Shown: positions 1 to 64,000 of the stretch, piece by piece
Numbering within the stretch: the first letter of the stretch is position 1
Layout: every line of letters begins with the position of its first letter
Source of the DNA: Terriglobia bacterium
GTDB taxonomy: Bacteria > Acidobacteriota > Terriglobia > Terriglobales > Acidobacteriaceae
Length of the DNA: 64,000 bases
Direction of reading: 5' to 3'
Assembly: GCA_020072645.1 (NCBI GenBank)
Contig: JAIQGK010000003.1
Location: 620,001-684,000, forward strand
Program-made: the position numbers and the translations under genes
The notes under the pieces: generated by a model
Told to the model about the DNA's origin: nothing
Seen by the model: the letters and a program-made list of their open reading frames with translations, nothing else
Database searches by the model: none

Positions 1-1007
1 GCTTGCGCGATGATGGGATAACTGACCGGGCGAGTGGCGTTTTGCAGCTCTCCGCCGTCGTCCTGGAGATTGTCCGTGAGAATTTCGAGATTATTTTGGC
101 CTTTCGTGTTTCCCAGATCGGCGGCCAAACCATACCAGGTCAACGCCATGGCATTGTCAGCCTTAACACCTTGCCCGAATTGATACATCCAGCCGAGCTG
201 GTTTTCCGCCATGCCGTTACCGTGCACTGCAGCCTTGTTGAACCAAGACATCGCCTGAGCATAGTCGGTTTGCACGCCCGTGCCATGCTGAAAGATATAG
301 CCGATGTTTTCCTGGGCCTGGGCATTGCCGTGTTCCGCGGCTTTGTAATACCAGGAAATAGCTTCGGTGTAGTCCTGTGGCTCACCCCATCCTTGCTCGG
401 CCAGGTAGCCCAGCTGGTTTTCCGCGTCGGAGTTGCCGTGATCGGCAGCGCGGCGATACCAAGCCAGAGCCTGGGCGTAATCACGCTTGACTCCAAGTCC
501 GGACTGGTAGAAGTATCCAACTTGCTTTTCAGCAGCGGCGAAATTTTGGTCGGCGGCTTTGCGGTACCACACGAGGGCCTGCTTATAGTCACGATGGATG
601 CCGTGGCCAGACTCGAACAATGCCGCCAGATTGTACTGTGCCGGCGCGAAGCCCTGGTTCGCAGCCAGGCGGTAGTAGGTTGCGGCGCGCTTGTCATTCT
701 GCGGCAAACCGATGTTATGTTCGTACATGTTGCCGATCTGATTCTGCGCCGGAGCATAGCCCTGGGCAGCGGATTTCCGATACCACGTCAGCATCTCTGC
801 GTAGTTGAGTGTCACGTAACGTGCCCGAAAATAGTCATTCGCAAGGGCGAATTGGGCCTGGGCGTTCCCGGCAGCGGCATCGTGCTGAATATCAGAGGTG
901 GATGCTTGCGCAAATAGCAGAGGAGAAAGAAAGCAGAGGAAGAGTGAAAGGGCAGAAAACTGCGCTCGCCCGGGGCCAGTGATATTTGCCCAGATATTCA
1001 TAACCAT
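1..1007 (-). CDS. Secreted Sel1-repeat (SEL1/TPR-like) protein, 3' end off window
   Basis: Reading the minus strand from 1007 gives a signal peptide (hydrophobic run ending in LLFAQA, about residues 20-40) and then at least seven tandem ~36-residue Sel1 repeats of the form YAQALAWYRRAADHGNSDAE...QLGYLYQ.G.GV..D. Sel1 repeats are alpha-solenoid scaffolds used for protein-protein contacts, often at the envelope. The frame stays open to base 1, so the C-terminus is missing. Two in-frame ATGs (1007 and 1001) are possible starts; GAAAG just upstream slightly favours 1007. The long open frames on the plus strand here are shadows of the repeat. Partner unknown. Confidence 0.9.
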   Translation of the reverse strand, partial: MVMNIWANITGPGRAQFSALSLFLCFLSPLLFAQASTSDIQHDAAAGNAQAQFALANDYFRARYVTLNYAEMLTWYRKSAAQGYAPAQNQIGNMYEHNIGLPQNDKRAATYYRLAANQGFAPAQYNLAALFESGHGIHRDYKQALVWYRKAADQNFAAAEKQVGYFYQSGLGVKRDYAQALAWYRRAADHGNSDAENQLGYLAEQGWGEPQDYTEAISWYYKAAEHGNAQAQENIGYIFQHGTGVQTDYAQAMSWFNKAAVHGNGMAENQLGWMYQFGQGVKADNAMALTWYGLAADLGNTKGQNNLEILTDNLQDDGGELQNATRPVSYPIIAQ

Positions 1008-1256
1008 CTTTCGTTGCTTTGATCTCGGTTCAGGGTAAGTCTGGACGGGACAACATCTACCGGGAAGATAACCGAAGTAATGAAAGCTGATTGTCGGCAT
1101 CAAAATGCACGGCGCTTTACGACCTACGACCAATGATTGTTCTTGTTTAGCAGCTTCCGAAGGATCGGCCAACCGGATAAGCAGGAAAAACTTACCAGTG
1201 ATTTACACTGATAACGGTGATCAGAAAAACCCGCCGGAACCAACATGGAGGACAGA

Positions 1257-1508
1257 ATGAAAATTGAGATACGTTCCTGCCCCACGTGAGGAAACAACAA
1301 AGCCAAGGTCGCGAGTCTCGTGGCGCTGATTAAAAAACGGCTTGGAATTGATGCCGTGGTTACGCCCGGAAAGACCGGCCAGTTTGAAGTGCTGGCCGAT
1401 GGTCAGACGGTCGTGGAACGCGGCGGCAACTGGTTCACCAGAAGCTTTGGCGCCGGCTATCCTAATCTTAATAGCGTGGTTGATCAACTTGAGAAGCGCC
1501 GCAGCTAA
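1257..1508 (+). CDS. SelW/Rdx-family selenoprotein (CxxU) read through an in-frame UGA
   Basis: ATG at 1257 follows a strong GGAGG (1247-1251, 5-nt spacer). The frame reads MKIEIRSCPT, then TGA at 1287-1289, then continues open to TAA at 1508. If UGA is read as selenocysteine the product is 83 aa with Cys8-Pro-Thr-Sec11, the CxxU redox motif at the N-terminal end of the thioredoxin-like SelW/Rdx fold. Downstream family hallmarks are present (GQFEVLADGQTVVERG, about residues 45-60). A 7-bp hairpin with a G-starting loop lies 18 nt after UGA. The family is thought to be a thiol/selenol oxidoreductase. A GTG start at 1320 would lose the active site and the ribosome-binding site, so it is rejected. 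Sec machinery is not in this window, so the readthrough is inferred. Confidence 0.85.
1308..1324 (+). promoter_or_regulatory. Candidate bacterial SECIS hairpin in the selW-like gene
   Basis: GTCGCGA (1308-1314) pairs with TCGTGGC (1318-1324), including two G-U pairs, leaving loop GTC (1315-1317). The stem starts 18 nt after UGA (1287-1289) and the loop starts 26 nt after it, within the spacing described for bacterial SECIS elements (SelB recognition, G in the apical loop). Inferred from pairing by eye, not from folding software. Confidence 0.6.
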
Positions 1509-1572
1509 CCCAAGAAACCACTTCGAACCACAAAAGACACGAAGGAACACAGAGGGAATTGCGCCCATATAC

Positions 1573-1896
1573 TCACGCGTCGTTGGCCTCGGTTGATTCT
1601 CCTGTTTCCACAAAGTCCATAAATGAGTCCACGACTTCCGCTCCAAGATTGTTGGCCTGCCGTGTGGCGGCCTGTTCCACGTTGCGCATCAGGCCTTCAA
1701 GGTAGTCGCGCGAAGCGGAAATGCTGACCACGCCAAGAGTGGCTCGTTGCCAGAGATCGGTAACATCGATTTCTGCAATGGAGATATTGAACGAATTACG
1801 CAGGCGGTCTTTCAAGCTGCGCAATACCTGTCGCTTATCTTTGAGCGAATGTGCGCCTTCAATGCGCAGTTCAATCGTCAAATAGGCAATTGGCAT
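1573..1896 (-). CDS. DUF503 (YlxP-like) small protein
   Basis: 107 aa beginning MPIAYLTIELRIEGAHSLKDK, the typical N-terminus of the DUF503/YlxP family, a compact ferredoxin-like-fold protein found in many bacteria, sometimes next to translation factors. It keeps the family's central stretch (SISASRDYLEGLM) and ends in an acidic tail. Molecular function is not established; a role near ribosome maturation is only suggested by context in other genomes. No strong ribosome-binding site is visible. It converges on the SelW-like gene. Confidence 0.85.
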   Translation of the reverse strand: MPIAYLTIELRIEGAHSLKDKRQVLRSLKDRLRNSFNISIAEIDVTDLWQRATLGVVSISASRDYLEGLMRNVEQAATRQANNLGAEVVDSFMDFVETGESTEANDA

Positions 1897-2005
1897 AGAG
1901 AAACGGTATTTAGTATTTGGTACTTGGCTTTGTCTGAATGATTAAAACAATCTCCACATCCATTCCTCCCGGTCTTGGGCCAAATACCAACTACCAAGTA
2001 CCGCA

Positions 2006-2521
2006 TTACGCCCGGCTTTTTTCCTTCACTTCTTCTGAAGTCAGCCCGTAAATAGGAGGCGTGGGAATTCCCAGCATACCCAGGTAAGTATAGATCTGGG
2101 AGCGATGATGGACTTCATGCTCCACCATGGCGCGCAACCACTTCCATACCGTGATGGGAGTTCCGCCGGGAGTCACGCATTTCTTCTGCAGATCATCGGT
2201 GGAAAGGCGGCTGAAGATGGCCACCGACTCCTGATGCATGCGGTTGAAAAATGCCATCACGTTTTCCGGGCCGTCGGCAAGTTCAGACCCGTGGCCGGGA
2301 TAGCGGCTGGGCTTGAGCTGAACGTTTTCCGAGTACATATAGCGTTCAATTGTTGCGAGGTGGCGGATGATATCGGCAAAGCTGAATTTGCCTTCAGCAT
2401 AGCGCCAGTCAAACTTTTCCGGAGGAATACAGACGATGACCCTCAGCGTGCGCTGCCGGACTTTTTCCCAGTAATCATTGTCCCAGAGAGCGGTAGATTC
2501 GCGGGTGGCAGTGGGTTCCAT
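2006..2521 (-). CDS. DinB-family four-helix metalloprotein
   Basis: 171 aa with DinB-fold features: His54 in IIRHLATIER and the C-terminal cluster VEHEVHHRSQ (His135, His138, His139), which supply the metal-binding triad of this family. DinB-like proteins include thiol-dependent S-transferases (bacillithiol, mycothiol) and many of unknown substrate. The short sequence between helices (residues 65-85) is typical. Ten bases separate it from the next gene upstream on the same strand, so the two probably form an operon. Confidence 0.85.
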   Translation of the reverse strand: MEPTATRESTALWDNDYWEKVRQRTLRVIVCIPPEKFDWRYAEGKFSFADIIRHLATIERYMYSENVQLKPSRYPGHGSELADGPENVMAFFNRMHQESVAIFSRLSTDDLQKKCVTPGGTPITVWKWLRAMVEHEVHHRSQIYTYLGMLGIPTPPIYGLTSEEVKEKSRA

Positions 2522-2531
2522 AAAAGCGGTG

Positions 2532-2969
2532 TTACTGCATGTCTTTGATGGCTTGCTGAAACTTCTCGCTCTTATATATTTTCAGTCCATCGGCAATCAG
2601 GCGGCCAAGCTCGGCAAAGCAATCTTCATCGACAGCGGTGAAGTTGAAGCAGGCCTTGCCCTGCATACGCTTTTTGAGCAACGGTGGGATGGCTTTGATC
2701 GCCGCAGGATTGAAATAGAGATACAGCAGATGAAAGCTCACATAATTCTTTCCCGTCCGCACGCCGGCAAAATAAAGAGGCTTTTTGCGATGGAGGATGG
2801 AAGGCGCTTCAAGGTGGTAGTTTCCCGGCTTGTCGGTCTGGACGGCCAGATAGCCAAGGTGTCGCTCCAGAAGCTGGCGCAGCGCACTGAAAACCTCGGC
2901 AAGATCGGGCTTTTCGGCTTTGGCGCGCGCGGCGGATATTTTCTTTTTTGCAGGTTTTGCGGCTGGCAT
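2532..2969 (-). CDS. DUF1801-like protein
   Basis: 145 aa with a Lys/Ala-rich N-terminus (about residues 1-20), then a globular domain with YHLEAPSILHRKKPLYFAGVRTGKNYVSFHLLYLY, resembling the DUF1801/YdhG fold in which a conserved Tyr/Phe-rich sheet precedes a helix bearing Lys residues. It lies 10 bp upstream of the DinB gene on the same strand. Function unknown; the family assignment is by eye and moderate. Confidence 0.7.
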   Translation of the reverse strand: MPAAKPAKKKISAARAKAEKPDLAEVFSALRQLLERHLGYLAVQTDKPGNYHLEAPSILHRKKPLYFAGVRTGKNYVSFHLLYLYFNPAAIKAIPPLLKKRMQGKACFNFTAVDEDCFAELGRLIADGLKIYKSEKFQQAIKDMQ

Positions 2970-3037
2970 AACCGCAGCATTATAGCCGACTCAAGGATGC
3001 ACCAAATCACCCCGCCGAACGAGCTAATCACCATTAA

Positions 3038-3058
3038 CGAACGTACGTTCGGTACAAT
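3038..3058 (+). promoter_or_regulatory. TetR-style operator palindrome with adjacent -10 box
   Basis: CGAACGTACGTTCG (3038-3051) is a perfect 14-bp palindrome of the GAACGTACGTTC type commonly bound by TetR/AcrR repressors. TACAAT (3053-3058) directly follows it and fits a -10 box about 47 bp before the ATG at 3105. A repressor bound here would occlude the promoter of the molybdenum hydroxylase genes. No TetR gene lies in the window. Confidence 0.55.
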
Positions 3059-3104
3059 AGAAATTGGACAAGCGCACCGTGGACCGTAATCAAAGAACTG
3101 ATTC

Positions 3105-3608
3105 ATGAAAAAAGAACTCATTGAACTTCGCGTGAACGGACGCAAGCACGAACTGGCCATTGAGCCGAGCGAACTGTTGCTGGACGTTTTACGCCAGGAG
3201 CTCGACTTTACCGGGTCAAAGCGCGGCTGTGACGATTCGTCATGCGGGGCGTGCACGGTGCTGGTGGATGGCGTACCGACCCTAAGTTGCACCATGCTGG
3301 CCATGAGCTGCGCGGCTGAGGAAAACGATGGTCCTGACATCACGACAGTGGAAGGCATTGCCGATCACGGCGCGCTGGCGGCGATCCAGAAAGCTTATGG
3401 CGACTGGGGCGGCGCGCAATGTGGCTTTTGCACGCCGGGATTCATGGTCACGGTGAAGGCGCTGCTCGATCGCAATCCGGAGCCGAGCGAAGAAGAGATC
3501 AAGCACGCTCTGAGCGGGAATCTGTGCCGCTGCACCGGATATACGCAAATGTATCAGGCGATCAAGGCGGCGATACAGGCGGAGCAGAAGGCTACGAAGA
3601 TCGGGTGA
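3105..3608 (+). CDS. Molybdenum hydroxylase [2Fe-2S] small subunit (CoxS/HcrC-like)
   Basis: 167 aa with both iron-sulfur domains of the xanthine oxidase family. The plant-type ferredoxin half has Cys42, Cys47, Cys50 and Cys62 (GCDDSSCGAC...SC); the helical half has QCGFCTPG (Cys106, Cys109) and CRCTGY (Cys141, Cys143). It passes electrons between the Mo centre and FAD. First gene of a small-large-medium order (3105-7471) behind the TetR-style palindrome. Length is normal for the family. Confidence 0.95.
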   Translation: MKKELIELRVNGRKHELAIEPSELLLDVLRQELDFTGSKRGCDDSSCGACTVLVDGVPTLSCTMLAMSCAAEENDGPDITTVEGIADHGALAAIQKAYGDWGGAQCGFCTPGFMVTVKALLDRNPEPSEEEIKHALSGNLCRCTGYTQMYQAIKAAIQAEQKATKIG

Positions 3609-3611
3609 TCT

Positions 3612-3690
3612 GAAAACCGGTTTACCGCAAAGGTCGCGAAGGGCGCAAAGGGTTTGATTTGGCTGATTGCTAATTGCCAGTTGCTAATTA
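3612..3690. repeat. Dispersed intergenic repeat pair
   Basis: Two motifs that recur elsewhere in the window: CCGCAAAGGTCGCGAAGG-type (related copies near 30130, 47520 and 58545) followed by GCTAATTGCCAGTTGCTAAT-type (related copies near 58510 and 58640). Sits between the small and large subunit genes. Confidence 0.6.
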
Positions 3691-3699
3691 CTATTGCTT

Positions 3700-6291
3700 A
3701 TGTCTGATTTCTCCATCATCGGAAAACGCGTTGCTCTCGTCGATTCGGCAGGCAAGACGACGGGCCAGGGCAAATACACGGACGACCTGTCAGTGCCCGG
3801 AATGCTGACGGGCAAGATCCTGCATTCGCCGTATCCGCACGCGCGGATCAAGAAGATCGATACGTCGAAGGCCGAAGCGATAGACGGCGTGGTGTGTGTA
3901 GTTACCGGGCCGGACGCGCCGAACAAATACGGCATTCTGCCTGTCGGTCATGACGAGACAGCGCTGGCCGTGGAAAAAGTGCGGTATGTGGGCGACAACG
4001 TCGCGTGCGTAGTGGCGACTTCTGAGCAAATTGCTGAGCGCGCGCTGGAGCTGATCGAAGTCGAATATGAGCAACTGCCGGCGTGGTTTGATCCGGAAGA
4101 CTCGATGAAGGCGGAGAAGGACTGGATCCATCCGCAGCGGCCCAACAATATTGAGAAAGATTATCACCACGTTTTTGGCGATCCGGACAAAGGATTTGCC
4201 GAGGCTGACGTGGTGATGGAGCATCGCTATATTGCGGGCGAGGTGACGCACGCGGCGATGGAGCCGCATGCGACGCTGGCGTCGTTTGAAATTGATTCGC
4301 AGACGGGGCAGCCGGGGCGGCTCACGGTATGGTCGTCAACCCAGGTTCCGTACTACCTGCAGCACAAGCTCTCCATTGTGCTGGAGTTGCCGATGCAGCA
4401 AATCCGCGTGATCAAGCCGCTGGTGGGCGGCGGGTTTGGCGGCAAGAGTGAAGTGATTCCGCTGGAAATTATTGCGGCGGTGGCGGCGCGCAAGGCCAAA
4501 GCGCCGGTGAAGATCACCTACACGCGGGAAGAAGTTTTCTGGGCTCATCGCGGCAGGCCGCGCACGATTATTGATATGAAGATCGGCGCGAAGAAAGATG
4601 GCCACATTACGGCGGTCGCGGCCAAGGTGATTCAGGATGGCGGCGCGTATTGCTCTTATGGCGTGGTCACGATCCTTTACTCCGGCGCTCTGCTGGGCGC
4701 GCTCTATGACATTCCCAATATCCGCTATGACGGCTATCGCGTGCTGACGAACAAACCGGCCTGCGGCGCGATGCGCGGACATGGCACGGTGAATGTGCGG
4801 TTTGCATTTGAGAGCCAGTTGGATGAGATTGCGGCAAAGCTGGATATCGATCCGGCGGAGATCCGGCGCATCAATCTACTGAAGCCGCCGTGCATCACCG
4901 TGAATAACTTGCGGGTGCAGAGTTACGGCCTGCCGGAGTGCATTGATCAGGTGATAACGCGATCAGGCTGGCATGAGCGCCGCAGCCAGCTTCCGCCGGC
5001 GCGTGGCATGGGAATGGCGTGCAGCCATTATGTGAGCGGCGCGGCCAACAGCATTATCCGTTCAGACATGCCACATTCCACGGTGAATATCAAAATTGAT
5101 CGCGACGGTGGCGTGGTGGTGTATACCGGAGCGTCAGACATCGGCCAGGGATCAGACACAATGGTGGCGCAGATTGTGGCTGAGGTGCTGGGCATCGGGC
5201 TGGGGCGCATTCGCGTGATTGCTGCAGACACTGACCTGACGCCGATCGATATTGGATCGTACTCCAGTCGCGTGACGTTCATGAACGGCAATGCGTCGCT
5301 GCGATCAGCGCAGGACGTGAGAAAGAAGATAGCCGCTGCGGCGGCCGTGAAGATGAACTGCGCGCCGGAAGACGTGATGATGCGCGACGATCGGGTGTGG
5401 AAACGCGGAACCGCGGAGCCTTCAACTAACGGCGCACACGCGGAGCAAATACTGGAGAAGGTTGATACGCCACGCGGCAATGTGAAAGAAGTCAGCGGCC
5501 GAGTCGAAGGGCAGACGCTCCGTGGATCATTGCAGCAGAAGCGCAAAGAAGAAGGCCCGAAAGACAGCATGAGCTTTGAAGAAGCGGTGGTCTCGGCTAT
5601 CGACTTTACCGGCGCGCTGACGGGAACAGGATCATACGCGCCGCCCAAGGACGCACGCGGCGGAGCATTTAAAGGCGCGGGCGTGGGACCGTCACCGGCA
5701 TATTCGTATTCGGCGCAGGTAGCGGAAGTGACAGTGGATGAAGAGACGGGCGAAGTCACGGTCCACAAGGTCTGGGCTGCGCATGATTGCGGGCGCGCGC
5801 TGAATCCAGTATCAGTAGAAGGCCAGGTGATCGGCTCAGTATGGATGGGGCTGGGGCAGGCGATGCAGGAAGAAATGGTGTGGAAAGACGGGCTGCTGAT
5901 GAACCCGGGAATGCTGGAGTACAAGTCGCCTTCGGCCACGGAGTCGCCTGAGGTGGAATGCATTATTGTGGAGTCCGTCGATCCGGAAGGGCCATTCGGC
6001 GCGAAGGAAGCGAGCGAAGGCTCTTTGGCTGCGACGATCCCGGCGATTGCGAACGCGATCTATGATGCGGTAGGCGTCCGGCTGCGTGAAGCGCCATTCA
6101 CTCCGGAGCGTGTGCTGGCGGCGATTAAAGCAAAGCATTCCGAAAAGAAAGCTCTGGAAATCACGCGTGGCGCTGATCCATCCCTGCCGACGACGTTTCG
6201 CGAGCACGGCGGATCGCTGTGGTTTAAAGGCAAAGGGCCGCAGCGGCATGCGGATGATCCGTCGAGACGGAGTTCTCAACACGAGCAATGA
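3700..6291 (+). CDS. Molybdenum hydroxylase large (Mo-cofactor) subunit, xanthine oxidase family
   Basis: 863 aa from ATG 3700 (a TTG six bases upstream is less likely). N-terminal ald_Xan_dh_C domain (GKTTGQGKYTDDL, about residues 18-35), then the Mo-binding domain with the VGGGFGGK loop (about 245) and AMRGHG (about 357), and C-terminal GPFGAKEASEGS carrying the position of the catalytic Glu region. About 100 residues longer than 4-hydroxybenzoyl-CoA reductase alpha, with extra sequence near residues 580-660. Substrate cannot be read from the sequence; the partner FAD subunit points to the 4-hydroxybenzoyl-CoA reductase type. Confidence 0.93.
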   Translation: MSDFSIIGKRVALVDSAGKTTGQGKYTDDLSVPGMLTGKILHSPYPHARIKKIDTSKAEAIDGVVCVVTGPDAPNKYGILPVGHDETALAVEKVRYVGDNVACVVATSEQIAERALELIEVEYEQLPAWFDPEDSMKAEKDWIHPQRPNNIEKDYHHVFGDPDKGFAEADVVMEHRYIAGEVTHAAMEPHATLASFEIDSQTGQPGRLTVWSSTQVPYYLQHKLSIVLELPMQQIRVIKPLVGGGFGGKSEVIPLEIIAAVAARKAKAPVKITYTREEVFWAHRGRPRTIIDMKIGAKKDGHITAVAAKVIQDGGAYCSYGVVTILYSGALLGALYDIPNIRYDGYRVLTNKPACGAMRGHGTVNVRFAFESQLDEIAAKLDIDPAEIRRINLLKPPCITVNNLRVQSYGLPECIDQVITRSGWHERRSQLPPARGMGMACSHYVSGAANSIIRSDMPHSTVNIKIDRDGGVVVYTGASDIGQGSDTMVAQIVAEVLGIGLGRIRVIAADTDLTPIDIGSYSSRVTFMNGNASLRSAQDVRKKIAAAAAVKMNCAPEDVMMRDDRVWKRGTAEPSTNGAHAEQILEKVDTPRGNVKEVSGRVEGQTLRGSLQQKRKEEGPKDSMSFEEAVVSAIDFTGALTGTGSYAPPKDARGGAFKGAGVGPSPAYSYSAQVAEVTVDEETGEVTVHKVWAAHDCGRALNPVSVEGQVIGSVWMGLGQAMQEEMVWKDGLLMNPGMLEYKSPSATESPEVECIIVESVDPEGPFGAKEASEGSLAATIPAIANAIYDAVGVRLREAPFTPERVLAAIKAKHSEKKALEITRGADPSLPTTFREHGGSLWFKGKGPQRHADDPSRRSSQHEQ

Positions 6292-6300
6292 ACAACACCT

Positions 6301-6480
6301 ACCACGGAGGCACAGAGACACGGAGAAAGGCAAAAATATTTGCCGCTGATTTACGCGGATCAACGCAGATAGGAACGCAAGGTTTGGTTTGCGGAAGTGA
6401 AGTTTTTCCTTTCGATATGCGCTCATCAGCGCAAGTTCGCAGCTCACTTGTTTTTCTCGTGCCTCCGTGTCTCAGTGGTG
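6301..6480. repeat. MITE-like inverted repeat of CCACGGAGGCACGGAG type
   Basis: ACCACGGAGGCACAGAGACA (from 6301) is mirrored by an inverted copy ending CTCAGTGGTG at 6480 (GTGCCTCCGTGTCTC core). The ~180-bp element lies between the Mo and FAD subunit genes. Related copies at 48452-48813 and a partial one near 11590 show it is a genome-dispersed family. Confidence 0.6.
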
Positions 6481-6493
6481 GATTTAAAAACTA

Positions 6494-7471
6494 ATGAGTC
6501 TTCCTTCATTCAAATTTCTTCGTCCACGTTCGCTGCGGCAGGCGGTTGACTACCTGGCGCGGCATGGCAATGAGTTGGCGATCCTGGCCGGCGGCACGGA
6601 CCTGTTGCCGTCGATGAAGCAGAAGCTGTTCACGCCAGGATACGTGATGGACATCCGCGGGATTGAAGAGATCCAGGGAATCCACGTGCGTCCGGGAGCA
6701 GGCGTAGAAATTGGTGCGCTCACGCCGCTTTCAGCAATTGAAGATTCGGAGTTCATACGGCGCAGCTATCGCGTGCTGCATGAGGCGGCGATGACGGTAG
6801 CGTCGCCAATTTTGCGCAACATGGGAACGCTGGGCGGCAACATCTGCCTGGACACGCGCTGCGTCTGGTACAACCAGTCATTGCAGTGGCGGCGCTCATG
6901 CGGGTTCTGCATTAAGAAAGATGGCGATCTTTGCCACGTAGCGCCGGGCGGCAAGTTCTGCTGGGCGGCATTTTCCGGCGATACGCCTCCGGCGCTGCTG
7001 TGCCTGGGCGCCGAAGTGGAAATTGCAGGGCCGGCTGGCCTGCGGCGCGTGGCGCTCAAAGACTTCTATACCAATGTGGGCGATGCGCGCATGAAGCTGG
7101 AACGCAATGAGATGCTGACACGCGTCTTTCTGCCGGAAGATTCTGCAGGTTGGAAGGGCAGCTACATGAAGCTGCGCATACGCGGGTCGATCGATTATCC
7201 GCTGGCGGGCGTGGCGGTGGCGCTTAAGAAAAATGGCGGACCAGTGGAGAATGCCAGAGTGGCGATTACGGCCGTCAATCCCGCGCCGCTGCTGGTGAAA
7301 GGCGCGGAGAACGCGCTGGTGGGAAAACAGATTGACGAACACGTTGCGGCGGTGGTGGGAGAACTGGCGGCCAAGATGGCCAAGCCGCTGACGACTTCAG
7401 GGCTTACCCCGGAATATCGGCGAGAGATTGTGAAGGTGTATGCGAAAAGAGCGGTGCTCGCTGCGCGATAG
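6494..7471 (+). CDS. hcrB: FAD subunit with extra 4Fe-4S insert (4-hydroxybenzoyl-CoA reductase beta type)
   Basis: 325 aa CO-dehydrogenase-flavoprotein-type subunit: FAD-binding LAGGTDLLPSMKQ (about 31-43) and MGTLGGNICL (110-119). A Cys-rich insert follows with Cys123, Cys139, Cys147 and Cys156. As I recall, Thauera HcrB binds its additional [4Fe-4S] cluster through Cys122, 138, 146 and 155; the spacing (16, 8, 9) is identical. This cluster lets the enzyme use a low-potential donor for reductive dehydroxylation rather than hydroxylation. The repeat element at 6301-6480 separates it from the Mo subunit, but the three genes are codirectional and probably co-transcribed. Confidence 0.88.
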   Translation: MSLPSFKFLRPRSLRQAVDYLARHGNELAILAGGTDLLPSMKQKLFTPGYVMDIRGIEEIQGIHVRPGAGVEIGALTPLSAIEDSEFIRRSYRVLHEAAMTVASPILRNMGTLGGNICLDTRCVWYNQSLQWRRSCGFCIKKDGDLCHVAPGGKFCWAAFSGDTPPALLCLGAEVEIAGPAGLRRVALKDFYTNVGDARMKLERNEMLTRVFLPEDSAGWKGSYMKLRIRGSIDYPLAGVAVALKKNGGPVENARVAITAVNPAPLLVKGAENALVGKQIDEHVAAVVGELAAKMAKPLTTSGLTPEYRREIVKVYAKRAVLAAR

Positions 7472-7644
7472 CCGTATTGCTTTTTGAGATTAGTGTTGGG
7501 GATTAATGTTGTGCCAAATCGGGAATTGCCGGATTTCTTTTTCGCTTCTGAACTGTTCTATACTAACGCCTCATGTCTGCAGTCTCTGTGTGAACGTCTG
7601 GCCGCATAAGACTGTTGTTGCATCAAACAATCCTGAGGTGAAAC

Positions 7645-7833
7645 ATGACAGAAAAAAATCTTAACGCTTTGGCTATCACGGAACAGGAGACCGTTTCAGC
7701 GGCCCGTCAAGAGGCAAGATTCATAACCACCAATCTTCTCGAAGAGCATCCCACGCCGGCGGTAATGGGCGCGGAAGCTCCGCCATCCGTTTCTGTTGAA
7801 TTGAGCGCTTCCGGACCGTTCGGGGCCTACTAA
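7645..7833 (+). CDS. 62-aa peptide, candidate RiPP precursor
   Basis: Starts MTEKNLNALAI and ends SVELSASGPFGAY. The GAGGTG before ATG is a good ribosome-binding site. No signal peptide or membrane segment. The N-terminal two thirds look like a leader; the last ~25 residues are rich in Ser, Pro, Glu and Ala with a terminal Tyr. The stop is only 23 bp from an ATP-grasp gene, the arrangement of graspetide-type (microviridin-like) loci in which an ATP-grasp ligase modifies a small precursor. It lacks the known microviridin core motif, so the core and the modification are unknown. It could alternatively be an unrelated short protein. Confidence 0.6.
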   Translation: MTEKNLNALAITEQETVSAARQEARFITTNLLEEHPTPAVMGAEAPPSVSVELSASGPFGAY

Positions 7834-7856
7834 CTTTCACGAGACCCAGATCAGCC

Positions 7857-8744
7857 ATGGCACTTTTGCTCGCCGGGGGCGAGGATGATCCAAACCTTGA
7901 CGCCCTGGCAAATGCCGCGGCCAAAGCCGGAGTTGAGCTGCTGAAATTGCAGATGCCTTCCGGTGAAAGTCCCGCATTTGGCTGGAACCCGGCGGCAGGC
8001 GCTCCTCGCCTTTCTGGACGCGAACTTAAACCCAGTGCAGCTTTCATCCGTTACGATGTGTTTGCCGGCATGAAAGATCCACGGCCCGCGGTAAATTCGC
8101 GGGCCCTTGCCTGGTACCAGACCTTCATGGGCTGGCTTTTATCCGAGCCAGGCATCCGCATTTTCAACCGCGATATTTCCCAGGTTGCGGCGAATAAACC
8201 GGCCAGCCTGGTTTACGCCCGCGAGGCGGGGCTTTCCATACCCGCCACACTTGTTACGAATGAAGTGGGAAATTTCAGCGCTGGCCAGATGGATTCCCTG
8301 GTGGCCAAGCCGGTCGCGGGCGGCGACTATTGTCATTCTCTTGCCGACGCCCTGAACAAAGCGGAGCTTCGCGGTGGATTGGCAGCCACGCCGGCCATTG
8401 TGCAAAAGCGGCTGGTCCCGCCGGAGATACGCATCTACGTGATTGGCCAATTTGCTTTTGCTTTCGAAGTCCGCAGTAGCTCACTGGATTATCGGGTGAA
8501 CCAGGATGCGGAGCTCTTCCTGTTGCCGGAAGTTCCGAAGGAAGTGGGCATGCTGCGGATACTCATGGCGCGGTTGGGAATGGACTTTGGCGCGGCCGAT
8601 CTCAAGACAGATCCCGATACAGGGCAATTGCTGTTTCTGGAATTGAACTCCTCGCCCATGTTCGCGCGTTTTGATCAAGCCAGCGAAGGGCAGCTCTGCG
8701 CCGCAATCATTCATGAGTTGACCGCACATGAAGGCAGTACGTAG
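7857..8744 (+). CDS. ATP-grasp ligase, MvdD/RimK-like, probable peptide maturase
   Basis: 295 aa. N-terminal pre-ATP-grasp region (LLLAGGEDDPNLDALA), then NKPASLVYAREAGLSIPATLVTN-type entry to the ATP-grasp fold (about residues 103-130), nucleotide-binding Lys in LVAKPVAGG (about 148), and the C-terminal metal/ATP motif DLKTDPDTGQLLFLELNSSP (about 247-266). The segment EIRIYVIGQFAFAFEVRSSS..DYR matches ribosomal-peptide maturases of the MvdC/MvdD kind. Located 23 bp after the 62-aa peptide gene, which is its likely substrate. No transporter or protease follows, so processing and export would be encoded elsewhere. Alternative: a small-molecule amide ligase. Confidence 0.8.
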   Translation: MALLLAGGEDDPNLDALANAAAKAGVELLKLQMPSGESPAFGWNPAAGAPRLSGRELKPSAAFIRYDVFAGMKDPRPAVNSRALAWYQTFMGWLLSEPGIRIFNRDISQVAANKPASLVYAREAGLSIPATLVTNEVGNFSAGQMDSLVAKPVAGGDYCHSLADALNKAELRGGLAATPAIVQKRLVPPEIRIYVIGQFAFAFEVRSSSLDYRVNQDAELFLLPEVPKEVGMLRILMARLGMDFGAADLKTDPDTGQLLFLELNSSPMFARFDQASEGQLCAAIIHELTAHEGST

Positions 8745-8820
8745 TATTTAGCCCGGACGCTGGAGAAGGCATTGACGTCTTTCCACGGCTTTGCCAATAC
8801 CAGGCGCTCAATACCACTCC

Positions 8821-9666
8821 ATGCAAATCACTGACTGCCACATCCACATACAACCCGTTGAGATGTTCAAGGCCGGGCCGCTTGAGGTAATGAAGAAGGC
8901 GCGCGGGCATTATGAGGACATCCTGGAATATTGCCGATCACCCAAGGCGCTGCTGAAGTATATGGATTCGATTGGCGTGGAGCGCGCGGTGCTCATTAAT
9001 TATGTTGCACCGGAGACGATGGGGTTCACCCATGAGGTCAACCCGTGGGTCGCGAACTACTGCAAGGAGAACCCGAAGCGGCTGCTTTCATGCGGCAGCG
9101 TACATCCGCGGCACACGCTCAACGTGCAGGCGGAGATGGACAACCTGGTTCGCCTGGGAATACGGCTGATCAAGATCCACCCGCCGCACCAGATGCTTTA
9201 TGCCAATGACTATCTGAACGGCGTGAAGGAACTGGAGACGATTTACCGCGCAGCGGAAGCGAACGGCATTCCCGTGATGATTCACACTGGGACATCGATT
9301 TTTCCCGCGGCGAGGAATAAATTCGGTGACCCAATTTATCTGGATGATGTGGCCGTCGATTTTCCCAAGCTCAAGATCCTGATGGCGCATGGCGGCCGTC
9401 CGATCTGGATGCAGACGGCATTTTTCTTGCTGCGTCGACACAAGAATGTGCACTTGGATATCAGTGGGATTCCCCCGAAGATTTTGCTGAAATATTTCCC
9501 ACGTCTCGAAGAGATTGCGCACAAGACGCTCTTCGGCACAGACTGGCCGAGTCCGGGTATTCCCGACATCAAACAGAATCTTGATCAGTTCCGGGCGCTG
9601 GCGCTGCCGGATGCGGTGAAAGAGCAGATTCTGAGCAAGACGGCGCTGGAGATGTGGCCGGCGTAA
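8821..9666 (+). CDS. Amidohydrolase-2 family TIM-barrel hydrolase/decarboxylase
   Basis: ATG 8821 gives 281 aa beginning MQITDCHIHIQP; the H-x-H at the end of strand 1 is the metal site of the amidohydrolase superfamily. Further conserved points are KIHPPHQ (about 117), IHTGTSIF (about 153), AHGGRP (about 186) and GTDWPSPG (about 233, the Asp of the last strand). Members include aromatic acid decarboxylases and lactone hydrolases; substrate unknown. A TTG at 8791 would add ten residues without benefit. No clear ribosome-binding site. Possibly follows the ATP-grasp gene in the same transcript (76-bp gap). Confidence 0.85.
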   Translation: MQITDCHIHIQPVEMFKAGPLEVMKKARGHYEDILEYCRSPKALLKYMDSIGVERAVLINYVAPETMGFTHEVNPWVANYCKENPKRLLSCGSVHPRHTLNVQAEMDNLVRLGIRLIKIHPPHQMLYANDYLNGVKELETIYRAAEANGIPVMIHTGTSIFPAARNKFGDPIYLDDVAVDFPKLKILMAHGGRPIWMQTAFFLLRRHKNVHLDISGIPPKILLKYFPRLEEIAHKTLFGTDWPSPGIPDIKQNLDQFRALALPDAVKEQILSKTALEMWPA

Positions 9667-9721
9667 GAGCCCTGATTGAAAGCAGTTCACACAGACATAC
9701 GCAGCAAAAATCTTGTTCCCT

Positions 9722-9757
9722 AAAAAACAAACTGGCCCGAATGTCACTCCGGGCCAG
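9722..9757 (-). terminator. Rho-independent terminator on the minus strand
   Basis: CTGGCCCG (9732-9739) and CGGGCCAG (9750-9757) form a perfect 8-bp stem. Read on the minus strand it is followed by TTTGTTTTTT. It ends the small membrane-protein gene at 9784-9963 and may also act on the convergent amidohydrolase transcript. Confidence 0.8.
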
Positions 9758-9783
9758 ACAGTCAATTCACCCCTGCGCGGACG

Positions 9784-9963
9784 TTAAACCGTTGCGCGTC
9801 TTCCGGCCACCAGATGCCAGATGATTGAGATCACGGCAAAGACCAGAAGAAGATGGATCAGGCCGCCCGCGACGTGGAAAGCTGCGAATCCCAGAATCCA
9901 AAGCACGAACAGAACGATACCGATAAGCAAAAGCATGTAATACCCCCAAGGCGAAAATTTCAT
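9784..9963 (-). CDS. Small two-helix membrane protein (lmo0937/DUF5670 family)
   Basis: 59 aa from ATG 9963: MKFSPWGYYMLLLIGIVLFV then a second hydrophobic segment (GLIHLLLVFAVISIIWHLV) and a basic C-terminus (GRRATV). This is the hallmark layout of the lmo0937-type family, abundant in soil bacteria and often stress-associated, function unknown. An upstream in-frame ATG at 10053 adds non-family sequence and is rejected. A strong terminator follows. Confidence 0.85.
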   Translation of the reverse strand: MKFSPWGYYMLLLIGIVLFVLWILGFAAFHVAGGLIHLLLVFAVISIIWHLVAGRRATV

Positions 9964-9983
9964 TAAGGCGTTTTCATTGCCTG

Positions 9984-10847
9984 CTAGTAGGATTCGGGTG
10001 CACCTTGGGCCGTTGCTCCAGTAGGAGTTTTTAAAAAGGATTGCAGGGGGCAACCTTCGCAGATTGCTTTTGCGCGGCAGTAATGATTACCTACTCTCAC
10101 GATTAATGCATGTAGCTCGTTGTAATGCTGGGCCAACTCGGTGCGAACTGAGCTGCTCATGCGCGAGACAGGATGTCGAGGATCAGAGCCGGGTTCTTTT
10201 ACGATGAGAGACTCAGCTTCTGAGCTGCTGATGGCTCGCTCAATCATGGCCCGAATTTCTTCATAGCTGGTTTTTTCGTTGATGATGCCGTGGCGCAGCA
10301 GCACACGGCGCGTATATGCGTCCACGACGAAGACAGGATGGTTGCCGGCATAGAGCAGGATGGAGTCGGCGGTTTCTGGCCCCACACCATTAAGCTCCAG
10401 CAGCTCTGCTCGAAGCTTTGCTGTCGGCTCGGCGAACATGCGGCTGAGTGAGCCTGAGTATCGCTCATCGAGAAAAAATATAAAGGCCTTGAGATTGCGC
10501 GCTTTCTGGCGGAAGTAACCAGAGGGCCGGACCAATGTTTCGAGTTCGTCGAGTGGTGTAGCGCGCATGGCACTGACGCTGAGGCGGCGGGCACGGCGCA
10601 GGTTGAGCATGGCTTTTTCAACATTGCTCCAGTTGGTGTTCTGCGTAAGATAAGCTCCGACGATCACTTCAAAGCGTGAGGGCGCGGGCCACCAGTTCTG
10701 CGGGCCGTAGCGGGAGAGGAGAGTGGTGTAATACTTAAGAGTTTCAGATCGGGTGATCGGGTGGTCCGGTGATCGGGTGATCGGAGCGGTGGGTCGACGC
10801 ATTTTTTGCGAGGGCGGGAGTTCAGAGCTGCTCAGTTCGGTTGGCAC
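9984..10847 (-). CDS. HhH-GPD DNA glycosylase (COG2231, MagIII/endonuclease III-related)
   Basis: 287 aa. Helix-hairpin-helix LLELNGVGPETADSILLYAG (about 138-157) and the catalytic-Asp strand VFVVDAYTRRVL (about 162-173) mark an endonuclease III-fold base-excision enzyme. The C-terminus has HYCRAKAICEGCPL, only three of the four cysteines of a canonical [4Fe-4S] loop, as in the cluster-less COG2231 branch that includes Helicobacter 3-methyladenine glycosylase. The first ~35 residues are encoded by a repetitive GGTGATCGG tract and are probably not part of the fold; the true start may lie nearer LKYYTTLLSRYG. Confidence 0.85.
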   Translation of the reverse strand: MPTELSSSELPPSQKMRRPTAPITRSPDHPITRSETLKYYTTLLSRYGPQNWWPAPSRFEVIVGAYLTQNTNWSNVEKAMLNLRRARRLSVSAMRATPLDELETLVRPSGYFRQKARNLKAFIFFLDERYSGSLSRMFAEPTAKLRAELLELNGVGPETADSILLYAGNHPVFVVDAYTRRVLLRHGIINEKTSYEEIRAMIERAISSSEAESLIVKEPGSDPRHPVSRMSSSVRTELAQHYNELHALIVRVGNHYCRAKAICEGCPLQSFLKTPTGATAQGAPESY

Positions 10848-10946
10848 CTTGACGTTATCTTAGAACATCCGGCAGTCGGGACGTTGAGATCGCGAGGAAG
10901 CGAGATGACGCGGTAACAACGATGAGCGAAATTTTCGAGCCGGGCT

Positions 10947-11135
10947 TTACCAGCTTGTGCTCTTGCCTCCAACCTGCGCTTGCAGGTCACAAGCTTCGCG
11001 GCAGGGACGGCAGTAGTAAATGCCGTCTTCGCACAGACGGACTTCATAAAGGCTCTGGCACAGAGCGCAGTACTTGTTGCAGGAGCAGCTTCGCTCCGGC
11101 TGGTCGCAGATCATGCACATGAATTCCTTGGCCAT
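10947..11135 (-). CDS. Cys-rich small zinc-binding protein
   Basis: 62 aa beginning MAKEFMCMICDQPERSCSC with nine cysteines arranged in CxxC pairs (CMIC, CSC, CALC, CRPC), consistent with one or two zinc fingers of about 50 residues followed by a short polar tail. No known catalytic motif. Not recognised as a named family. Conserved Cys spacing and compact length argue for a real gene; no clear ribosome-binding site is visible. Confidence 0.6.
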   Translation of the reverse strand: MAKEFMCMICDQPERSCSCNKYCALCQSLYEVRLCEDGIYYCRPCREACDLQAQVGGKSTSW

Positions 11136-11144
11136 GGCGGGAGA

Positions 11145-11282
11145 TTAGCGCGATTTGGGTTTTCCGGCAATGGGCCGATGGTCGATGGCCTTGCGGTAAG
11201 CGACGGCGGCGCCGGCTGCGACTGACGAAAAGCACCAGATAGTGGCAAATGCGAAGGCCAGAAGGAAATCCCATAGTTCAGA
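11145..11282 (-). pseudogene. Remnant of a small single-span membrane protein
   Basis: A minus-strand frame open between TGA (11283-11285) and TAA (11145-11147) reads ELWDFLLAFAFATIWCF then VAAGAAVAYRKAIDHRP, one transmembrane helix and a basic tail, but has no ATG, GTG or TTG before the helix. The 5' end abuts the paired GGGGACATTTCTAA repeats, so the start was probably lost at a repeat insertion. Confidence 0.35.
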
Positions 11283-11290
11283 TCAACAAA

Positions 11291-11334
11291 GGGGACATTT
11301 CTAATGAGTTAACGATGGGGACATTTCTAACGAG
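11291..11334. repeat. Paired GGGGACATTTCTAAYGAG repeats (IS-end-like)
   Basis: Direct copies at 11291-11308 and 11317-11334, differing by one base, 26 bp apart. Tandem GGGGACATTTCTAA motifs are typical of transposon ends carrying multiple transposase-binding sites. No matching transposase end was found nearby, so this is probably a solitary end remnant. Confidence 0.5.
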
Positions 11335-11396
11335 CTTTGACACCATGCTCTTCTTACTGCTGCATCCGCCGCAGAAAGGGTTTACACTGCGGGATG

Positions 11397-11573
11397 ATGA
11401 GCGAGCAACAGCAACCAGACTCTCAGTCGCCAGGGCAAGTTGAGGCGAAGCCCGCCGCCAAGCCCGACCTTTCCAGCTATTGCCCCAATTGCGGTACACA
11501 AATGCGCGACTCACGTTGCAAAATGATATGCAGGACCTGCGGCTTCTTTTTGAGCTGCAGCGACTTTTATTGA
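11397..11573 (+). CDS. Small zinc-ribbon protein
   Basis: 58 aa from ATG 11397 (a second ATG lies three bases upstream). A Gln/Pro/Ala-rich N-terminus (about 1-25) precedes YCPNCGTQMRDSRCKMICRTCG, a zinc ribbon, and the end FFLSCSDFY. Short proteins with this C-terminal FxxCSDFY tail occur in Acidobacteria and neighbours. Function unknown. Confidence 0.6.
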   Translation: MSEQQQPDSQSPGQVEAKPAAKPDLSSYCPNCGTQMRDSRCKMICRTCGFFLSCSDFY

Positions 11574-11677
11574 GAAGCCCAGAACCCTTCACCACGGAGA
11601 CGCGGAAGGTGTGAAAAAACCCAGGGGTGATCTGAATTGGTGATTGACAACGAGAAGAGAATGATTAGTCTGAGCGC

Positions 11678-12503
11678 ATGAGCGAAGAAAAGAAGAGCGA
11701 AGCAGCTCCGTCGCCGTTGGTGAAGGACGTTGATCGTAAGCAGATGTGGTTTCGGACGGTGGAAGTAGACCGCCTGGTGGATGCGGAGCATCCGGATCAC
11801 CACCGACACGGTGCAGGGTTTGATCGTGGACGTGGAGGCCACGCAGGAGGGCAACGACTTTCAGCAATTAATTCCTGCGGTGGAGCGGGTGGAAGAGCGT
11901 TTTGGGAAAGCGCCGGGTCAGGTTCTGGTGGACACTGGGTATATCAGCCGGGAGAACGTGGAGGAAGCGGCGCAACACCAGGTAGACCTGTTGGGGAGCT
12001 TGGCCGACAATGCGGCCAAGAAGGGCAACCTGGGGAAGCAGCGTTATGCCAACAGTATGTTTGTGTACGATGCCGAGCAAGACTGCTATGTGTGTCCTGC
12101 GGGGAAAATTCTGAGCTACGAGGGGAAACAAAAGAAAGACGGGATGCAGCAATTCAAATACAAGGCCAGGAAGCAGGATTGCCAAAGCTGCCCGCTGAGA
12201 GCGCATTGTTGTCCGGAAAATAAAAAGCATGGTCGCTCGGTGACGCGGAGCCAGGAGAGCTCAGCCATGACGGCTTTTCGGGCGAAGATGAAAACGGAAG
12301 CGGCGCAGGCGGAGTACTGTAAGCGCGGAAGGATAGCGGAATTCCGTAACTTATGGATCAAGACCAAGCTGGGACTACGACAGTTTCATGTGCGAGGACT
12401 GGAGAAAGTTCGGTGTGAAGCGCTCTGGGTCTGTTTGACGCACAATCTGCAGCATCGGATGCACTTGCGTCCTCAACAGACTGCAGCCCTGGTCACGGTG
12501 TGA
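11678..12503 (+). pseudogene. Decayed IS1182-like DDE transposase
   Basis: The N-terminal fragment at 11678 (DRKQMWFRTVEVDRLVDAEHP) matches the start of IS1182-family transposases, but the frame changes and the first catalytic part is missing. A second frame from about 11781 to 12503 encodes the C-terminal half: TDTVQGLIVDVEATQEG, LVDTGYISRENVEEA, a Cys-rich CPAGKILSYEG...CQSCPLRAHC segment, and RIAEFRNLWIKTKLGLRQFHVRGLEK, split here for length. An internal deletion of several hundred bases fused the two parts out of frame. No terminal inverted repeats were recognised. Not expected to transpose. Confidence 0.75.
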
Positions 12504-12550
12504 AGAGTGGAGAAACTTTTTGCCACAGACAGGAAGGTTGATTTAGCAGC

Positions 12551-13297
12551 ATGAATGAAAACAAGGAACCCTTAATGAGCACCCACTCCCCTCCAAGCTC
12601 CAACACTGTCCCAGCAAACTTCATGTCCTTGCCCCGAGAGTTGTTTCGCAAGGGTTCTCTCACACCTTCGCGGAGGCGCGGTGAAATTCCCGGTCAGATG
12701 AGCGACGAACTTTTCCTGCTGAGGCGCGAACGCGAATGTGTCATTCTGCAACTTATTTCGTCCAATGGCACGAACAAGCTGGGGATGGCGCGCATCAGAG
12801 CCCTACAGAGCGCCATCGAAAAGTTGAGGACCGAGGCCGAAAGCAGCCACATTAAAGGCCTGATCATCACCGGCAATGACAAATTCTTTTCCGCCGGGGC
12901 TGACCTAAATGAACTTTCCCAGCTGACGTCGGCGCAGGCCTTCGAGTTCTCGCGCCGGGGTCAGGCGCTCATGCAGGCCATCGATGAATTTCCGGTTCCT
13001 GTGATAGCAGCCATTCGCGGCTACTGCATGGGAGGAGGCATGGATCTGGCGCTGGCCTGCGACTATCGCATCGCCGCGCCGAACGCAGTTTTTGGACATC
13101 GTGGCGCAAGCCTGGGCGTGATGACAGGCTGGGGCGGTACTCAGCGCCTGCCGCGGCTGATTGGCAAATCGCGGGCCATGCAGATGTTTCTGCTGGCGGA
13201 GATGGTGAAGGCGGATGAAGCGTTGAGGATTGGATTAGTGGATAGGATTAGCAATGAGCCAATGGAAGATGGGCTCCTTAGCGGAGAAATGGAATGA
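12551..13297 (+). CDS. Enoyl-CoA hydratase/isomerase (crotonase) family protein
   Basis: 248 aa with a ~45-residue N-terminal extension before the crotonase core. Oxyanion-hole segments are present: FFSAGADLNELS (about 115-126) and RGYCMGGGMDLALACDYRIA (about 156-175). GVMTGWGGTQRLPRLIG follows; the usual catalytic Glu positions are not obvious, so it may be an isomerase or thioester hydrolase rather than a hydratase. The C-terminal helical domain is short (family usually ~260 aa core). Starts the acyl-CoA gene group running to 19.5 kb. The next gene begins directly after the stop. Confidence 0.85.
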   Translation: MNENKEPLMSTHSPPSSNTVPANFMSLPRELFRKGSLTPSRRRGEIPGQMSDELFLLRRERECVILQLISSNGTNKLGMARIRALQSAIEKLRTEAESSHIKGLIITGNDKFFSAGADLNELSQLTSAQAFEFSRRGQALMQAIDEFPVPVIAAIRGYCMGGGMDLALACDYRIAAPNAVFGHRGASLGVMTGWGGTQRLPRLIGKSRAMQMFLLAEMVKADEALRIGLVDRISNEPMEDGLLSGEME

Positions 13298-13567
13298 ATG
13301 GAAATCTTGAAGAAAAAAATATCAATCGAGCTCCCTAAAGGTGAGCTGTTGGTCATTTTTGAATTTCTTGCCAGAAGTTATGATGCATGGAGTGAAGCTG
13401 GAAATCGTGACGAGAATACATTTGTGTTGAGCCGGCCCGATGCGGGAGAGCGAATCATTCTTTGGCACCTAGAGGGTGCCATCGAAAGCACGTTGGCGGA
13501 AATATTCTCGCCGGAATATAAAGAACTGCTAAAAATTGCCAAAGAAAAAGCAATAGAAAGCGGGTAA
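13298..13567 (+). CDS. Hypothetical protein abutting the crotonase gene
   Basis: 89 aa beginning MEILKKKISIELPKGELLVI. ATG at 13298 directly follows the crotonase TGA (13295-13297), so the two are translationally linked. Charged and soluble, with a C-terminal Lys-rich helix (ELLKIAKEKAIESG). Not recognised; lower GC than its neighbours. Confidence 0.6.
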   Translation: MEILKKKISIELPKGELLVIFEFLARSYDAWSEAGNRDENTFVLSRPDAGERIILWHLEGAIESTLAEIFSPEYKELLKIAKEKAIESG

Positions 13568-13570
13568 ATG

Positions 13571-13594
13571 AGAGACGTAGCATGCTACGTCTCT
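13571..13594. repeat. 24-bp perfect palindrome
   Basis: The half-site AGAGACGTAGCA (13571-13582) is followed directly by its exact reverse complement (13583-13594). It resembles REP-type extragenic palindromes; the half-motif AGAGACGTAG reappears near 44318. Lies 4 bp after the hypothetical gene's stop and could act as a transcript-end hairpin, though no T-run follows. Confidence 0.7.
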
Positions 13595-13810
13595 ACGTTG
13601 AAGTCATTGATCCATTTGGCCCAATTCAAAACATGGATTTTTCTTCCTGCTTTCAGGTCTCAAGCCTTGAATACTCCGTTTGTTCTTACTCAAACCATTT
13701 TTATGATCAGTGAAAATCCGTTTCATCCGTGTCATCAGCGGTAAGGTTTTACTTACGGGTTTGCGCGCTCTTTCTCCCCTCATTTAATCTAAATAGTTTG
13801 CCCAACTTCT

Positions 13811-15493
13811 ATGGCCGATCAGATACTCAAGCTCCCCACAAAAATCGACGCTACCTCTACCCGGTTTGAGAAGAACATGCGCGCCATGGCGGAACTGGTG
13901 GCCGCTATTCGCAATGAGGAAGAAAAAATCCGCCTCGGCGGCGGCGAAAAGGCCATCGAGTCGCAGCACAGCAAGAAGCGCCTGACCGCGCGTGAGCGCA
14001 TCAACTTGCTTATCGATCGCGACACCGGGTTCTTTGAACTTGGACTCTACGCCGCTTATGAAATGTATGAAGAGTGGGGCGGCGCGCCTTCAGCCGGCGT
14101 GGTCACAGGTCTGGGACGCGTGCATGGACGGCTGTTCATGCTCATCGTGAATGACGCCACGGTGAAAGCGGGAGCGTTCTTCCCCATGACGGCCAAGAAG
14201 GTAATCCGGGCGCAGAACATCGCCATTGAAAACCATATTCCCACGATTTATCTGGTCGATTCAGCGGGCGTGTTTTTGCCGCTGCAGGAAGACGTCTTCC
14301 CGGACACGGACGACTTTGGCCGAGTCTTCCGCAACAACGCGGTGATGTCCGCCATGGGGATTCCGCAGATTACGGCGATCATGGGCATGTGCGTGGCCGG
14401 CGGAGCGTACCTGCCTGTGATGTGCGACACCATATTAATGACTGAAGGCAGCGGGCTCTTTCTGGCCGGGCCGGCGCTGGTGCAAGCGGCGATCGGCGCC
14501 AAGTATTCGGCGGAAGAACTGGGCGGAGCAGAAATGCACGCGCAGATCGCGGGCACCATCGACTATCGCGAGCCCAACGACCATATCTGCCTGGAGCGCA
14601 TACGCTCGGTTGTGAGCAAGCTTGGCCATAAGCCGGGGGCTCCGTTCAACCGCGTGAAGGCCGAACCTGCGGCATACGCGGCGGAAGAAATCTACGGCAT
14701 CTTTGAAGCCGATGGCATGCGCCCGTATGACATGAAAGAAATTATCGCGCGGATTGTGGACGGCGCGAAGTTCGACGAATACAAAGCCGAGTACGGCAAG
14801 ACTGTGATTTGCGGGCTGGCACGTATCGGCGGATTTGCCGTGGGCATTGTGGCCAACCAGGCGTCACCAGCGCAGCAGACAGATCCCAGTTCGGGCGCAA
14901 AGCGCGTGGAGTTTGGCCGCGTGATCTATACCGAAAGCGCCGAAAAAGCCGCGCGCTTCATCATGGACTGCAACCAGAACTTGGTCCCGCTGATTTTTCT
15001 GCATGACGTGAACGGTTTCATGGTGGGCCGCGACGCCGAATGGAGCGGCATCATCAAAGCCGGAGCAAAGATGGTGAATGCCGTGGCCAATTCCGTGGTG
15101 CCGAAAATTGCGGTCATCATCGGCGGGTCATTTGGCGCTGGGCACTATGCCATGTGCGGCAAAGCCTATGATCCGCGATTTGTCTTTGCATGGCCTTCTG
15201 CCCGTTACGCCGTGATGAGCGGCGCTGCCGCTGCAGGAACGCTGGTGGAAATCAAGATCAAGCAGCTCGAACGCGGGGGCAAAAAGCTGAGCGACGCCGA
15301 ACGGAAAGAACTATTCGACACGACGAAAGCGACCTACGACCACCAGACCGATCCGCGTTACGGCGCGGCGAGATTGTGGATCGACAAAATTATTGATCCC
15401 ATGGAGACACGCCAGACGCTGATCACGGCATTGGAAGCGGCGAGCTTAAATCCAGAGGTGAAAGAGTTTAAGGTTGGGGTGTTGCAAACATAG
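13811..15493 (+). CDS. Acyl-CoA carboxylase carboxyltransferase (beta) subunit, MccB/PccB-like
   Basis: 560 aa two-domain carboxyltransferase. The N-terminal half has GARERINLLIDRDT-type sequence (TARERINLLIDRDTGFFELG), YLVDSAGVFLPLQEDVFPD (about 152-170), and MGMCVAGGAYLPVMCD (about 193-208). The C-terminal half has ARIGGFAVGIVANQ and SFGAGHYAMCGKAYDPRFVF (about 438-457). The DSAGVFLP-QEDVFPD stretch favours the methylcrotonyl-CoA carboxylase side of the family over propionyl-CoA carboxylase. A biotin-bearing alpha subunit is needed but is not in the window. The HMG-CoA-lyase-like gene follows, fitting leucine degradation. Confidence 0.92.
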   Translation: MADQILKLPTKIDATSTRFEKNMRAMAELVAAIRNEEEKIRLGGGEKAIESQHSKKRLTARERINLLIDRDTGFFELGLYAAYEMYEEWGGAPSAGVVTGLGRVHGRLFMLIVNDATVKAGAFFPMTAKKVIRAQNIAIENHIPTIYLVDSAGVFLPLQEDVFPDTDDFGRVFRNNAVMSAMGIPQITAIMGMCVAGGAYLPVMCDTILMTEGSGLFLAGPALVQAAIGAKYSAEELGGAEMHAQIAGTIDYREPNDHICLERIRSVVSKLGHKPGAPFNRVKAEPAAYAAEEIYGIFEADGMRPYDMKEIIARIVDGAKFDEYKAEYGKTVICGLARIGGFAVGIVANQASPAQQTDPSSGAKRVEFGRVIYTESAEKAARFIMDCNQNLVPLIFLHDVNGFMVGRDAEWSGIIKAGAKMVNAVANSVVPKIAVIIGGSFGAGHYAMCGKAYDPRFVFAWPSARYAVMSGAAAAGTLVEIKIKQLERGGKKLSDAERKELFDTTKATYDHQTDPRYGAARLWIDKIIDPMETRQTLITALEAASLNPEVKEFKVGVLQT

Positions 15494-15617
15494 GTTTTGT
15501 CTGTAATCCCGAACGGAGTGAGGGAACCCTATAGCAACAAGGAATTATGGGTCGGCGTTTTAAAAGGGAATAGGGGTTTCTCGCTTCGCTCGAAATTTCA
15601 GAAAAGAGCGCAAGCTC

Positions 15618-16496
15618 ATGAAGATCATGCCTAACGATATAAAGATCATCGAATGTCCTCGCGATGCCTGGCAAGGCCTCAAGGGCCAGGTTCCTACGAC
15701 TGTCAAAGTCCAGTACCTGCGCGCACTGATTGGCGCCGGCTTCAAGCACATTGACGCCGTGTCGTTCGTTTCGCCCAAGGCCATTCCGCAGATGGCGGAT
15801 TCTGAAGCTGTCCTGAAAGAACTTGATCCGCCGGATGACGTGGAGATCATCGGCATTGTGGTGAACCAGAAAGGCGCGGATCGCGCGATTGCCACTGAAG
15901 CCGTGCAGACGCTCGGGTTTCCGTATTCCGTCTCGCCAACTTTCCTGGAACGTAATCAGCACCAGACGCTGGAAGCCGCAGCCGATGAACTGGAACAGAT
16001 CAAGTTGAAGGCCGACGCGGCGGGTCTGAACGTTGTAGCGTATATCTCCATGGCGTTCGGCAATCCGTATGGCGATCTGTGGAACGCCGAAGAATTGATT
16101 GAAGCCGTGGGCATTCTGGCCGACATGAACATCACACAGATTTCGCTAGCGGATACGGTTGGGCTCTCAACACCGGCTCAGGTCAAAGAACTGATCACGG
16201 CTGTGATCAAAGCGTATGACTATCTTGAGATCGGAGCGCACCTGCACAGTACGAAAGCAGGCGCGGCGGACAAAATTATCGCGGCCTATGAAGCGGGCTG
16301 TAGGCGATTTGATTCCGCAATTGGTGGGCTGGGTGGCTGCCCGTTTGCCCAGGATGAAATGATTGGCAACATACCGACGGAGATTGCAGTGGAAGCGCTC
16401 AAGGATCGCGGCGCAGACGTGCAGCTCAAAAAGCCGCTTGATTCCGTAGCGCAGATGTCGGCGGACATTGCGAAGAAGCACACGGTGGTAATGTGA
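15618..16496 (+). CDS. Hydroxymethylglutaryl-CoA lyase-like enzyme
   Basis: 292 aa DRE-TIM barrel protein. ECPRDAWQGL (about 12-21) carries the metal/catalytic Arg-Asp pair in place of the usual GPRDGLQ; HLHSTKAGAAD (about 212-222) gives the H-x-H metal ligands; GLGGCPFAQDEM (about 235-246) has the catalytic Cys loop. HMG-CoA lyases split HMG-CoA to acetyl-CoA and acetoacetate, the last step of leucine breakdown. Substitutions in the entry motif make a related acyl-CoA lyase possible. The C-terminal codons (KKHTVVM) are duplicated at 17.8 kb. Confidence 0.88.
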   Translation: MKIMPNDIKIIECPRDAWQGLKGQVPTTVKVQYLRALIGAGFKHIDAVSFVSPKAIPQMADSEAVLKELDPPDDVEIIGIVVNQKGADRAIATEAVQTLGFPYSVSPTFLERNQHQTLEAAADELEQIKLKADAAGLNVVAYISMAFGNPYGDLWNAEELIEAVGILADMNITQISLADTVGLSTPAQVKELITAVIKAYDYLEIGAHLHSTKAGAADKIIAAYEAGCRRFDSAIGGLGGCPFAQDEMIGNIPTEIAVEALKDRGADVQLKKPLDSVAQMSADIAKKHTVVM

Positions 16497-16545
16497 AGGG
16501 CCGCGGGGCGCAAAGTCCCTTATCAGCTGGATGAAAGGAACTGGA

Positions 16546-17688
16546 ATGGAACGATCATTTTCACAGGAGGACAAAACTGCGCAGCCATCAGCAGCTTCAC
16601 CAGCCCTTCCCGGCAAAGAAGAGATGATTCATCATTCTTCCTCCAGCCTGGAATTGGAAATGCCTGTTGAATTCCTGCAATTGCGAATCACGCCGATTTC
16701 ACATTTTTTTGTGCGCAATCATCTGGACCAACCCTCAATTTCACCGGGCGCAGAATGGCGATTGACGGTAACCGGCGAGGTAGAGCAGCCAGGCTCTCTG
16801 AGTTTTTCTGATTTGACCGGCTTTGCGCCACACTCGATCACGGCAGTACTGGAATGTGCCGGCAATGGGCGGGCCTTTTACCGTCCAGAGACGCCGGGAA
16901 CGCAATGGCAGCGGGGCGCTGCAGGAAACGCTCATTTCAGCGGCGTGCGTTTACGCGACCTGTTGCTGCGCTTCGGCCTGAAAGTAACCGGCAAGCACGT
17001 GATGTTCCGTGGCCTGGAGGAAGCTTCACCCCAGACCCCGCCATTTATCCGCAGCATTCCCATTGAAAAAGCGCTCGATGAAGATACGCTTGTGGCGACT
17101 CAGATGAATCATGCGCCATTAACCAAACATCACGGAGCTCCCGCGCGCGCCATCGTTCCAGGATGGATTGGCGCGAACTGGTGCAAATGGCTCACCGAAA
17201 TCAGAGTCATCGATAAGGAATTTGATGGCGAGTTTATGAAGAATGCATATCGAGTTCCGCGGCAACCCATTTCGCCAGGGACTTCGATCAGACACGATGA
17301 TACCCGTGCTCTCACAAAGCTAAACACCAAGTCGATCATTGTGGCGCCGGTCAATGGCACAACCGTCAAGGCAGGGACCCTCCGCATTTCCGGCGCCGCC
17401 TGGACGAATGATGTTGCAGAAATTACCAGAGTGGACATTTCAACCGATGCTGGAGTCACCTGGAAGGCCGCAGAACTGGAAGGCGATCCTGTCCGCTATG
17501 CGTGGCGATTATGGAGTTATACCTGGAAAGACGCGGAGCCGGGGGACCATATCATCATGTCGCAAGCCACAGATAGCCGTGGGAACCGTCAGCCTGAAAC
17601 AGCAGCGTGGAATCCCGGAGGTTATCTTTATAACGCCATCGATCAGATAAAAATTCATGTGCGGGCGCAAGCGGAAGGAGCGGGCTAG
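16546..17688 (+). CDS. Sulfite oxidase-like molybdopterin enzyme
   Basis: 380 aa. ATG 16546 is preceded by AAGGA at a good distance, so it is preferred over ATG 16531. The N-terminal half is the oxidoreductase molybdopterin-binding domain with the Mo-ligand Cys in LECAGNGR (Cys104 from this start) and GVRLRDLL; the C-terminal half is the Mo-cofactor dimerisation domain (TLRISGAAW, RVDISTDAGVTWKAAEL). No Tat signal, heme or membrane anchor, so cytoplasmic with an unknown electron acceptor. Related enzymes oxidise sulfite. It interrupts the acyl-CoA genes without obvious metabolic connection. Confidence 0.9.
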   Translation: MERSFSQEDKTAQPSAASPALPGKEEMIHHSSSSLELEMPVEFLQLRITPISHFFVRNHLDQPSISPGAEWRLTVTGEVEQPGSLSFSDLTGFAPHSITAVLECAGNGRAFYRPETPGTQWQRGAAGNAHFSGVRLRDLLLRFGLKVTGKHVMFRGLEEASPQTPPFIRSIPIEKALDEDTLVATQMNHAPLTKHHGAPARAIVPGWIGANWCKWLTEIRVIDKEFDGEFMKNAYRVPRQPISPGTSIRHDDTRALTKLNTKSIIVAPVNGTTVKAGTLRISGAAWTNDVAEITRVDISTDAGVTWKAAELEGDPVRYAWRLWSYTWKDAEPGDHIIMSQATDSRGNRQPETAAWNPGGYLYNAIDQIKIHVRAQAEGAG

Positions 17689-17689
17689 C

Positions 17690-17809
17690 GTGAGCTACAA
17701 CACAATCTTATATAGCGAAGCTCAGGGCATCGCCACCATCACGCTGAATTGTGCAGACAAGCGCAATGCCGAAGATGCCGGCCAAAAGAAGCACACGGTG
17801 GTGATGTGA
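17690..17809 (+). pseudogene. 39-codon chimera: crotonase start fused to HMG-CoA lyase end
   Basis: GTG 17690 opens VSYNTILYSEAQGIATITLN, nearly the same as the start of the crotonase at 18359 (VPYNTVLYTESPGIATITLN). After about 27 residues it switches to GQKKHTVVM and stop, matching the last residues of the HMG-CoA lyase (AKKHTVVM). A ribosome-binding site (GGAAGGAG) is retained. The simplest reading is a tandem duplication of the lyase and crotonase region followed by deletion, leaving only the ends. Likely non-functional. Confidence 0.75.
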
Positions 17810-18357
17810 AATCAAAGCGAGCCATTCTGATAGTGGCGCTGGCGAGCACGATTGTCCTGGCCGACATGTACCTCTTTGCGGGATACATTCCCGCGCTGGT
17901 ATGGCATGCGCGGCACGGCAATCACGTGGAGATGAACGGACTCAGGTTCCGAGTGCCGCTCTTGTATGAGGAAGACCATAGCGGTCGGATGAATGAGCTC
18001 TCCATCAGTACGCTGGGCGGGCCTTACAAACGCAAATTTGGCTTTGTCACAATCGATTTTCACCGGCAGGCCCCCGCCGGGCCAGATTCGCCGGAAGGAG
18101 TAGCACGCCTTGCGAGCTTCGGCCTCAGAAAATCCGCCGGTGCAAGACTGAGACTTGCCAACCGTGAAGGCGTTTGCTTTACCTATGTTGCGATCACTAC
18201 CGGCGAAGATGCTCCGGCGCCAGCCCAAATTATGGCGGGCAGCATTTCTTGCACATTTGGCAATGACCTTGGCGTCAGATTCAACGGGACACCGAAGGCG
18301 GTTCCAGATTTTTATGCCATCATCGCGAGCGCAGAAAATGTCAAAGGAAAACAATAG
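17806..18357 (+). CDS. Hypothetical membrane-anchored protein
   Basis: 183 aa from GTG 17806, overlapping the chimera's TGA by GTGA. VKSKRAILIVALASTIVLAD is a single N-terminal transmembrane segment or uncleaved signal, and the remaining ~150 residues should be periplasmic. They include LRFRVPLLYEED and FGFVTIDFHRQAPAG. No catalytic motif recognised. It ends one base before the next GTG start, so it is co-transcribed with the crotonase. Confidence 0.65.
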   Translation: MKSKRAILIVALASTIVLADMYLFAGYIPALVWHARHGNHVEMNGLRFRVPLLYEEDHSGRMNELSISTLGGPYKRKFGFVTIDFHRQAPAGPDSPEGVARLASFGLRKSAGARLRLANREGVCFTYVAITTGEDAPAPAQIMAGSISCTFGNDLGVRFNGTPKAVPDFYAIIASAENVKGKQ

Positions 18358-18358
18358 C

Positions 18359-19141
18359 GTGCCTTACAACACCGTGCTTTATACCGAATCCCCGGGCATC
18401 GCAACCATCACCCTCAATCGCGCGGAGAAACGCAACGCGATTAGTTATGAGTTGATCGACGACCTGATCGCGGCATTGAAGCAGGCTGCGGGCTCGGCGG
18501 CGCAGATCGTCATCCTCACCGGCGCGGGCAAAGCATTCTGCTCCGGCATGGACTTGGACAATCTTAAGCAGCTCACCGGACGCACGCACGAGCAGAACAT
18601 CCAGGATTCGGAAACCATGGCGTCACTGTTCCGGACGCTCTATGATTTTCCCAAACCGACGATTGCCGCCGTGAACGGGCCTGCCATCGCCGGCGGCACA
18701 GGCTTGGCGACGCTGTGCGATTTCACGCTGGCTGTCCCTGAAGCGAAGTTTGGTTACACGGAAGTGCGGATCGGTTTTGTTCCGGCGATTGTTTCAAGCT
18801 TTCTTATCGCCAACATCGGCGAGAAACGCGCGCGCGATCTGCTGCTTACAGGCCGCATCTTTGGCGCCGAAGAAGCTCTGAAGCTCGGGCTGGTGAATGA
18901 AATCGTTGTGCCTGAACAGTTGATGTCGCGCGCGCAGGAGCTGGCCGCGCAATTGCTGGAGAACAGTCCTGCGTCATTGCAGGCCACAAAGAAGCTGCTT
19001 TCCAGCTATACTCGCGAGCAACTGGACCGTCAGGTAAAACAAGCGGTGCAGGGCAACGCCGGCATACGGCAGACCGCCGACTTTAAAGAAGGCATCACAG
19101 CATTTCTGGAGAAACGCAAACCCACTTGGACAGGAAAATAG
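18359..19141 (+). CDS. Enoyl-CoA hydratase (methylglutaconyl-CoA hydratase candidate)
   Basis: 260 aa complete crotonase from GTG 18359: CSGMDLDNLKQL (about 61-72) and GPAIAGGTGLATLCDFTLA (about 106-124) form the oxyanion hole; FGYTEVRIGFVPAIVS (about 131-146) carries the Glu; a full C-terminal helical domain follows (DFKEGITAFLEKRKP). Together with the carboxylase beta subunit and HMG-CoA lyase it would complete the methylcrotonyl-CoA to HMG-CoA branch. The next gene overlaps its 3' end by 16 bp if the TTG start is right. Confidence 0.9.
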   Translation: MPYNTVLYTESPGIATITLNRAEKRNAISYELIDDLIAALKQAAGSAAQIVILTGAGKAFCSGMDLDNLKQLTGRTHEQNIQDSETMASLFRTLYDFPKPTIAAVNGPAIAGGTGLATLCDFTLAVPEAKFGYTEVRIGFVPAIVSSFLIANIGEKRARDLLLTGRIFGAEEALKLGLVNEIVVPEQLMSRAQELAAQLLENSPASLQATKKLLSSYTREQLDRQVKQAVQGNAGIRQTADFKEGITAFLEKRKPTWTGK

Positions 19142-19572
19142 AAGACGGCAAGCGAGAGATCGTCGGCGAGACCAAGCTGCGCGTGCGCTATGCCGAGACC
19201 GACAAGATGGGCGTGGTGTATCACTCTAATTTCGTCATATGGTTTGAGGTGGGGCGAGTGGAACTGCTGCGGCAGCTTGGTTTTCAATACAGCGAGATGG
19301 AAGCAGAAGACAACTGCCACATTCCGGTGGTCGATCTGCGCGTCCGCTACAAAGCCCCGGCCTTATATGATGATGAGATCGTGGTGCGCACGCAGATTAA
19401 GAATGTGCGTTCGTCACTGCTGCACTTCAGCTATGAAATCTTTCGCGAGGCCGACCGCACGCTGCTGGCTACGGGTGAGACCATGCACATTATCGTAAAC
19501 AACAAGCTGGAACGCACGGCGCTGCCGGAAAAATATATGCAGGCTTTCAACGGGACCAGGAAAAATCCATGA
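19126..19572 (+). CDS. YbgC/FadM-like acyl-CoA thioesterase
   Basis: 148 aa hotdog-fold protein: RVRYAETDKMGVVYHSNFVIWFE carries the catalytic Asp within the YAETDxMGVVYHSNY signature of 4-hydroxybenzoyl-CoA/YbgC thioesterases. It hydrolyses acyl- or aroyl-CoA. The start is uncertain: TTG 19126 overlaps the upstream gene and no ATG lies before the active site. Its stop overlaps the hutH ATG (ATGA). It could serve the acyl-CoA genes or release product from the hydroxybenzoyl-CoA reductase-like enzyme. Confidence 0.85.
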   Translation: MDRKIEDGKREIVGETKLRVRYAETDKMGVVYHSNFVIWFEVGRVELLRQLGFQYSEMEAEDNCHIPVVDLRVRYKAPALYDDEIVVRTQIKNVRSSLLHFSYEIFREADRTLLATGETMHIIVNNKLERTALPEKYMQAFNGTRKNP

Positions 19573-21080
19573 GCGCTCTTCAAATTAGCGGAAACGATCT
19601 TTCACTCGACGAGCTGCGTGAAGTGGTCTATGAGCAGCGTCCGGTAGAGCTGGCGGATGGCGCTCGCACAAAAGTTGTGGCCGCGCGCGAAGTGGTGGAG
19701 AAACTGCTGCGAGAAAACCGCGTGGCCTATGCCATCAACACAGGTGTGGGCAAGCTGAGCGACGTGCACATTGAGCCGGCACAAAACCGCCAGCTCCAGG
19801 TGAACCTGATACGCTCGCACTCAGCGGGCGTGGGCGAGCCGCTCAGCCAGGAAGAGACGCGCGCCATGATGCTGCTGCGCGCCAACTCGCTGGCCAAAGG
19901 ATTTTCTGGCGTGCGTCCGGAAGTGATGGAGCTGATCTGCGCCATGCTGAATAAAGGCGTGCATCCGGTGGTACCGTCACAGGGAAGCGTGGGCGCAAGC
20001 GGCGACCTTGCTCCGCTGGCGCACCTGGCGCTGGCGATGATCGGCGAAGGCCAGGTTTGGGCTGAGAACACGCGCACCAGCAGCGCTGGAGCTTTGCAGC
20101 GCGCCGCGATCAAGCCGTTGGTTCCGGAGGCAAAGGAAGCTATCTCTCTCATCAACGGAACGCAGGCCATGCTGGCGGTGGGGACGCTCTCACTACTTGC
20201 GGCTGAGACGCTTGCCGAAAGCGCCGATGTACTCGGTGCAATGTCACTCGATGCATTGCATGGGACTGACGTCGCGTTTGATGCGCGCATCCATGATGCG
20301 CGTCCGCATTCCGGGCAGACACAAGTCGCGGCCAATTTACGGCGACTACTCAAAGAAAGTGAGATTCGCGAGTCGCACAAAGACTGCGGACGAGTGCAGG
20401 ACGCGTATTCATTGCGCTGCATTCCACAAGTTCACGGCGCGGTGCGGGATACGCTGGCATTCTGCAGGCGGACGTTTGAAATCGAGATGAATTCGGCGGT
20501 GGATAACCCGCTGGTGTTTGTGAAAGGCCACGGCGAAGGCGACATCATCTCCGGCGGAAATTTTCACGGTCAGCCATTGGCCTTTGCGCTGGACTATCTG
20601 GCAATCGCTCTGAGCGCGCTGGCGGGAATTTCTGAGCGACGCATTGAGCGTCTTGTGAATCCTGCATTGAATGAAGGCTTGCCGCCATTTTTGGCGCCCG
20701 ATGCCGGTATCAATTCCGGCTTCATGATGCCGCAGGTGACGGCCGCGGCGCTGGCCAGTGAGAATAAAGGGCTGGCGCATCCGGCTTCGGTGGATTCGAT
20801 CACGACGTCGGGCAACAAGGAAGATTACGTCTCCATGGGCATGGCGGCGGCGATCAAGTTGAAGCGCGTGATTGCGAACACGACGAACGTGCTGGCGATT
20901 GAAGCTTGCGCGGCGGCGCAGGCGCTGGATTTTCTGTCGCCGCTTAAGAGCAGCCAGCCGTTGCAAAAAGCGCATGCTGCCATCCGCAAGGTGAGCCCAA
21001 AGATCGAGCATGACCGCGTGTTTGCTGAGGATTTTGCGAAGCTGGCGGAGTTGATCCGCGCGGGCGCATTAATAAAATAA
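19569..21080 (+). CDS. hutH: Histidine ammonia-lyase family (MIO) enzyme
   Basis: 503 aa, normal length. GSVGASGDLAPLAH contains the Ala143-Ser144-Gly145 triad that cyclises to the MIO electrophile. YAINTGVGKLSDV (about 54-66) supplies the Tyr loop, and QDAYSLRCIPQVHGA and NPLVFV segments are typical of HAL. It converts histidine to urocanate; a phenylalanine or tyrosine lyase cannot be fully excluded. ATG overlaps the thioesterase stop. No other hut genes are nearby, which is unusual for a dedicated histidine pathway. Confidence 0.9.
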   Translation: MSALQISGNDLSLDELREVVYEQRPVELADGARTKVVAAREVVEKLLRENRVAYAINTGVGKLSDVHIEPAQNRQLQVNLIRSHSAGVGEPLSQEETRAMMLLRANSLAKGFSGVRPEVMELICAMLNKGVHPVVPSQGSVGASGDLAPLAHLALAMIGEGQVWAENTRTSSAGALQRAAIKPLVPEAKEAISLINGTQAMLAVGTLSLLAAETLAESADVLGAMSLDALHGTDVAFDARIHDARPHSGQTQVAANLRRLLKESEIRESHKDCGRVQDAYSLRCIPQVHGAVRDTLAFCRRTFEIEMNSAVDNPLVFVKGHGEGDIISGGNFHGQPLAFALDYLAIALSALAGISERRIERLVNPALNEGLPPFLAPDAGINSGFMMPQVTAAALASENKGLAHPASVDSITTSGNKEDYVSMGMAAAIKLKRVIANTTNVLAIEACAAAQALDFLSPLKSSQPLQKAHAAIRKVSPKIEHDRVFAEDFAKLAELIRAGALIK

Positions 21081-21124
21081 TTTTTTACGCGAACGCGGAC
21101 TCAGGAAACCGCGGAGAATGCCCA

Positions 21125-21508
21125 TCAAGTTGCGTACTGCGCTTCGCCGTTGCCAAAAGACCAGTTCTCTTTCGCCGTTTCTACCAGATTGATAAAGACA
21201 TCTTCTTTGCGCAAGCCTGCTTCCTGATGGAGCAGATCCGCGATCCGCCGATAGAGCGACTTCCTGACTTCCAGCGTGCGGCCTGCGCTCAGCGTGATCT
21301 GAATGATGACCAAGTCATCTGTGCGATGGATCTTCAGATATTCCGGATCGTAAATAAAATCTGCGGGACTATGTTCAGTGATGATGTGGAAGCGGTCCTG
21401 CGCGGGGATGGCAATCGTCTCAACCAGCGCGCGATGAACAGCATCAGAGACTTTTCGCTTGTGCGACTCAGGCTTGCCCGCAATCAAAGAAATTCGAACC
21501 AGCGGCAT
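21125..21508 (-). CDS. Tautomerase-family protein
   Basis: 127 aa beginning Met-Pro-Leu-Val-Arg-Ile-Ser, so removal of Met exposes the catalytic Pro1 of the tautomerase/MIF superfamily. The length (fused beta-alpha-beta pair) and segments FHIITEHSPADFIYDP and VIIQITLSAGRTLEVRK fit the PF14552-type tautomerase. Substrate unknown; related proteins act on keto-enol or halo-acid compounds. Convergent with hutH. Confidence 0.85.
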   Translation of the reverse strand: MPLVRISLIAGKPESHKRKVSDAVHRALVETIAIPAQDRFHIITEHSPADFIYDPEYLKIHRTDDLVIIQITLSAGRTLEVRKSLYRRIADLLHQEAGLRKEDVFINLVETAKENWSFGNGEAQYAT

Positions 21509-21716
21509 GTAATCTCCTGTAAAGATCTATCCAATGGATTCACTGAGAGAGAAAAGGATGCAGTCTGGCGCGGCCCTCAGGCGTTTTATCCCAACAACTT
21601 CGGCAAAACGTATCCGTCGCTCCCGCGTCTAAATCTTCAAGCTGGGAACCTTTTCCACGATCGCCAGTATTCTCCAAAAGCCGTGTCTCTACATTTCCGG
21701 ATCAGGAGCTTGAACC

Positions 21717-24149
21717 ATGATGGAAACAATCCTGCAGGACCTGCGTTACGAATTGCGCGCATTGCTCAAGTCGCCGCGATTCACCTCCATCGCTCTTATC
21801 ACTCTGGTGCTGGGCATTGCCGCTAACGTAGCAATCTTTACTTTTGTCGATGCGGCATTGCTTCGCCCGCTGCCATACCGTGATGCGTCGCGGCTGATGG
21901 AGGTCTACGACACGCGGACGGCAGAAGTGTTCACGCAGTTTGAAGCTTCTTATCCTGACTATCTTGACTGGCGTGAGCAGCAAAAGGTATTTGACGGCCT
22001 CGCGGGCTACGGACAAAACCAGGTCTTGCTGCGCGGCGCAGGCGCTCCGGAATTGCTGCCTTCCGCGGTGGCGACGGACAATTTTTTCCAGACCATTGGA
22101 GTGCATCCTATTATTGGGCGCGACTTCCGCGCCGGTGAAGACCAGGCCTCCGCGCCGCGATTGGCGATACTCAGTTATGGCTGGTGGCAGCGGCATTTTG
22201 GCGGCAAAGATGTCATCGGCCAAGCGCTCAACATTGACGATGAGCCTACAACCATTATTGGCGTCTTGCCGGTGGATTTTCATTTTGCTCCTGTCGGCGA
22301 TCCTGATGTGTGGCTCACGCTTCACGCCAGCGGCCCCTTGCTGCAGCGTAGAAACCTGCACTGGCTTGACGTTGTCGGCCGTCTGAAACCGGGGATCTCT
22401 CGCGAGAGTGCCGCCGCGGCCATGAACCTGATCGCGGAAGGACTGGAAAAACAATATCCGCAATCGAATGACAAACTCCGGACGGCCATTGTGCCGCTGA
22501 ACGAAGTCATTGTCGGCCAGGTCCGCCCCATCCTGCTGGTATTGCTTGGCGCCGTGGTGCTTTTATTGCTGATTGCCTGCGCCAATGTTGCCAACCTGCT
22601 GCTGGCGCGCGCCATGGCTCGTCGAAATGAAATGGCCATTCGCACCGCGCTGGGCGCAAGCCGCGCAAGATTAATCGGCCTGATGCTCACGGAAGGTCTC
22701 ATCCTCTCATTCACTGGCGCTATCGCCGGAATGGCCGTTGCGTACTGGACCATCAAAGGCTTTGTCGCGATGATCCCTTCTGCCTTGCTGAACAACATGC
22801 CTTACCTCAAGCACATGAGCATTGACGCGCGCGTGCTGCTGTTTGCTGTTGCGCTGGCCATCATTACCGGCGTTGTGTTCGCGTTGGCGCCGGCCTTACA
22901 GGCAGCCAATCCTGACGTGCAAGCCGCGTTAAAAGACGGCTCGCGGAGTTCGCAGTCAAGTTCATGGCGGCGCTTTGCTTCGGCGCTCGTCGTGGGTGAA
23001 GTTGCGCTCGCCATGGTGCTGCTTGCGGGCTCCGGGCTGCTCGTCAAAAGTCTCTATCGGTTGCTCAACGTCAATCCTGGGTTCGATCAACATAACCTGC
23101 TGGGCATGGGCGTTGGACTTTCGCAATCGCGCTTTCCCAAAGATCAAGACCAGTTGCAGGCCATGCAAACTTTGCTTGACCGGCTGCGTGCGCTGCCCGG
23201 AGTAAAGTCCGTTGGTACCAGCAGCGTGCTGCCGGTATCGAACGGCGGCAACACCAGCAACCTTCGCGTTGTGGGTGTGCCTTCAGCAACGCCGCAGGGC
23301 CGTGAAGCCAACAGCCGATCGGTGAATCGAACATATTTCCAAACCCTGGGCGCGGAGCTGGTGCAAGGAAGCTGGTTTACTGATGGCGACAACGCCACCG
23401 GCCCGCAGCGCGTGATCGTAAACAAAACGCTGGCTGATCAGTTCATGCCCGGCCTTGATCCGCTCAAGCAGCAGATATGGTTCACGTATTCAGACAAAGA
23501 AAAGCCGCGTCAGATCATCGGCGTGGTGCGTGACGTCAAAGAAGGCCCGCTCGATACCCCGGCACGTCCCGCAATCTATACGCCCATGGAAGCAAATGCG
23601 CGCCTGTTCTTCGGTCTGCTGGTTCGCACCGAACAAAAGCCAGATGCGCTGTCTGCTGAAATACAAAACACCATCCGCCAGTTTGATCCTGACGTGGTCA
23701 CGTTCAGCGTCCAGACCATGGATGACCGCATCCAGCGCTCGCCTGCCGCATTTCTCCATCGCTATCCGGCGGTTCTGGCCGGCATGTTTGCGGGCCTTGC
23801 GTTGCTGCTAGGGACGATCGGTCTTTACGGGCTGGTCGCATACTCCGTGAGCCAGCGCACGCAGGAAATCGGCATTCGCATGGCCCTGGGCGCGCAACGC
23901 GGAAACGTCCTTAACATGGTCCTGGCGCAAGGCGTTCGCTTGATCATTCCGGGCGTGGTGGCCGGCATCGTGGCCGCCATGATCGTTTCATATCTCATGC
24001 GCAGCATGCTCTTTGGTATCCACTCATGGGACCCGGCGATCTTTGTCGCCGTAACGGCCATCCTGGCGATTGTGACTCTGGCGGCCAGTTATGTACCCGC
24101 TCGCGCCGCAACAAAGGTTGATCCGATGGTGGCGTTAAGGTATGAGTAA
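21717..24149 (+). CDS. ADOP-type FtsX/MacB permease
   Basis: 810 aa. N-terminus [20 protein letters not shown], first transmembrane helix at about 22-42, periplasmic MacB_PCD domain, FtsX core helices (about 270-420), second periplasmic domain, second FtsX core to the end ([17 protein letters not shown]). This two-core design without an attached ATPase is the 'acidobacterial duplicated orphan permease' layout; a separate ATPase may power it. Likely transports or extracts lipophilic compounds, ligand unknown. ATG 21717 or 21720 may be used. No ATPase gene is adjacent. Confidence 0.92.
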
Positions 24150-24218
24150 CTCTGGCCGACGAATAGCCGAATAATCACATTTTGTTTGGTCAAAATTGTG
24201 GTGTAAAGTGGCCCTGTT

Positions 24219-25172
24219 ATGCGCCCTGCATTACTTCTGCTGCTTTTGTTCCCGTGCCTGACCGTTGCGCAGGACTGCACGCAGACCGTGCCGGCAATTA
24301 TGGTCGATGAAACAACCAGGACATTCTTGCCTGGGATTACCGCTGATCGTTTACATGCGCAACTAGGCAGCGCTGTTGTTCCGGTCACCAGCGTTGAGCG
24401 TATTCCAGGTTTCCGCGTGCTGATTTTGTTTGATACCAGCGGCAGCATGGAGCAGAAGGACAGTTTGTTCATTCATCAGCATAAAGCTTTGGTTCTGGTA
24501 AACAGGACATTGGACGAATTGCTGGACGAGTTGCCCCAGGGTAGCAAAATTGAATATGGCTTATTCAATAATGATGCGGCGTTCGGGCTGGCATTTGCCG
24601 CAAATCCGGACGAATTGCGGAAAAGTCTCTCCGATTTAACGGAACAAATGAAGCGCCGCAAAATGAAGCATACCGCGCTCTACGATGCGCTACGTGAAAG
24701 CTTGCAGCGGTTTGATTCTCCTCAACCTGGCGATTCAGTCCTGCTCGTGACCGACGGCATGGATAATGAAAGCCGTCTCAGAGCGGGAAAAGTTCAGGAG
24801 GAAGCAGCGAGAAAAGGTGTTCGCGTCTTCACCATTCTGATAAAGGACGACAAGCCTGATATTGACGGTTCACGGCTGGTGATACTCGATTTTGCTGAGC
24901 GTACCGGTGGTAGCGTTCACGTTATCAACGTGGACGGAAGTGCCTGGGGTGGCGACAAAGAGCCGGAAGCGGAGCGGCTGGAATTGCGACGCTTCTGGAG
25001 CAACGAAGTGCTTTCCGGATACTTGCTGCGTTTCAACGTTCCTGCCGGCGCCAGGAACCAGCGCAAATGGCTGCTCAGAGTGGACCGCTTGCCTGGCCAG
25101 AAAAGCAGAACATTGGCCGCATATCCCAGCCGTCTCAACGCGTGTCCGGTTGCAACTGCTGCGGCGCACTAG
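24219..25172 (+). CDS. Secreted VWFA-related protein (Acidobacteria type)
   Basis: 317 aa. Cleavable signal (MRPALLLLLLFPCLTVAQ), short N-terminal domain, then a von Willebrand factor A domain with the MIDAS motif DTSGSM (Asp72-Met77), Thr in KHTALYDAL (about 151) and VLLVTDGMDNES (about 174). This arrangement is typical of the VWFA-related family expanded in Acidobacteria. Probably an exported metal-dependent adhesion or scaffold protein. Stand-alone transcription unit. Confidence 0.88.
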   Translation: MRPALLLLLLFPCLTVAQDCTQTVPAIMVDETTRTFLPGITADRLHAQLGSAVVPVTSVERIPGFRVLILFDTSGSMEQKDSLFIHQHKALVLVNRTLDELLDELPQGSKIEYGLFNNDAAFGLAFAANPDELRKSLSDLTEQMKRRKMKHTALYDALRESLQRFDSPQPGDSVLLVTDGMDNESRLRAGKVQEEAARKGVRVFTILIKDDKPDIDGSRLVILDFAERTGGSVHVINVDGSAWGGDKEPEAERLELRRFWSNEVLSGYLLRFNVPAGARNQRKWLLRVDRLPGQKSRTLAAYPSRLNACPVATAAAH

Positions 25173-25246
25173 CTTCCAGCCTCAGCAATCCCCTTTATCA
25201 CCCAATGCGAAACACGCTCTGCTGCAACTTATCCCGACAAAGAGCC

Positions 25247-26725
25247 TTACTGTCCTGAACCCACGGCGGCGGCACGCGTATACATTGCGTTGTAAATCTC
25301 CAGAAGATGGCAGTCCTGCGCTCCCGCAGGAGCGGCGGACGCTATGTTTGGCAATGCTACCGTACCTGGGCCATCGTTCCTGTTTGTCGCATTAAGGGAC
25401 AACGCGTCGGCCAGGCTGGGAGCGTTCGCATCGCGCTGGGTAAGGTTCGCTGCGCCACTTGAGATATTGAAACACTCAACGATGGTTTTGATGACTGAGG
25501 TATGGTCAAACGGCGTTACACCGTTTGTGGTTGAAGTGCCGTTGCCCGGCACGTAAGAAAAACCATTAGGACGCACAATGGAACCGGCCGGAATATAAGG
25601 CGAGACCAGGATGGCGGGCACTCTGGGGCCATAGAGGTTAAAACCAAACGTCGACGGATTGCGCAGCACGGTTCCACCGGGCGCCACGGCAGTGGGCGGA
25701 ATCACGTGATCGTAGCAGCCGCCGTGCTCGTCGTAGGTAATGATCAACAGCGTTCGAGGCCAATAGTACGTGCTGCTGCGCAACAATCCGTAAATGGTCG
25801 CAACCAGAAGTTCGCCGTTCAGCACGTTGTAAGGCGGATGGTTGTCGTTGGGCTGCAGATTATCAGCCCCAACGTTGTAACGCGGCTCAATGAACGAATA
25901 TTTGGGCAGCTTTTGGTTTGCTACGTCGTCCGCGAACGTGGGGAGTTTTGAATCCTGGCCATAGTCGAGGGTATCGAAGTTGCAGACCATGTGCTGCGAT
26001 GAAGAGGCGGACATCAAAACGTATTTGATCAACGTAGCAATGGCAAAGTCATGGAAGTAAACCTTCCAGTTGCTTGCGTTGTAGCCTCCGGCTCCATCCA
26101 GCAGCTCAAAGATGCTGGGAATATCAGGCCATAGTTCAAAGTTGCATGGATAATCCACGTCATTCACGTAGCCGCCAGACGTGGCGCAATTCAGGAAGAA
26201 GCGGTTCGGATAAGTCTGAGTAGGACACGAACCAAACCATGCATCGGACACGCCAAACGATTTGGCCAGCAGGGAAGTCACCGGGAGCTGCGACGGCTTG
26301 AAATAAAACATGATGTCCCCCGGAGATGCACCGGCCCGCGGAAGCGCCGGCCATGAGGGGGCTACAAGGCATTGCTTGGTGGTTGGTATTCCTGGATATT
26401 GTTGCGAAGTCGCCATCCAATCGTTCACAAACCCTGCCATGTTTGGCGTAGCGCCGGTCGCGGGATTGGTGGTGTTGAAGATCTGGAGATTCATGTCCGC
26501 GAACGATTCGCCGGGATCAGGGGTCGGCGTGGTGAAAGGATCGCCGCTTGAAGTGTTTGTGACTGGATATTTGACGCCGTTGTAGGTGTTGTACATGCTT
26601 CCATCCAGCTTCAATCCTTCAAATTGTGAGCTGTTGGGATAGAGCGTTCCCAGCATCTGGTCAAATGACCGGTTTTCCAGCATTACCACCACTATGTTTT
26701 CAATGAGATTCAGTGAATTGCCCAT
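25247..26725 (-). CDS. Phosphoesterase family (phospholipase C / acid phosphatase-like)
   Basis: About 492 aa. NIVVVMLENRSFDQMLGTLYP is the metal-binding start of PF04185 phosphoesterases (Glu, Asn of the alkaline-phosphatase-like fold); later sites include FIEPRYN (about 270), ITYDEHGGCYDHVIPP (about 320) and GPRVPAILVSPYIP (about 357), with FDHTSVIKTI near 410. Members are nonspecific phospholipases C and acid phosphatases. No signal peptide is evident, which is odd for this usually exported family. Starts at 26725 and 26734 are both preceded by AAGG at usable spacing. Confidence 0.88.
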   Translation of the reverse strand: MGNSLNLIENIVVVMLENRSFDQMLGTLYPNSSQFEGLKLDGSMYNTYNGVKYPVTNTSSGDPFTTPTPDPGESFADMNLQIFNTTNPATGATPNMAGFVNDWMATSQQYPGIPTTKQCLVAPSWPALPRAGASPGDIMFYFKPSQLPVTSLLAKSFGVSDAWFGSCPTQTYPNRFFLNCATSGGYVNDVDYPCNFELWPDIPSIFELLDGAGGYNASNWKVYFHDFAIATLIKYVLMSASSSQHMVCNFDTLDYGQDSKLPTFADDVANQKLPKYSFIEPRYNVGADNLQPNDNHPPYNVLNGELLVATIYGLLRSSTYYWPRTLLIITYDEHGGCYDHVIPPTAVAPGGTVLRNPSTFGFNLYGPRVPAILVSPYIPAGSIVRPNGFSYVPGNGTSTTNGVTPFDHTSVIKTIVECFNISSGAANLTQRDANAPSLADALSLNATNRNDGPGTVALPNIASAAPAGAQDCHLLEIYNAMYTRAAAVGSGQ

Positions 26726-26962
26726 GGCATGCATCCTTGCGGCGTTGACGTATTTTTTGGTCGGAAACAGTAACTATACGCCGCTGCCAGGATTGTGCGC
26801 GGGGCATGGCCGAATCCGTCCGTCGCAAAAATTAAAATCGCGAAGCACAGTGAGGGAACAGATCACAAGCCCAGAAGCACGGACCCCGCCATGATAACCT
26901 CACATATTTGTACGGTTCATCGGCGTTTGTTCTGCCCATGTTTTGAGAACACGATTCGAATT

Positions 26963-28411
26963 ATGCAATATACGGAACAACAAAAATTTCTGACGTCCAG
27001 CCGCATTTGGGGAGCGGGCCTGATTCTGGTCTTGTTTGTAGCAGTGGGAACGTGCGTTCTGATCGGGAAAATCTCTGGTCTTGTGCATCTCGCGCTTTAT
27101 GCCGCGCTCACCTGGGCCCTGGCGGTCTTTATTTATTACACGCCGGACTATCTGCATTTGACTGTGGATCCCCGGAAACGATCGCGCTGGGCTGTGAAGA
27201 TTCGCTGGAGAATCATCGCAGCCGCCTTGATCATCGGTGGACTGCTGGCCTCAAATATCCGCGAGAGAGCGTGCGTGGCGATGGCCATCGTCTGGCTCCT
27301 GGCTCTCAATCTGTTTGGCCGGAGAGTGCCCAAGCGTTTTGTGCCGCTTTATTTTTGGCTGGGTGATATTGCGCTGTTCGCCGCTTTGCTCTTTTTTGTG
27401 CATATCGATCTGTTGCTCGCTGCTCTGCTGCTCGCGGCAGCCGCGCACCTCGCCATCGTTGTAGCGGATACGCCGGCGTCGTTCTGGATAGTCGTGGTCA
27501 GCGGCGTGAGCCTGCTTCTGGTTTGCATGGCGGCGTGGCGGCAAAATGTCGGTACAACTTTCGCCGCGGCACTGATCTGTCTGCTGCTGGTAGCGTCTGG
27601 AGCGACAGCTTATCTGGTCCATCGCGCGGAAAAGCGCAATGCGGAAAACATCGAAGTTTCCGTCCGCGACCTCAACGCATTTACCGGCTATCCTAAAGAA
27701 CGCATTCTGCAGTTGTGGGCCGTAAGCAATCAGGAACTGGCAAAAAACTGGCAACAGGCTGCCATTGCTCCCGATGACCAGGAACGCCTGAAAGAGTGGT
27801 ACCGGCAAAACTCTGAGCTATATCTGTTCGCGCTCTCCGGCTATAACCTTGAGTACAAGCGCATCCGCTCGAACTTGAATATGCTCCGGCGCGCACGCGG
27901 ATCGTGTCTCGATTACGGGGCCGGCAACGGTGAGCTTTTGCTGGAAGTCGCCCGCACAGATCGTGCCGTTTATTACGACGTGGAAGGCGAAACCATGCGG
28001 TTTGCCCAAGCGCGGGCCGCGCAACGCAATCTGGCCATGGAATTTTTTCATACCAGGGAAGAACTGGCTGCCGCGGGAGAGAAGCGCGGATTTGACACCA
28101 TCTTCGCTCTCGATGTGCTGGAGCATTTACCTGATCTTCCGGGAGAACTCAACTTCCTGGCTTCTCTGCTGAATCCGGGTGGCTTGCTGGTTTTCGATGT
28201 GCCGGCCGGAGCTACAAAGTCGCATCCTATGCACCTCAATCATGACCTTGATGTAGTCGCGCACATGCGGGCCAGAGGCCTCAAGGATGAGCGGAGCCTT
28301 TGGCAAAAGTTGCCATTCAAGAAAGAGGAAAAATACTTTTTCCGCGCTCCCAGGGATCCCAAAAGCATGTTGATTGCACTTCAACGCACGGATGAAGTTA
28401 CTTCAGCCTGA
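26963..28411 (+). CDS. Polytopic membrane protein fused to a SAM-dependent methyltransferase
   Basis: 482 aa from ATG 26963. The first ~230 residues carry six or seven hydrophobic helices (from about residue 14 to 215). A helical linker leads to a class I methyltransferase whose motif I is CLDYGAGNGELLLEVA (about 312-327), with ALDVLEHLPDLPGEL (post-motif II) and LLNPGGLLVFDVPAG (motif III). The enzyme is therefore tethered to the inner membrane facing the cytoplasm and may methylate a lipid or lipid-linked product. I do not recognise a named family with this fusion. Genes around it are unrelated. Confidence 0.8.
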   Translation: MQYTEQQKFLTSSRIWGAGLILVLFVAVGTCVLIGKISGLVHLALYAALTWALAVFIYYTPDYLHLTVDPRKRSRWAVKIRWRIIAAALIIGGLLASNIRERACVAMAIVWLLALNLFGRRVPKRFVPLYFWLGDIALFAALLFFVHIDLLLAALLLAAAAHLAIVVADTPASFWIVVVSGVSLLLVCMAAWRQNVGTTFAAALICLLLVASGATAYLVHRAEKRNAENIEVSVRDLNAFTGYPKERILQLWAVSNQELAKNWQQAAIAPDDQERLKEWYRQNSELYLFALSGYNLEYKRIRSNLNMLRRARGSCLDYGAGNGELLLEVARTDRAVYYDVEGETMRFAQARAAQRNLAMEFFHTREELAAAGEKRGFDTIFALDVLEHLPDLPGELNFLASLLNPGGLLVFDVPAGATKSHPMHLNHDLDVVAHMRARGLKDERSLWQKLPFKKEEKYFFRAPRDPKSMLIALQRTDEVTSA

Positions 28412-28514
28412 CGTTGCATGACGTAATATCTCGAGCATAGCGAGAGATCGCTATAGCAACGAGAACCTATGAACAATCAGCAAAGCTTTGATACGTTTTC
28501 CGGCGAATACGTAG

Positions 28515-28663
28515 CTAGAGTGGTGTCTCTGAAATAACTCGAGAATGCATGTAATAAACAATCATTGTGGACCGCAGCCGCCCTCGGCTGCGCGGAATAA
28601 TCTTTTGGGCAAGCAAGTATCGGGCCAACTCTTTGTGAAGGTATTTGTGAGACACCACACTAG
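28515..28663. repeat. Small element bounded by 15-bp inverted repeats, containing a REP-like hairpin
   Basis: CTAGAGTGGTGTCTC (28515-28529) is mirrored by GAGACACCACACTAG (28649-28663), 14 of 15 matching. Inside is GTGGACCGCAGCCGCCCTCG-type sequence forming an 8-bp hairpin (CGCAGCCG/CGGCTGCG, loop CCCT), also found near 40850. MITE-like; no coding capacity. Confidence 0.6.
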
Positions 28664-28691
28664 AGGGTTCGCTCCCCTTCGCAAAGAACGC

Positions 28692-29294
28692 TCAGGGTCG
28701 GGATTTCAAGCCGTTCCCCGCCAGCCCCAACTCCGCGGCAATCCCTTTCATGGCTTCAATGCAGAACGCGATGTGCTCTTCCAGATCGACGCCCAGATCG
28801 GCCGCGCCGTTGATAATGTCATCGCGATTCACGCTGCGGGCAAAAGCTTTGTCCTTCATCTTCTTGCGGACGGACTTGGCCTCGACTTCGGCGAGCGACT
28901 TGTTTGGCTTGACCAGCGCTGAAGCAGTGATGAAGCCGGAGACTTCATCGCACGCATAGAGCGTTTTCTCCATCCGGCTTTCACGCTTCACGCCGCTGTA
29001 GTCGGCATGGGAGAGAATCGCGCGGCGCACTTCTTCCGGATAGCCGCGCTCTTCCAGAATCTTGCTGCCCACAAACGGATGCTCCGCCGGCGTGGGATAT
29101 TTTTCATAATCAAAATCATGCAGCAGGCCGATAATGCCCCATTTATTTTCGTCCTCGCCAAATTTGCGGGCATAGGCGCGCATGCATGCTTCCACGGCCA
29201 GCATGTGCTTGCGCAGGCTTTCTGACTGGGTGTATTCGCAAAGCAGGCTCCAGGCCTGGCTTCGATCCAGAGAGGTTCCATCCATTTGATCCAT
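28692..29294 (-). CDS. HD-domain hydrolase
   Basis: 200 aa. Metal-binding His30 (SLRKHMLAVEACM), the HD pair in GLLHDFDYEKYP (His59-Asp60), then His in EHPFVGSKIL (about 72) and AILSHADYSG (about 95). It is the HDIG-type fold, a nucleotide or phosphate-ester hydrolase of unknown substrate. AGGATA precedes ATG 29294 at good distance. Divergent from the XRE regulator gene, with an AT-rich spacer between them. Confidence 0.88.
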   Translation of the reverse strand: MDQMDGTSLDRSQAWSLLCEYTQSESLRKHMLAVEACMRAYARKFGEDENKWGIIGLLHDFDYEKYPTPAEHPFVGSKILEERGYPEEVRRAILSHADYSGVKRESRMEKTLYACDEVSGFITASALVKPNKSLAEVEAKSVRKKMKDKAFARSVNRDDIINGAADLGVDLEEHIAFCIEAMKGIAAELGLAGNGLKSRP

Positions 29295-29378
29295 TGTTTT
29301 ATCCTGTGTTTATACCTGTTTTCTCTATTTATTCACCAATTTTTTACCACTAATTCAGGTTTTTACCTAAATTTCTTA

Positions 29379-29407
29379 TTGACAATTGTGAGTTGATGCC
29401 TGAGACT
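29379..29407 (+). promoter_or_regulatory. Candidate sigma70 promoter for the XRE gene
   Basis: TTGACA (29379-29384) is a consensus -35 in an AT-rich spacer. Seventeen bases later GAGACT (29402-29407) is a poor -10 match. It lies about 75 bp before the XRE start. Support comes only from the -35 hexamer and position. Confidence 0.35.
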
Positions 29408-29480
29408 ACGGGAGTTACAGGAAACCCCGAGGTAAAGGTTTTTTGGAGAAACTGCCCGCTCTGGCAACTCCGAAACATCC

Positions 29481-30020
29481 ATGGCAACAGCATTGGCGCC
29501 GGTCGATTCCCGGGAAGTTGTACGTTGTGACCATTGTCATTTAGTCCAATTCAGGACCAACAACAATCTTTGCAGAAAATGCCGTACCTCGCTGGACGAG
29601 GATGAGCCCGAGCCGATCCTTGAGGTCCAGGCGCCGGTGGAACCGCCGTCAAACGGACATCATTCCCATCTTCAAGTGGCGTCAGCCATCCGTATGCTAA
29701 GGCAAAAGTCCGGATTGAGCCAGCGCCAGCTTGCCTTGCGCATGGCGGTGCCGCGCACATACGTATCAAAGATCGAAAATGAAAAAGCCATGCCCACGCT
29801 GTCGTCCCTGCAGCGGCTGGCGACGGCCCTGGAAGTTTCCATGGCCGATCTGCTCAAAGGCTCCAGCCGGTCGCTGGAAGATGACATTGCCGACCTGATG
29901 CATGACGAGTTTATTGCCGAAATCATTCAATGCCTGGACAAGCTGGATTCCATGCAGCGCTCCAGCCTGCTGGCGCAGGTGCGCGACTTGAGTATTCGTC
30001 CACGCCGCAGCGCGTCGTAA
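29481..30020 (+). CDS. XRE-family regulator with N-terminal zinc ribbon
   Basis: 179 aa. Residues 16-34 form a CxxC...CxxC zinc ribbon (Cys16, Cys19, Cys31, Cys34); after an acidic linker, a Cro/C1-type helix-turn-helix spans about 67-122 (IRMLRQKSGLSQRQLALRMA ... YVSKIENEKAMPTLSSLQRL as two blocks). The C-terminal ~55 residues are helical and may dimerise. Target genes are not evident; the DUF3309/lipoprotein pair is downstream but separated by a terminator and a repeat. Confidence 0.88.
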   Translation: MATALAPVDSREVVRCDHCHLVQFRTNNNLCRKCRTSLDEDEPEPILEVQAPVEPPSNGHHSHLQVASAIRMLRQKSGLSQRQLALRMAVPRTYVSKIENEKAMPTLSSLQRLATALEVSMADLLKGSSRSLEDDIADLMHDEFIAEIIQCLDKLDSMQRSSLLAQVRDLSIRPRRSAS

Positions 30021-30048
30021 ACGCTTTCTCCTAAAAATGACTGAGGCT

Positions 30049-30079
30049 CAGCCGGGGACATGTTCTCCGGCTGATTTTT
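30049..30079 (+). terminator. Rho-independent terminator after the XRE gene
   Basis: CAGCCGGGGA (30049-30058) pairs with TTCTCCGGCTG (30063-30073), a long stem with one G-U pair and a 5-nt loop, followed by ATTTTTAT. Positioned 29 bp after the XRE stop. Confidence 0.85.
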
Positions 30080-30335
30080 ATGCATAAGCACTCAGCGATC
30101 AGTAATCAGCACTCAGCCAAACTTTCTACCGCAGAGGACGCAAAGCACGCAAAGCTTCTTGTTATCTCGCTTTACCGAGTCACACTTTTTGACCGATGCA
30201 CCTGCATAATATGCACTCGTTTGCTTTCCTTCGCGCACTTGGCGTACTTTGCGGTGAAATTTTTGTTGGCTGAATGCTGAGCGCTGATTGCTGAATGCTT
30301 CTTCCCAGCCAACTCCCACCAGCTTCTCACACTCC
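30080..30335. repeat. Imperfect inverted-repeat element in a 340-bp gene-free stretch
   Basis: The left side has AGCACTCAGCGATCAGTAAT then ACCGCAGAGGACGCAAAGCA; the right side has the reverse arrangement (TACTTTGCGGTGA, then GCTGAGCGCTGATTGCTGAA). The two arms fold on each other across ~100 bp. It combines two repeat families seen elsewhere in the window. No gene is visible between the terminator and the DUF3309 gene. Confidence 0.6.
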
Positions 30336-30364
30336 AACATAACGTAGCGTTGGAAGGGGGCTTT

Positions 30365-30517
30365 TTGATCACGATCCTGATCGTTATTCTGGTGTTGATG
30401 TTGATCGGTGCGCTGCCCTCATGGCCGCACAGCCGCAACTGGGGCTATCGTCCGGTCGGCGGACTGGGATTGATCCTGATCATCGTTCTGATCCTTGCCT
30501 TGATGGGATACTTATGA
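30365..30517 (+). CDS. DUF3309 small membrane protein
   Basis: 50 aa starting at TTG 30365 behind GGAAGGGGG: LITILIVILVLMLIGALPSW then PHSRNWGYRPVGGLGLILII and a second helix. This two-helix layout with the central WPHSRNWGY motif is diagnostic of DUF3309, widespread in soil bacteria and of unknown function. It is too short and lacks an ATG, so it is easily missed. Its TGA overlaps the next ATG (ATGA at 30514), indicating translational coupling to the lipoprotein. Confidence 0.85.
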   Translation: MITILIVILVLMLIGALPSWPHSRNWGYRPVGGLGLILIIVLILALMGYL

Positions 30518-30921
30518 AAACCCTTCTTGCCGCCGCGCTCACTCTTTCTCTTCTGCTGATCTCAGCCTGTTCCAACCAGGACACGGAGAAAACCAAGCAG
30601 GAAGCCGCTAAAGCGACAGAGCAAATTAAAGAGGGAAGCAAGGTTGCGGCCGTTGAGTTGAAGAAAGACGCCAAGCAGGCTGCCGTACAGGGCAAAGCCA
30701 TCGCAGAAGGCGTGAAGCAGGGGCTGGCCACGCCAGACAAGCCGGTAAACGTAAACACCGCCTCCAGGACCAAGCTGCAAACTCTTCCCGGCGTCGACGA
30801 AGAAACTGCCGGCCGTATTATCAAGGGCCGCCCATATCACACCACAGACGAAGTAGGAACCAAGGGCGTGATCTCACCCGAGCAGTTCAACGCCATCAAA
30901 GACAAGATTGTGGTTCATTGA
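30514..30921 (+). CDS. Lipoprotein with ComEA-like helix-hairpin-helix domain
   Basis: 135 aa. Lipoprotein signal MKTLLAAALTLSLLLISACS with lipobox Cys19; a Lys/Ala/Glu-rich helical stalk (about 22-75, probably coiled coil); then VNVNTASRTKLQTLPGVDEE (about 83-102), the ComEA-type HhH fold that binds DNA in competence proteins, though with variant hairpins. Translationally coupled to the DUF3309 gene. Could act at the envelope in DNA binding or as a structural lipoprotein; the role is not clear. Confidence 0.82.
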   Translation: MKTLLAAALTLSLLLISACSNQDTEKTKQEAAKATEQIKEGSKVAAVELKKDAKQAAVQGKAIAEGVKQGLATPDKPVNVNTASRTKLQTLPGVDEETAGRIIKGRPYHTTDEVGTKGVISPEQFNAIKDKIVVH

Positions 30922-31062
30922 TTATCTCTCGAGCGGAGCGAGAGATCGCTATTGCTTGGAAGCTGATTGATCAGACTTAAGTTCGCAGCAAGAGACTGAT
31001 TGCGGGGATTTCTGAATCCTTCTTGCTGATAGGACCCCCTCGCTGCGCTCGGGGTAAGAAAC

Positions 31063-31590
31063 CTATTTCGTCGGCTCCATCGTCAACGCATCATTAAACC
31101 GATTGAAATAGTTAAACAGCCCGATCGCGGCCAGCAACTCGATAATCTCGCCTTCATCAAAGTGCCGGCGTAGTTCGCCGAAGAACTGATCGTCGACGGT
31201 GTGCGCGTCGCGAGTCACGCGTTCCGCCAGCCGCAGCGCGGCCTTTTCTTTATCCGTGAAATCAGAGCGCTTTTCAAAGTTGGCCAGGTCGTTGATCTGG
31301 TCGTCTGTCCAGCCGTGCCGTCTTGCCAAGACGGTGTGTGACGCCAGTCAATACTCACAACGATTGATCTGCGTCGTCCGGACAATCACCAGCTCTTTTA
31401 GCTTAATGGGAACGGTGCCGGTTTCCATCACGGCCCGGAAGTGCGCCACCATGGTCCGCATGATTTCCGGCCGGTGCGCCACGGTGCGGAACATGTTGGG
31501 AATGTTGCCGCGCACTTTCATGAAGTGGTCGTAAACCTCAGCGACCTCAGGCGAAGCTGCTGCGCGATCAATGCGTGAGATTCTTGGCAT
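31063..31590 (-). CDS. AhpD/carboxymuconolactone-decarboxylase-fold selenoprotein (CxxU)
   Basis: On the minus strand ATG 31590 (AGGG seven bases upstream) opens a 175-aa frame interrupted only by TGA at 31350-31348. Reading UGA as Sec gives Cys78-Glu-Tyr-Sec81-x3-His85, with Glu66 twelve residues before Cys78. This is the same pattern as the AhpD catalytic set (Glu118, Cys130, Cys133, His137) with Sec in place of the second Cys. Sequence on both sides is family-like (KLKELVIVRTTQINRC; then LARRHGWTDDQI). A perfect 7-bp hairpin follows the UGA. Probable peroxidase. It lies 50 bp downstream of the RsbV-like gene, possibly in the same operon. Splitting it into two genes would destroy the active site. 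Confidence 0.88.
31318..31334 (-). promoter_or_regulatory. Candidate bacterial SECIS hairpin in the AhpD-like gene
   Basis: In mRNA sense CCGUCUU (31334-31328), loop GGC (31327-31325), AAGACGG (31324-31318): a perfect 7-bp stem. The stem starts 13 nt after UGA and the loop starts 20 nt after it, with G at the first two loop positions, as expected of SelB-binding bacterial SECIS elements. It lies fully within coding sequence. Confidence 0.75.
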
Positions 31591-31640
31591 GTGGGTACCC
31601 TGGGCAGGCGAGCGCGAACTCGCCTGCCGCAAATGGAAGG

Positions 31641-31988
31641 TTATTTGCCGAAGGCTTTAATTGCTGTCGCTTCGTCGTCTTTGATATCAAAGACGGTATA
31701 GAGCTTGGTGATTTGTAACAGGTCGTGGACTTTCTTAGTGAGGTTGAGCAGCTTCAGTTCGCCGCCTTCACGGCGCACAGCGGTAAACGCGCTCACCAGT
31801 TCGCCGATGCCGGAGCTGTCAATATATGTAACGTCGCCCAGGTTAAGCAGGATTTTTTTGTTGCCTTTGCCGATCAGGTCGCGAATGGTGTCACGCAAAA
31901 CCACGCTGCCCTCACCCAAAGTGATGCGGCCGCTCATATCCACGACTGCGACGCCGTCCACTTGCCGATTGGTTGCTTTCATGCTCAC
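31641..31988 (-). CDS. STAS-domain anti-sigma factor antagonist (RsbV-like)
   Basis: 115 aa STAS protein. VTYIDSSGIGELVSAF (about 54-69) carries the phosphorylatable Ser (Ser58 or Ser59) of RsbV/SpoIIAA proteins. Unphosphorylated, it would bind the adjacent RsbW-like kinase and release a sigma factor or other partner. Its start overlaps the RsbW-like stop by ATGA. Downstream on the same strand is the AhpD-like selenoprotein. Confidence 0.92.
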   Translation of the reverse strand: MSMKATNRQVDGVAVVDMSGRITLGEGSVVLRDTIRDLIGKGNKKILLNLGDVTYIDSSGIGELVSAFTAVRREGGELKLLNLTKKVHDLLQITKLYTVFDIKDDEATAIKAFGK

Positions 31989-32431
31989 TGTGCTTCCTCC
32001 TCCTTGGCATTCGCCGCGTTGCGGCCGGTATGCTTGATAAGTGTTACTTCCGTCCCTGGATTCGTGTTCCGGATCTTTACCTCATCCATGAATGCGCGAA
32101 TCAGAAAAATTCCCCGCCCTGAGCCCTTCATCAGGTTTTCCGGTGCCAGTGGGTCCGGTAGCGATTCCGGGTCCAGACCTTTGCCTTGGTCGGTAATGGT
32201 AATCACCAGCGAATCGCCGGTGGTTTCATACGCAACCACAAACCTTTTTCCCGGATCATAAGCATTGCCGTGCAGCACCGCGTTTACTGCCGCTTCTCGC
32301 ACGGCCATGGCCACCTGATATTGCTCGTCTTCACCCAATCCCGCGCCGGCGGCCACCTCTGTAGCTTTTTGTTCAACCTGATTAACGCTTTCCAAGGTTG
32401 ACTCAAGCGTGTATGAGACCCGGTTTGTCAT
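31985..32431 (-). CDS. Anti-sigma factor serine kinase (RsbW-like HATPase)
   Basis: 148 aa from ATG 32431 (MTNRVSYTLESTLESVNQVE); an earlier in-frame ATG at 32527 adds non-family sequence. GHKL ATP-binding motifs are present: N-box AVREAAVNAVLHGN (about 58-71), G1 TDQGKGLDP (about 94-102), G2 GSGRGIFLIRAF (about 118-129). It would phosphorylate the RsbV-like protein and sequester a partner; no sigma factor gene is adjacent. Middle gene of the phosphatase-kinase-antagonist set. Confidence 0.9.
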   Translation of the reverse strand: MTNRVSYTLESTLESVNQVEQKATEVAAGAGLGEDEQYQVAMAVREAAVNAVLHGNAYDPGKRFVVAYETTGDSLVITITDQGKGLDPESLPDPLAPENLMKGSGRGIFLIRAFMDEVKIRNTNPGTEVTLIKHTGRNAANAKEEEAQ

Positions 32432-32560
32432 GGGACGATTCACTAGGTGTTGTTTTAAAGACGATCCTGAGCGAACGGCTAATAGGGCGAAGCACTTAGT
32501 GTGCCTATGCGGGCAGGGGATTGTCAAACAGTAGACTGCCGGTTAATCGTTTTGTGCAGC

Positions 32561-33547
32561 TTACGCGGTCGGCGCGAACTGCAGCACCATCAGCGCCTGA
32601 TCGTCCAACCGAGGCGAGCCGGAGCGGAAGTTCAAAACCTCTTTCAGGCATTTATCCACCAGCTCACGCGACGGCATTTGATGGCACGCGCCCAGCAGCT
32701 TTGCCAGCGATGCGCTGCCGAACTCCGCGCCGTCAGGGCTTTCAGACTCTGAAATGCCGTCTGTATAAATGACCAGGCTATCGCCCGGAGCAGTGCGAAG
32801 CGTAGTGCTTGTGAACTTCTGGTCACAGAAAAGCCCAATCGGGACTGTGGCGGCTTCAATCGACGCAACGCCGTGCCCGCCCACATGAAACGGCGCCGGA
32901 TGGCCGCCATTGCATATCTCCACGTTGCCAAACTCATCTGCCCGTCCCACGATCAGAGTGGCATACTGCGTGGGCAGAGTGCTTTCACAGAAAAGCCGGT
33001 TGGCGCGTTCGACCAATTGTTCCAAGGGCAGACCGGTGGGAATCAGCACGCGGAACAGCGCATGCAAGTTTGACATGAGCATGGCCGCTGCCACGCCTTT
33101 GCCGGAAACGTCGCCTACCATGAAATAAAGATCTTTGCCGTGTTGCACCAGGTCACAATAATCGCCGCTGACCTGCCCTGCGGGCTCGTAGTGGTAAGCA
33201 ACTTTCCATCCGGCAGCGCTGAAGTCACGCTTGGGCAACAGCCCAGCCTGGATTCTTGCCGCCAGTAGCAGGTCCTGCTCCAGAGCTCGCTGTTCTGTGG
33301 GATTCAGGCAGTCCAGGCAGAGCTGCGTCAAAGGATCGGCAAACAGGCGTTCCGGCTCTACGGTCCCGGCGCAATGTTCGCAGACGCCGTAACTGCCGTG
33401 GTCCACGCGTTCCAGCGCATGGTCAACCTGCTCCAGCAGGTGCAGAAGGTTAGCGGTCTGGGTTTTGGCCACTGCGGATTCCAGTTTTTGCCGCCGGACC
33501 ATCAACTGGTCGCGCAGCATATGCATGTCTGTAACCTGGATTGCCAT
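32561..33547 (-). CDS. SpoIIE/RsbU-type phosphatase with DksA/TraR zinc finger
   Basis: 328 aa. Helical N-terminus (about 1-50), then a DksA/TraR-type C4 zinc finger YGVCEHCAG...CLDC (Cys56, Cys59, Cys77, Cys80), then a PP2C-like SpoIIE domain: ARIQAGLLPKRDF (about 97-109), GDYCDLV (about 129), VGDVSGKGVAAAMLMSNLHA (about 143-162) with the metal Asp residues, and DDQALMVLQF at the end. It would dephosphorylate the RsbV-like protein encoded 570 bp downstream. The zinc finger replaces the usual PAS, GAF or RsbT-binding sensor and may sense redox, zinc or RNA polymerase. Confidence 0.9.
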   Translation of the reverse strand: MAIQVTDMHMLRDQLMVRRQKLESAVAKTQTANLLHLLEQVDHALERVDHGSYGVCEHCAGTVEPERLFADPLTQLCLDCLNPTEQRALEQDLLLAARIQAGLLPKRDFSAAGWKVAYHYEPAGQVSGDYCDLVQHGKDLYFMVGDVSGKGVAAAMLMSNLHALFRVLIPTGLPLEQLVERANRLFCESTLPTQYATLIVGRADEFGNVEICNGGHPAPFHVGGHGVASIEAATVPIGLFCDQKFTSTTLRTAPGDSLVIYTDGISESESPDGAEFGSASLAKLLGACHQMPSRELVDKCLKEVLNFRSGSPRLDDQALMVLQFAPTA

Positions 33548-33804
33548 GGGGGAAAAACTCCTTCCTGTAACAGATCATTTAGTCGGTGCGGCGATTCAGA
33601 TTTTTCAGCCTGAACCGCCAGCCGTTTCTTTCCTTGGGTGCATCATATGGCCGACCGACGGAGAAATCTATCCGGCTCTTGCTCTGAAATTCTTGTTCTA
33701 AAAATATGCTCTGAAAAATGATGTCCTGAAAAATAGTTGTTGCAAATGTGCTTAGCTCTGGTCAGGGCCCACCACATTGGGTATTCTGCAAGTTAGGAAA
33801 AAAT

Positions 33805-35052
33805 ATGCGGGAAGAGATCGCACTTTCGAGCATTCTGGGCGCGTCCGTCTATGACAGCAGCGGCGCGTTTGCCGGACACGTGCGTGAAGTGGCCATCTTT
33901 CCCCAGGAAGATCCCAACCGCATTTCTGATTTCATCGTAAAAACCCGAGAAGGCGACCGGCTGCTGCCTTCACGCCAGGTCAAGACCGTGATCGGTTCGG
34001 CCATCCAGGTGAACGGCTCAGCCCATGATTGGCAGCCGCTTTCCAGCTCTGAAGGCATGCTGCTGTTGGAGCGCGACTTGCTTGACCAGCAGATTATCGA
34101 CGTTTCCGGGCGCAAAGTTGTCCGCGTGAATGACGTTGACCTTCGCCGCGAGCAGGTCAATGGCACGCTCAAGCTCAAGGTAGGGCGCGTGGATATTGGC
34201 TTGCGCGGGGCTATCCGGCGGCTGCTCAAGGGCCTTGCTCCCAGCCGCGCGATTGAAGCGCTGGCCCTGCGCATGCCGGAAAAGTCCATCCCCTGGGAAG
34301 CCGTGGACCTGATTGAAACCGATCCCGCGCGCCGCGTTCGCCTGCGGCTGGCCTATGAGCGGCTTGCGAAACTGCATCCGGCGGACATTGCCGACATTCT
34401 GGAAGAGCTGGCCCCGGCCGAGCGTGAATCTGTCTTTGAATCGTTGAATGAAGAAGTGGCCGCTGAAGCGCTGGAAGAGATCGATCCTAAGATGCAGATC
34501 GAGCTCATGCGGTCTATTGATTCTGACAAGGCCGCCGACATTGTGGAAGAAATGGACCCCGATGCCGCCGCCGACCTGCTGGGCGATCTGCCCCAGGAGA
34601 CGTCAGAAGAAATTCTGGAAGAGATGGAGCCGGAAGAGCGGCAGGAGGTTTCAGAGCTGCTGGCCTTCCATGAAAACACCGCCGCCGGCCGCATGACCAC
34701 CGACTATATCGCTCTTTCAGCCGAGCATACCGTGGGTGACGCCATTGACCGCCTGCGCAGCTTTGAAGGCCCTGTCGAGACTGTGAGCACCATTTATCTG
34801 GTTGATTCCCAGGAAAAGCTGGTGGGCTCCGTGCCTCTGGTTTCTCTGGTGCTGGCTTCGGGCGGCACCCGGCTGGGCACCCTCACTCCGGAACATGTGA
34901 TCTATGTGGAAGCCAGCGCGTCAGAAAAAGACGTGGCGGAAATGTTTGACAAATACAACCTGCTCACGCTGCCCGTAGTAGACGAAGAGCAGCGCCTTAC
35001 CGGCATCATCACGGCGGATGATGTGATCAGCCTGCTGCGGGACAGGATTTAG
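33805..35052 (+). CDS. PRC-barrel-like / MgtE-N / CBS protein without membrane domain
   Basis: 415 aa from ATG 33805 (AGGA upstream). N-terminal PRC-barrel-like region (ILGASVYDSSGAFAGHVREV, about 9-28, repeated weakly near 110), MgtE N-terminal superhelical repeats (LAKLHPADIADILEELAP; DPDAAADLLGDLP; about 190-290), and a CBS pair (MTTDYIALSAEHTVGDAI and TLPVVDEEQRLTGIITADDV). It resembles the cytosolic Mg2+-sensing half of MgtE but ends at CBS2, with no channel helices. Probably a regulator of a divalent-metal transporter encoded elsewhere. Confidence 0.88.
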   Translation: MREEIALSSILGASVYDSSGAFAGHVREVAIFPQEDPNRISDFIVKTREGDRLLPSRQVKTVIGSAIQVNGSAHDWQPLSSSEGMLLLERDLLDQQIIDVSGRKVVRVNDVDLRREQVNGTLKLKVGRVDIGLRGAIRRLLKGLAPSRAIEALALRMPEKSIPWEAVDLIETDPARRVRLRLAYERLAKLHPADIADILEELAPAERESVFESLNEEVAAEALEEIDPKMQIELMRSIDSDKAADIVEEMDPDAAADLLGDLPQETSEEILEEMEPEERQEVSELLAFHENTAAGRMTTDYIALSAEHTVGDAIDRLRSFEGPVETVSTIYLVDSQEKLVGSVPLVSLVLASGGTRLGTLTPEHVIYVEASASEKDVAEMFDKYNLLTLPVVDEEQRLTGIITADDVISLLRDRI

Positions 35053-35109
35053 GAGTTACTTCTTTTGTATTAGTGCGCCGATCTTAAAAAAGGCCGACCT
35101 TCGTCGCTC

Positions 35110-35976
35110 ATGAAAAAACATCTTGCGCTGATTACATACAGCGGCCTTCCCCACGGAGCGGAGAGCGAGCGGTTGATGCTGCCATACTTAGCAGCGGCAG
35201 GAGTCGAAACAGAGATTGTTGACTGGAGATCGGCTGCCTGTGATTTCAGCAAGTTTGATCTGATTGTCCTGCGCTCTTGCTGGGATTACCACCTGCGCGA
35301 CGCCGAATTTACAAAATGGCTCCGGCGTACGGCAAGCAGCGTTCTTGTGCTGAACGATGCGAAGACAGTTTTGTGGAACCGCAATAAGTTCTACCTGGAA
35401 GAGTTGGCGACGATGGGGATTCGAATCGCGCCGACAGTCTTCGTAAACGGCAGCGGCCCGATCTCATCATCAGTATGGCAGGAGATGAGGAACTGGAAGA
35501 AATCCGTGGTGAAGCCCGCTGTGTCGGCCTCGGCATACAAGACGTGGCTGTTTGATAGCGCGGCAGTCCCTACCGAAAATGAATTGAAGAGCAAAATGGA
35601 AGCGCAGCCATTCCTTATCCAGCAGTTCGTTCCCGAGATTGAGACGCAAGGGGAAATTTCATTCAGCTATATCGATGGCGCGTGCAGCCATGCCGTGTTG
35701 AAGCGTCCGGCGGCGGGGGATTTTCGTGTCCAGAAAGAGCATGGCGGCAGCGCGGAGTTATTTCATCCTGATTCAAATCTTCTTGCTCAGGCCGACCAAA
35801 TCGCTGCAACCGTGCCACAGGTGCGCGATTCGCTATATTGCCGGATCGACGTTATCGTCCGCGATAGCAAGCTGGTGCTAATGGAGTTGGAGTTGATAGA
35901 GCCAGAGCTGTTTTTAGGACTGGCGGAAGGCGCTGCGGAAAGGTTTGCACGGGCGATTGTGAAGAGAGTGCGATAA
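35110..35976 (+). CDS. ATP-grasp ligase, DcsG/RimK-like
   Basis: 288 aa. IVLRSCWDYHLRDAEFTKWL (about 55-74), LWNRNKFYLEELATMGIRIAP (NK...Y pattern, about 92-112), nucleotide Lys in VVKPAVSASAYKTW (about 136-149), and C-terminal ELELIEPELFL replacing the usual E-x-N metal motif. Members of this group (DcsG, glutathione-synthase-like) join amino acids or activate carboxylates. No peptide gene or amino-acid biosynthetic partner is adjacent, so the substrate is unknown. 57 bp after the CBS gene, possibly co-transcribed. Confidence 0.82.
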   Translation: MKKHLALITYSGLPHGAESERLMLPYLAAAGVETEIVDWRSAACDFSKFDLIVLRSCWDYHLRDAEFTKWLRRTASSVLVLNDAKTVLWNRNKFYLEELATMGIRIAPTVFVNGSGPISSSVWQEMRNWKKSVVKPAVSASAYKTWLFDSAAVPTENELKSKMEAQPFLIQQFVPEIETQGEISFSYIDGACSHAVLKRPAAGDFRVQKEHGGSAELFHPDSNLLAQADQIAATVPQVRDSLYCRIDVIVRDSKLVLMELELIEPELFLGLAEGAAERFARAIVKRVR

Positions 35977-35982
35977 CTTTGC

Positions 35983-36032
35983 TTGGACGAAGAACAGCGC
36001 CTAACCGGGATCATTCCGAGAAATGACGTAAG
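35983..36032 (+). pseudogene. Short CBS-domain end remnant
   Basis: LDEEQRLTGIIPRNDV encoded here matches the end of the CBS2 domain at 34978-35030 (VDEEQRLTGIITADDV), with similar DNA. It is a fragment of a duplicated or deleted paralogue, placed just after the ATP-grasp gene. Confidence 0.55.
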
Positions 36033-36183
36033 AGCTTTTCACCTCCTGGAAAAGGCCTTTCTTTCACCATTTTCTTCACGACGAAGCGTGAAGAATAAAA
36101 CAGTTTTGTTTGAAAATGCCGGGGCGTTGCGGTCCAGATGGAGCCTATTGTCGAGACCACATTGGGACTGAAAGGATCGGAGG

Positions 36184-36660
36184 CTAGCGGGGCAATGGGA
36201 CCCATTCCATGAGTCTTGCTTTGATTTCGGCGTAGTCAGGCAGCCCTGATGGAATAAAGACATGTTTCGCGAACATCGAGCGGAACTTGCCTTGGGATAT
36301 TATAAGCAAGCCGCGGCGACGCAGAGGGGGTATGCCTATATAAGACTCTGTGATCTTGCTAAATCTATCCCTGTAAATTCTTATAGGTTTGACCCTATTG
36401 AACGTGTCAGTGGCTTCGATGAACTCATCGCTTAGAATGAGAGTATCTTTTTTGAAGCCAAGGATAAGCGCCATAGCCATGCCCAACAACCAGGCGCAAA
36501 GCAATCCCTTATAGGAAGGTCGTCCCAAAGAGAAAAGGCAATCCACCAGCAGGTACACTGCCGAATAGAAAATGAATATCCGAAGCCAAGCGGGCAAGAT
36601 CCATAGGGATCCATATTCTATGTCAGGAGTAACAATGTACTGTTTGGTTTCTCCAAGCAT
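36184..36660 (-). CDS. Hypothetical membrane protein
   Basis: 158 aa from ATG 36660 (MLGETKQYIVTPDIEYGSLW). Two hydrophobic helices (about 18-42 and 50-68) and a C-terminal cytoplasmic PH-like domain (FIEATDTFNRVKPIRIYRDR, about 80-99). Lower GC than neighbours. Not recognised. Start is uncertain because an in-frame ATG at 36750 exists. Confidence 0.6.
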   Translation of the reverse strand: MLGETKQYIVTPDIEYGSLWILPAWLRIFIFYSAVYLLVDCLFSLGRPSYKGLLCAWLLGMAMALILGFKKDTLILSDEFIEATDTFNRVKPIRIYRDRFSKITESYIGIPPLRRRGLLIISQGKFRSMFAKHVFIPSGLPDYAEIKARLMEWVPLPR

Positions 36661-36823
36661 TCCATTCCCCCGCGAGCTGATTCTACAACATTCAAGCCAT
36701 GGATCTCTATGCGTAGGCGATCTAGCAGGCAGTAAACGGCACATCTTCAAAATCTTTGAATCTGCAATGAAGGCTACCGGTAGACGCCCAACCGCGCGAT
36801 CATAGAAACACTAAGTAGCCCGC

Positions 36824-38872
36824 TTATTCCCGCAAATCATACCCCGCCGCTTTGATTCCTTCCACAACTTCTCCGCGAGTACGTGTAACCTCTTCGGCGG
36901 TCAGCGTGCGATCATCCGCCCCGAGGGTCAGACGGAAAGACACGCTCTTTTTGTCCGGCGGCAGCGGGAAGATCAGCAGGAATTGGAGAGCGACCAAGCT
37001 TTCCCCCGCAAAATGCCGCAGCTTGTTTTCCAGATCGGCCACCAGCGTGTGCGCTGGCGCCACAATCGAAAGATCGAAGCTGCTGGTGGGGAAGCGGCGC
37101 AGTGGACGATACGGCGCACGCTGAGACGGCAGCACTTGTAGCGCGTCCAGATCAAGATCGAGAATGGCCGCGCGCCCTCGGTCAAGCAGTCCGGGATGCA
37201 GTTCGTAGAGATCGCCCACCCGCTGGCCGCCGACTTCAACATGCGCCGCGCGCTCCGGATGCATGATCTTGCCATGCGCCTTTGCTGGCACGATCCTCGC
37301 TCCCGTAGCGACATATTGGACGACGCGTTTCATTTCCAGCAGGTTGGCGCCATTGGTTTCGCGGCCATAAATCGCGGCCATTAGATGCGTCCGTTCTTTC
37401 GGTGCACCGTCATTGCCCTTGCTATAAACGCGGCCGATTTCGAACAGGCGGAAGTCAGTAAAAAAACGGCTGTTGTTGGTCAGATTACGGAGAATTCCGT
37501 GCAGCAGGCTAGGCCGCATGTATTTCTGCTCCGCAACAATTGGATTTGCGACTTGAAGCAGCCTGCCAGTCCATGAAGGAAAAATAGCCGCATCTACCTC
37601 AGAGATAAAAGAGTAGTTGGAGACCTCAGTGAATCCCTGCCCAACCATAGCGGCGCGAATGGCTCGGTGCTGTTCATGGTCGAGATTGCGCGGCGTAGGA
37701 GCAGCAAGGACCGCCGGAGCCTGCGGGACGATGGAAGCGTATCCGACCATGCGTCCAATTTCTTCCACCAGATCTTCAGGAATGGAAATATCTTTCGTGG
37801 CCCGCCAACTGGGAACGGTAAGCAGAAGCTTGCGCTGATCGACCACGTCCACGCCGAAGACGAGCGATTTGAAAATATTGACGACTTCTTCCGTCGATAG
37901 CTTGCGGCCAAGCTTCCGCTCGGCCCAATCGATATCGAGCTGGATTTTAGGCGGCGTGGATTTACGCGCGTAAACGTCAATAGGCGGCGCGGCCTGCGAT
38001 CCGGGTGAAATCTGTTTCAGCAATTCAACCGCGCGTGCTAAAGCGCGAACAGTGTTCTCCGGGTCCTGTCCTTTCTCAAAGCGCATGGAAGCATCTGTCC
38101 GCAGCTTGAGCCGCGAAGAAGACTTGCGAACATTGGAAGCGGGGAATGACGCTGCCTCAAGCACGATGCGCTTGGTCGTCGGGCGAATCGCCGTATCATT
38201 ACCTCCGATAATTCCGGCAATGCCCACGGGCTTTTGCGCGTCGGCAATGACGATGTCTTCTGGGCTGAGCGAATACTTTTCGCCATTCAGTGCAAGAATC
38301 GACTCACCTTTAAGCGCGGCGCGGACAATGATGGTATCGCCCAGCAGATCGGCGTCGTAGGCATGCATGGGCTGGCCCAGTTCGCAGAGCACATAGTTCG
38401 TTACGTCAACAAGATTGTTGATGGGATTCACGCCTAGCGAGTTGAGGCGATACTGCATCCACAGCGGCGAAGGCGCGACTTTTACGTTCTCCACTCGCTG
38501 GCCACTGAAGCGCGCGCAGAGATTGGCATCTTCAATCGTGATGGAGAGATCGCTTTTGCTCGCCGCTGAGGGCAGATCGGCCACAGGATCGGCAACGCTC
38601 AAGCCGGCGATGGCGGCAACTTCGCGCGCCATGCCCAAGTGTCCCCAGAGATCAGGGCGGTTTGTAAGAGACTTGTTGTCAATCTCAATAATGGAATCGG
38701 GCTCGGAGTTTTCCGCGCTGGCAACCGCGGCAACGCTTGCGCCGGCGAAAGCGCCGGGATCGTGCACGCCTTCACACTCGGCCGTCTTCATGGTGATCTG
38801 CTGGGCAAGCGTGGTCACGTCCATTTTCAGGCCGGGGACAAGCTCGCGAAGCCAATTGTAAGAAAACTTCAT
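36824..38872 (-). CDS. pheT: Phenylalanyl-tRNA synthetase beta subunit, lacking the EMAP-II-like domain
   Basis: 682 aa, against about 795 in E. coli. B1 start (MKFSYNWLRELVPGL), then directly EIDNKSLTNRPDLWGHLGMA (about 71-90): the ~110-residue tRNA-binding OB fold normally inserted between these is absent. B3/B4 editing region (ARFSGQRVENVKVAPSPLWM; NYVLCELGQPMHAYDADLL), B5, the catalytic-like core, and a C-terminal FDX-ACB anticodon-binding domain (FPTSSFDLSIVAPA ... LRLTLGADDRTLT-type) are present. 4 bp downstream of pheS. Charges tRNA-Phe as an alpha2beta2 enzyme. Confidence 0.93.
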   Translation of the reverse strand: MKFSYNWLRELVPGLKMDVTTLAQQITMKTAECEGVHDPGAFAGASVAAVASAENSEPDSIIEIDNKSLTNRPDLWGHLGMAREVAAIAGLSVADPVADLPSAASKSDLSITIEDANLCARFSGQRVENVKVAPSPLWMQYRLNSLGVNPINNLVDVTNYVLCELGQPMHAYDADLLGDTIIVRAALKGESILALNGEKYSLSPEDIVIADAQKPVGIAGIIGGNDTAIRPTTKRIVLEAASFPASNVRKSSSRLKLRTDASMRFEKGQDPENTVRALARAVELLKQISPGSQAAPPIDVYARKSTPPKIQLDIDWAERKLGRKLSTEEVVNIFKSLVFGVDVVDQRKLLLTVPSWRATKDISIPEDLVEEIGRMVGYASIVPQAPAVLAAPTPRNLDHEQHRAIRAAMVGQGFTEVSNYSFISEVDAAIFPSWTGRLLQVANPIVAEQKYMRPSLLHGILRNLTNNSRFFTDFRLFEIGRVYSKGNDGAPKERTHLMAAIYGRETNGANLLEMKRVVQYVATGARIVPAKAHGKIMHPERAAHVEVGGQRVGDLYELHPGLLDRGRAAILDLDLDALQVLPSQRAPYRPLRRFPTSSFDLSIVAPAHTLVADLENKLRHFAGESLVALQFLLIFPLPPDKKSVSFRLTLGADDRTLTAEEVTRTRGEVVEGIKAAGYDLRE

Positions 38873-38876
38873 AGAT

Positions 38877-39947
38877 TCAAAATTGGTTCAGGAAACGCAG
38901 ATCGCCGCTTTGCAGCAGGCGTATATCGTCAATGGCATAGCGCATCATGGCCAGGCGCGTCAGGCCCAGGCCAAACGCAAATCCGTTCCACTCCTGCGGA
39001 TCGAGCCCGCAATTGCTGATCACGTTGGGATGCACCAGCCCGCACGGCAGCAGCTCCACCCATCCGCTCTGCTTGCACACGGCGCAGCCGTTGCCGCCGC
39101 AGATCAGGCATTGGATATCGAGCTCAAAACCGGGCTCCACAAAAGGGAAGTAGCCGGGGCGCAGGCGCACCGTTACTTTGCGGCCAAAGACCGAGCTAAG
39201 CAGCGTCTGCATGAAATAAATCAGGTGGCTCACGGAAACGTCGCGGTCCACCATCATGCCCTCAACCTGGTAAAACGTGTGCTCGTGCGATGCGTCCACT
39301 TCTTCATTACGGAACACGCGTCCGGGCGCAATCATCCGCATGGGCGCGCCATATTTCTGCAACGCCCGCACCTGCACCGGCGAGGTGTGGGTGCGCAGCA
39401 GATGGCCATCGGTCATCCAGAAAGTGTCCTGCATGTCGCGCGCCGGATGGTCAGCCGGAATATTCAGCGCGTCAAAGTTGTAATAGTCGGTTTCCACCTC
39501 AGGCCCATCGAGCACGCGGAATCCCATTGAGGTGAAGAGCTGCTCAATCTCGTCCTGCACCTGCGTTACAGGATGAATGTGCCCCGGCGCAATGCCCTGC
39601 GGCGGAACTGTCAGGTCAATCCATTCGGCCTTGAAACGCTGGTCAGCTTCCGATCCTTCAAGCGACGCTTTGCGATCTTCAAAAGATTTTTCCAGCGTGG
39701 CCTTGGCTTCATTCAATAGCTGGCCAGCCTTGGCGCGATCTTCGGGCGCCATCGCGCCAAACGTCTTGCTGATTCCGGCGAGCTCGCCTTTGCGCCCTAG
39801 CACGGCGACGCGGACCTTCTCCAGATCGGCCAGCGTGGCGGCGGCATTGATATCGCCCAGGGCCGATTGGGTCAGGTTTTTGATGGTCTGGATTGGATTC
39901 GTCAAGAGTGTCCGCGCTCGCGCATGAGTAATCCTAAAATATAACAT
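38877..39947 (-). CDS. pheS: Phenylalanyl-tRNA synthetase alpha subunit
   Basis: 356 aa. N-terminal coiled coil (about 20-100), then the class II core: HPVTQVQDEIEQLFTSMGF, DYYNFDALNIPADHPARDMQ, LLRTHTSPVQVRAL, and motif 3 GFAFGLGLTRLAMMRY (about 325-340). Motif 2 is in GRVFRNEEVDASHEHTFYQ. A Cys-rich CLICGGNGCAVCKQSGW insertion is typical of bacterial PheS. First ~15 residues may not be translated; TTG or a nearby codon could be used. Followed 4 bp later by pheT. Confidence 0.95.
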   Translation of the reverse strand: MLYFRITHARARTLLTNPIQTIKNLTQSALGDINAAATLADLEKVRVAVLGRKGELAGISKTFGAMAPEDRAKAGQLLNEAKATLEKSFEDRKASLEGSEADQRFKAEWIDLTVPPQGIAPGHIHPVTQVQDEIEQLFTSMGFRVLDGPEVETDYYNFDALNIPADHPARDMQDTFWMTDGHLLRTHTSPVQVRALQKYGAPMRMIAPGRVFRNEEVDASHEHTFYQVEGMMVDRDVSVSHLIYFMQTLLSSVFGRKVTVRLRPGYFPFVEPGFELDIQCLICGGNGCAVCKQSGWVELLPCGLVHPNVISNCGLDPQEWNGFAFGLGLTRLAMMRYAIDDIRLLQSGDLRFLNQF

Positions 39948-39983
39948 TTCAACTGGTCGAACTGGTCTTCTTGTGGGACTCCC

Positions 39984-40592
39984 TCAGTCTGCTTCCGCCT
40001 GCGCTGTCGTCGTCCTCGTCACGTTCCATGCCGCCAGCTGGATCGTGTATGCCAGATGCCCAATCTGCTTTGAGTCCAGCTTCCCATCGATAATTGCCGC
40101 TTGCAATTTCCTGATTCCCACCTGAATGCTGTCGGCGTCCTCCATGGGGCCCAGGTCCAGCTTCACCGCTTTTGCTTCTTCCAGGCCCTCGTGCATCCGG
40201 CACAGCTTCTTGTCTCTCATCCTGGGTGCCCGACACCGTTCGCCATTCAAAAATTCGTGCTCGCATCGCGCTGCGCTCTGCGCCTTTTCCAGGTTCTTCC
40301 GCAGTGTCTCCTCCCGCTCTCGTTTGTAGCTCTCCATGGTAGATAAGCATTTTTGGAACACTGTGTGCTCATCGTACTTATTGTTGATCGGGCCACTTGG
40401 TCGCGCCATTTCGCCACTATGCGTCTCCACGTAGTACTTGTATTTCTTAAAGGCATCGTAGAAGGCAAGACAAAGTTGGCCTCCTCCGCTCTCCTCCCAA
40501 TCCTGGCGAAATTTCTTCTTCCGTGCCTCATCGGCTTCGGTTGCTGCTTGATTCACGCCAATTCCGGCATAGTTCATTCCGCTTTCGCTCAT
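39984..40592 (-). CDS. Hypothetical protein with CxxxxH-type zinc motif
   Basis: 202 aa from ATG 40592 (AGAGGA upstream). A coiled-coil region (about 75-105) precedes CEHEFLNGERCRAPRMRDKK and LCRMHEG (Cys/Cys/Cys/His), a pattern seen in many Acidobacteria proteins of unknown function. The C-terminal ~50 residues form helices (IQVGIRKLQAAIIDGKLDSK). Not recognised beyond this; perhaps phage or mobile-element derived. Confidence 0.65.
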   Translation of the reverse strand: MSESGMNYAGIGVNQAATEADEARKKKFRQDWEESGGGQLCLAFYDAFKKYKYYVETHSGEMARPSGPINNKYDEHTVFQKCLSTMESYKREREETLRKNLEKAQSAARCEHEFLNGERCRAPRMRDKKLCRMHEGLEEAKAVKLDLGPMEDADSIQVGIRKLQAAIIDGKLDSKQIGHLAYTIQLAAWNVTRTTTAQAEAD

Positions 40593-41028
40593 TGTGTTTT
40601 CCTCTCTCCGCCGCTCCTGATCTGCGTTCTTCAGCGCCAATCTGCGGCAGCTCCGCTTTTCAATTCCGGCGATTTTTGGCAATTCTGGCAAATCCCACCC
40701 CACCCCCTGCCCCCCGGCTTCCACCCAATCTCACCCAAGGTCACCCAATACACCCAAGGATCGGCAGAGGGCCACAACCCTAAAATGTCAAAACCCGGCG
40801 TCAAAGCCGGGTGTTTAAAAAATCAAAATTAACTCGTAAACCGTGGACCGCAGCCGCCCTCGGCTGCGATTGTGGCACAGGCACTCTTGCCTGTGCGGTG
40901 CATTCTTCCATGCTGTAATTCCAACGGCTAACAAATAAAATACGAAACCACGTTAGCACAATTCTTCTGTGCTGCAACAAAAAAATCTACGACCCTCTGC
41001 CGATCGCGCTAGTCTATAAGCAAACGCG
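40593..41028. repeat. 436-bp gene-free stretch with CACCCAA repeats and REP-like hairpins
   Basis: Contains a CACCCAA-type low-complexity run (about 40722-40760), a 7-bp hairpin ACCCGGC/GCCGGGT (40793-40813) next to an A-rich tract, a copy of the GTGGACCGCAGCCGCCCTCG element (about 40843) with its CGCAGCCG/CGGCTGCG stem, and a second hairpin CACAGGCA/TGCCTGTG (about 40875). No gene seen. The AT-rich end probably holds the promoter of the following gene. Confidence 0.6.
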
Positions 41029-42267
41029 ATGAATGGTTCTCGTCACGATAGACGTCGACAACGCAAATTAGAACGTACACGCGAGTGTCCATGTGGAAGC
41101 GGCAAGATATTCAAAAAATGTTGCGGTGCAAAGACATCGAATAGCACGCGAGATGCCCCTGCACCAATATCTCTGAATACTTCTAACAACCGAACAATTA
41201 TGGGCTTGTCAGGAGAGCCAGGCCATCTGCACGTTATCAACCAATTCAAAGGGGATGATCCTCGAAATCATGCGCCGCTTCAGGGTAGCCCTGGCCAATA
41301 TACCGTCACATTTGTGTTGAATAGGCCTGGCTACAATTTACAAGCAGAAAACCAGTTTTCATTCGCAACCGGTCTTGAAGGTGATTCACATCTTGCGGTC
41401 ACAAAACCAGCTTTTGTACCGCCGGGCAACCCAGAGGCAGATCGAATCAAGATTTATGGTCAAACTGAGGATGGCAAATTCGTCTTCACTGGATATCCAA
41501 ACAAACGCGGGTTTCTTGGAAAATTGATATCTGATTCTTTCGAGGCACTTAGCCGCAATGATGCACAACAAAAGGCTTTTCGGGCTTTAGCTCCCAGTTT
41601 AAGCAGTTGGTCGGCACACCTCGACATACCACTCAAGATTTACCAAGTTGACACTTTAGAAATTACGACAGGGAATTCTCAAATGAGCTACTCAAATCCT
41701 TTTTGGGAAGCGCCATTTGCGATCATGCCTACTGCTGAATTAAAAGCTGAATTAAGGGGATATGCGGGCCTTTATAGAGAAGCATTGGGTTCGAGCAGCA
41801 ATGTCTACACATTTTTGTGTTTTTTTAAAATCATCGAAGGACTTCGCGCAAGAAGGAAAAGGCTTGAGCGACAGGCCAAGAAAACAGGAACAGCTATAAC
41901 GCTACCTAACGAAGTCTTACCGACTAATGCAGACGATGTCCGAAAGTGGCTGAATGCTATTTTCCCTATTCGGTTCGAATGGAGTGCTCTAGCTTTAGAT
42001 TCTGCAGTGCCTCCAGAAGTGCGTGGTCAACAAGTCTCCACAGTGATTGAAAGCACTTTGGATCCACTTCGAGACAATGTTGCTCATGCTCTCCTGTCAA
42101 ATAAAGGGGAACTCACGATGAGTGCTGATGAATTACTGCATGTTCAACAGGTTAACAAATGGCTTGCGCTTACAAAGTGTATTTCAAGACGAATGCTAAA
42201 AAATGATTTCCCCGCCGAATATCTACCGTATTTGAAAGAAGATGGGGCAGTTGTTGTAAACAGCTAA
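41029..42267 (+). CDS. SEC-C motif protein with HEPN-like C-terminal domain, AT-rich
   Basis: 412 aa. N-terminal basic SEC-C zinc motif (RECPCGSGKIFKKCCG, about 18-33), a long central region without recognised motifs (about 60-240), and a C-terminal helical domain with LDPLRDNVAHALL (about 345-357), where Arg-Asp-x3-His matches the Rx4-6H signature of HEPN RNases. Overall layout also recalls MauJ-like proteins. Clearly lower GC than both neighbours, which suggests horizontal transfer. Could be a toxin or defence protein; function is unproven. Confidence 0.65.
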   Translation: MNGSRHDRRRQRKLERTRECPCGSGKIFKKCCGAKTSNSTRDAPAPISLNTSNNRTIMGLSGEPGHLHVINQFKGDDPRNHAPLQGSPGQYTVTFVLNRPGYNLQAENQFSFATGLEGDSHLAVTKPAFVPPGNPEADRIKIYGQTEDGKFVFTGYPNKRGFLGKLISDSFEALSRNDAQQKAFRALAPSLSSWSAHLDIPLKIYQVDTLEITTGNSQMSYSNPFWEAPFAIMPTAELKAELRGYAGLYREALGSSSNVYTFLCFFKIIEGLRARRKRLERQAKKTGTAITLPNEVLPTNADDVRKWLNAIFPIRFEWSALALDSAVPPEVRGQQVSTVIESTLDPLRDNVAHALLSNKGELTMSADELLHVQQVNKWLALTKCISRRMLKNDFPAEYLPYLKEDGAVVVNS

Positions 42268-42542
42268 CGTCTATATTTTGTATGAGACAACGGTTCGCCA
42301 CGATCTTAGGCCGTATCTTCAGCAATGCGTCCTCAGGTTTAAAAAAAGCAGTATTATCCATGCGCGCCCATAGCCGCGAAGCCCGACTGGCGCGCCGAGC
42401 GGCGCTGCAACAGGTGCGGATAGATGATGGCTTTAGGCCATTCTGCAGAGCGGTTTAGCACGCGAAGCATGCTAAAATAAAAGACGCAGCTGCGGTCCCG
42501 CCTTGTAAGCCGGAAACCCCTTCGCAGTTCCTTATAAAACTA

Positions 42543-44168
42543 ATGATTTCAGTCAGTAACGTGTCCATGCGCTACGGCGCAAAAATATTGTTTGATGAGG
42601 TCTCAACGGCGTTTACGCCGGGGAAGCGCTATGGCCTCACCGGCCCCAACGGCGCGGGCAAGACCACATTTATGAACCTGCTTTCCGGCGAGCTTGAGCC
42701 GCAGAAGGGTAGCGTTGTCCGCCCCAAAAAACTCAGCGTGCTCAGTCAGGACCAGTTCGCGTTTGATCAGTATCGCGTGATTGACACCGTCATTATGGGC
42801 AACAAGCGCCTGTGGGCCGCCATGGAAGAGCGCAACCACATCTACGAAAAGCCTGAGATGTCCAATGAGGATGGCATGCGGCTGGGTGAGCTTGAAGGTG
42901 TGGTCGGCGAGGAAGATGGATACTCTGCGGAAAGTGATGCGGCCATACTGCTGCAGGGGCTCGACATTCCGGACACCGTGCATGAGCGCAAGATGGGCGA
43001 GCTTCCCAGCGGACAAAAAATGCGCGTGCTGCTGGCGCAGGCGCTCTTTGGGCATCCGCAGGCGCTTCTGCTGGACGAGCCCACGAACCACCTTGATCTT
43101 GATTCGATCCATTGGCTCCAGGATTTTCTCAATCGCTATGACGGCGTGCTCATCACCATCTCGCACGATCGCCATTTTCTGAACAGCATCTGCACGCACA
43201 TTGCCGATATTGATTATGAAACCATCATCACCTATACCGGCGGCTATGACGATATGGTGATGACCAAGACGCAGGTGCGCTCGCAGATTGAAGCGCAGAA
43301 TGCGCAGCGCGAGAAAAAGATCGCGCAGTTGAATGAGTTTATCCAGCGCTTTGCCGCCGGAACGCGCAGCAGCCAGGTGCAGTCGCGTAGAAAAGAAGTT
43401 GAGCGTTTGCAGTTGACGGAACTGGCGCGTTCGAACATTGCCCGCCCGTTCATCAAGTTTGAAATGAAGCGGCCTTCCGGCAAGCACATTCTTGAGATTG
43501 AGGGCGTGACAAAATCTTACGGCGATAACCACGTCATACAGGACTTTACCGCGAGCGTGACGCGCGGAGAAAAAATCGCGTTGATGGGGCGCAACGGCGC
43601 AGGCAAGACAACGCTGCTCAATGCGCTACTGGCCAGCTCGCCCAACACGCCTGAGAGCGAATTGCGCCAGACGTCAGGCTATGCCGGACCATTTATTGAC
43701 GGCGGCAAGACCACCTGGGGACACGAAGCCGCCATCGGCTATTTTCCGCAGGACCATCGCAGCCTGATTGAAAAAGGCAGCACCATTCTGGACTGGATTT
43801 TCCAGTGGGACCCCTCGGTTTCCAATGAAGAGATACGCGGGCTGCTGGGGCAGATGCTCTTTGTCCACGACGAGGCCACCAAAAAGACTGACGTGCTTTC
43901 CGGCGGCGAGGCAGCGCGCATCCTCTTCTGCAAGCTCATGCTGCAAAAGCCCAACGTGCTGGTGCTGGATGAACCCACCAACCACCTTGATCTTGAATCT
44001 ATCAACGCGCTCAACATCGCACTGCAGCGCTACCAGGGCACGGTGTTTCTTGTCACCCACGATCACGATCTCATCGATGAAGTTGCCACGCGCATCTGGC
44101 ACTTTGACGATCACAAGATCGAAGACTTCAAGGGGACGTATGCGGAGTACCAGACCGTACAGGTTTAG
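42543..44168 (+). CDS. ABC-F ATPase, YbiT-like
   Basis: 541 aa soluble protein with two nucleotide-binding domains. Walker A GPNGAGKTTF (about 35) and GRNGAGKTTLL (about 350), signatures LPSGQKMR and LSGGEAAR, Walker B LLLDEPTNHLDLDS and LVLDEPTNHLDLES, and a long linker with RRKEVERLQLTEL between them (about 240-300), the ABC-F P-site-tRNA interaction motif. Probably acts on stalled ribosomes. Its C-terminal tail has a degenerate duplicate about 85 bp downstream. Confidence 0.92.
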   Translation: MISVSNVSMRYGAKILFDEVSTAFTPGKRYGLTGPNGAGKTTFMNLLSGELEPQKGSVVRPKKLSVLSQDQFAFDQYRVIDTVIMGNKRLWAAMEERNHIYEKPEMSNEDGMRLGELEGVVGEEDGYSAESDAAILLQGLDIPDTVHERKMGELPSGQKMRVLLAQALFGHPQALLLDEPTNHLDLDSIHWLQDFLNRYDGVLITISHDRHFLNSICTHIADIDYETIITYTGGYDDMVMTKTQVRSQIEAQNAQREKKIAQLNEFIQRFAAGTRSSQVQSRRKEVERLQLTELARSNIARPFIKFEMKRPSGKHILEIEGVTKSYGDNHVIQDFTASVTRGEKIALMGRNGAGKTTLLNALLASSPNTPESELRQTSGYAGPFIDGGKTTWGHEAAIGYFPQDHRSLIEKGSTILDWIFQWDPSVSNEEIRGLLGQMLFVHDEATKKTDVLSGGEAARILFCKLMLQKPNVLVLDEPTNHLDLESINALNIALQRYQGTVFLVTHDHDLIDEVATRIWHFDDHKIEDFKGTYAEYQTVQV

Positions 44169-44252
44169 TTAGCTGGAGATCCTTCGACTCACTGCGTTTG
44201 CTCAGGATTTCGGCAGGAGGCTCCCGCTTCGCTCACGCCTCCTGTGCGCCTC

Positions 44253-44315
44253 AACTTCAAGGGGACATACGAGGAATACCAGGCGGCCCAGCAGCAGATG
44301 GCAGTCAGCAAGTAG
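44253..44315 (+). pseudogene. Duplicated C-terminal tail of an ABC-F gene
   Basis: NFKGTYEEYQAAQQQMAVSK and stop is a variant of the end of the gene just upstream (DFKGTYAEYQTVQV). The rest of the second copy is absent. Suggests a tandem duplication followed by deletion. Confidence 0.7.
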
Positions 44316-44356
44316 GCAGAGACGTAGTTGTGCTGCGGTCGCGATTCGCTGCCACT

Positions 44357-45109
44357 TCACGGCGTAGTCTGTCCCTCCGACCCCATTTTGCCCTGTTGAA
44401 AACTGCGAATTTCAGGTCCGGCATGCGCGGGCTCGCCGCTCTCCGTGGCCATGATGGAGTAACCAACGCCGCGTATGGTGTGAATCAACGGATTGCTGGA
44501 TCCCTGGTCGACTTTTGCGCGCAAGTAGTTGATATAAACATCCACGATGTTGGTAAGCCCTTCAAAACCCAGGTTCCAAACGTGCTCCACCACCATGGTG
44601 CGCGTGACTGTGCGGCCCGCGTTGCGCATCAGGTATTCCAGCACCGCGTATTCGCGCTGAGTAAGGCTCAAGTTTTTGCCGGCTCGAGTGACGCTGTGGC
44701 GCATGCGGTCCAGTTCCAGGTCCGCCACAATGATCCTGTCCAGCAGTTCCGTGGGACGCCGCAACAGTGTGTGGACGCGGGCGCGCAGTTCTTCAAAGGA
44801 GAATGGTTTTACCAGGAAATCGTCGGCGCCACACTGAAGGGCCATAACGCGGTCGGAAATTTCCTTGCGCGCGCTCAGGAAGAGGATGCGCGCCGCCGAT
44901 CCGGACTTGCGCAATTTTCGCAACACAGTCAGCCCATCCAGCTTGGGCAGGTTCCAGTCGAGAATAATGGCGTCGTAGTCGATTTCACTGGAGAGTTGCA
45001 GTCCGTCCTCTCCATTTTCAGCAACGTCAACGGCGAAGTGGTCTGCCTCCAGACCTTTGACCAGGGTTCTTGTAACTTTAGGTTCATCTTCAACGATAAG
45101 AATGCGCAC
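44357..45109 (-). CDS. OmpR/PhoB-type response regulator (orphan)
   Basis: 250 aa from GTG 45109 with GGAGG five bases upstream; an earlier start would add seven residues. Receiver domain: EDEP (about 7-10), phospho-acceptor Asp51 in IILDWNLPKLDG, KPF Lys near 101. Winged-helix domain from about 125 with LTQREYAVLEYLMRNAGRTV and NIVDVYINYLRAKV. No histidine kinase is adjacent, so the partner is elsewhere. A perfect TGTGAN6TCACA site lies about 180 bp upstream. Confidence 0.92.
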   Translation of the reverse strand: MRILIVEDEPKVTRTLVKGLEADHFAVDVAENGEDGLQLSSEIDYDAIILDWNLPKLDGLTVLRKLRKSGSAARILFLSARKEISDRVMALQCGADDFLVKPFSFEELRARVHTLLRRPTELLDRIIVADLELDRMRHSVTRAGKNLSLTQREYAVLEYLMRNAGRTVTRTMVVEHVWNLGFEGLTNIVDVYINYLRAKVDQGSSNPLIHTIRGVGYSIMATESGEPAHAGPEIRSFQQGKMGSEGQTTP

Positions 45110-45279
45110 AAAGGCCTCCGGAAGCCGCACCGCTATTGCAGCCTTGATAAACGTTCAATCCTTGATATCCGTGGATCGGCCCGATGGGGAAGCGGCGCGA
45201 AGGGGTGTTTCTGTCACCTGAGAGTTTGCTTCCCGTGGAGAGAGAATCGCAGACGCCGAGAAAGTTTTCGGTGAGTAAT

Positions 45280-45307
45280 GTCACACCTCTGTGTGACGGC
45301 CGTCACA
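45280..45307. promoter_or_regulatory. CRP/FNR-consensus site overlapping a hairpin
   Basis: TGTGACGGCCGTCACA (45292-45307) is a perfect palindrome equal to the CRP core TGTGAN6TCACA. It overlaps GTCACAC-CTCT-GTGTGAC (45280-45297), a 7-bp hairpin that could alternatively end the hydrolase transcript on the minus strand. Located between the PcaD-like gene and the response regulator gene. Confidence 0.6.
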
Positions 45308-45347
45308 ATGGATTGTTGGCACCTACGGCCAAATTTTCATGCCGGCT

Positions 45348-46148
45348 TCAAGCGGATCTCGCTTGGTTTCCTGGAGCCAGCAGAAAATCCAGCACGGCCG
45401 TGGTGAACGCTTGCGGTTCTTCCAGATTGGAAAGATGCGCTGTCTGCAAACGGAATGCTTTTGCGTTGGGAATATCGCGGGCCAGCACTGAGCCGTTGCC
45501 TTCCCAGGGAGTTGATGGATCCTTGTCGCCGCCGATCACCAGCGTGGGAACAGGAATCTTCTTAAGCGAGGCTCGCATGTCGGCCTCACGCAATGCGGCG
45601 CAGCAAGCGGCATAGCCCTTGGGATCGGTACCGAGCACGACCGCGCGGGTGGACTGCGCCCATGTAGTGTGTTGTTTGTCTGCAGAAAAGAAGCGCTGCA
45701 TGGTGGCGTCGACAATCGACTGCATGCCGGCTTCGCGCACCGCTTTGATGCGGGCGTCCCACAGATCCGGCGTGCCGAATTTGGACGATGTGTTCGCCAA
45801 GACCAGCGCACTGAGCCGTTGTGGAGCATTGATCGCCAGCCACTGGCCCACAGCGCCACCCATCGAAATGCCGCAGAAGGCAAACTTTTCCAGATTGAGC
45901 TTGTCCGCCACCGCCAATACGTCCTGCCCTAGCTGGTCCAGCGTGTAATCACCGGCAGGAACGCCAGACGCGCCGTGGCCTCGCGTGTCATAGCGCAGCA
46001 CTTGAAAGTGCTTGAGCAGATCGGGCATTTGCGGGGCCCACATGCTGTGGTCGCAGCCCAGTGAATGTGAGAGCACCAGCACGGGGAGATTTCTACGGCC
46101 TTCCAGCCGGTAAAACAGGCGAGCATTGTTGGTCTCTGCGAACGGCAC
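45348..46148 (-). CDS. pcaD: Alpha/beta hydrolase, 3-oxoadipate enol-lactonase-like
   Basis: 266 aa. Oxyanion region LVLSHSLGCDHSMW (about 24-37), RYDTRGHGAS (about 52-61), nucleophile elbow GISMGGAVGQ (Ser95), acid in GGDKDPSTP (about 207), His in AHLSNLEEP (about 239). The RGHGxS and GCDHSMW pattern is typical of PcaD, which opens the enol-lactone in the beta-ketoadipate pathway. No other pca genes are nearby, so a different ester or lactone substrate is possible. Gene symbol is provisional. 12 bp from the HAD gene. Confidence 0.8.
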   Translation of the reverse strand: MPFAETNNARLFYRLEGRRNLPVLVLSHSLGCDHSMWAPQMPDLLKHFQVLRYDTRGHGASGVPAGDYTLDQLGQDVLAVADKLNLEKFAFCGISMGGAVGQWLAINAPQRLSALVLANTSSKFGTPDLWDARIKAVREAGMQSIVDATMQRFFSADKQHTTWAQSTRAVVLGTDPKGYAACCAALREADMRASLKKIPVPTLVIGGDKDPSTPWEGNGSVLARDIPNAKAFRLQTAHLSNLEEPQAFTTAVLDFLLAPGNQARSA

Positions 46149-46160
46149 TTTCTACCTCAT

Positions 46161-46871
46161 CTAGTGATTCCGGGTGCCTGAAGGCCAGTAAATCTGCCAG
46201 CCTTTTTCCCGGGCAATCCCTTCCAGATCAGGATTGGGATTCACGGCAAAAGGATGCCGCGCAAGCTCCAGCATGGCCGCGTCATGGATTGAATTGCCGA
46301 AACACGCGTCCACCTGCTTCTTCACGACTTCATGAATTGCAGTGGCTTTCCCAGGACCGCTGGGCACGCGGATGAGCCGGTCAGTAATTTGTTCGTCTTC
46401 AATATGGACGCTGGCCGCCAGCACGCGCCTGCGAGGAATGCCAAAGCGTTTTACGCCTTCACGCACTACCCAGTCATTGGTGGAAGATATGGCCCAGACC
46501 TCGCACCCGATGGAATCCAGTTCGCGCGTGAGCCGCAGCATCTCAGGGAAGATACGCTTTTCCACGATGCTTGAGAAAAACTCTTCCGCCGCTTCCTCCA
46601 GCATCTGCACAGAGTTGCCGGCATTGACGGTGACCATTTCACCGCACATCTCGGTTTCATTCACCTTGCCCTGCTTATAGTCGGCATAGCGGGCGGCCGC
46701 GCGCTCCGCCACGCCATGCGGAAACATACCGCGATCAATCTGCCAGTAAAAAAAGTCTGCGCCGGAGTCTCCGCTCCACAATGTACCGTCGCAATCAAAT
46801 ACGGCAACGCGGGGGCGCAAGGCCAGGATGGAGTCAGCAAATTTCTGGCTGGTGGAAGTCTCGGTCCTCAA
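46161..46871 (-). CDS. HAD-superfamily phosphatase (SerB-like, HAD-IB)
   Basis: 236 aa. Motif I FDCDGTLW (about 25-32), motif II SSTND (about 129-133), Lys in GPGKATAIHEVV (about 173), motif IV GNSIHDAAML (about 192-201, the second Asp weakly conserved). Typical of phosphoserine- or phosphocholine-type HAD-IB phosphatases. Its start overlaps the stop of the MocA-like gene by 4 bp, so it is translated with it. Confidence 0.88.
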   Translation of the reverse strand: MRTETSTSQKFADSILALRPRVAVFDCDGTLWSGDSGADFFYWQIDRGMFPHGVAERAAARYADYKQGKVNETEMCGEMVTVNAGNSVQMLEEAAEEFFSSIVEKRIFPEMLRLTRELDSIGCEVWAISSTNDWVVREGVKRFGIPRRRVLAASVHIEDEQITDRLIRVPSGPGKATAIHEVVKKQVDACFGNSIHDAAMLELARHPFAVNPNPDLEGIAREKGWQIYWPSGTRNH

Positions 46872-47479
46872 ATGGCGGTACCTGCGCGCAATTTCTCAAA
46901 GTCTTCCGGCGTGTCTACGTTGGCCGCGACCAGCGGGTCTTTTACGGGAAGGTAAAGAATATGCGCCTGGTTGGCATGCTCCACGTCGCGAGCGGTGCTG
47001 TGAACCGGCGCGCGCAGAAAGGCCTCAATCATCTCACGGCCAATCACAATGGGATGACCATGTCTGCCCTGGTATTCCGGCACCACTGCCCAGATTTGAT
47101 CATCGCTGGAGAGAAATGCCGCCTTGATCTGCTCAATGGTTCCCACTTCCGCCGGCGGGCGATCTACCAGCGTGACGATCGCGGCGTCGCGTCCGCGATT
47201 GAGAACATCCTGCAAGCCAACCAGCAAGGAACTGAACTGGCCTTGCTGTGGATTGGGATTCACCGTCAGAAACGCCGCTTGAGAGTCGGCAATTGGCTCA
47301 AGGCTGGAGGCGTTAGCTCCCGCCACCACGATTACCAGCTCCGTAGCTGGTTGCAGTGCGCGTATGGCGGCGGAAAGAAATGTGCCGTCACGCCAGGGCA
47401 AAAGCGCTTTATCGCGGCCCATGCGCGAAGATGCGCCCGCAGCAAGGATGACGCCCGCAAATGATGGTGAAAGGGCCAT
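46868..47479 (-). CDS. mocA: MocA-like molybdenum cofactor cytidylyltransferase
   Basis: 203 aa nucleotidyltransferase. GVILAAGASSRMGRDKALLP (about 9-28) is the NTP-binding signature; TLVDRPPAEVGTIEQI (about 102-117) carries the metal Asp; HGHPIVIGREMIEAFL (about 139) is the MocA-type substrate segment. It would convert molybdopterin-Mo to the cytosine dinucleotide form needed by xanthine-oxidase-family enzymes such as the one at 3.1-7.5 kb. Adjacent to xdhC. Confidence 0.85.
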   Translation of the reverse strand: MALSPSFAGVILAAGASSRMGRDKALLPWRDGTFLSAAIRALQPATELVIVVAGANASSLEPIADSQAAFLTVNPNPQQGQFSSLLVGLQDVLNRGRDAAIVTLVDRPPAEVGTIEQIKAAFLSSDDQIWAVVPEYQGRHGHPIVIGREMIEAFLRAPVHSTARDVEHANQAHILYLPVKDPLVAANVDTPEDFEKLRAGTAI

Positions 47480-47595
47480 GGATCAAACTATATCTTAATT
47501 GGTTGGGAGGAAATTGTTTACCGCAAAGATCGCGAAGGACGCCAAGTGAAAGGAAGATTTGGACCGAGATCCCTTTGCGTCCGTTGCGGTTAAGC

Positions 47596-48423
47596 TTACA
47601 ACTGCTTGAGGATCTCCGCGGCCTTGGCGCTCTTCATGTGCGGCAGCGGCGTGGCGGAATGGCGGCGGATGGCGATCAGCTCGGCCACAATCGCCACGGC
47701 AATCTCTTCCGGCGTGACGGCGCCAATATCAATGCCTACCGGCGCATAGACGCGCGCGAGCTTTTCTGGGGCGATGCCTTCCTTCTCCAGTTCTTTGTAG
47801 ATGGCGATAGTCTTGCGCTGCGAGCCAATCATGCCGATATAGCGTGCCGGTGTTTCGGCGGCCCAGCGCAGGACCCGCATATCGTCGCGATGGCCGCGGG
47901 TCACGATCACGATGTAAGAAGCATCGTTGGGGGCCAGTTGCGCCGTGACGCGCTCATATTCATCGGCGTATATGTCGCGGGCATCAGGGAAGCGCTCGCG
48001 GTTGGCATAGCTCTCGCGGTCGTCGGTCACGACCACGTCAAAGCCGGCGAGGCGCGCGACTTTATAAAGGCTCCAGGCTACGTGTCCTGCGCCGAAAATG
48101 TAGAGCGTCGAGACAGCCAGAACAGGTTCCACAAAAACTTCCAGAGTCCCGCCGCAGACCAGGCCCGTGTCGTATTTGGGATTGTTGTTCAGGTCGAAGT
48201 GCAGCGTCTGCGGCTTCTCGGTCTTCATCGCTTCACGGGCCGCTTCCCATACTTCGGCTTCCACGCAGCCGCCGCCAATGGTCCCAACGATGGAGCCATC
48301 ATCGCGCACCAGCATCTTGGCCGACTCAAACGAGGGAATGGATCCGCGCACATTAATGATGGTCGCCAGCGCTCCGCGACGGCCTTCCCGCCGCAGCCGG
48401 GTTATCTCTTCATAGATGTCCAC
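47596..48423 (-). CDS. xdhC: XdhC/CoxI-family molybdenum hydroxylase maturation factor
   Basis: 275 aa. N-terminal XdhC_CoxI domain (RGSIPSFESAKMLV; GTIGGGCVEAEVWE, about 48-61) and C-terminal Rossmann domain (LYIFGAGHVAWSLYKVARLA, about 107-126; YIGMIGSQRKT, about 195). XdhC binds and delivers sulfurated Mo-cofactor to xanthine-oxidase-type enzymes. With MocA it would service the enzyme at 3.1-7.5 kb although unlinked by ~39 kb. Confidence 0.92.
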   Translation of the reverse strand: MDIYEEITRLRREGRRGALATIINVRGSIPSFESAKMLVRDDGSIVGTIGGGCVEAEVWEAAREAMKTEKPQTLHFDLNNNPKYDTGLVCGGTLEVFVEPVLAVSTLYIFGAGHVAWSLYKVARLAGFDVVVTDDRESYANRERFPDARDIYADEYERVTAQLAPNDASYIVIVTRGHRDDMRVLRWAAETPARYIGMIGSQRKTIAIYKELEKEGIAPEKLARVYAPVGIDIGAVTPEEIAVAIVAELIAIRRHSATPLPHMKSAKAAEILKQL

Positions 48424-48451
48424 AGGAGTATTTTACCGGATAGCACAAAAT

Positions 48452-48813
48452 CCACCACGGAGGCACGGAGACACGGAGAAAATTGGTGAGCCCTCGGAAG
48501 AACTTAGGTCATAAATCTTTAAACAGCTCTCCGAGCGGTGTCTTCAAGCCCATTGCCAGCAGTTCAATAAATTTTATTGTCGGCGTCTGGAGAGTAAAGG
48601 ATAGCGTGGAGACCGGTGATCATGGGAAAAAATCTACCACGGAGATACAGAGGCACGGAGGGATTTTGTAAATGAGTAACTTAGTAATTGGGTAATTTTG
48701 AGGCCTGTGGGAGCAGCAGTTTTTCATTTACCCATTTACCAAATTAATCAATTACCAAATTCTTGATTTATTCATTTACCAAATTTCCTCCGTGTCTCCG
48801 TGCCTCCGTGTTG
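48452..48813. repeat. Three CCACGGAGGCACGGAG copies in a 440-bp gene-free stretch
   Basis: Forward copies at 48452-48480 and 48634-48660 and an inverted copy at 48785-48813 (CCTCCGTGTCTCCGTGCCTC). The spacer also holds AT-rich CATTTACCAAATT repeats (about 48725-48782). The inverted outer pair resembles the element at 6301-6480. No gene is visible; the alcohol dehydrogenase promoter is presumably within the last 50 bp. Confidence 0.65.
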
Positions 48814-48863
48814 GATTTTTGATAACCTCGCTTGTTTGCTCACTAGCGCAAGGAGAGTCCCTG

Positions 48864-49886
48864 ATGAAAGCTGTTCGATTTCATGAATTTGGCGGTCCGG
48901 AAGTCCTGAAGTATGAAGAAGTGCCGGACATCAAGCCGCGTAAAGACCAGGTATTGGTGCGGGTGAAGGCCTGCGCGCTGAACCATCTGGACCTTTTCAT
49001 CCGCAAGGGACTGCCCGGGGTGAAGCTGCCGCATATCAATGGCAGTGATGTTTCCGGGGACATTGCCGAGGTGGGCGAGTACATCACGGACCTGAAGGCA
49101 GGCCAGCGCGTGCTGCTGGTTCCGATGACGTTTTGCGGCGTCTGCCCCAAATGCACTGAGGGAGAGCAGAACTTCTGCCCGCAGTTTAGCGTGCTGGGTT
49201 ATTTGAATGATGGCGGCAACTGTGAGTACATCGCCGTGCCGCGCGTAAACGTCCTGCCGATTCCGGAAGAGTTGACTTATGACGAAGCCGCCTCTCTTCC
49301 GCTGGTTTCACTCACGGCGTGGCACATGCTGGTGAGCCGATGCGGCATCAAGCCGGCTGATACAGTGCTGGTGCTGGGCGGGGGGTCGGGGATCGGCACG
49401 ATCGCTATCCAGATCTGCAAGATGTTTGGCGCAACGTGCATTGCCACTGCCGGTGACGAGAACAAGCTTGACCAGTGCAAAGACCTGGGCGCCGACCATG
49501 TGATCAACCATTACAGGCAGAAGATTGGCGATGAAGTGAAAAAAATCACGAACCGCCAGATGTGCGACATCGTATTTGAGCATGTTGGCAAAGCCACGTG
49601 GCAGGAGAGCATGAAATCACTCAAGCCCGGCGGCAAGCTGGTTACGTGCGGAGCTACCACGGGCCCGGAAGCCAGCTTTGATATCAGGTTTTTGTTTGCC
49701 CGCCAGCTTTCGTTTCTGGGTTCGTTCATGGGAACCATGGGCGACTTTCATGAGGTGATGAAACACATTTTCGCCGGCAAGATTAAGCCTGTCGTAGACA
49801 AGAGCTTTCCTTTGCGCGAAGCCGCGGCGGCGCACGAGCGACTGGAAAAGAGCGAGCAGTTCGGAAAAGTGATATTGAACCCGTAA
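48864..49886 (+). CDS. Zinc-containing alcohol dehydrogenase / quinone-reductase-like MDR protein
   Basis: 340 aa from ATG 48864 with AAGGAGAG upstream. GroES-like domain with KACALNHLDLFIRKGLPG (about 35-52), structural-zinc Cys91, Cys94, Cys97 and Cys105 (CGVCPKCTEGEQNFC), and a Rossmann domain with LVLGGGSGIGTIAIQICK (about 173-190). The ALNHxD segment resembles quinone oxidoreductases, so the catalytic zinc may be lost while structural zinc is kept. NAD(P)H-dependent; substrate unknown. Confidence 0.88.
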   Translation: MKAVRFHEFGGPEVLKYEEVPDIKPRKDQVLVRVKACALNHLDLFIRKGLPGVKLPHINGSDVSGDIAEVGEYITDLKAGQRVLLVPMTFCGVCPKCTEGEQNFCPQFSVLGYLNDGGNCEYIAVPRVNVLPIPEELTYDEAASLPLVSLTAWHMLVSRCGIKPADTVLVLGGGSGIGTIAIQICKMFGATCIATAGDENKLDQCKDLGADHVINHYRQKIGDEVKKITNRQMCDIVFEHVGKATWQESMKSLKPGGKLVTCGATTGPEASFDIRFLFARQLSFLGSFMGTMGDFHEVMKHIFAGKIKPVVDKSFPLREAAAAHERLEKSEQFGKVILNP

Positions 49887-49984
49887 GACCGGCCGCAGAT
49901 GAGCGCAGATTGAGGCAGATAAACCAATTCAGCCGCGAATTAACGCGAATAGACGCGAATACCGCGAGTGGCACGGATGCTGTC

Positions 49985-51583
49985 ATGGGCGGCGTAGACT
50001 TCGCCGATGGATCGCACAGCCGCTTCACTTCCGGCCCAGCGATTGTGCTCTATATCGTCGCTGCCAAGCTGTTGCTCCATTTGCTAATGGTTGCGCGTTA
50101 CGGCATTTTTCGCGATGAGATGTATTACCTGGCGTGCTCGCGGCACATGGCGTGGGGTTACGTTGACCATCCGCCGTTCACTGTGTGGATTGCGTGGTTT
50201 TCTCGCGTGGTGCTGGGAGATTCGCCGCTGGGCGTGCGCCTGATTCCGATTCTTGCCGGAGCAGCCGTAGTATGGCTTGCGGGCGCTTTGGCGCGGGAAA
50301 TGGGCGGCGGTCGGTTTGCCCAGGGCATGGCGGCGCTGGCTGTTTTCGTTGTTCCTCTTTATCTGGTGGCGCACACGTGGCTTACTGACAACGTATTTGA
50401 ACAGCTTATATGGATGGCCTGCATCTGGCTGGTGTTGAGAGCGATTAACACGGGCGACGCGCGTTACTGGCTCTGGTTCGGCGTGGTGGCCGGGCTGGGA
50501 TTTGAGAATAAATATTCCATCGCCTTCCTGCTGCTTGGGTTGCTGGTGGGTGTTGTGCTCACCCCGTATCGGCATTTCCTGAAGAGCCGTTATCTGTGGT
50601 TCGGGGTGCTGGCTTGCGCGCTGATCTCGCTGCCGAACCTGCTGTGGCAGGTGCACAATCACTTTCCATTCCTGGAACTGATGCACAACATCCGCATGAG
50701 CCAGCGCGACGTGGTGCGGGGGCCGGTGGCATTCATCATTGATCAGGCCATGGTCATGAATCCGATTCTTTTCCCTCTTTGGGTTGGCGGATTGGCATGG
50801 CTGTTCTTTGGTAAACATATTCAGTCTCCCGATTCGCGCAGCGACGAGTCGTCGCGTGATGCGGGGCGCTATCGGCTGTTTGGCTGGACTTACGTGGTAG
50901 TACTCACGGCGTTTATCGCGCTCAAGGCCAAAAACTATTACGTGGCTCCTATCTATCCGATTTTGTTTGCCGCCGGCGCAATTGGACTGGAGCGCATGGC
51001 TGCGGGGCGGCGGATGGGAACCTGGATGCGGAGCGCTTATGTCGCGGTGGTAATTGTTGTGGGCGCGTTGCTTATGCCGTTGTCTGTGCCGCTGCTCTCG
51101 CCGGAGAACTTTATCCGTTATGAAAATTCGCTTGGCCTGAAGCCGCCGGAAATCGAGCACCAGCAGAACGGCCCACTGCCGCAATGGTTTGCCGATGAGT
51201 TTGGCTGGCAGGAGATGGTGGAGAAGGTCGCGAAAGTTTACAACGGCCTGCCACCGGAGGAGCGCGCCCGCACGGCCATTTTTTCCAACGGCTGGGGTGA
51301 GGCGGCCGCGGTCGATTTTTACGGGCCGCGATATGGGCTGCCGCAGGCTATCAGCAAGCACAACAGTTACTGGATTTGGGGGCCGGGCAAGTATGACGGC
51401 AGCACCATGATTATTCTGCGCAGCAGCGGACGGAATGAGCCAAAGTTGTTTCAGAGTGTTGAAGTCGTGGGGCACGTGGAGCATCCGTACGCGCGCCGTG
51501 ACGAGTTCTTTGACATTTATCTTTGCCGCGGGCTGAAGGCGAACCTGCGGGATGCGTGGCCGAAATTGAAGGTCTTTGATTAG
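49985..51583 (+). CDS. GT39/PMT-type (ArnT-like) membrane glycosyltransferase
   Basis: 532 aa from ATG 49985. About 11-12 hydrophobic helices. The first periplasmic loop has FRDEMYYLACSRHMAWGYVD and HPP, the Asp-Glu catalytic signature of GT-C fold PMT_2 enzymes that transfer sugars from polyprenyl-phosphate. The last ~130 residues form a soluble domain (QWFADEFGWQEMVEKV). Acceptor unknown (lipid A, protein or polysaccharide). The upstream spacer contains GCGAATTAACGCGAATAGAC-type repeats. Confidence 0.88.
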   Translation: MGGVDFADGSHSRFTSGPAIVLYIVAAKLLLHLLMVARYGIFRDEMYYLACSRHMAWGYVDHPPFTVWIAWFSRVVLGDSPLGVRLIPILAGAAVVWLAGALAREMGGGRFAQGMAALAVFVVPLYLVAHTWLTDNVFEQLIWMACIWLVLRAINTGDARYWLWFGVVAGLGFENKYSIAFLLLGLLVGVVLTPYRHFLKSRYLWFGVLACALISLPNLLWQVHNHFPFLELMHNIRMSQRDVVRGPVAFIIDQAMVMNPILFPLWVGGLAWLFFGKHIQSPDSRSDESSRDAGRYRLFGWTYVVVLTAFIALKAKNYYVAPIYPILFAAGAIGLERMAAGRRMGTWMRSAYVAVVIVVGALLMPLSVPLLSPENFIRYENSLGLKPPEIEHQQNGPLPQWFADEFGWQEMVEKVAKVYNGLPPEERARTAIFSNGWGEAAAVDFYGPRYGLPQAISKHNSYWIWGPGKYDGSTMIILRSSGRNEPKLFQSVEVVGHVEHPYARRDEFFDIYLCRGLKANLRDAWPKLKVFD

Positions 51584-51590
51584 CGGTGAT

Positions 51591-52235
51591 TCATTCGTGC
51601 TCGATAATGTGTGCTGCGTCGCCCACGCGGATTTTGCCCGGAGTAATGATGGAGCTATCGAGCGCGGTGCTGCCATCGAGTTCACTGACGATGCGTAATA
51701 ACACAGATGGATCTTGTGCCTGCGTATCGGGATCAAAAGTGGTCATCACGCAGCGGTCGCGCAGTTTTTCCGCATGGATGCGCACGTCGCCAATGGCGAT
51801 GACGCGTCCCGGCCAGTTGCGTTCTTCGAGTTCAGGGACGTCGGCAAGAAGAATGTTGGGGCGCAGGCGGCGATGGTCAATGTTCAGGTAGCGCGCGGCG
51901 CCGTCGGTTGCGACTAGCAGTGGCAGAACATCAAAGGCCTGAGGCGCCAGGATGTGCTTAAGTGTCACCGCTTCGCCGGCAGCTTCGAGCACCAGTTCCA
52001 GGGCTTGAGATGAGTTCCATGGATGGCCGTTGACGGTCGGTACGCCCTCCGCGTTGATGGAGCCTTGTAGTCCGAGCAGCTTTGGCCGCGACCGCGAGGT
52101 CAGAAATCTTCCGTTGGTTCGGATCACCGCGATCTGGCGATCACCGGGAATTCCAAACTGGGTGATTTCTGTTTCGTTCAGCCGTTCGCCTTTGAGACTC
52201 TTGATCGGATATCGCCAGATTTCAGAGACATGCAT
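51591..52235 (-). CDS. MOSC-domain protein (YcbX-like)
   Basis: 214 aa. MOSC N-terminal beta-barrel (MHVSEIWRYPIKSLKGERLN, about 1-20; PGDRQIAVI; RSRPKLLGL) and MOSC core with RPNILLADVPELEERNWPGR and the conserved Cys in RDRCVMTTFDPDT (about 158-170). Proteins of this kind bind Mo-cofactor and reduce N-hydroxylated compounds. Without a C-terminal ferredoxin, an electron donor is needed. Convergent with the glycosyltransferase gene. Confidence 0.88.
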   Translation of the reverse strand: MHVSEIWRYPIKSLKGERLNETEITQFGIPGDRQIAVIRTNGRFLTSRSRPKLLGLQGSINAEGVPTVNGHPWNSSQALELVLEAAGEAVTLKHILAPQAFDVLPLLVATDGAARYLNIDHRRLRPNILLADVPELEERNWPGRVIAIGDVRIHAEKLRDRCVMTTFDPDTQAQDPSVLLRIVSELDGSTALDSSIITPGKIRVGDAAHIIEHE

Positions 52236-52360
52236 GTTTCATCAGATTGCCGTGAGCACCAGCGGGTTTCAGAGAATCGCGCGCAGAATTTATTTTGACA
52301 AGTCGAGTTGGCCGGAGCAGAATTCCCGAATCAACTTCAATGGTGGATCAGAAAAACGCG

Positions 52361-53046
52361 ATGAAATGTGTCCTGGTTGCGATCGTTCTATTGCTGTCAA
52401 GCGTTGCCCTAGTGGCACAAGCACCGGCTGCGGAAGAATCCCGGCCGGGAATCGCTGGTCATCACAATTGCAGAGCGTATTTTGGCGTGATGTGGCTCGA
52501 CGGAGTTCCTGCAGGACAAAGCGAGCAGGCGACGCACTATGGCCTAAGCGAACAACAATTTGAATGGTGGACGAGCGAGGGCTATTACAAGGACCAGGGG
52601 GTGTGTTATCTGCCGCAGGTACGAGAAGTGAGCGGCAAGATTGAAATTCAATGCCCAGGCTGTGCTGCGGATTGGGTTTCGCGGTTTCGCTGGGTGGTCT
52701 TCGAGCATATGGATGCTAAGGACAAACGGTCCAATGTGAGCGGTCAAATACTTACCGGGCAAATGGGGGAGCAGGGACCGCGAACAACAACCGTCCCAAC
52801 ACCTCAATAAGCGTCAGTGATCCTAAGAGCCGCGTGGATTACGAAGTTACGGTCGTAGGGACTGATGCGGCTGTGTATGCAGCCCATGACCCGATCCGGC
52901 CACCGACAGGGCAGGACCCCCAGCTGTTTTATTATTCTGAGGAAAAGGACAAATCAAGCAAAAATGCTGGAGCCCAGATTGCGAGCAACGATCGGGTTGT
53001 TCTCCAGGCCGCCGCTAAGTTCATCCTGAAAAATGTCAAACGATAG
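52361..53046 (+). pseudogene. Secreted hypothetical protein with a probable single-base frameshift
   Basis: From ATG 52361 (another at 52340) a signal peptide KCVLVAIVLLLSSVALVAQA is followed by a Cys-containing domain (HHNCRAYFGVMWLDG; GVCYLPQVREVSG; IQCPGCAADW) to TAA at 52810. Adding one G in the G5 run at 52765-52769 instead continues as MGGAGTANNNRPNTSISVSD then SRVDYEVTVVGTDAAVYAAH to TAG at 53046, joining the otherwise orphan second frame. Either a frameshift mutation or an assembly error. Function not recognised. Confidence 0.6.
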
Positions 53047-53052
53047 GATGCC

Positions 53053-53826
53053 TCAGGCTTTTGATCCGACCAGCACCGCTACCGGCAGGCTGTAATAGAT
53101 TGTTCCATCGGCCTGGCGAGTGTTGAGATCAAGCGTGTTGTCAGAGATCGATTCGGCATAAATCCTGCGCACGCGATCAGCGTCGCCTCCATTGGGAAAA
53201 GAGCGGGACATCAAATCTTCCAACTCGCCTTCCATGCGATAGCTGAAGACTTGCGGCCCTTCCAATCCGGCCTGCTGGAATAGTCCGCGCAGTTCGTCTA
53301 GAGGCATTGCGCGCACGTGAGAGGGATCGCGCAGCAACTCAGCGGCATTCAGCGCGTCGGCTTTTGCGGGTTGTGGAGCCATGTCCGCCACCACGATTTT
53401 TCCGTCGGCCTTGCATACTCGTTTCATTTCCTTGAGTGCCGCCAGCGGATTTTGCAGGTGATGGAAGACGAAACGCGAACTGACGATAGAAAACTGGTCT
53501 GGTTGAAAGGGAAGGGAATAGACATCGCCGGGCTGCCAGCTTACGTTCTTGAGACCTTGTTCCTGCTGCGTTTTGCGCGCCTGCTCCAGCATCGCCGGCG
53601 TCATGTCGATTCCTGTAGCGTGCTTTGCCACTTTGGCAAAAGCGCAGGCCAGCAGGCCCGGGCCGCAAGCCACGTCCAGGACTGTGTCATCCGGCCCAGC
53701 GCCGGCCCATTGCACAATGCGATCCAGCACTTCCTGGTTGCGGATGGGCGCAGCGGCGGCAAACGGCGCAGCCTGGCGCGTGAACTGGTCAAGGATGCGG
53801 GAATTGTGCGAGCCCATGGATTCCAT
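53053..53826 (-). CDS. UbiE/class I SAM-dependent methyltransferase
   Basis: 257 aa. Motif I VLDVACGPGLLACAFAKVA (about 49-67), acidic motif ATGIDMTPAMLEQAR (about 70-84), GDVYSLPFQPDQFSIVSSRF (about 99-118), and FHHLQNPLAALKEMKRVCKA. The LPF..F.. block is typical of small-molecule methyltransferases such as UbiE/COQ5. Substrate unknown. 39 bp from the amidase gene on the same strand; a short transcript of both is possible. Confidence 0.9.
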   Translation of the reverse strand: MESMGSHNSRILDQFTRQAAPFAAAAPIRNQEVLDRIVQWAGAGPDDTVLDVACGPGLLACAFAKVAKHATGIDMTPAMLEQARKTQQEQGLKNVSWQPGDVYSLPFQPDQFSIVSSRFVFHHLQNPLAALKEMKRVCKADGKIVVADMAPQPAKADALNAAELLRDPSHVRAMPLDELRGLFQQAGLEGPQVFSYRMEGELEDLMSRSFPNGGDADRVRRIYAESISDNTLDLNTRQADGTIYYSLPVAVLVGSKA

Positions 53827-53865
53827 GTTAATCCAGGTGCCACGTCATGGGGCAATCGACGGCTT

Positions 53866-55374
53866 TCATGCGTCTATTTTTGGCCGCTTCTTATGCCAGT
53901 CAGCCTGCTGCTCATAAGCTTGAGCCAGCCTCAGAACATTTGCTTCGGCCCACGGCGCTCCGCTGATCTGCATCCCGATTGGTAGTCCGGACTTGGTGAA
54001 TCCGCATGGAACAGAAATCGTCGGCAGTCCAAGAATGTTAAAAGGACGCGTATTGCGCAATGTAAGAATCTCCTTTGTGCGGAGATTGTCCATATCGGCC
54101 AGAAGTTCGGAAATAGTAAATGGAGGCACTGGAGTTGTGGGCGTGACCAGAAGATCCACGGTCTCAAACACTTTACGGATGTTGTGCCGATATTGGTCTA
54201 CCTGGCGTCTGGCCTGAATGTACGCGGCCGTGGTCACATCTTCGCCCGCGCGAATTCTCTTCAGCGTTTCGGGCTGGTAAAGTTCCGGATTCTTTTTGAC
54301 GTTTTCCGCGTGATAAGCGTAGGCCTCCGCTCGCAGAATCGTAGTGTCATTGCTGGCCGGCATTTCAATATCGCGTAAGCTTGCGGCCAGTTTGCCGATC
54401 ACTTTGAGCGCGGCATTCATGGCGCTCTCAATCTCAGGGTGCAGCCCTTCATAAAAATATGCGCGCGGCACTCCGACACGCAGCCGTTCGGTTTGCGTAA
54501 GTGCCGCGGTGTAATCATGTACTGGCTGATCTGCGCTGTTGGCATCGTCAGGATCGTAGCCTGCCAGCACTTGCAGCATAGCTGCCGCATCGACCACGCT
54601 GCGGGTCATGGGACCAACGTGGTCATAAAGCCAGGAGAGAGGAATCACGCCCCGGGTGCTCACGCGTCCATAGGTTGGTTTCAATCCCACGGTTCCGCAA
54701 TATGCTGACGGCTGGCGAATGGAGCCGCCAGTATCCGACCCTACCGAGCCATAACAAAGACCGGCAGCCATTGCCACGGCTGAGCCTGAAGATGAACCTC
54801 CAGCCTCGTGGTCGAGCGACCAGGGATTGTGCACCGGCCCGTAATAGCTGATGACCGTGCTGCCGCCATAGGCGAACTCATGCATGTTCAGCTTGCCCAG
54901 CAGCACGGCGCCCGCATCTTTCAGCCGCCGCACAATTTCGCCATCCTGTGTGGGAACTCTGTCTTTGAATAGTTCGCTGGCTGCTGTGGTGCGAACTCCG
55001 GCAGTATCAAACAGGTCTTTGAGCGCTATGGGAACGCCGTGCAGCGGTCCACGCCAGTGGCCGCGCTGGATTTCAGTTTCCGCTTCATGCGCCCGTGCCA
55101 GGGCTGACTCCGCCGTGACTGTGATAAATGCATTCAGGCTTGGATTGAGCCGTTCAATGCGGTTCAGGCACGCTTGCGTCAGTTCGACAGGAGAAAGTTT
55201 TTTCGCGCGAACCTGTTGCCCTGCCTCGACGAGCGTCAGTTGCGGAAGCTCTACTTGGGGTGGAGCTTTCGCCAGCACGGCATTCCCTATGCCGCTCGCC
55301 AAAGTCACGGCCGTGGCTGAAAGTCCTTGAACAAAGCTTCTGCGGGAGCAGCCAAGATCATCTTTCTCGGACAT
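53866..55374 (-). CDS. Amidase-signature enzyme with Tat-type leader
   Basis: 502 aa from ATG 55374. MSEKDDLGCSRRSFVQGLSA carries the SRRSFV twin-arginine motif followed by a hydrophobic stretch, predicting folded export. The amidase signature triad is visible: Lys in IALKDLFDTAG (about 115), Ser in GGSSSGSAVAMAAGL (about 190-204), and nucleophile Ser in SDTGGSIRQPSAYCG (about 211-225). Cleaves amides or esters in the periplasm; too divergent for a GatA assignment. An earlier in-frame ATG at 55515 would mask the leader. Confidence 0.9.
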   Translation of the reverse strand: MSEKDDLGCSRRSFVQGLSATAVTLASGIGNAVLAKAPPQVELPQLTLVEAGQQVRAKKLSPVELTQACLNRIERLNPSLNAFITVTAESALARAHEAETEIQRGHWRGPLHGVPIALKDLFDTAGVRTTAASELFKDRVPTQDGEIVRRLKDAGAVLLGKLNMHEFAYGGSTVISYYGPVHNPWSLDHEAGGSSSGSAVAMAAGLCYGSVGSDTGGSIRQPSAYCGTVGLKPTYGRVSTRGVIPLSWLYDHVGPMTRSVVDAAAMLQVLAGYDPDDANSADQPVHDYTAALTQTERLRVGVPRAYFYEGLHPEIESAMNAALKVIGKLAASLRDIEMPASNDTTILRAEAYAYHAENVKKNPELYQPETLKRIRAGEDVTTAAYIQARRQVDQYRHNIRKVFETVDLLVTPTTPVPPFTISELLADMDNLRTKEILTLRNTRPFNILGLPTISVPCGFTKSGLPIGMQISGAPWAEANVLRLAQAYEQQADWHKKRPKIDA

Positions 55375-55597
55375 GCTGGGATTATAGATTTCAAATATCG
55401 AATTGGAAATTTGAAAATCGTGCGGACCTGAAGAGTGTTCGTGACCAGAAAAAGAGTCGTGCCACCAAAAGGCCAAATAAAGTCCGGCTTCAGCCGATGC
55501 GTTTTGCGGCTGCAAATCTTGCGCGATTTACGCGTAAAAATCAAAGGCCAGCGGCTTCACCGGATTCTGTCCGTTTTAACGGTATGGCTGATGATCG

Positions 55598-56026
55598 TTA
55601 GCGTGCAGAAAGTGCTCCGCTTTCCTCCAGGGCTCCGTACAGGTCAGATACAACCCAGCGCTCCATCAGCTTGCCGCGCTCCATCCGGTAGATGGCGATG
55701 CCCTTAAGCGTGATCGGCTTCCCGGTAGGAGCGATGCCGCGGAAGGCGCCCTTGTGTGTTCCAAGGAGTCTCCACCGGACCACAACCCTGTCACCTTCTG
55801 CGATCAGATCATCGACTTCGTATCGGGCGTCGGGTAACGCAGACCGGATGGCAGAATAGTAGTCACGGAACGCCTTGGGACCGGTCGGGCCGCCTTCCGG
55901 CCAATCGTGGGATGTGAACTGTGGTGATATAACCTCATCGGCCAGCGCCATATTCCAGTTGCCGTAAACCTCTTTGTAGAACCGGCGGACAAGTTCTTTG
56001 TTTGCGGCTGCGATTTCATGAGTCAT
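55598..56026 (-). CDS. SnoaL-like ester cyclase/polyketide cyclase family protein
   Basis: 142 aa NTF2-fold protein: NKELVRRFYKEVYGNWNMAL (about 9-28), PQFTSHDWPEGG, FRDYYSAIRSALPDARYEVD (about 52-71) and VVVRWRLLGTHKGAFRGIAP. Matches the SnoaL-like family of cyclases and related proteins of unknown substrate. Stand-alone; no polyketide genes nearby. Confidence 0.88.
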   Translation of the reverse strand: MTHEIAAANKELVRRFYKEVYGNWNMALADEVISPQFTSHDWPEGGPTGPKAFRDYYSAIRSALPDARYEVDDLIAEGDRVVVRWRLLGTHKGAFRGIAPTGKPITLKGIAIYRMERGKLMERWVVSDLYGALEESGALSAR

Positions 56027-56316
56027 CAGTATCTCCTTTCGTTGAACTATGAAAGTGACGAACGCTTAACTTCTTCGGCAAAGAGTTCAGTCGATACTTG
56101 AAGCACGATCAGCGCCAAAGCCGCGGCACTCGAGAAATCATCAGTCAAACCACCTGCCCATGTATTCGATACATTTCACCGTGAATTCTTTACATTTTAG
56201 TCTCTCAACCGGCGTCCAATGCGGTGAATTCCTCTCCTTATTCGAGCTTTGCAGCCTTTTTTCAGGCTTTCAGCATCCTTCCCATCCGCCGCGCATCCAT
56301 TTAAAATAGAGGTGTC

Positions 56317-56913
56317 ATGAGCGATCACCTAGTCGATCCAAAAGTCGAGCGCGAATTGGTTACCAAACGCTTTGAGAACACCGCAGGCAACCCTGACGAT
56401 GCCCAGCATCTGAAGAATGTGCTGTTTGGCAATGAGCAGCCGCAGGGCGTGATCCTTACCTCGCTCGATAACGTAGTGAACTGGATGCGGAAAAGCTCCA
56501 TCTGGCCCATGACGTTTGGCCTGGCCTGCTGCGCCATTGAGATGATGGCCATGGGCGCGTCGCGTTTCGACGTTGCCCGCTTTGGCGCTGAGGTGTTTCG
56601 CCCCTCGCCCCGCCAGTCTGACCTGATGATTATCGCGGGGCGCGTATCGCAAAAGATGGCACCGGTGATCCGCCAGCTCTGGGAACAGATGCCTGAACCC
56701 AAATGGGTGATCTCCATGGGTGCTTGCGCCACTTCAGGCGGCGTGTTCAACAATTACGCGCTGGTGCAGGGCGTGAATCAGGTGATCCCCGTCGATATCT
56801 ACGTGCCCGGCTGCCCGCCGCGGCCTGAGCAGTTGATTTATGCCATCACGCTGCTGCAGGAAAAAATCCAGAAAGAGCGCGGAACGTTTAAGCGGGCGTT
56901 GAATTTGGCGTAG
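56317..56913 (+). CDS. nuoB: NADH-quinone oxidoreductase subunit B, solitary
   Basis: 198 aa. Contains the four Cys ligands of cluster N2: Cys71-Cys72 ([17 protein letters not shown]), Cys137 ([10 protein letters not shown]) and Cys166 ([11 protein letters not shown]). GAGGTG before ATG is a good ribosome-binding site. In most genomes nuoB sits in the nuoA-N operon; here no other nuo gene is visible within 7 kb on either side. Either a detached complex I subunit or part of a split operon. Confidence 0.95.
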
Positions 56914-57014
56914 AGAACCAGCCGTTGGCTTTTAGCCGCTAGCTTTTAGCCTTGTCTCGGAGACGGACACTTCGTCAATCATGTGATCATCTGACGCGGT
57001 AAGATCATTCGCGA

Positions 57015-57667
57015 ATGCTTCCTGAAATCTCTATCCATCCTGCGCTGAAGGTGCTTGCGCCCGATCTTGCGCTGGGCTGCATCTCGGCTCGCGTATCTGT
57101 CGAAAAACATAACGAAGCCCTCTGGCACGAAATCGACCAGCATCTCGCTCACCTGGTCGCCACCATCAAACCTGAACAGATCAATACGGTCCAACAGATT
57201 GCTGCCATGCGAAGTGCGTACAAGGCGCTGGGCAAAGATCCTTCGCGTTATCGCGGATCGGCGGAAGCACTTTTGCGCCGCGTGCTTTCCGGCAAAGGGC
57301 TGTACCAGATCAACAGGACATCGACAATCTGGTTTCGCTGGAATCTCTGAATTCGGCAGGCACATACGATCTCGGAAAGATCACGCCGCCGATCGAACTC
57401 CGCATCGGGATCGCTGGTGAAAGCTATAAAGGAATCGGCAAAGGCCTGATCAACATTGAAAGCTTGCCGGTCTTTGCCGACGCCACAGGCCCTTTCGGCA
57501 GCCCCACCAGCGACTCTGAACGAGCAATGGTCACGCTGCAAACTCAAAAGGTCCTGATGGTTGTGTTTTCCTTTACAGGTCCTGAAGGGCTTGAACGCTG
57601 GATAAATCGCGCCAGTGAACTCCTTCGCCGCTACTGCAGTGGTGAAGAAATTGAAACTCTCTTGTGA
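57015..57667 (+). pseudogene. Stand-alone B3/B4-domain protein with frameshift
   Basis: Frame one (57015-57350) reads LAPDLALGCISARVSVEKHN, MRSAYKALGKDPSRYRGSAE, ALLRRVLSGKGLYQIN, the B3/B4 (PheT-like tRNA-editing) domain. It then ends out of frame, while a -1 frame continues DIDNLVSLESLNSAGTYDLG through VFADATGPFGSPTSDSERAM to TGA 57667. A one-base loss near 57315-57322 explains both parts. Related proteins are thought to hydrolyse misacylated tRNA. Inactive unless the shift is a sequencing error. Confidence 0.75.
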
Positions 57668-57690
57668 CCTGATTTCCCCGGCTTCCGCGC

Positions 57691-58446
57691 TTACGTGCCT
57701 GAAACTTTATGCGCGGCCATGGCCTTCTTGATAAATGCCTCCACATCGTCGCTCCATGGCTTCTTAAAGCTGGCGGGCCAGCCTCCCGGATCAGCGTAGA
57801 GCTTGTTCAGGCCTTTCTGCACTTCAGGATCGCCGCCGGTAAAGCCGCGAGCAAAGCTTGACCAGCGCTCCGCCAGCTTGCGTGCGTTGGCGCTGCCCGG
57901 ATCCTCATGGCTGGTGATGGCTGATTCAATGTCGCGGATCAGGTCATTCCAATCCTGCGCGACCTTGGCCTGCATTTCCGGAGTAAAGGTTTTTGCGCGC
58001 TCCGCGATTTTTGCCTGCGCTTCTTCGCTGTAATATTTTTTTGTCCATTCCATGGCGTTTTGCCTTTCCATTACCTCAATGATTTTTTTCAAGGCCGCCA
58101 GATCGGGGGCGCGGTTGGACTTAAGCGAACGTTCCGCTTCTTCAATGGCCTGAATGGCGGCCTCCAGTTGCAGACGTTTTTCCAGCAGCAGCCGGCGTTG
58201 CAGCCGGAGAGTCGCTGCCAGGTCCAGGTCGCTCCCATCGAGCAGGTCCTTGATTTGCCTGAGCGGCAGGCCGATGAACTTGAGCGTAACGATCTGCTGC
58301 AGTCGCGCAAAGTCGCCATCGCCATACAGGCGATAGCCGGCTTCCGTGCGTCCGCTGGGCTTGAGCAGCCCCAGACGGTCGTAATGGTGCAATGTCCGCA
58401 CCGTTACTCCCGCTTTGTCGGCAAAATCGCTTACCCGGTACATCAA
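57691..58446 (-). CDS. MerR-family regulator with TipAS-like effector domain
   Basis: 251 aa. Winged-helix N-terminus (YRVSDFADKAGVTVRTLHHY, about 3-22; DRLGLLKPSGRTEAGYRLYG), a long coiled-coil helix (about 75-125), then an antibiotic-sensing TipAS-like domain (WTKKYYSEEAQAKIAERAKT; about 135-250). TipA-type proteins activate resistance genes on binding peptide antibiotics. Its target is not evident. The start may use Met1 or Met2. Confidence 0.9.
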   Translation of the reverse strand: MMYRVSDFADKAGVTVRTLHHYDRLGLLKPSGRTEAGYRLYGDGDFARLQQIVTLKFIGLPLRQIKDLLDGSDLDLAATLRLQRRLLLEKRLQLEAAIQAIEEAERSLKSNRAPDLAALKKIIEVMERQNAMEWTKKYYSEEAQAKIAERAKTFTPEMQAKVAQDWNDLIRDIESAITSHEDPGSANARKLAERWSSFARGFTGGDPEVQKGLNKLYADPGGWPASFKKPWSDDVEAFIKKAMAAHKVSGT

Positions 58447-58499
58447 TCTGCCCTCCAGGGCATAGTGGGGTATGACGTAAGGTCAGGCGCAAGGGAAAT

Positions 58500-58665
58500 C
58501 AGCAAATAGCAATTGGCAACTGGCAATTGGTCAAACCTATTCACCGCAGAGGGCGCGAAGGACGCGAAGGTAGATCGTTCCAAATGCTTTTGCGTCCGTT
58601 GCGGCAAATTCCTGATTCCCGACGATAATCAGGCCAATTGCTAACTGCCAATTGCCAAATGCTCT
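58500..58665. repeat. Inverted composite repeat
   Basis: AGCAATTGGCAACTGGCAAT (about 58508) and ACCGCAGAGGGCGCGAAGGA (about 58543) are mirrored to the right by GCGTCCGTTGCGGCAAATTC (about 58592) and CCAATTGCTAACTGCCAATT (about 58633). Same repeat families as 3612-3690. Sits just upstream of the beta-propeller gene. Confidence 0.6.
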
Positions 58666-58727
58666 TCGGGCATCAGAACACCAGCTACTTGCATCCAACC
58701 ACCTTTACGGCAGGTCCCTGTCCCCCT

Positions 58728-59762
58728 ATGCGGAATATCAAGTTTATTCTTTTAGTCACGTTGCTAAGCGGCTCCATGTTTGGGCTGGCGGCCAAGTTGC
58801 GCCAGGTGGCGCTGATCGATCTGCCGGGAAGCCCGGGCTTTAGCCAGGTCACCATGGCCAATGGCCAGGTCGTAATTACCCGTCCGGGGACAAATACCAT
58901 TGAAGTTTTCAGTCCGGTAAAGCGCCGCATTGTCGCCCGTATCTCGCAGATCAGCGATCCGCGCGGAATCACCGTGGACAACGATTCCGGCACCATGTAC
59001 GTGGCGCTGGCCGGCAACAACAGCATCGCCGTGGTGGACACGCGCAACTGGAGCGTGGAAAAAGTGATACCGGTGCAGCATCGCCCGGAAAAGCTTTTAT
59101 GGGTGCCGCAGACAAAAACTCTTTATGCCACCAGTGTGCTGGACCGCACGCTGAGCATTATCGATCTTCGCCTTTCGGCGGAAACGCACGTGCTGGAGCT
59201 GAACGCGCTGCCGCAGGACATGCTGTATGACGGTGCTCGCCAGATTTTGCTCCTGACCTTGCAGGACCTTGGGCAGATCGCGTCCATTGATCACAGCAAC
59301 AAGATTATTGGCCGCTACAAAGTTGTCGCTTCAGAACCCACGGGACTGGCGCTCGATGAGCAGCGCCGCCGGCTTTATGTTGCCGTGCGCTATGCCGTTC
59401 TTGCTCTCAACGCCGATACCGGCGCTGAACTAGCGCGCATCCCTGCCCCGGGCGGAACGGACGCGCTGGTACTCGATCCGGGCGGCAATCTGCTCTATGC
59501 CGCGGCTGGCGATGGCTCCGTGCTGGCCATCGATCTCAATCGCAATGTGGTGGACCACGAACTGCCTACGGACGTGAAGGGTTACAGCATCGCGTATGAT
59601 CCCGCGCACAAGATGATCTTTCTTCCCGGCGGACGTGAAGGCCGGTCCAAGATGGTGATCCTGAGCCCTTCAGGCGTGACAGAAACAAACCGTTTGCAGA
59701 ACGCCGCCAGCCCAGTTGAGGCTACACCGCAGAGCGCCGCACAGACTGCAATGAAGAAGTAA
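58728..59762 (+). CDS. Secreted YncE/SMP-30-like beta-propeller protein
   Basis: 344 aa from ATG 58728. Signal peptide MRNIKFILLVTLLSGSMFGL then repeated YVTN-like blades: GTMYVALAGNNSIAVVDTRN (about 85-104), KTLYATSVLDRTLSIIDLRL (about 125-144), RLYVAVRYAVLALNADTGAE, NLLYAAAGDGSVLAIDLNRN. A seven-bladed propeller is likely; related proteins bind or sense DNA or ligands in the periplasm. C-terminal tail is Ala/Pro/Gln-rich. No obvious partner. Confidence 0.82.
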   Translation: MRNIKFILLVTLLSGSMFGLAAKLRQVALIDLPGSPGFSQVTMANGQVVITRPGTNTIEVFSPVKRRIVARISQISDPRGITVDNDSGTMYVALAGNNSIAVVDTRNWSVEKVIPVQHRPEKLLWVPQTKTLYATSVLDRTLSIIDLRLSAETHVLELNALPQDMLYDGARQILLLTLQDLGQIASIDHSNKIIGRYKVVASEPTGLALDEQRRRLYVAVRYAVLALNADTGAELARIPAPGGTDALVLDPGGNLLYAAAGDGSVLAIDLNRNVVDHELPTDVKGYSIAYDPAHKMIFLPGGREGRSKMVILSPSGVTETNRLQNAASPVEATPQSAAQTAMKK

Positions 59763-59932
59763 ATTTTGCGGCCTGAATGGGCGCAAAAAGCCGTCTCGCA
59801 TTAGCGACATTACAATCGCTCTATCCCCGCTCAGCACTTTCGGCCGGTTTTCGCTGGCCTGCGGATACTCTTCCCACCCAAAATCTTCTTTCTAACACTC
59901 CATCTATCAGATAAATTCTGCCTTGAGCCCAC

Positions 59933-59986
59933 AGATCTGCTTATACAGATCTGCTTATATAGAAGATCTGCTTACGGAAGATCTGT
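59933..59986 (+). promoter_or_regulatory. Four AGATCTG direct repeats upstream of a hypothetical gene
   Basis: AGATCTGC at 59933, 59947 and 59964 and AGATCTGT at 59979, spaced 14, 17 and 15 bp, within 115 bp of the next start. Each copy contains the palindromic core AGATCT. The regular spacing suggests cooperative regulator binding; it may instead be a local repeat expansion. Confidence 0.45.
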
Positions 59987-60046
59987 TCACGGATCGTTTT
60001 CCTCCCCGGTTGTATTCGATCCGCAAATACAGGGGAACCCGCCACC

Positions 60047-60724
60047 ATGGCATCAGGAAAGCCGGTATCGCAGCCGATCCCGGAGAGCCTGAATGCCAAT
60101 CGCGCGCTGCCTCCGGCTGATTTGAAAAAGATGGCTGAGGAATTGAATGAACAGCGCCGCGGGGAGATAGAACAGCACAATCAGCAACTCAAAGAGCGTT
60201 TTGCCGCATTGCAGCAGGCCGGCGGCTGGCAGAGTGTGTTCGCAACTCAACTTAAGTTGCAGAGGATGGCAAATCCCAACGTGCCGCATCTGAATGAGGC
60301 GCAGCAGTTCATCACGAATTTCATTTTTTGTGACCATCCGCTCATCGCGGGGAACACTTCTGAATTCCAGGCGTTTACGAACGACCTCCAGTTAAAGTCA
60401 GTCAGCAGACAATTTGAGGTGGAACCGCTGGCGTCAGTCATTATTAACGGCTGCAGCTTCGGGTCGGAGGCGGGCGAAGTCAGGCTGATCCTGAACCACG
60501 ATACAAGCAGCCCCTGGCCATTGCAGGTAAGCGATTGGAGTGACAGCAGCATCTTCGCAACGCTGGGAGCTAATCCTGGAGTTTCTGATCAGGACGCTCA
60601 GTTGGTGGTAGTCCGCAAAGATGGAACGCAATCGGCTCCCATAGCCGTCCAGTTCTTCCAACATCGCATGCCCCATGTGACGGCCTTTGATACGGCGGCG
60701 AAGAGGCCAGTACTGGAGTTTTAG
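60047..60724 (+). CDS. Hypothetical coiled-coil / beta-sandwich protein
   Basis: 225 aa. N-terminal charged coiled coil (about 20-65: LKKMAEELNEQRRGEIEQHN), a short linker, then a beta-rich domain (VEPLASVIINGCSFGSEAGE; VRLILNHDTSSPWPLQVSDW) resembling an IPT/TIG-like immunoglobulin fold with ASVIINGCSFG start. No signal peptide. Follows the AGATCTG repeat cluster. Not recognised. Confidence 0.6.
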   Translation: MASGKPVSQPIPESLNANRALPPADLKKMAEELNEQRRGEIEQHNQQLKERFAALQQAGGWQSVFATQLKLQRMANPNVPHLNEAQQFITNFIFCDHPLIAGNTSEFQAFTNDLQLKSVSRQFEVEPLASVIINGCSFGSEAGEVRLILNHDTSSPWPLQVSDWSDSSIFATLGANPGVSDQDAQLVVVRKDGTQSAPIAVQFFQHRMPHVTAFDTAAKRPVLEF

Positions 60725-60813
60725 AGAGGTGCTGGCGACGATGGATAGCTGGATGCGTTACCGGGACTATCCGACTCTGCATAGCCTCTGCCATTCGTGC
60801 TAAACTGCGCCGC

Positions 60814-61902
60814 GTGAGTGCAGCTCCGGTTCAATCTTATCCACCCTCGACTCCAATATTGGATCGGGTAAAACCCATGCCCAGTCCACGTGGCATGAGT
60901 ATGGTCGAGGTGTGGATTGGCTTGATTCTTAGTTGCACGCTTCCAATCATATTTTTCTTGCCACTGCCCTTCATGAAGAAATTTCTGGCATGGGCGGCTG
61001 GAAATTTCATGCTGATGATGTCAGACCAGTGGGGGACACTGCGTTTATTCGCGACCTTGTACGGGATCGCTTTAGCCTGCTCTCTATCTATCGCGATCCA
61101 CGAATGCGGTCATCTTGTGGCAGGGTTGGCAGCAGGCTTTCGTTGTGAGTCATTTCGCTTTGGGCGCTTCAAGATCGACAAGGGATTTAAGGTATCGCGC
61201 TACCACAACATGGAAGATCCTTCTCTGGGCTGGGCAAAAATGATTCCGATCCGTTCGGAGCACCTTCGCAGACGCTCATTTGCAATGATTCTTGCCGGAC
61301 CGTCAGCCAATCTTTTATCGGCGTGGCTGGTAATTAGATTATGGTCAGATCAATCATTCATTTCTGCTTCGTTTATCGCGGTATCGATTTATATGGGCCT
61401 GGGGAATCTCCTTCCGATTCAAGTCCCTGGACATGTCAACGATGGTCAACGGCTGTGGATGCTGTTGTTTAATCCCAAACGAAGCGCACGATATTTCGCG
61501 TTGTTTAGCATTGCGGAGCAGATAAAACATGGGGTTGCTATGGAATCGTTAGATTCGGCTTCTCTGAAAAGTGCATGTGCCATTCGTGACAACTCGGTTG
61601 AAACTGTTCAGGCTCATTTACTTGGGTATCTTGCAATTGCTGGGAAAGAATGCGCAAAAGCTTCTGAATTGCTCGAGGCTGCCTTGGTTGCATCCGGCAA
61701 TGCCCCTTCACAACTGCGTGAGATGTTGACTATTTACGCAGCGCATCTTCAAGCAACACATCGCCAGCGGTTGGATTTGGCCGCGCTATGGCTAGCAGAA
61801 ACACCAGAAAAAACAGTGCTTCCAGATATGAGGGCAAAGTTGGAAGCGCTAATCGCAAATAGCAAGCACAGTGCGATTCCTAATGACCCCGCCCAGGTGT
61901 AA
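60814..61902 (+). CDS. M50-like membrane metalloprotease
   Basis: 362 aa from GTG 60814. Membrane segments around 32-52, 80-105 and 155-215. Zinc-binding AIHECGHLVAG gives His96-Glu97-x2-His100, and NLLPIQVPGHVNDGQRLW (about 203-220) supplies the Asn-Asp third ligand of site-2-type M50 proteases. C-terminal ~140 residues form a helical TPR-like domain (CAIRDNSVETVQAHLLGYLA). Likely cleaves or regulates a membrane protein; substrate unknown. Confidence 0.82.
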   Translation: MSAAPVQSYPPSTPILDRVKPMPSPRGMSMVEVWIGLILSCTLPIIFFLPLPFMKKFLAWAAGNFMLMMSDQWGTLRLFATLYGIALACSLSIAIHECGHLVAGLAAGFRCESFRFGRFKIDKGFKVSRYHNMEDPSLGWAKMIPIRSEHLRRRSFAMILAGPSANLLSAWLVIRLWSDQSFISASFIAVSIYMGLGNLLPIQVPGHVNDGQRLWMLLFNPKRSARYFALFSIAEQIKHGVAMESLDSASLKSACAIRDNSVETVQAHLLGYLAIAGKECAKASELLEAALVASGNAPSQLREMLTIYAAHLQATHRQRLDLAALWLAETPEKTVLPDMRAKLEALIANSKHSAIPNDPAQV

Positions 61903-61929
61903 GCATGTCGGCTGGGCAGGTAAAGTTGC

Positions 61930-61971
61930 TATAATCCGCCAATCCCGCATTCCTCACGCAAAAGGCGGATT
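61930..61971 (+). promoter_or_regulatory. TATAAT box and leader hairpin before the S9 peptidase gene
   Basis: TATAAT (61930-61935) is a consensus -10. AATCCGCC (61933-61940) pairs exactly with GGCGGATT (61964-61971), and the right arm overlaps the AAAGGCGG ribosome-binding region just before ATG 61973. If transcribed from further upstream, the hairpin would hide the ribosome-binding site. No good -35 is visible. Confidence 0.45.
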
Positions 61972-61972
61972 T

Positions 61973-64000
61973 ATGAAAAAATCAGTGGTTGTCCTTTGTT
62001 TCCTCATGAGTACATTCCTGAACGCAGAAGATAAAACCGCCAGCACGGCCAATACGCCGGCGCCTCCTCCGCCTCCCGTGGCGAAATCCATCCATACGGA
62101 AAACGATATCAACGGCGGCAAGCTGGTGGACGATTACCGCTGGCTGCGCGACAAGTCGAACCCAGAGGTAGCGCAGTATCTGAACGCGGAGAACGCTTAC
62201 GCAGAAGGCGTAATGAAGCCCACAGCGGCGCTCCAGCAAAAGCTTTATGACGAGATGGTGAGCCACATCAAAGAGACTGATGTGAACGTGCCATATAAAG
62301 ACGGCGGATATTTTTATTATTCGCGCTGGGAAAAAGGGAAGCAGTACCAGATTTATTGTCGCAAGAAGGGGAACCTGGAAGCAGCGGAAGAGATTACGCT
62401 GGACCAGAACGAATTGGCCAAAGGGCAGCCTTTCATGTCCTTGGGCGCCTATGAAATGAGCGATGACGGCAATCTTCTGGCTTACTCAACGGATAACACC
62501 GGCTTTCGCCAATACAAGCTGCGGGTCCGTGATCTGCGCACGGGCAAGGATTCTGATGTTATTGCCGACAAAGTTGGGTCGGTGGCCTGGGCCAATGACA
62601 ACAAGACGCTCTTTTATACGGTGGAAGATGACAAGACCAAGCGCCAATACCAGCTTTACCGGCATGAGCTTGGGGCCGCAGCAGGTAAGGACGACCTGGT
62701 CTATGAAGAAAAAGACGAGCGGTTCACGGTAAACGCAGGAAAATCACGCAGCGACAAATATATTTTCCTACAGATCGGCAGCCACACCACGTCTGAAGCG
62801 CGATATCTGGATGCGTCAGATCCCAAAGGTGAGTGGAAGCTGATAGCTCCGCGCCAGCAGGACGTTGAGTATTACCCGGACCATCACGCCGACCAGTTTT
62901 TGATCCGCGTCAATGACAAAGGCCGGACTTACCGGCTGGTGTCAACGCCGGTGAGCGCTCCGGGAAAAGAGAACTGGAAAGAAATTGTTCCCACGCGGCC
63001 CGATGTGATGCTGAACGACATTGAAGTCTTTGAGGACTTTTACACGCTGGTGGAACGCGAGAACGGGCTGCCGCAGCTCACGATTGTAAAGTTTGCCGAC
63101 ACCAGCAAGCAGCGCATCACTTATCCCGAGCCGGTGTACACGGCTTCTGTTCAGACCAACCGCGAATACAAGACCAACAAGCTGCGCTACGCTTACCAGT
63201 CATTGGTCACGCCTGCATCAGTATTTGATTACGACGTTGAAAAGCATACGTCCACGCTGCTGAAGCAGACTGAAGTGCCCGGCGGTTACGATCCGGCGAA
63301 ATACCAGTCGGAACGCGTATGGGCCACGGCCAAAGATGGCGTTAAAGTCCCGATATCGCTTGTATATCGCAAGGACCTCAAGAAGGCTGACGGTTCCAAT
63401 CCGCTTTATGTCTACGCGTACGGCTCGTATGGCATCATTCTTCCCGTTGCGTTCGGGTCGACCCGTCTCTCGCTGCTGGACCGCGGCGTTGTGATGGCGT
63501 TTGCGCATATCCGCGGCGGCGGCGATATGGGCAAGCCCTGGCATGATGCGGGCCGGATGATGAACAAGATGAACACATTCACTGACTTCATCGCCTGCAC
63601 GGAATACCTGGTGGCAAATAAATATGGCGCGCATGACAAGATCGCCATCGAAGGCGGATCGGCGGGTGGATTGTTGATGGGCGCTGTCACGAACCTGCGT
63701 CCTGATCTGTTCAAGGCCGTGGTTTCGCATGTGCCGTTTGTCGATGTAATGAATACGATGCTGGACGCTTCATTGCCGCTCACCGTGGGCGAGTACGAGG
63801 AGTGGGGCAATCCCAATGAAAAGCCGGCTTACGATTACATGGTGAAGTATTCGCCGTATGACAATCTGAAAAAGGGAGCGTATCCCGCCATATTGGTGAA
63901 GACGTCATTCAACGATAGCCAGGTGATGTACTGGGAGCCGGCAAAATACGTGGCCAAGCTGCGCACGCTCAAGACGGACAAGAATGTGCTGCTGCTAAAG
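61973..64000 (+). CDS. S9 prolyl oligopeptidase-family peptidase, 3' end off window
   Basis: At least 676 aa. Signal peptide (MKKSVVVLCFLMSTFLNAED) and Pro-rich spacer, then the prolyl-oligopeptidase beta-propeller (DDYRWLRDKSNPEVAQYLNA, about 43-62) and the catalytic alpha/beta-hydrolase part with AHIRGGGDMGKPWHDAGRMM and nucleophile Ser in AIEGGSAGGLLMGAV (about residue 563). Asp and His of the triad would lie near or beyond the window edge (SFNDSQVMYWEPAKY is present). Resembles oligopeptidase B/S9A enzymes; periplasmic peptide processing. Confidence 0.93.
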   Translation, partial: MKKSVVVLCFLMSTFLNAEDKTASTANTPAPPPPPVAKSIHTENDINGGKLVDDYRWLRDKSNPEVAQYLNAENAYAEGVMKPTAALQQKLYDEMVSHIKETDVNVPYKDGGYFYYSRWEKGKQYQIYCRKKGNLEAAEEITLDQNELAKGQPFMSLGAYEMSDDGNLLAYSTDNTGFRQYKLRVRDLRTGKDSDVIADKVGSVAWANDNKTLFYTVEDDKTKRQYQLYRHELGAAAGKDDLVYEEKDERFTVNAGKSRSDKYIFLQIGSHTTSEARYLDASDPKGEWKLIAPRQQDVEYYPDHHADQFLIRVNDKGRTYRLVSTPVSAPGKENWKEIVPTRPDVMLNDIEVFEDFYTLVERENGLPQLTIVKFADTSKQRITYPEPVYTASVQTNREYKTNKLRYAYQSLVTPASVFDYDVEKHTSTLLKQTEVPGGYDPAKYQSERVWATAKDGVKVPISLVYRKDLKKADGSNPLYVYAYGSYGIILPVAFGSTRLSLLDRGVVMAFAHIRGGGDMGKPWHDAGRMMNKMNTFTDFIACTEYLVANKYGAHDKIAIEGGSAGGLLMGAVTNLRPDLFKAVVSHVPFVDVMNTMLDASLPLTVGEYEEWGNPNEKPAYDYMVKYSPYDNLKKGAYPAILVKTSFNDSQVMYWEPAKYVAKLRTLKTDKNVLLLK

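Follow-up and report, generated by a model that had tools for sequence, protein, structure and literature searches.

Known AhpD-like proteins and selenoproteins

AhpD-like selenoproteins carrying a CxxU motif were described from the Sargasso Sea (PMC1088965) and found again in the GOS survey (PMC2398784). An AhpD-like selenoprotein is also listed in two reviews (PMC9312934 and PMC13188914, the latter under TIGR01926). CxxU AhpD-like selenoproteins are thus already published, and the gene studied here, located in a stretch of 64,000 nucleotides of acidobacterial DNA (hereafter the window), adds a further one. As far as the excerpts of these sources go, the published protein (COG2128/TIGR01926) and that of the window belong to the same fold family and share the CxxU motif with UGA in second position, a SECIS element just downstream and the existence of Cys homologues. 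The published surveys are marine and their excerpts do not name the acidobacterial lineage of the window. For Acidobacteria, a 2006 survey counted 4 selenoproteins in 3 families, with no names given in the excerpt (PMC1794560), and for Occallatibacter riparius deep-Sep reports 3 selenoprotein genes as known (PMC12013277, in excerpt). Among the matches listed by our literature searches, which covered the main text of articles outside subscription journals, no paper deals with this acidobacterial subgroup. Within the same scope, none deals with its spread in the order, with the loss of the partner Cys after Sec loss or with a linkage to RsbW/STAS proteins.

Two proteins of known structure serve as references. 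PA0269 of Pseudomonas aeruginosa (2o4d/2ijc) is 34% identical to the window protein over the aligned part and has the same two-helix Glu/Cys-X-Tyr-Cys/His motif. Unlike the window protein, it has Cys in place of Sec and its N-terminus is about 29 residues shorter. According to the excerpt of its structural description, its peroxide-reducing activity is only weak (PMC3141380). Mycobacterium tuberculosis AhpD (1knc, 1gu9, 1lw1) is a weak fold match (Foldseek E 0.04-0.18, 10-12% identity). Its catalytic helices lie at the opposite end of the chain as compared with the window protein (PMC3141380, in excerpt), His132 is found where the window protein has Tyr80, and Cys where it has Sec.

The joined reading frame and its active site

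The features of the gene are the following.

31063..31590, minus strand: predicted AhpD-like (CMD-fold) selenoprotein CDS, 175 residues and a stop codon, starting with ATG at 31590, translated with TGA as Sec
31348..31350, minus strand: in-frame UGA, putative Sec81 of the motif C78-E-Y-U81, located by translation and by comparison of codon 81 in 153 loci

With the standard code, the frame splits into two ORFs of 94 and 88 amino acids. A sequence-only reading of the window had proposed that the frame is continuous across TGA 31350-31348 and that the joined product reproduces the spacing of the AhpD catalytic set. Both proposals are borne out. From 31590 to 31063 (minus strand) the frame has 175 codons, with one UGA at codon 81 and no second stop. 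Residues E66, C78, U81 and H85 are separated by 12, 3 and 4 positions, as are Glu118, Cys130, Cys133 and His137 of M. tuberculosis AhpD (PMC3141380, in excerpt). The UGA stands for the second Cys of the Cys-x-x-Cys pair. Together with Y80, E66, C78, U81 and H85 correspond in the alignment to the relay of five residues reported for PA0269 (Glu36, Cys48, Tyr50, Cys51 and His55) and for M. tuberculosis AhpD (Glu118, Cys130, His132, Cys133 and His137), as given in the excerpt of PMC3141380.

The joined product was also compared with the CMD/AhpD families, as the same reading had suggested. With Cys placed at residue 81, it matches PF02627 (68.3 bits for a cut-off of 23, E 5.6e-19) and TIGR01926 (88.6 bits for a cut-off of 81.8). 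When a six-frame search reads through the stop, the TIGR01926 score is 80.8, slightly under the 81.8 cut-off. Two equivalog models annotated as (seleno)proteins are not reached: the YciW-related NF053654 gives 83.4 bits for a cut-off of 310, with an alignment spanning residues 1-171 (E 1.6e-23), and the AhpD-related CFYUT model NF041238 gives 39 bits for a cut-off of 175. Because its score is far under the equivalog cut-off, the window protein would belong to a subgroup other than NF053654. The best solved relatives by sequence are AhpD-like proteins, for instance PA0269 (E about 1e-18). An AlphaFold2 model of the joined product, built from 64 aligned rows, shows an all-helical AhpD-like fold with a mean pLDDT of 94.9. 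Its structural matches are the AhpD-like entries 2prr (TM 0.88/0.81), 2o4d (TM 0.74/0.89) and 6k40.

Taken together with the comparative data below, these features indicate that the gene almost certainly encodes one full-length AhpD-like redox enzyme, with the UGA read as Sec at residue 81. The gene model is hereby corrected at a place where standard annotation would be expected to split it, and selenium use is assigned to redox chemistry in soil Acidobacteria. In the mechanism that we propose, SelB bound to a hairpin just downstream would help the ribosome to insert Sec at the UGA, with no stop. Sec81 corresponds in position to Cys133 of M. tuberculosis AhpD, and Cys78 to Cys130. The selenolate of Sec81 would attack either a peroxide or an oxidised thiol on a partner, with Glu66, Tyr80 and His85 acting as a putative proton relay. 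A selenenyl-sulfide with Cys78 would then form, and a cellular thiol system would reduce this bond.

The protein may also be a selenoprotein without being a peroxidase, its substrate then being a disulfide of a partner, or the reaction being another one, as in the debrominase Bmp8. The Bmp8 structures 6ohi and 6ohj match the window protein by sequence and by fold, and the weak peroxide reduction by PA0269 (PMC3141380, in excerpt) goes in the same direction. None of the tested features, however, indicates a halogenated substrate, and the AhpD relay residues are conserved. We consider this alternative a sizeable possibility, though not the one that we favour.

Codon 81 in the relatives

The comparison rests on 153 loci (124 loci and 29 added later), which have 124 distinct products; some genomes occur in two collections. 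The genome of the window, from an environmental acidobacterium, falls in one genus with G106, and the product of G106 is identical to that of locus L055. Loci L161-L164 and L168 belong to duplicates of genomes already included and are excluded from the 153. Orthologues with Cys at residue 81, which the sequence-only reading had proposed to look for, do exist: codon 81 is TGA in 47 loci, TGC in 96 and TGT in 10, and no other codon is found at this position in the 153 loci. Three forms of the pair are observed, CxxU (47 loci), CxxC (31) and TxxC (75). His85 is present in all 153 loci, Tyr80 in 151 and Glu66 in 150, the remaining three having Gln.

A conserved hairpin downstream of the UGA

31318..31334, minus strand: SECIS-like hairpin, 7 bp, apical loop GGC, supported by fold, covariation and conservation in TGA rows

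The perfect 7-bp hairpin that had been noticed at SECIS distance is indeed present. The inverted repeat CCGUCUU-GGC-AAGACGG is found at 31334-31318, 13 nt past the UGA, and 20 nt separate the UGA from the apical loop. The same hairpin can be drawn with 8 bp and a 1-nt loop. The criteria given for bSECIS elements in a figure legend of PMC13188914 are a loop of 3-9 nt with G in the first two places, a stem of 4-16 bp, a loop located 16-37 nt after the UGA and an MFE of at most -7.5 kcal/mol. The loop GGC, the 7-bp stem and the 20-nt distance of the window hairpin all fall within these ranges. The isolated stem, at -7.4 kcal/mol, is marginally short of -7.5, and a 45-nt fold reaches -11.7.

Taken alone, in the window, the hairpin is unremarkable. 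The fold of a 51-nt segment is not more stable than shuffled versions (z = 0.17). When this stretch of the protein was recoded with synonymous codons, a stem of at least 7 bp arose somewhere in the allowed space in 527 of 4000 recodings, and a 7-bp stem at exactly this place in 5 of 20000. No Rfam family matched in the 1.3-kb region searched.

The hairpin stands above chance because it is conserved in the relatives, being kept by 36 of the 38 distinct TGA sequences and by none of the 85 Cys sequences. The 7-bp stem is found at the exact site in 26 of the 28 distinct TGA rows of the family of the window gene (f1) and in all 10 distinct TGA rows of a sister family (f2), and in none of the 23 CxxC and 62 TxxC rows. 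Across the 28 TGA rows of f1, 96.9% of the stem cells are paired, and at 4 of the 7 stem pairs both partners have changed, in 17 cells altogether. None of 500 shuffles matched the paired percentage, the number of double-change cells or the covariation score, and versions slid along the alignment scored far lower. Two measures discriminate less, with shuffles doing as well in 15 of 500 cases for the number of double-change pairs and in 143 of 500 for pair types.

Some TGA genomes depart from the common hairpin. In G090, it has 6 bp only. In G032 (locus L030), the TGA is kept, the common hairpin is absent and the 45 nt from codon 81 fold differently; the sister of this genome, G096, has the common hairpin. 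The divergent fold of G032 is possibly a remodelled SECIS.

Selenocysteine machinery

The Sec machinery, on which the sequence-only reading depended, is present in the genome of the window: SelA (438 bits), SelB (388 bits), SelD and a tRNA-Sec with anticodon TCA (73.9 bits, C11:155122-155214). As a control, SelA, SelB and SelD each passed the cut-offs in 2 of 14 genomes, and tRNA-Sec, whose model is laxer, in 5 of 14. The SelD ORF (1485-2570 in L146, G000:C12:253000-257000) contains a UGA in frame, close to the N-terminal end (KAAGU), because of which SelD of this genome looks like a selenoprotein itself. Selenoprotein forms of SelD are already known (PMC2398784, in excerpt).

The machinery was then related to codon 81 in the 44 genomes having an orthologue, SelA being counted solely where nearly full length. 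SelA and SelB are both found in 21 of the 23 TGA genomes versus 6 of the 21 Cys genomes (Fisher p 2.8e-5, relatedness being ignored). The six Cys genomes are all among the 16 of the CxxC form, with none among the 5 of the TxxC form. In two TGA genomes, G029 and G120, the assembly has only one of SelA and SelB. Short SelA matches of 23-33 bits in the Cys genomes G097 and G039, which pass a lax cut-off, were rejected and taken for other aminotransferase-like proteins.

These data bear on a decoding of the UGA outside the Sec pathway, for example by leaky read-through inserting Trp or Cys. The UGA is followed by C, which makes a weak stop context, and the presence of the machinery in the genome is alone no proof of its use at codon 81. 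However, Cys is the only alternative residue in the relatives, the hairpin goes with TGA and is missing where codon 81 encodes Cys, and TGA tracks SelA/SelB. We therefore regard such a decoding as very improbable and retain Sec insertion at codon 81 as the preferred reading.

A distant group of AhpD-like paralogues (about 30-40% identity) also includes copies with one in-frame TGA. In six genomes, a paralogue lies within about 1 kb of a SelB match on the same contig, with a TGA in four of them (G011 C1, G090 C184, G075 C4 and G078 C48) and without in two (G049 C11 and G010 C107).

Purifying selection before and after the UGA

The segment after the UGA evolves as part of a working protein. For 26 TGA rows, the median dN/dS is 0.17 upstream of the UGA, from 303 usable pairs out of 325, and 0.16 downstream of it, from 263 out of 325, both values being rough because synonymous sites are near saturation. 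L145, which has a frame break, and L141 were left out of this calculation. The sequence-only reading had pointed to decay downstream of the UGA in close relatives as an observation that would count against it. With such low dN/dS values and no further in-frame stop in the aligned TGA copies, decay is not seen in the relatives, with the exception of the metagenome-assembled copy of G078, which is split by a frame break.

We give practically no credence to an ordinary nonsense mutation, by which the gene would be a pseudogene in decay or would yield two truncated proteins, as the standard-code ORFs of 94 and 88 amino acids would have it. An identical UGA occurs in 47 loci of two families, and past it the median dN/dS is about 0.16 with no other in-frame stop in aligned copies. 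The interruption also lies within the catalytic CxxU motif, so that neither half holds both residues of the pair. Sequencing error and decay are both excluded by the presence of this UGA in two families.

History of Sec81 and of its partner

An order-wide search gave a match at E 1e-40 in 53 of 150 genomes, and all 10 matches of the sister family f2 carry TGA and the hairpin. A rooted tree was calculated from 83 rows, the root being set by 9 f2 rows, with residues 78, 81 and 154 omitted. Identical products were entered once, and TxxC rows were limited to 26 in the rooted trees and to 20 in another analysis. L145 (frame break) was left out of the trees, and L141, L138, L178 and L188 (the last three short or cut) were left out of the rooted ones.

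Parsimony on the rooted tree makes Sec the ancestral state and needs no more than two changes to Cys. One falls within the Sec group (G046, G132 and L059), the other before the large Cys group. When all Cys rows were forced together, p-AU was 0.006; with the same constraint on a tree for which a different third column was omitted, and from which the branching order given here was read, it was 0.076. Both tests were made after the tree had been seen. With these values for a single change, two changes from Sec to Cys are favoured, not proven.

Thr replaced Cys at residue 78 twice, in two groups that both lie inside the large Cys group. From the counts of the three forms and from the tree, it follows that Cys or Sec at residue 81 is retained in all loci and that the partner Cys78 is lost only where Sec is absent. 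Cys154 is found in 65 of the 75 TxxC loci, for example L047 and L082; among the loci of the other two forms, just 2 have it. At first, 55 of 56 TxxC loci had it, and the idea was considered that Cys154 replaces Cys78 at every loss. This was rejected, as 10 TxxC loci, which form one group, have Ala154; Cys154 is carried by the other 65, of which the tree includes 16. These 10 loci and the two changes of residue 78 limit the idea to one branch. In that TxxC branch, the newly acquired Cys154 may serve as the resolving residue in place of Cys78. The order thus offers a natural CxxU/CxxC/TxxC series of one enzyme, from which one could learn what Sec adds and what its loss entails.

Gene neighbourhood

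Three genes upstream, on the same strand, belong to the neighbourhood of the window gene.

31641..31988, minus strand: STAS-domain protein (anti-sigma factor antagonist type; PF01740, TIGR00377)
31985..32527, minus strand: RsbW-like anti-sigma kinase (HATPase_c_2; PF13581)
32561..33547, minus strand: SpoIIE-type phosphatase with an N-terminal DksA/TraR zinc finger (PF07228, PF01258)

A survey of neighbours was made without L155-L160 and L165-L167. Of the 37 Sec loci of f1, 35 have an upstream flank of 1200 nt or more; a STAS protein is near 32 of the 37 and RsbW near 31. STAS and RsbW also accompany 7 of the 10 f2 loci, and 6 of these 7 have them upstream and on the gene's own strand. They are near 4 of the 31 CxxC loci (L035, L059, L064 and L068; 21 of the 31 with at least 1200 nt upstream) and near none of 56 TxxC loci (38 with at least 1200 nt upstream). 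Neither is found near 10 additional TxxC loci, two of which have short upstream flanks. The four CxxC loci are members of the small Cys group that lies within the Sec forms, or share its product, so that the linkage with RsbW/STAS tracks the clade and not Sec.

This conserved arrangement suggests a link of the Sec-AhpD protein to partner-switching stress control, and thereby a physiological role. A stronger version is that the protein is a working part of the partner-switching module formed by the SpoIIE-type phosphatase, the RsbW-like kinase and the STAS antagonist, either as a redox output or as a Sec-based redox sensor acting on the switch, and that the large Cys group left the module and in two of its branches gave up the resolving Cys78, which made its enzyme a one-cysteine TxxC form. 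We regard this as unlikely, if conceivable. A point against a strict tie between Sec and the module is that the small nested Cys group retains STAS and RsbW.

A SpoIIE-type phosphatase is near 3 of the 37 Sec loci of f1, many flanks being too short to reveal one. In the window, one protein (32561-33547, minus strand) combines such a phosphatase with a C4 zinc finger of DksA/TraR type at its N-terminus, an arrangement that looked unusual.
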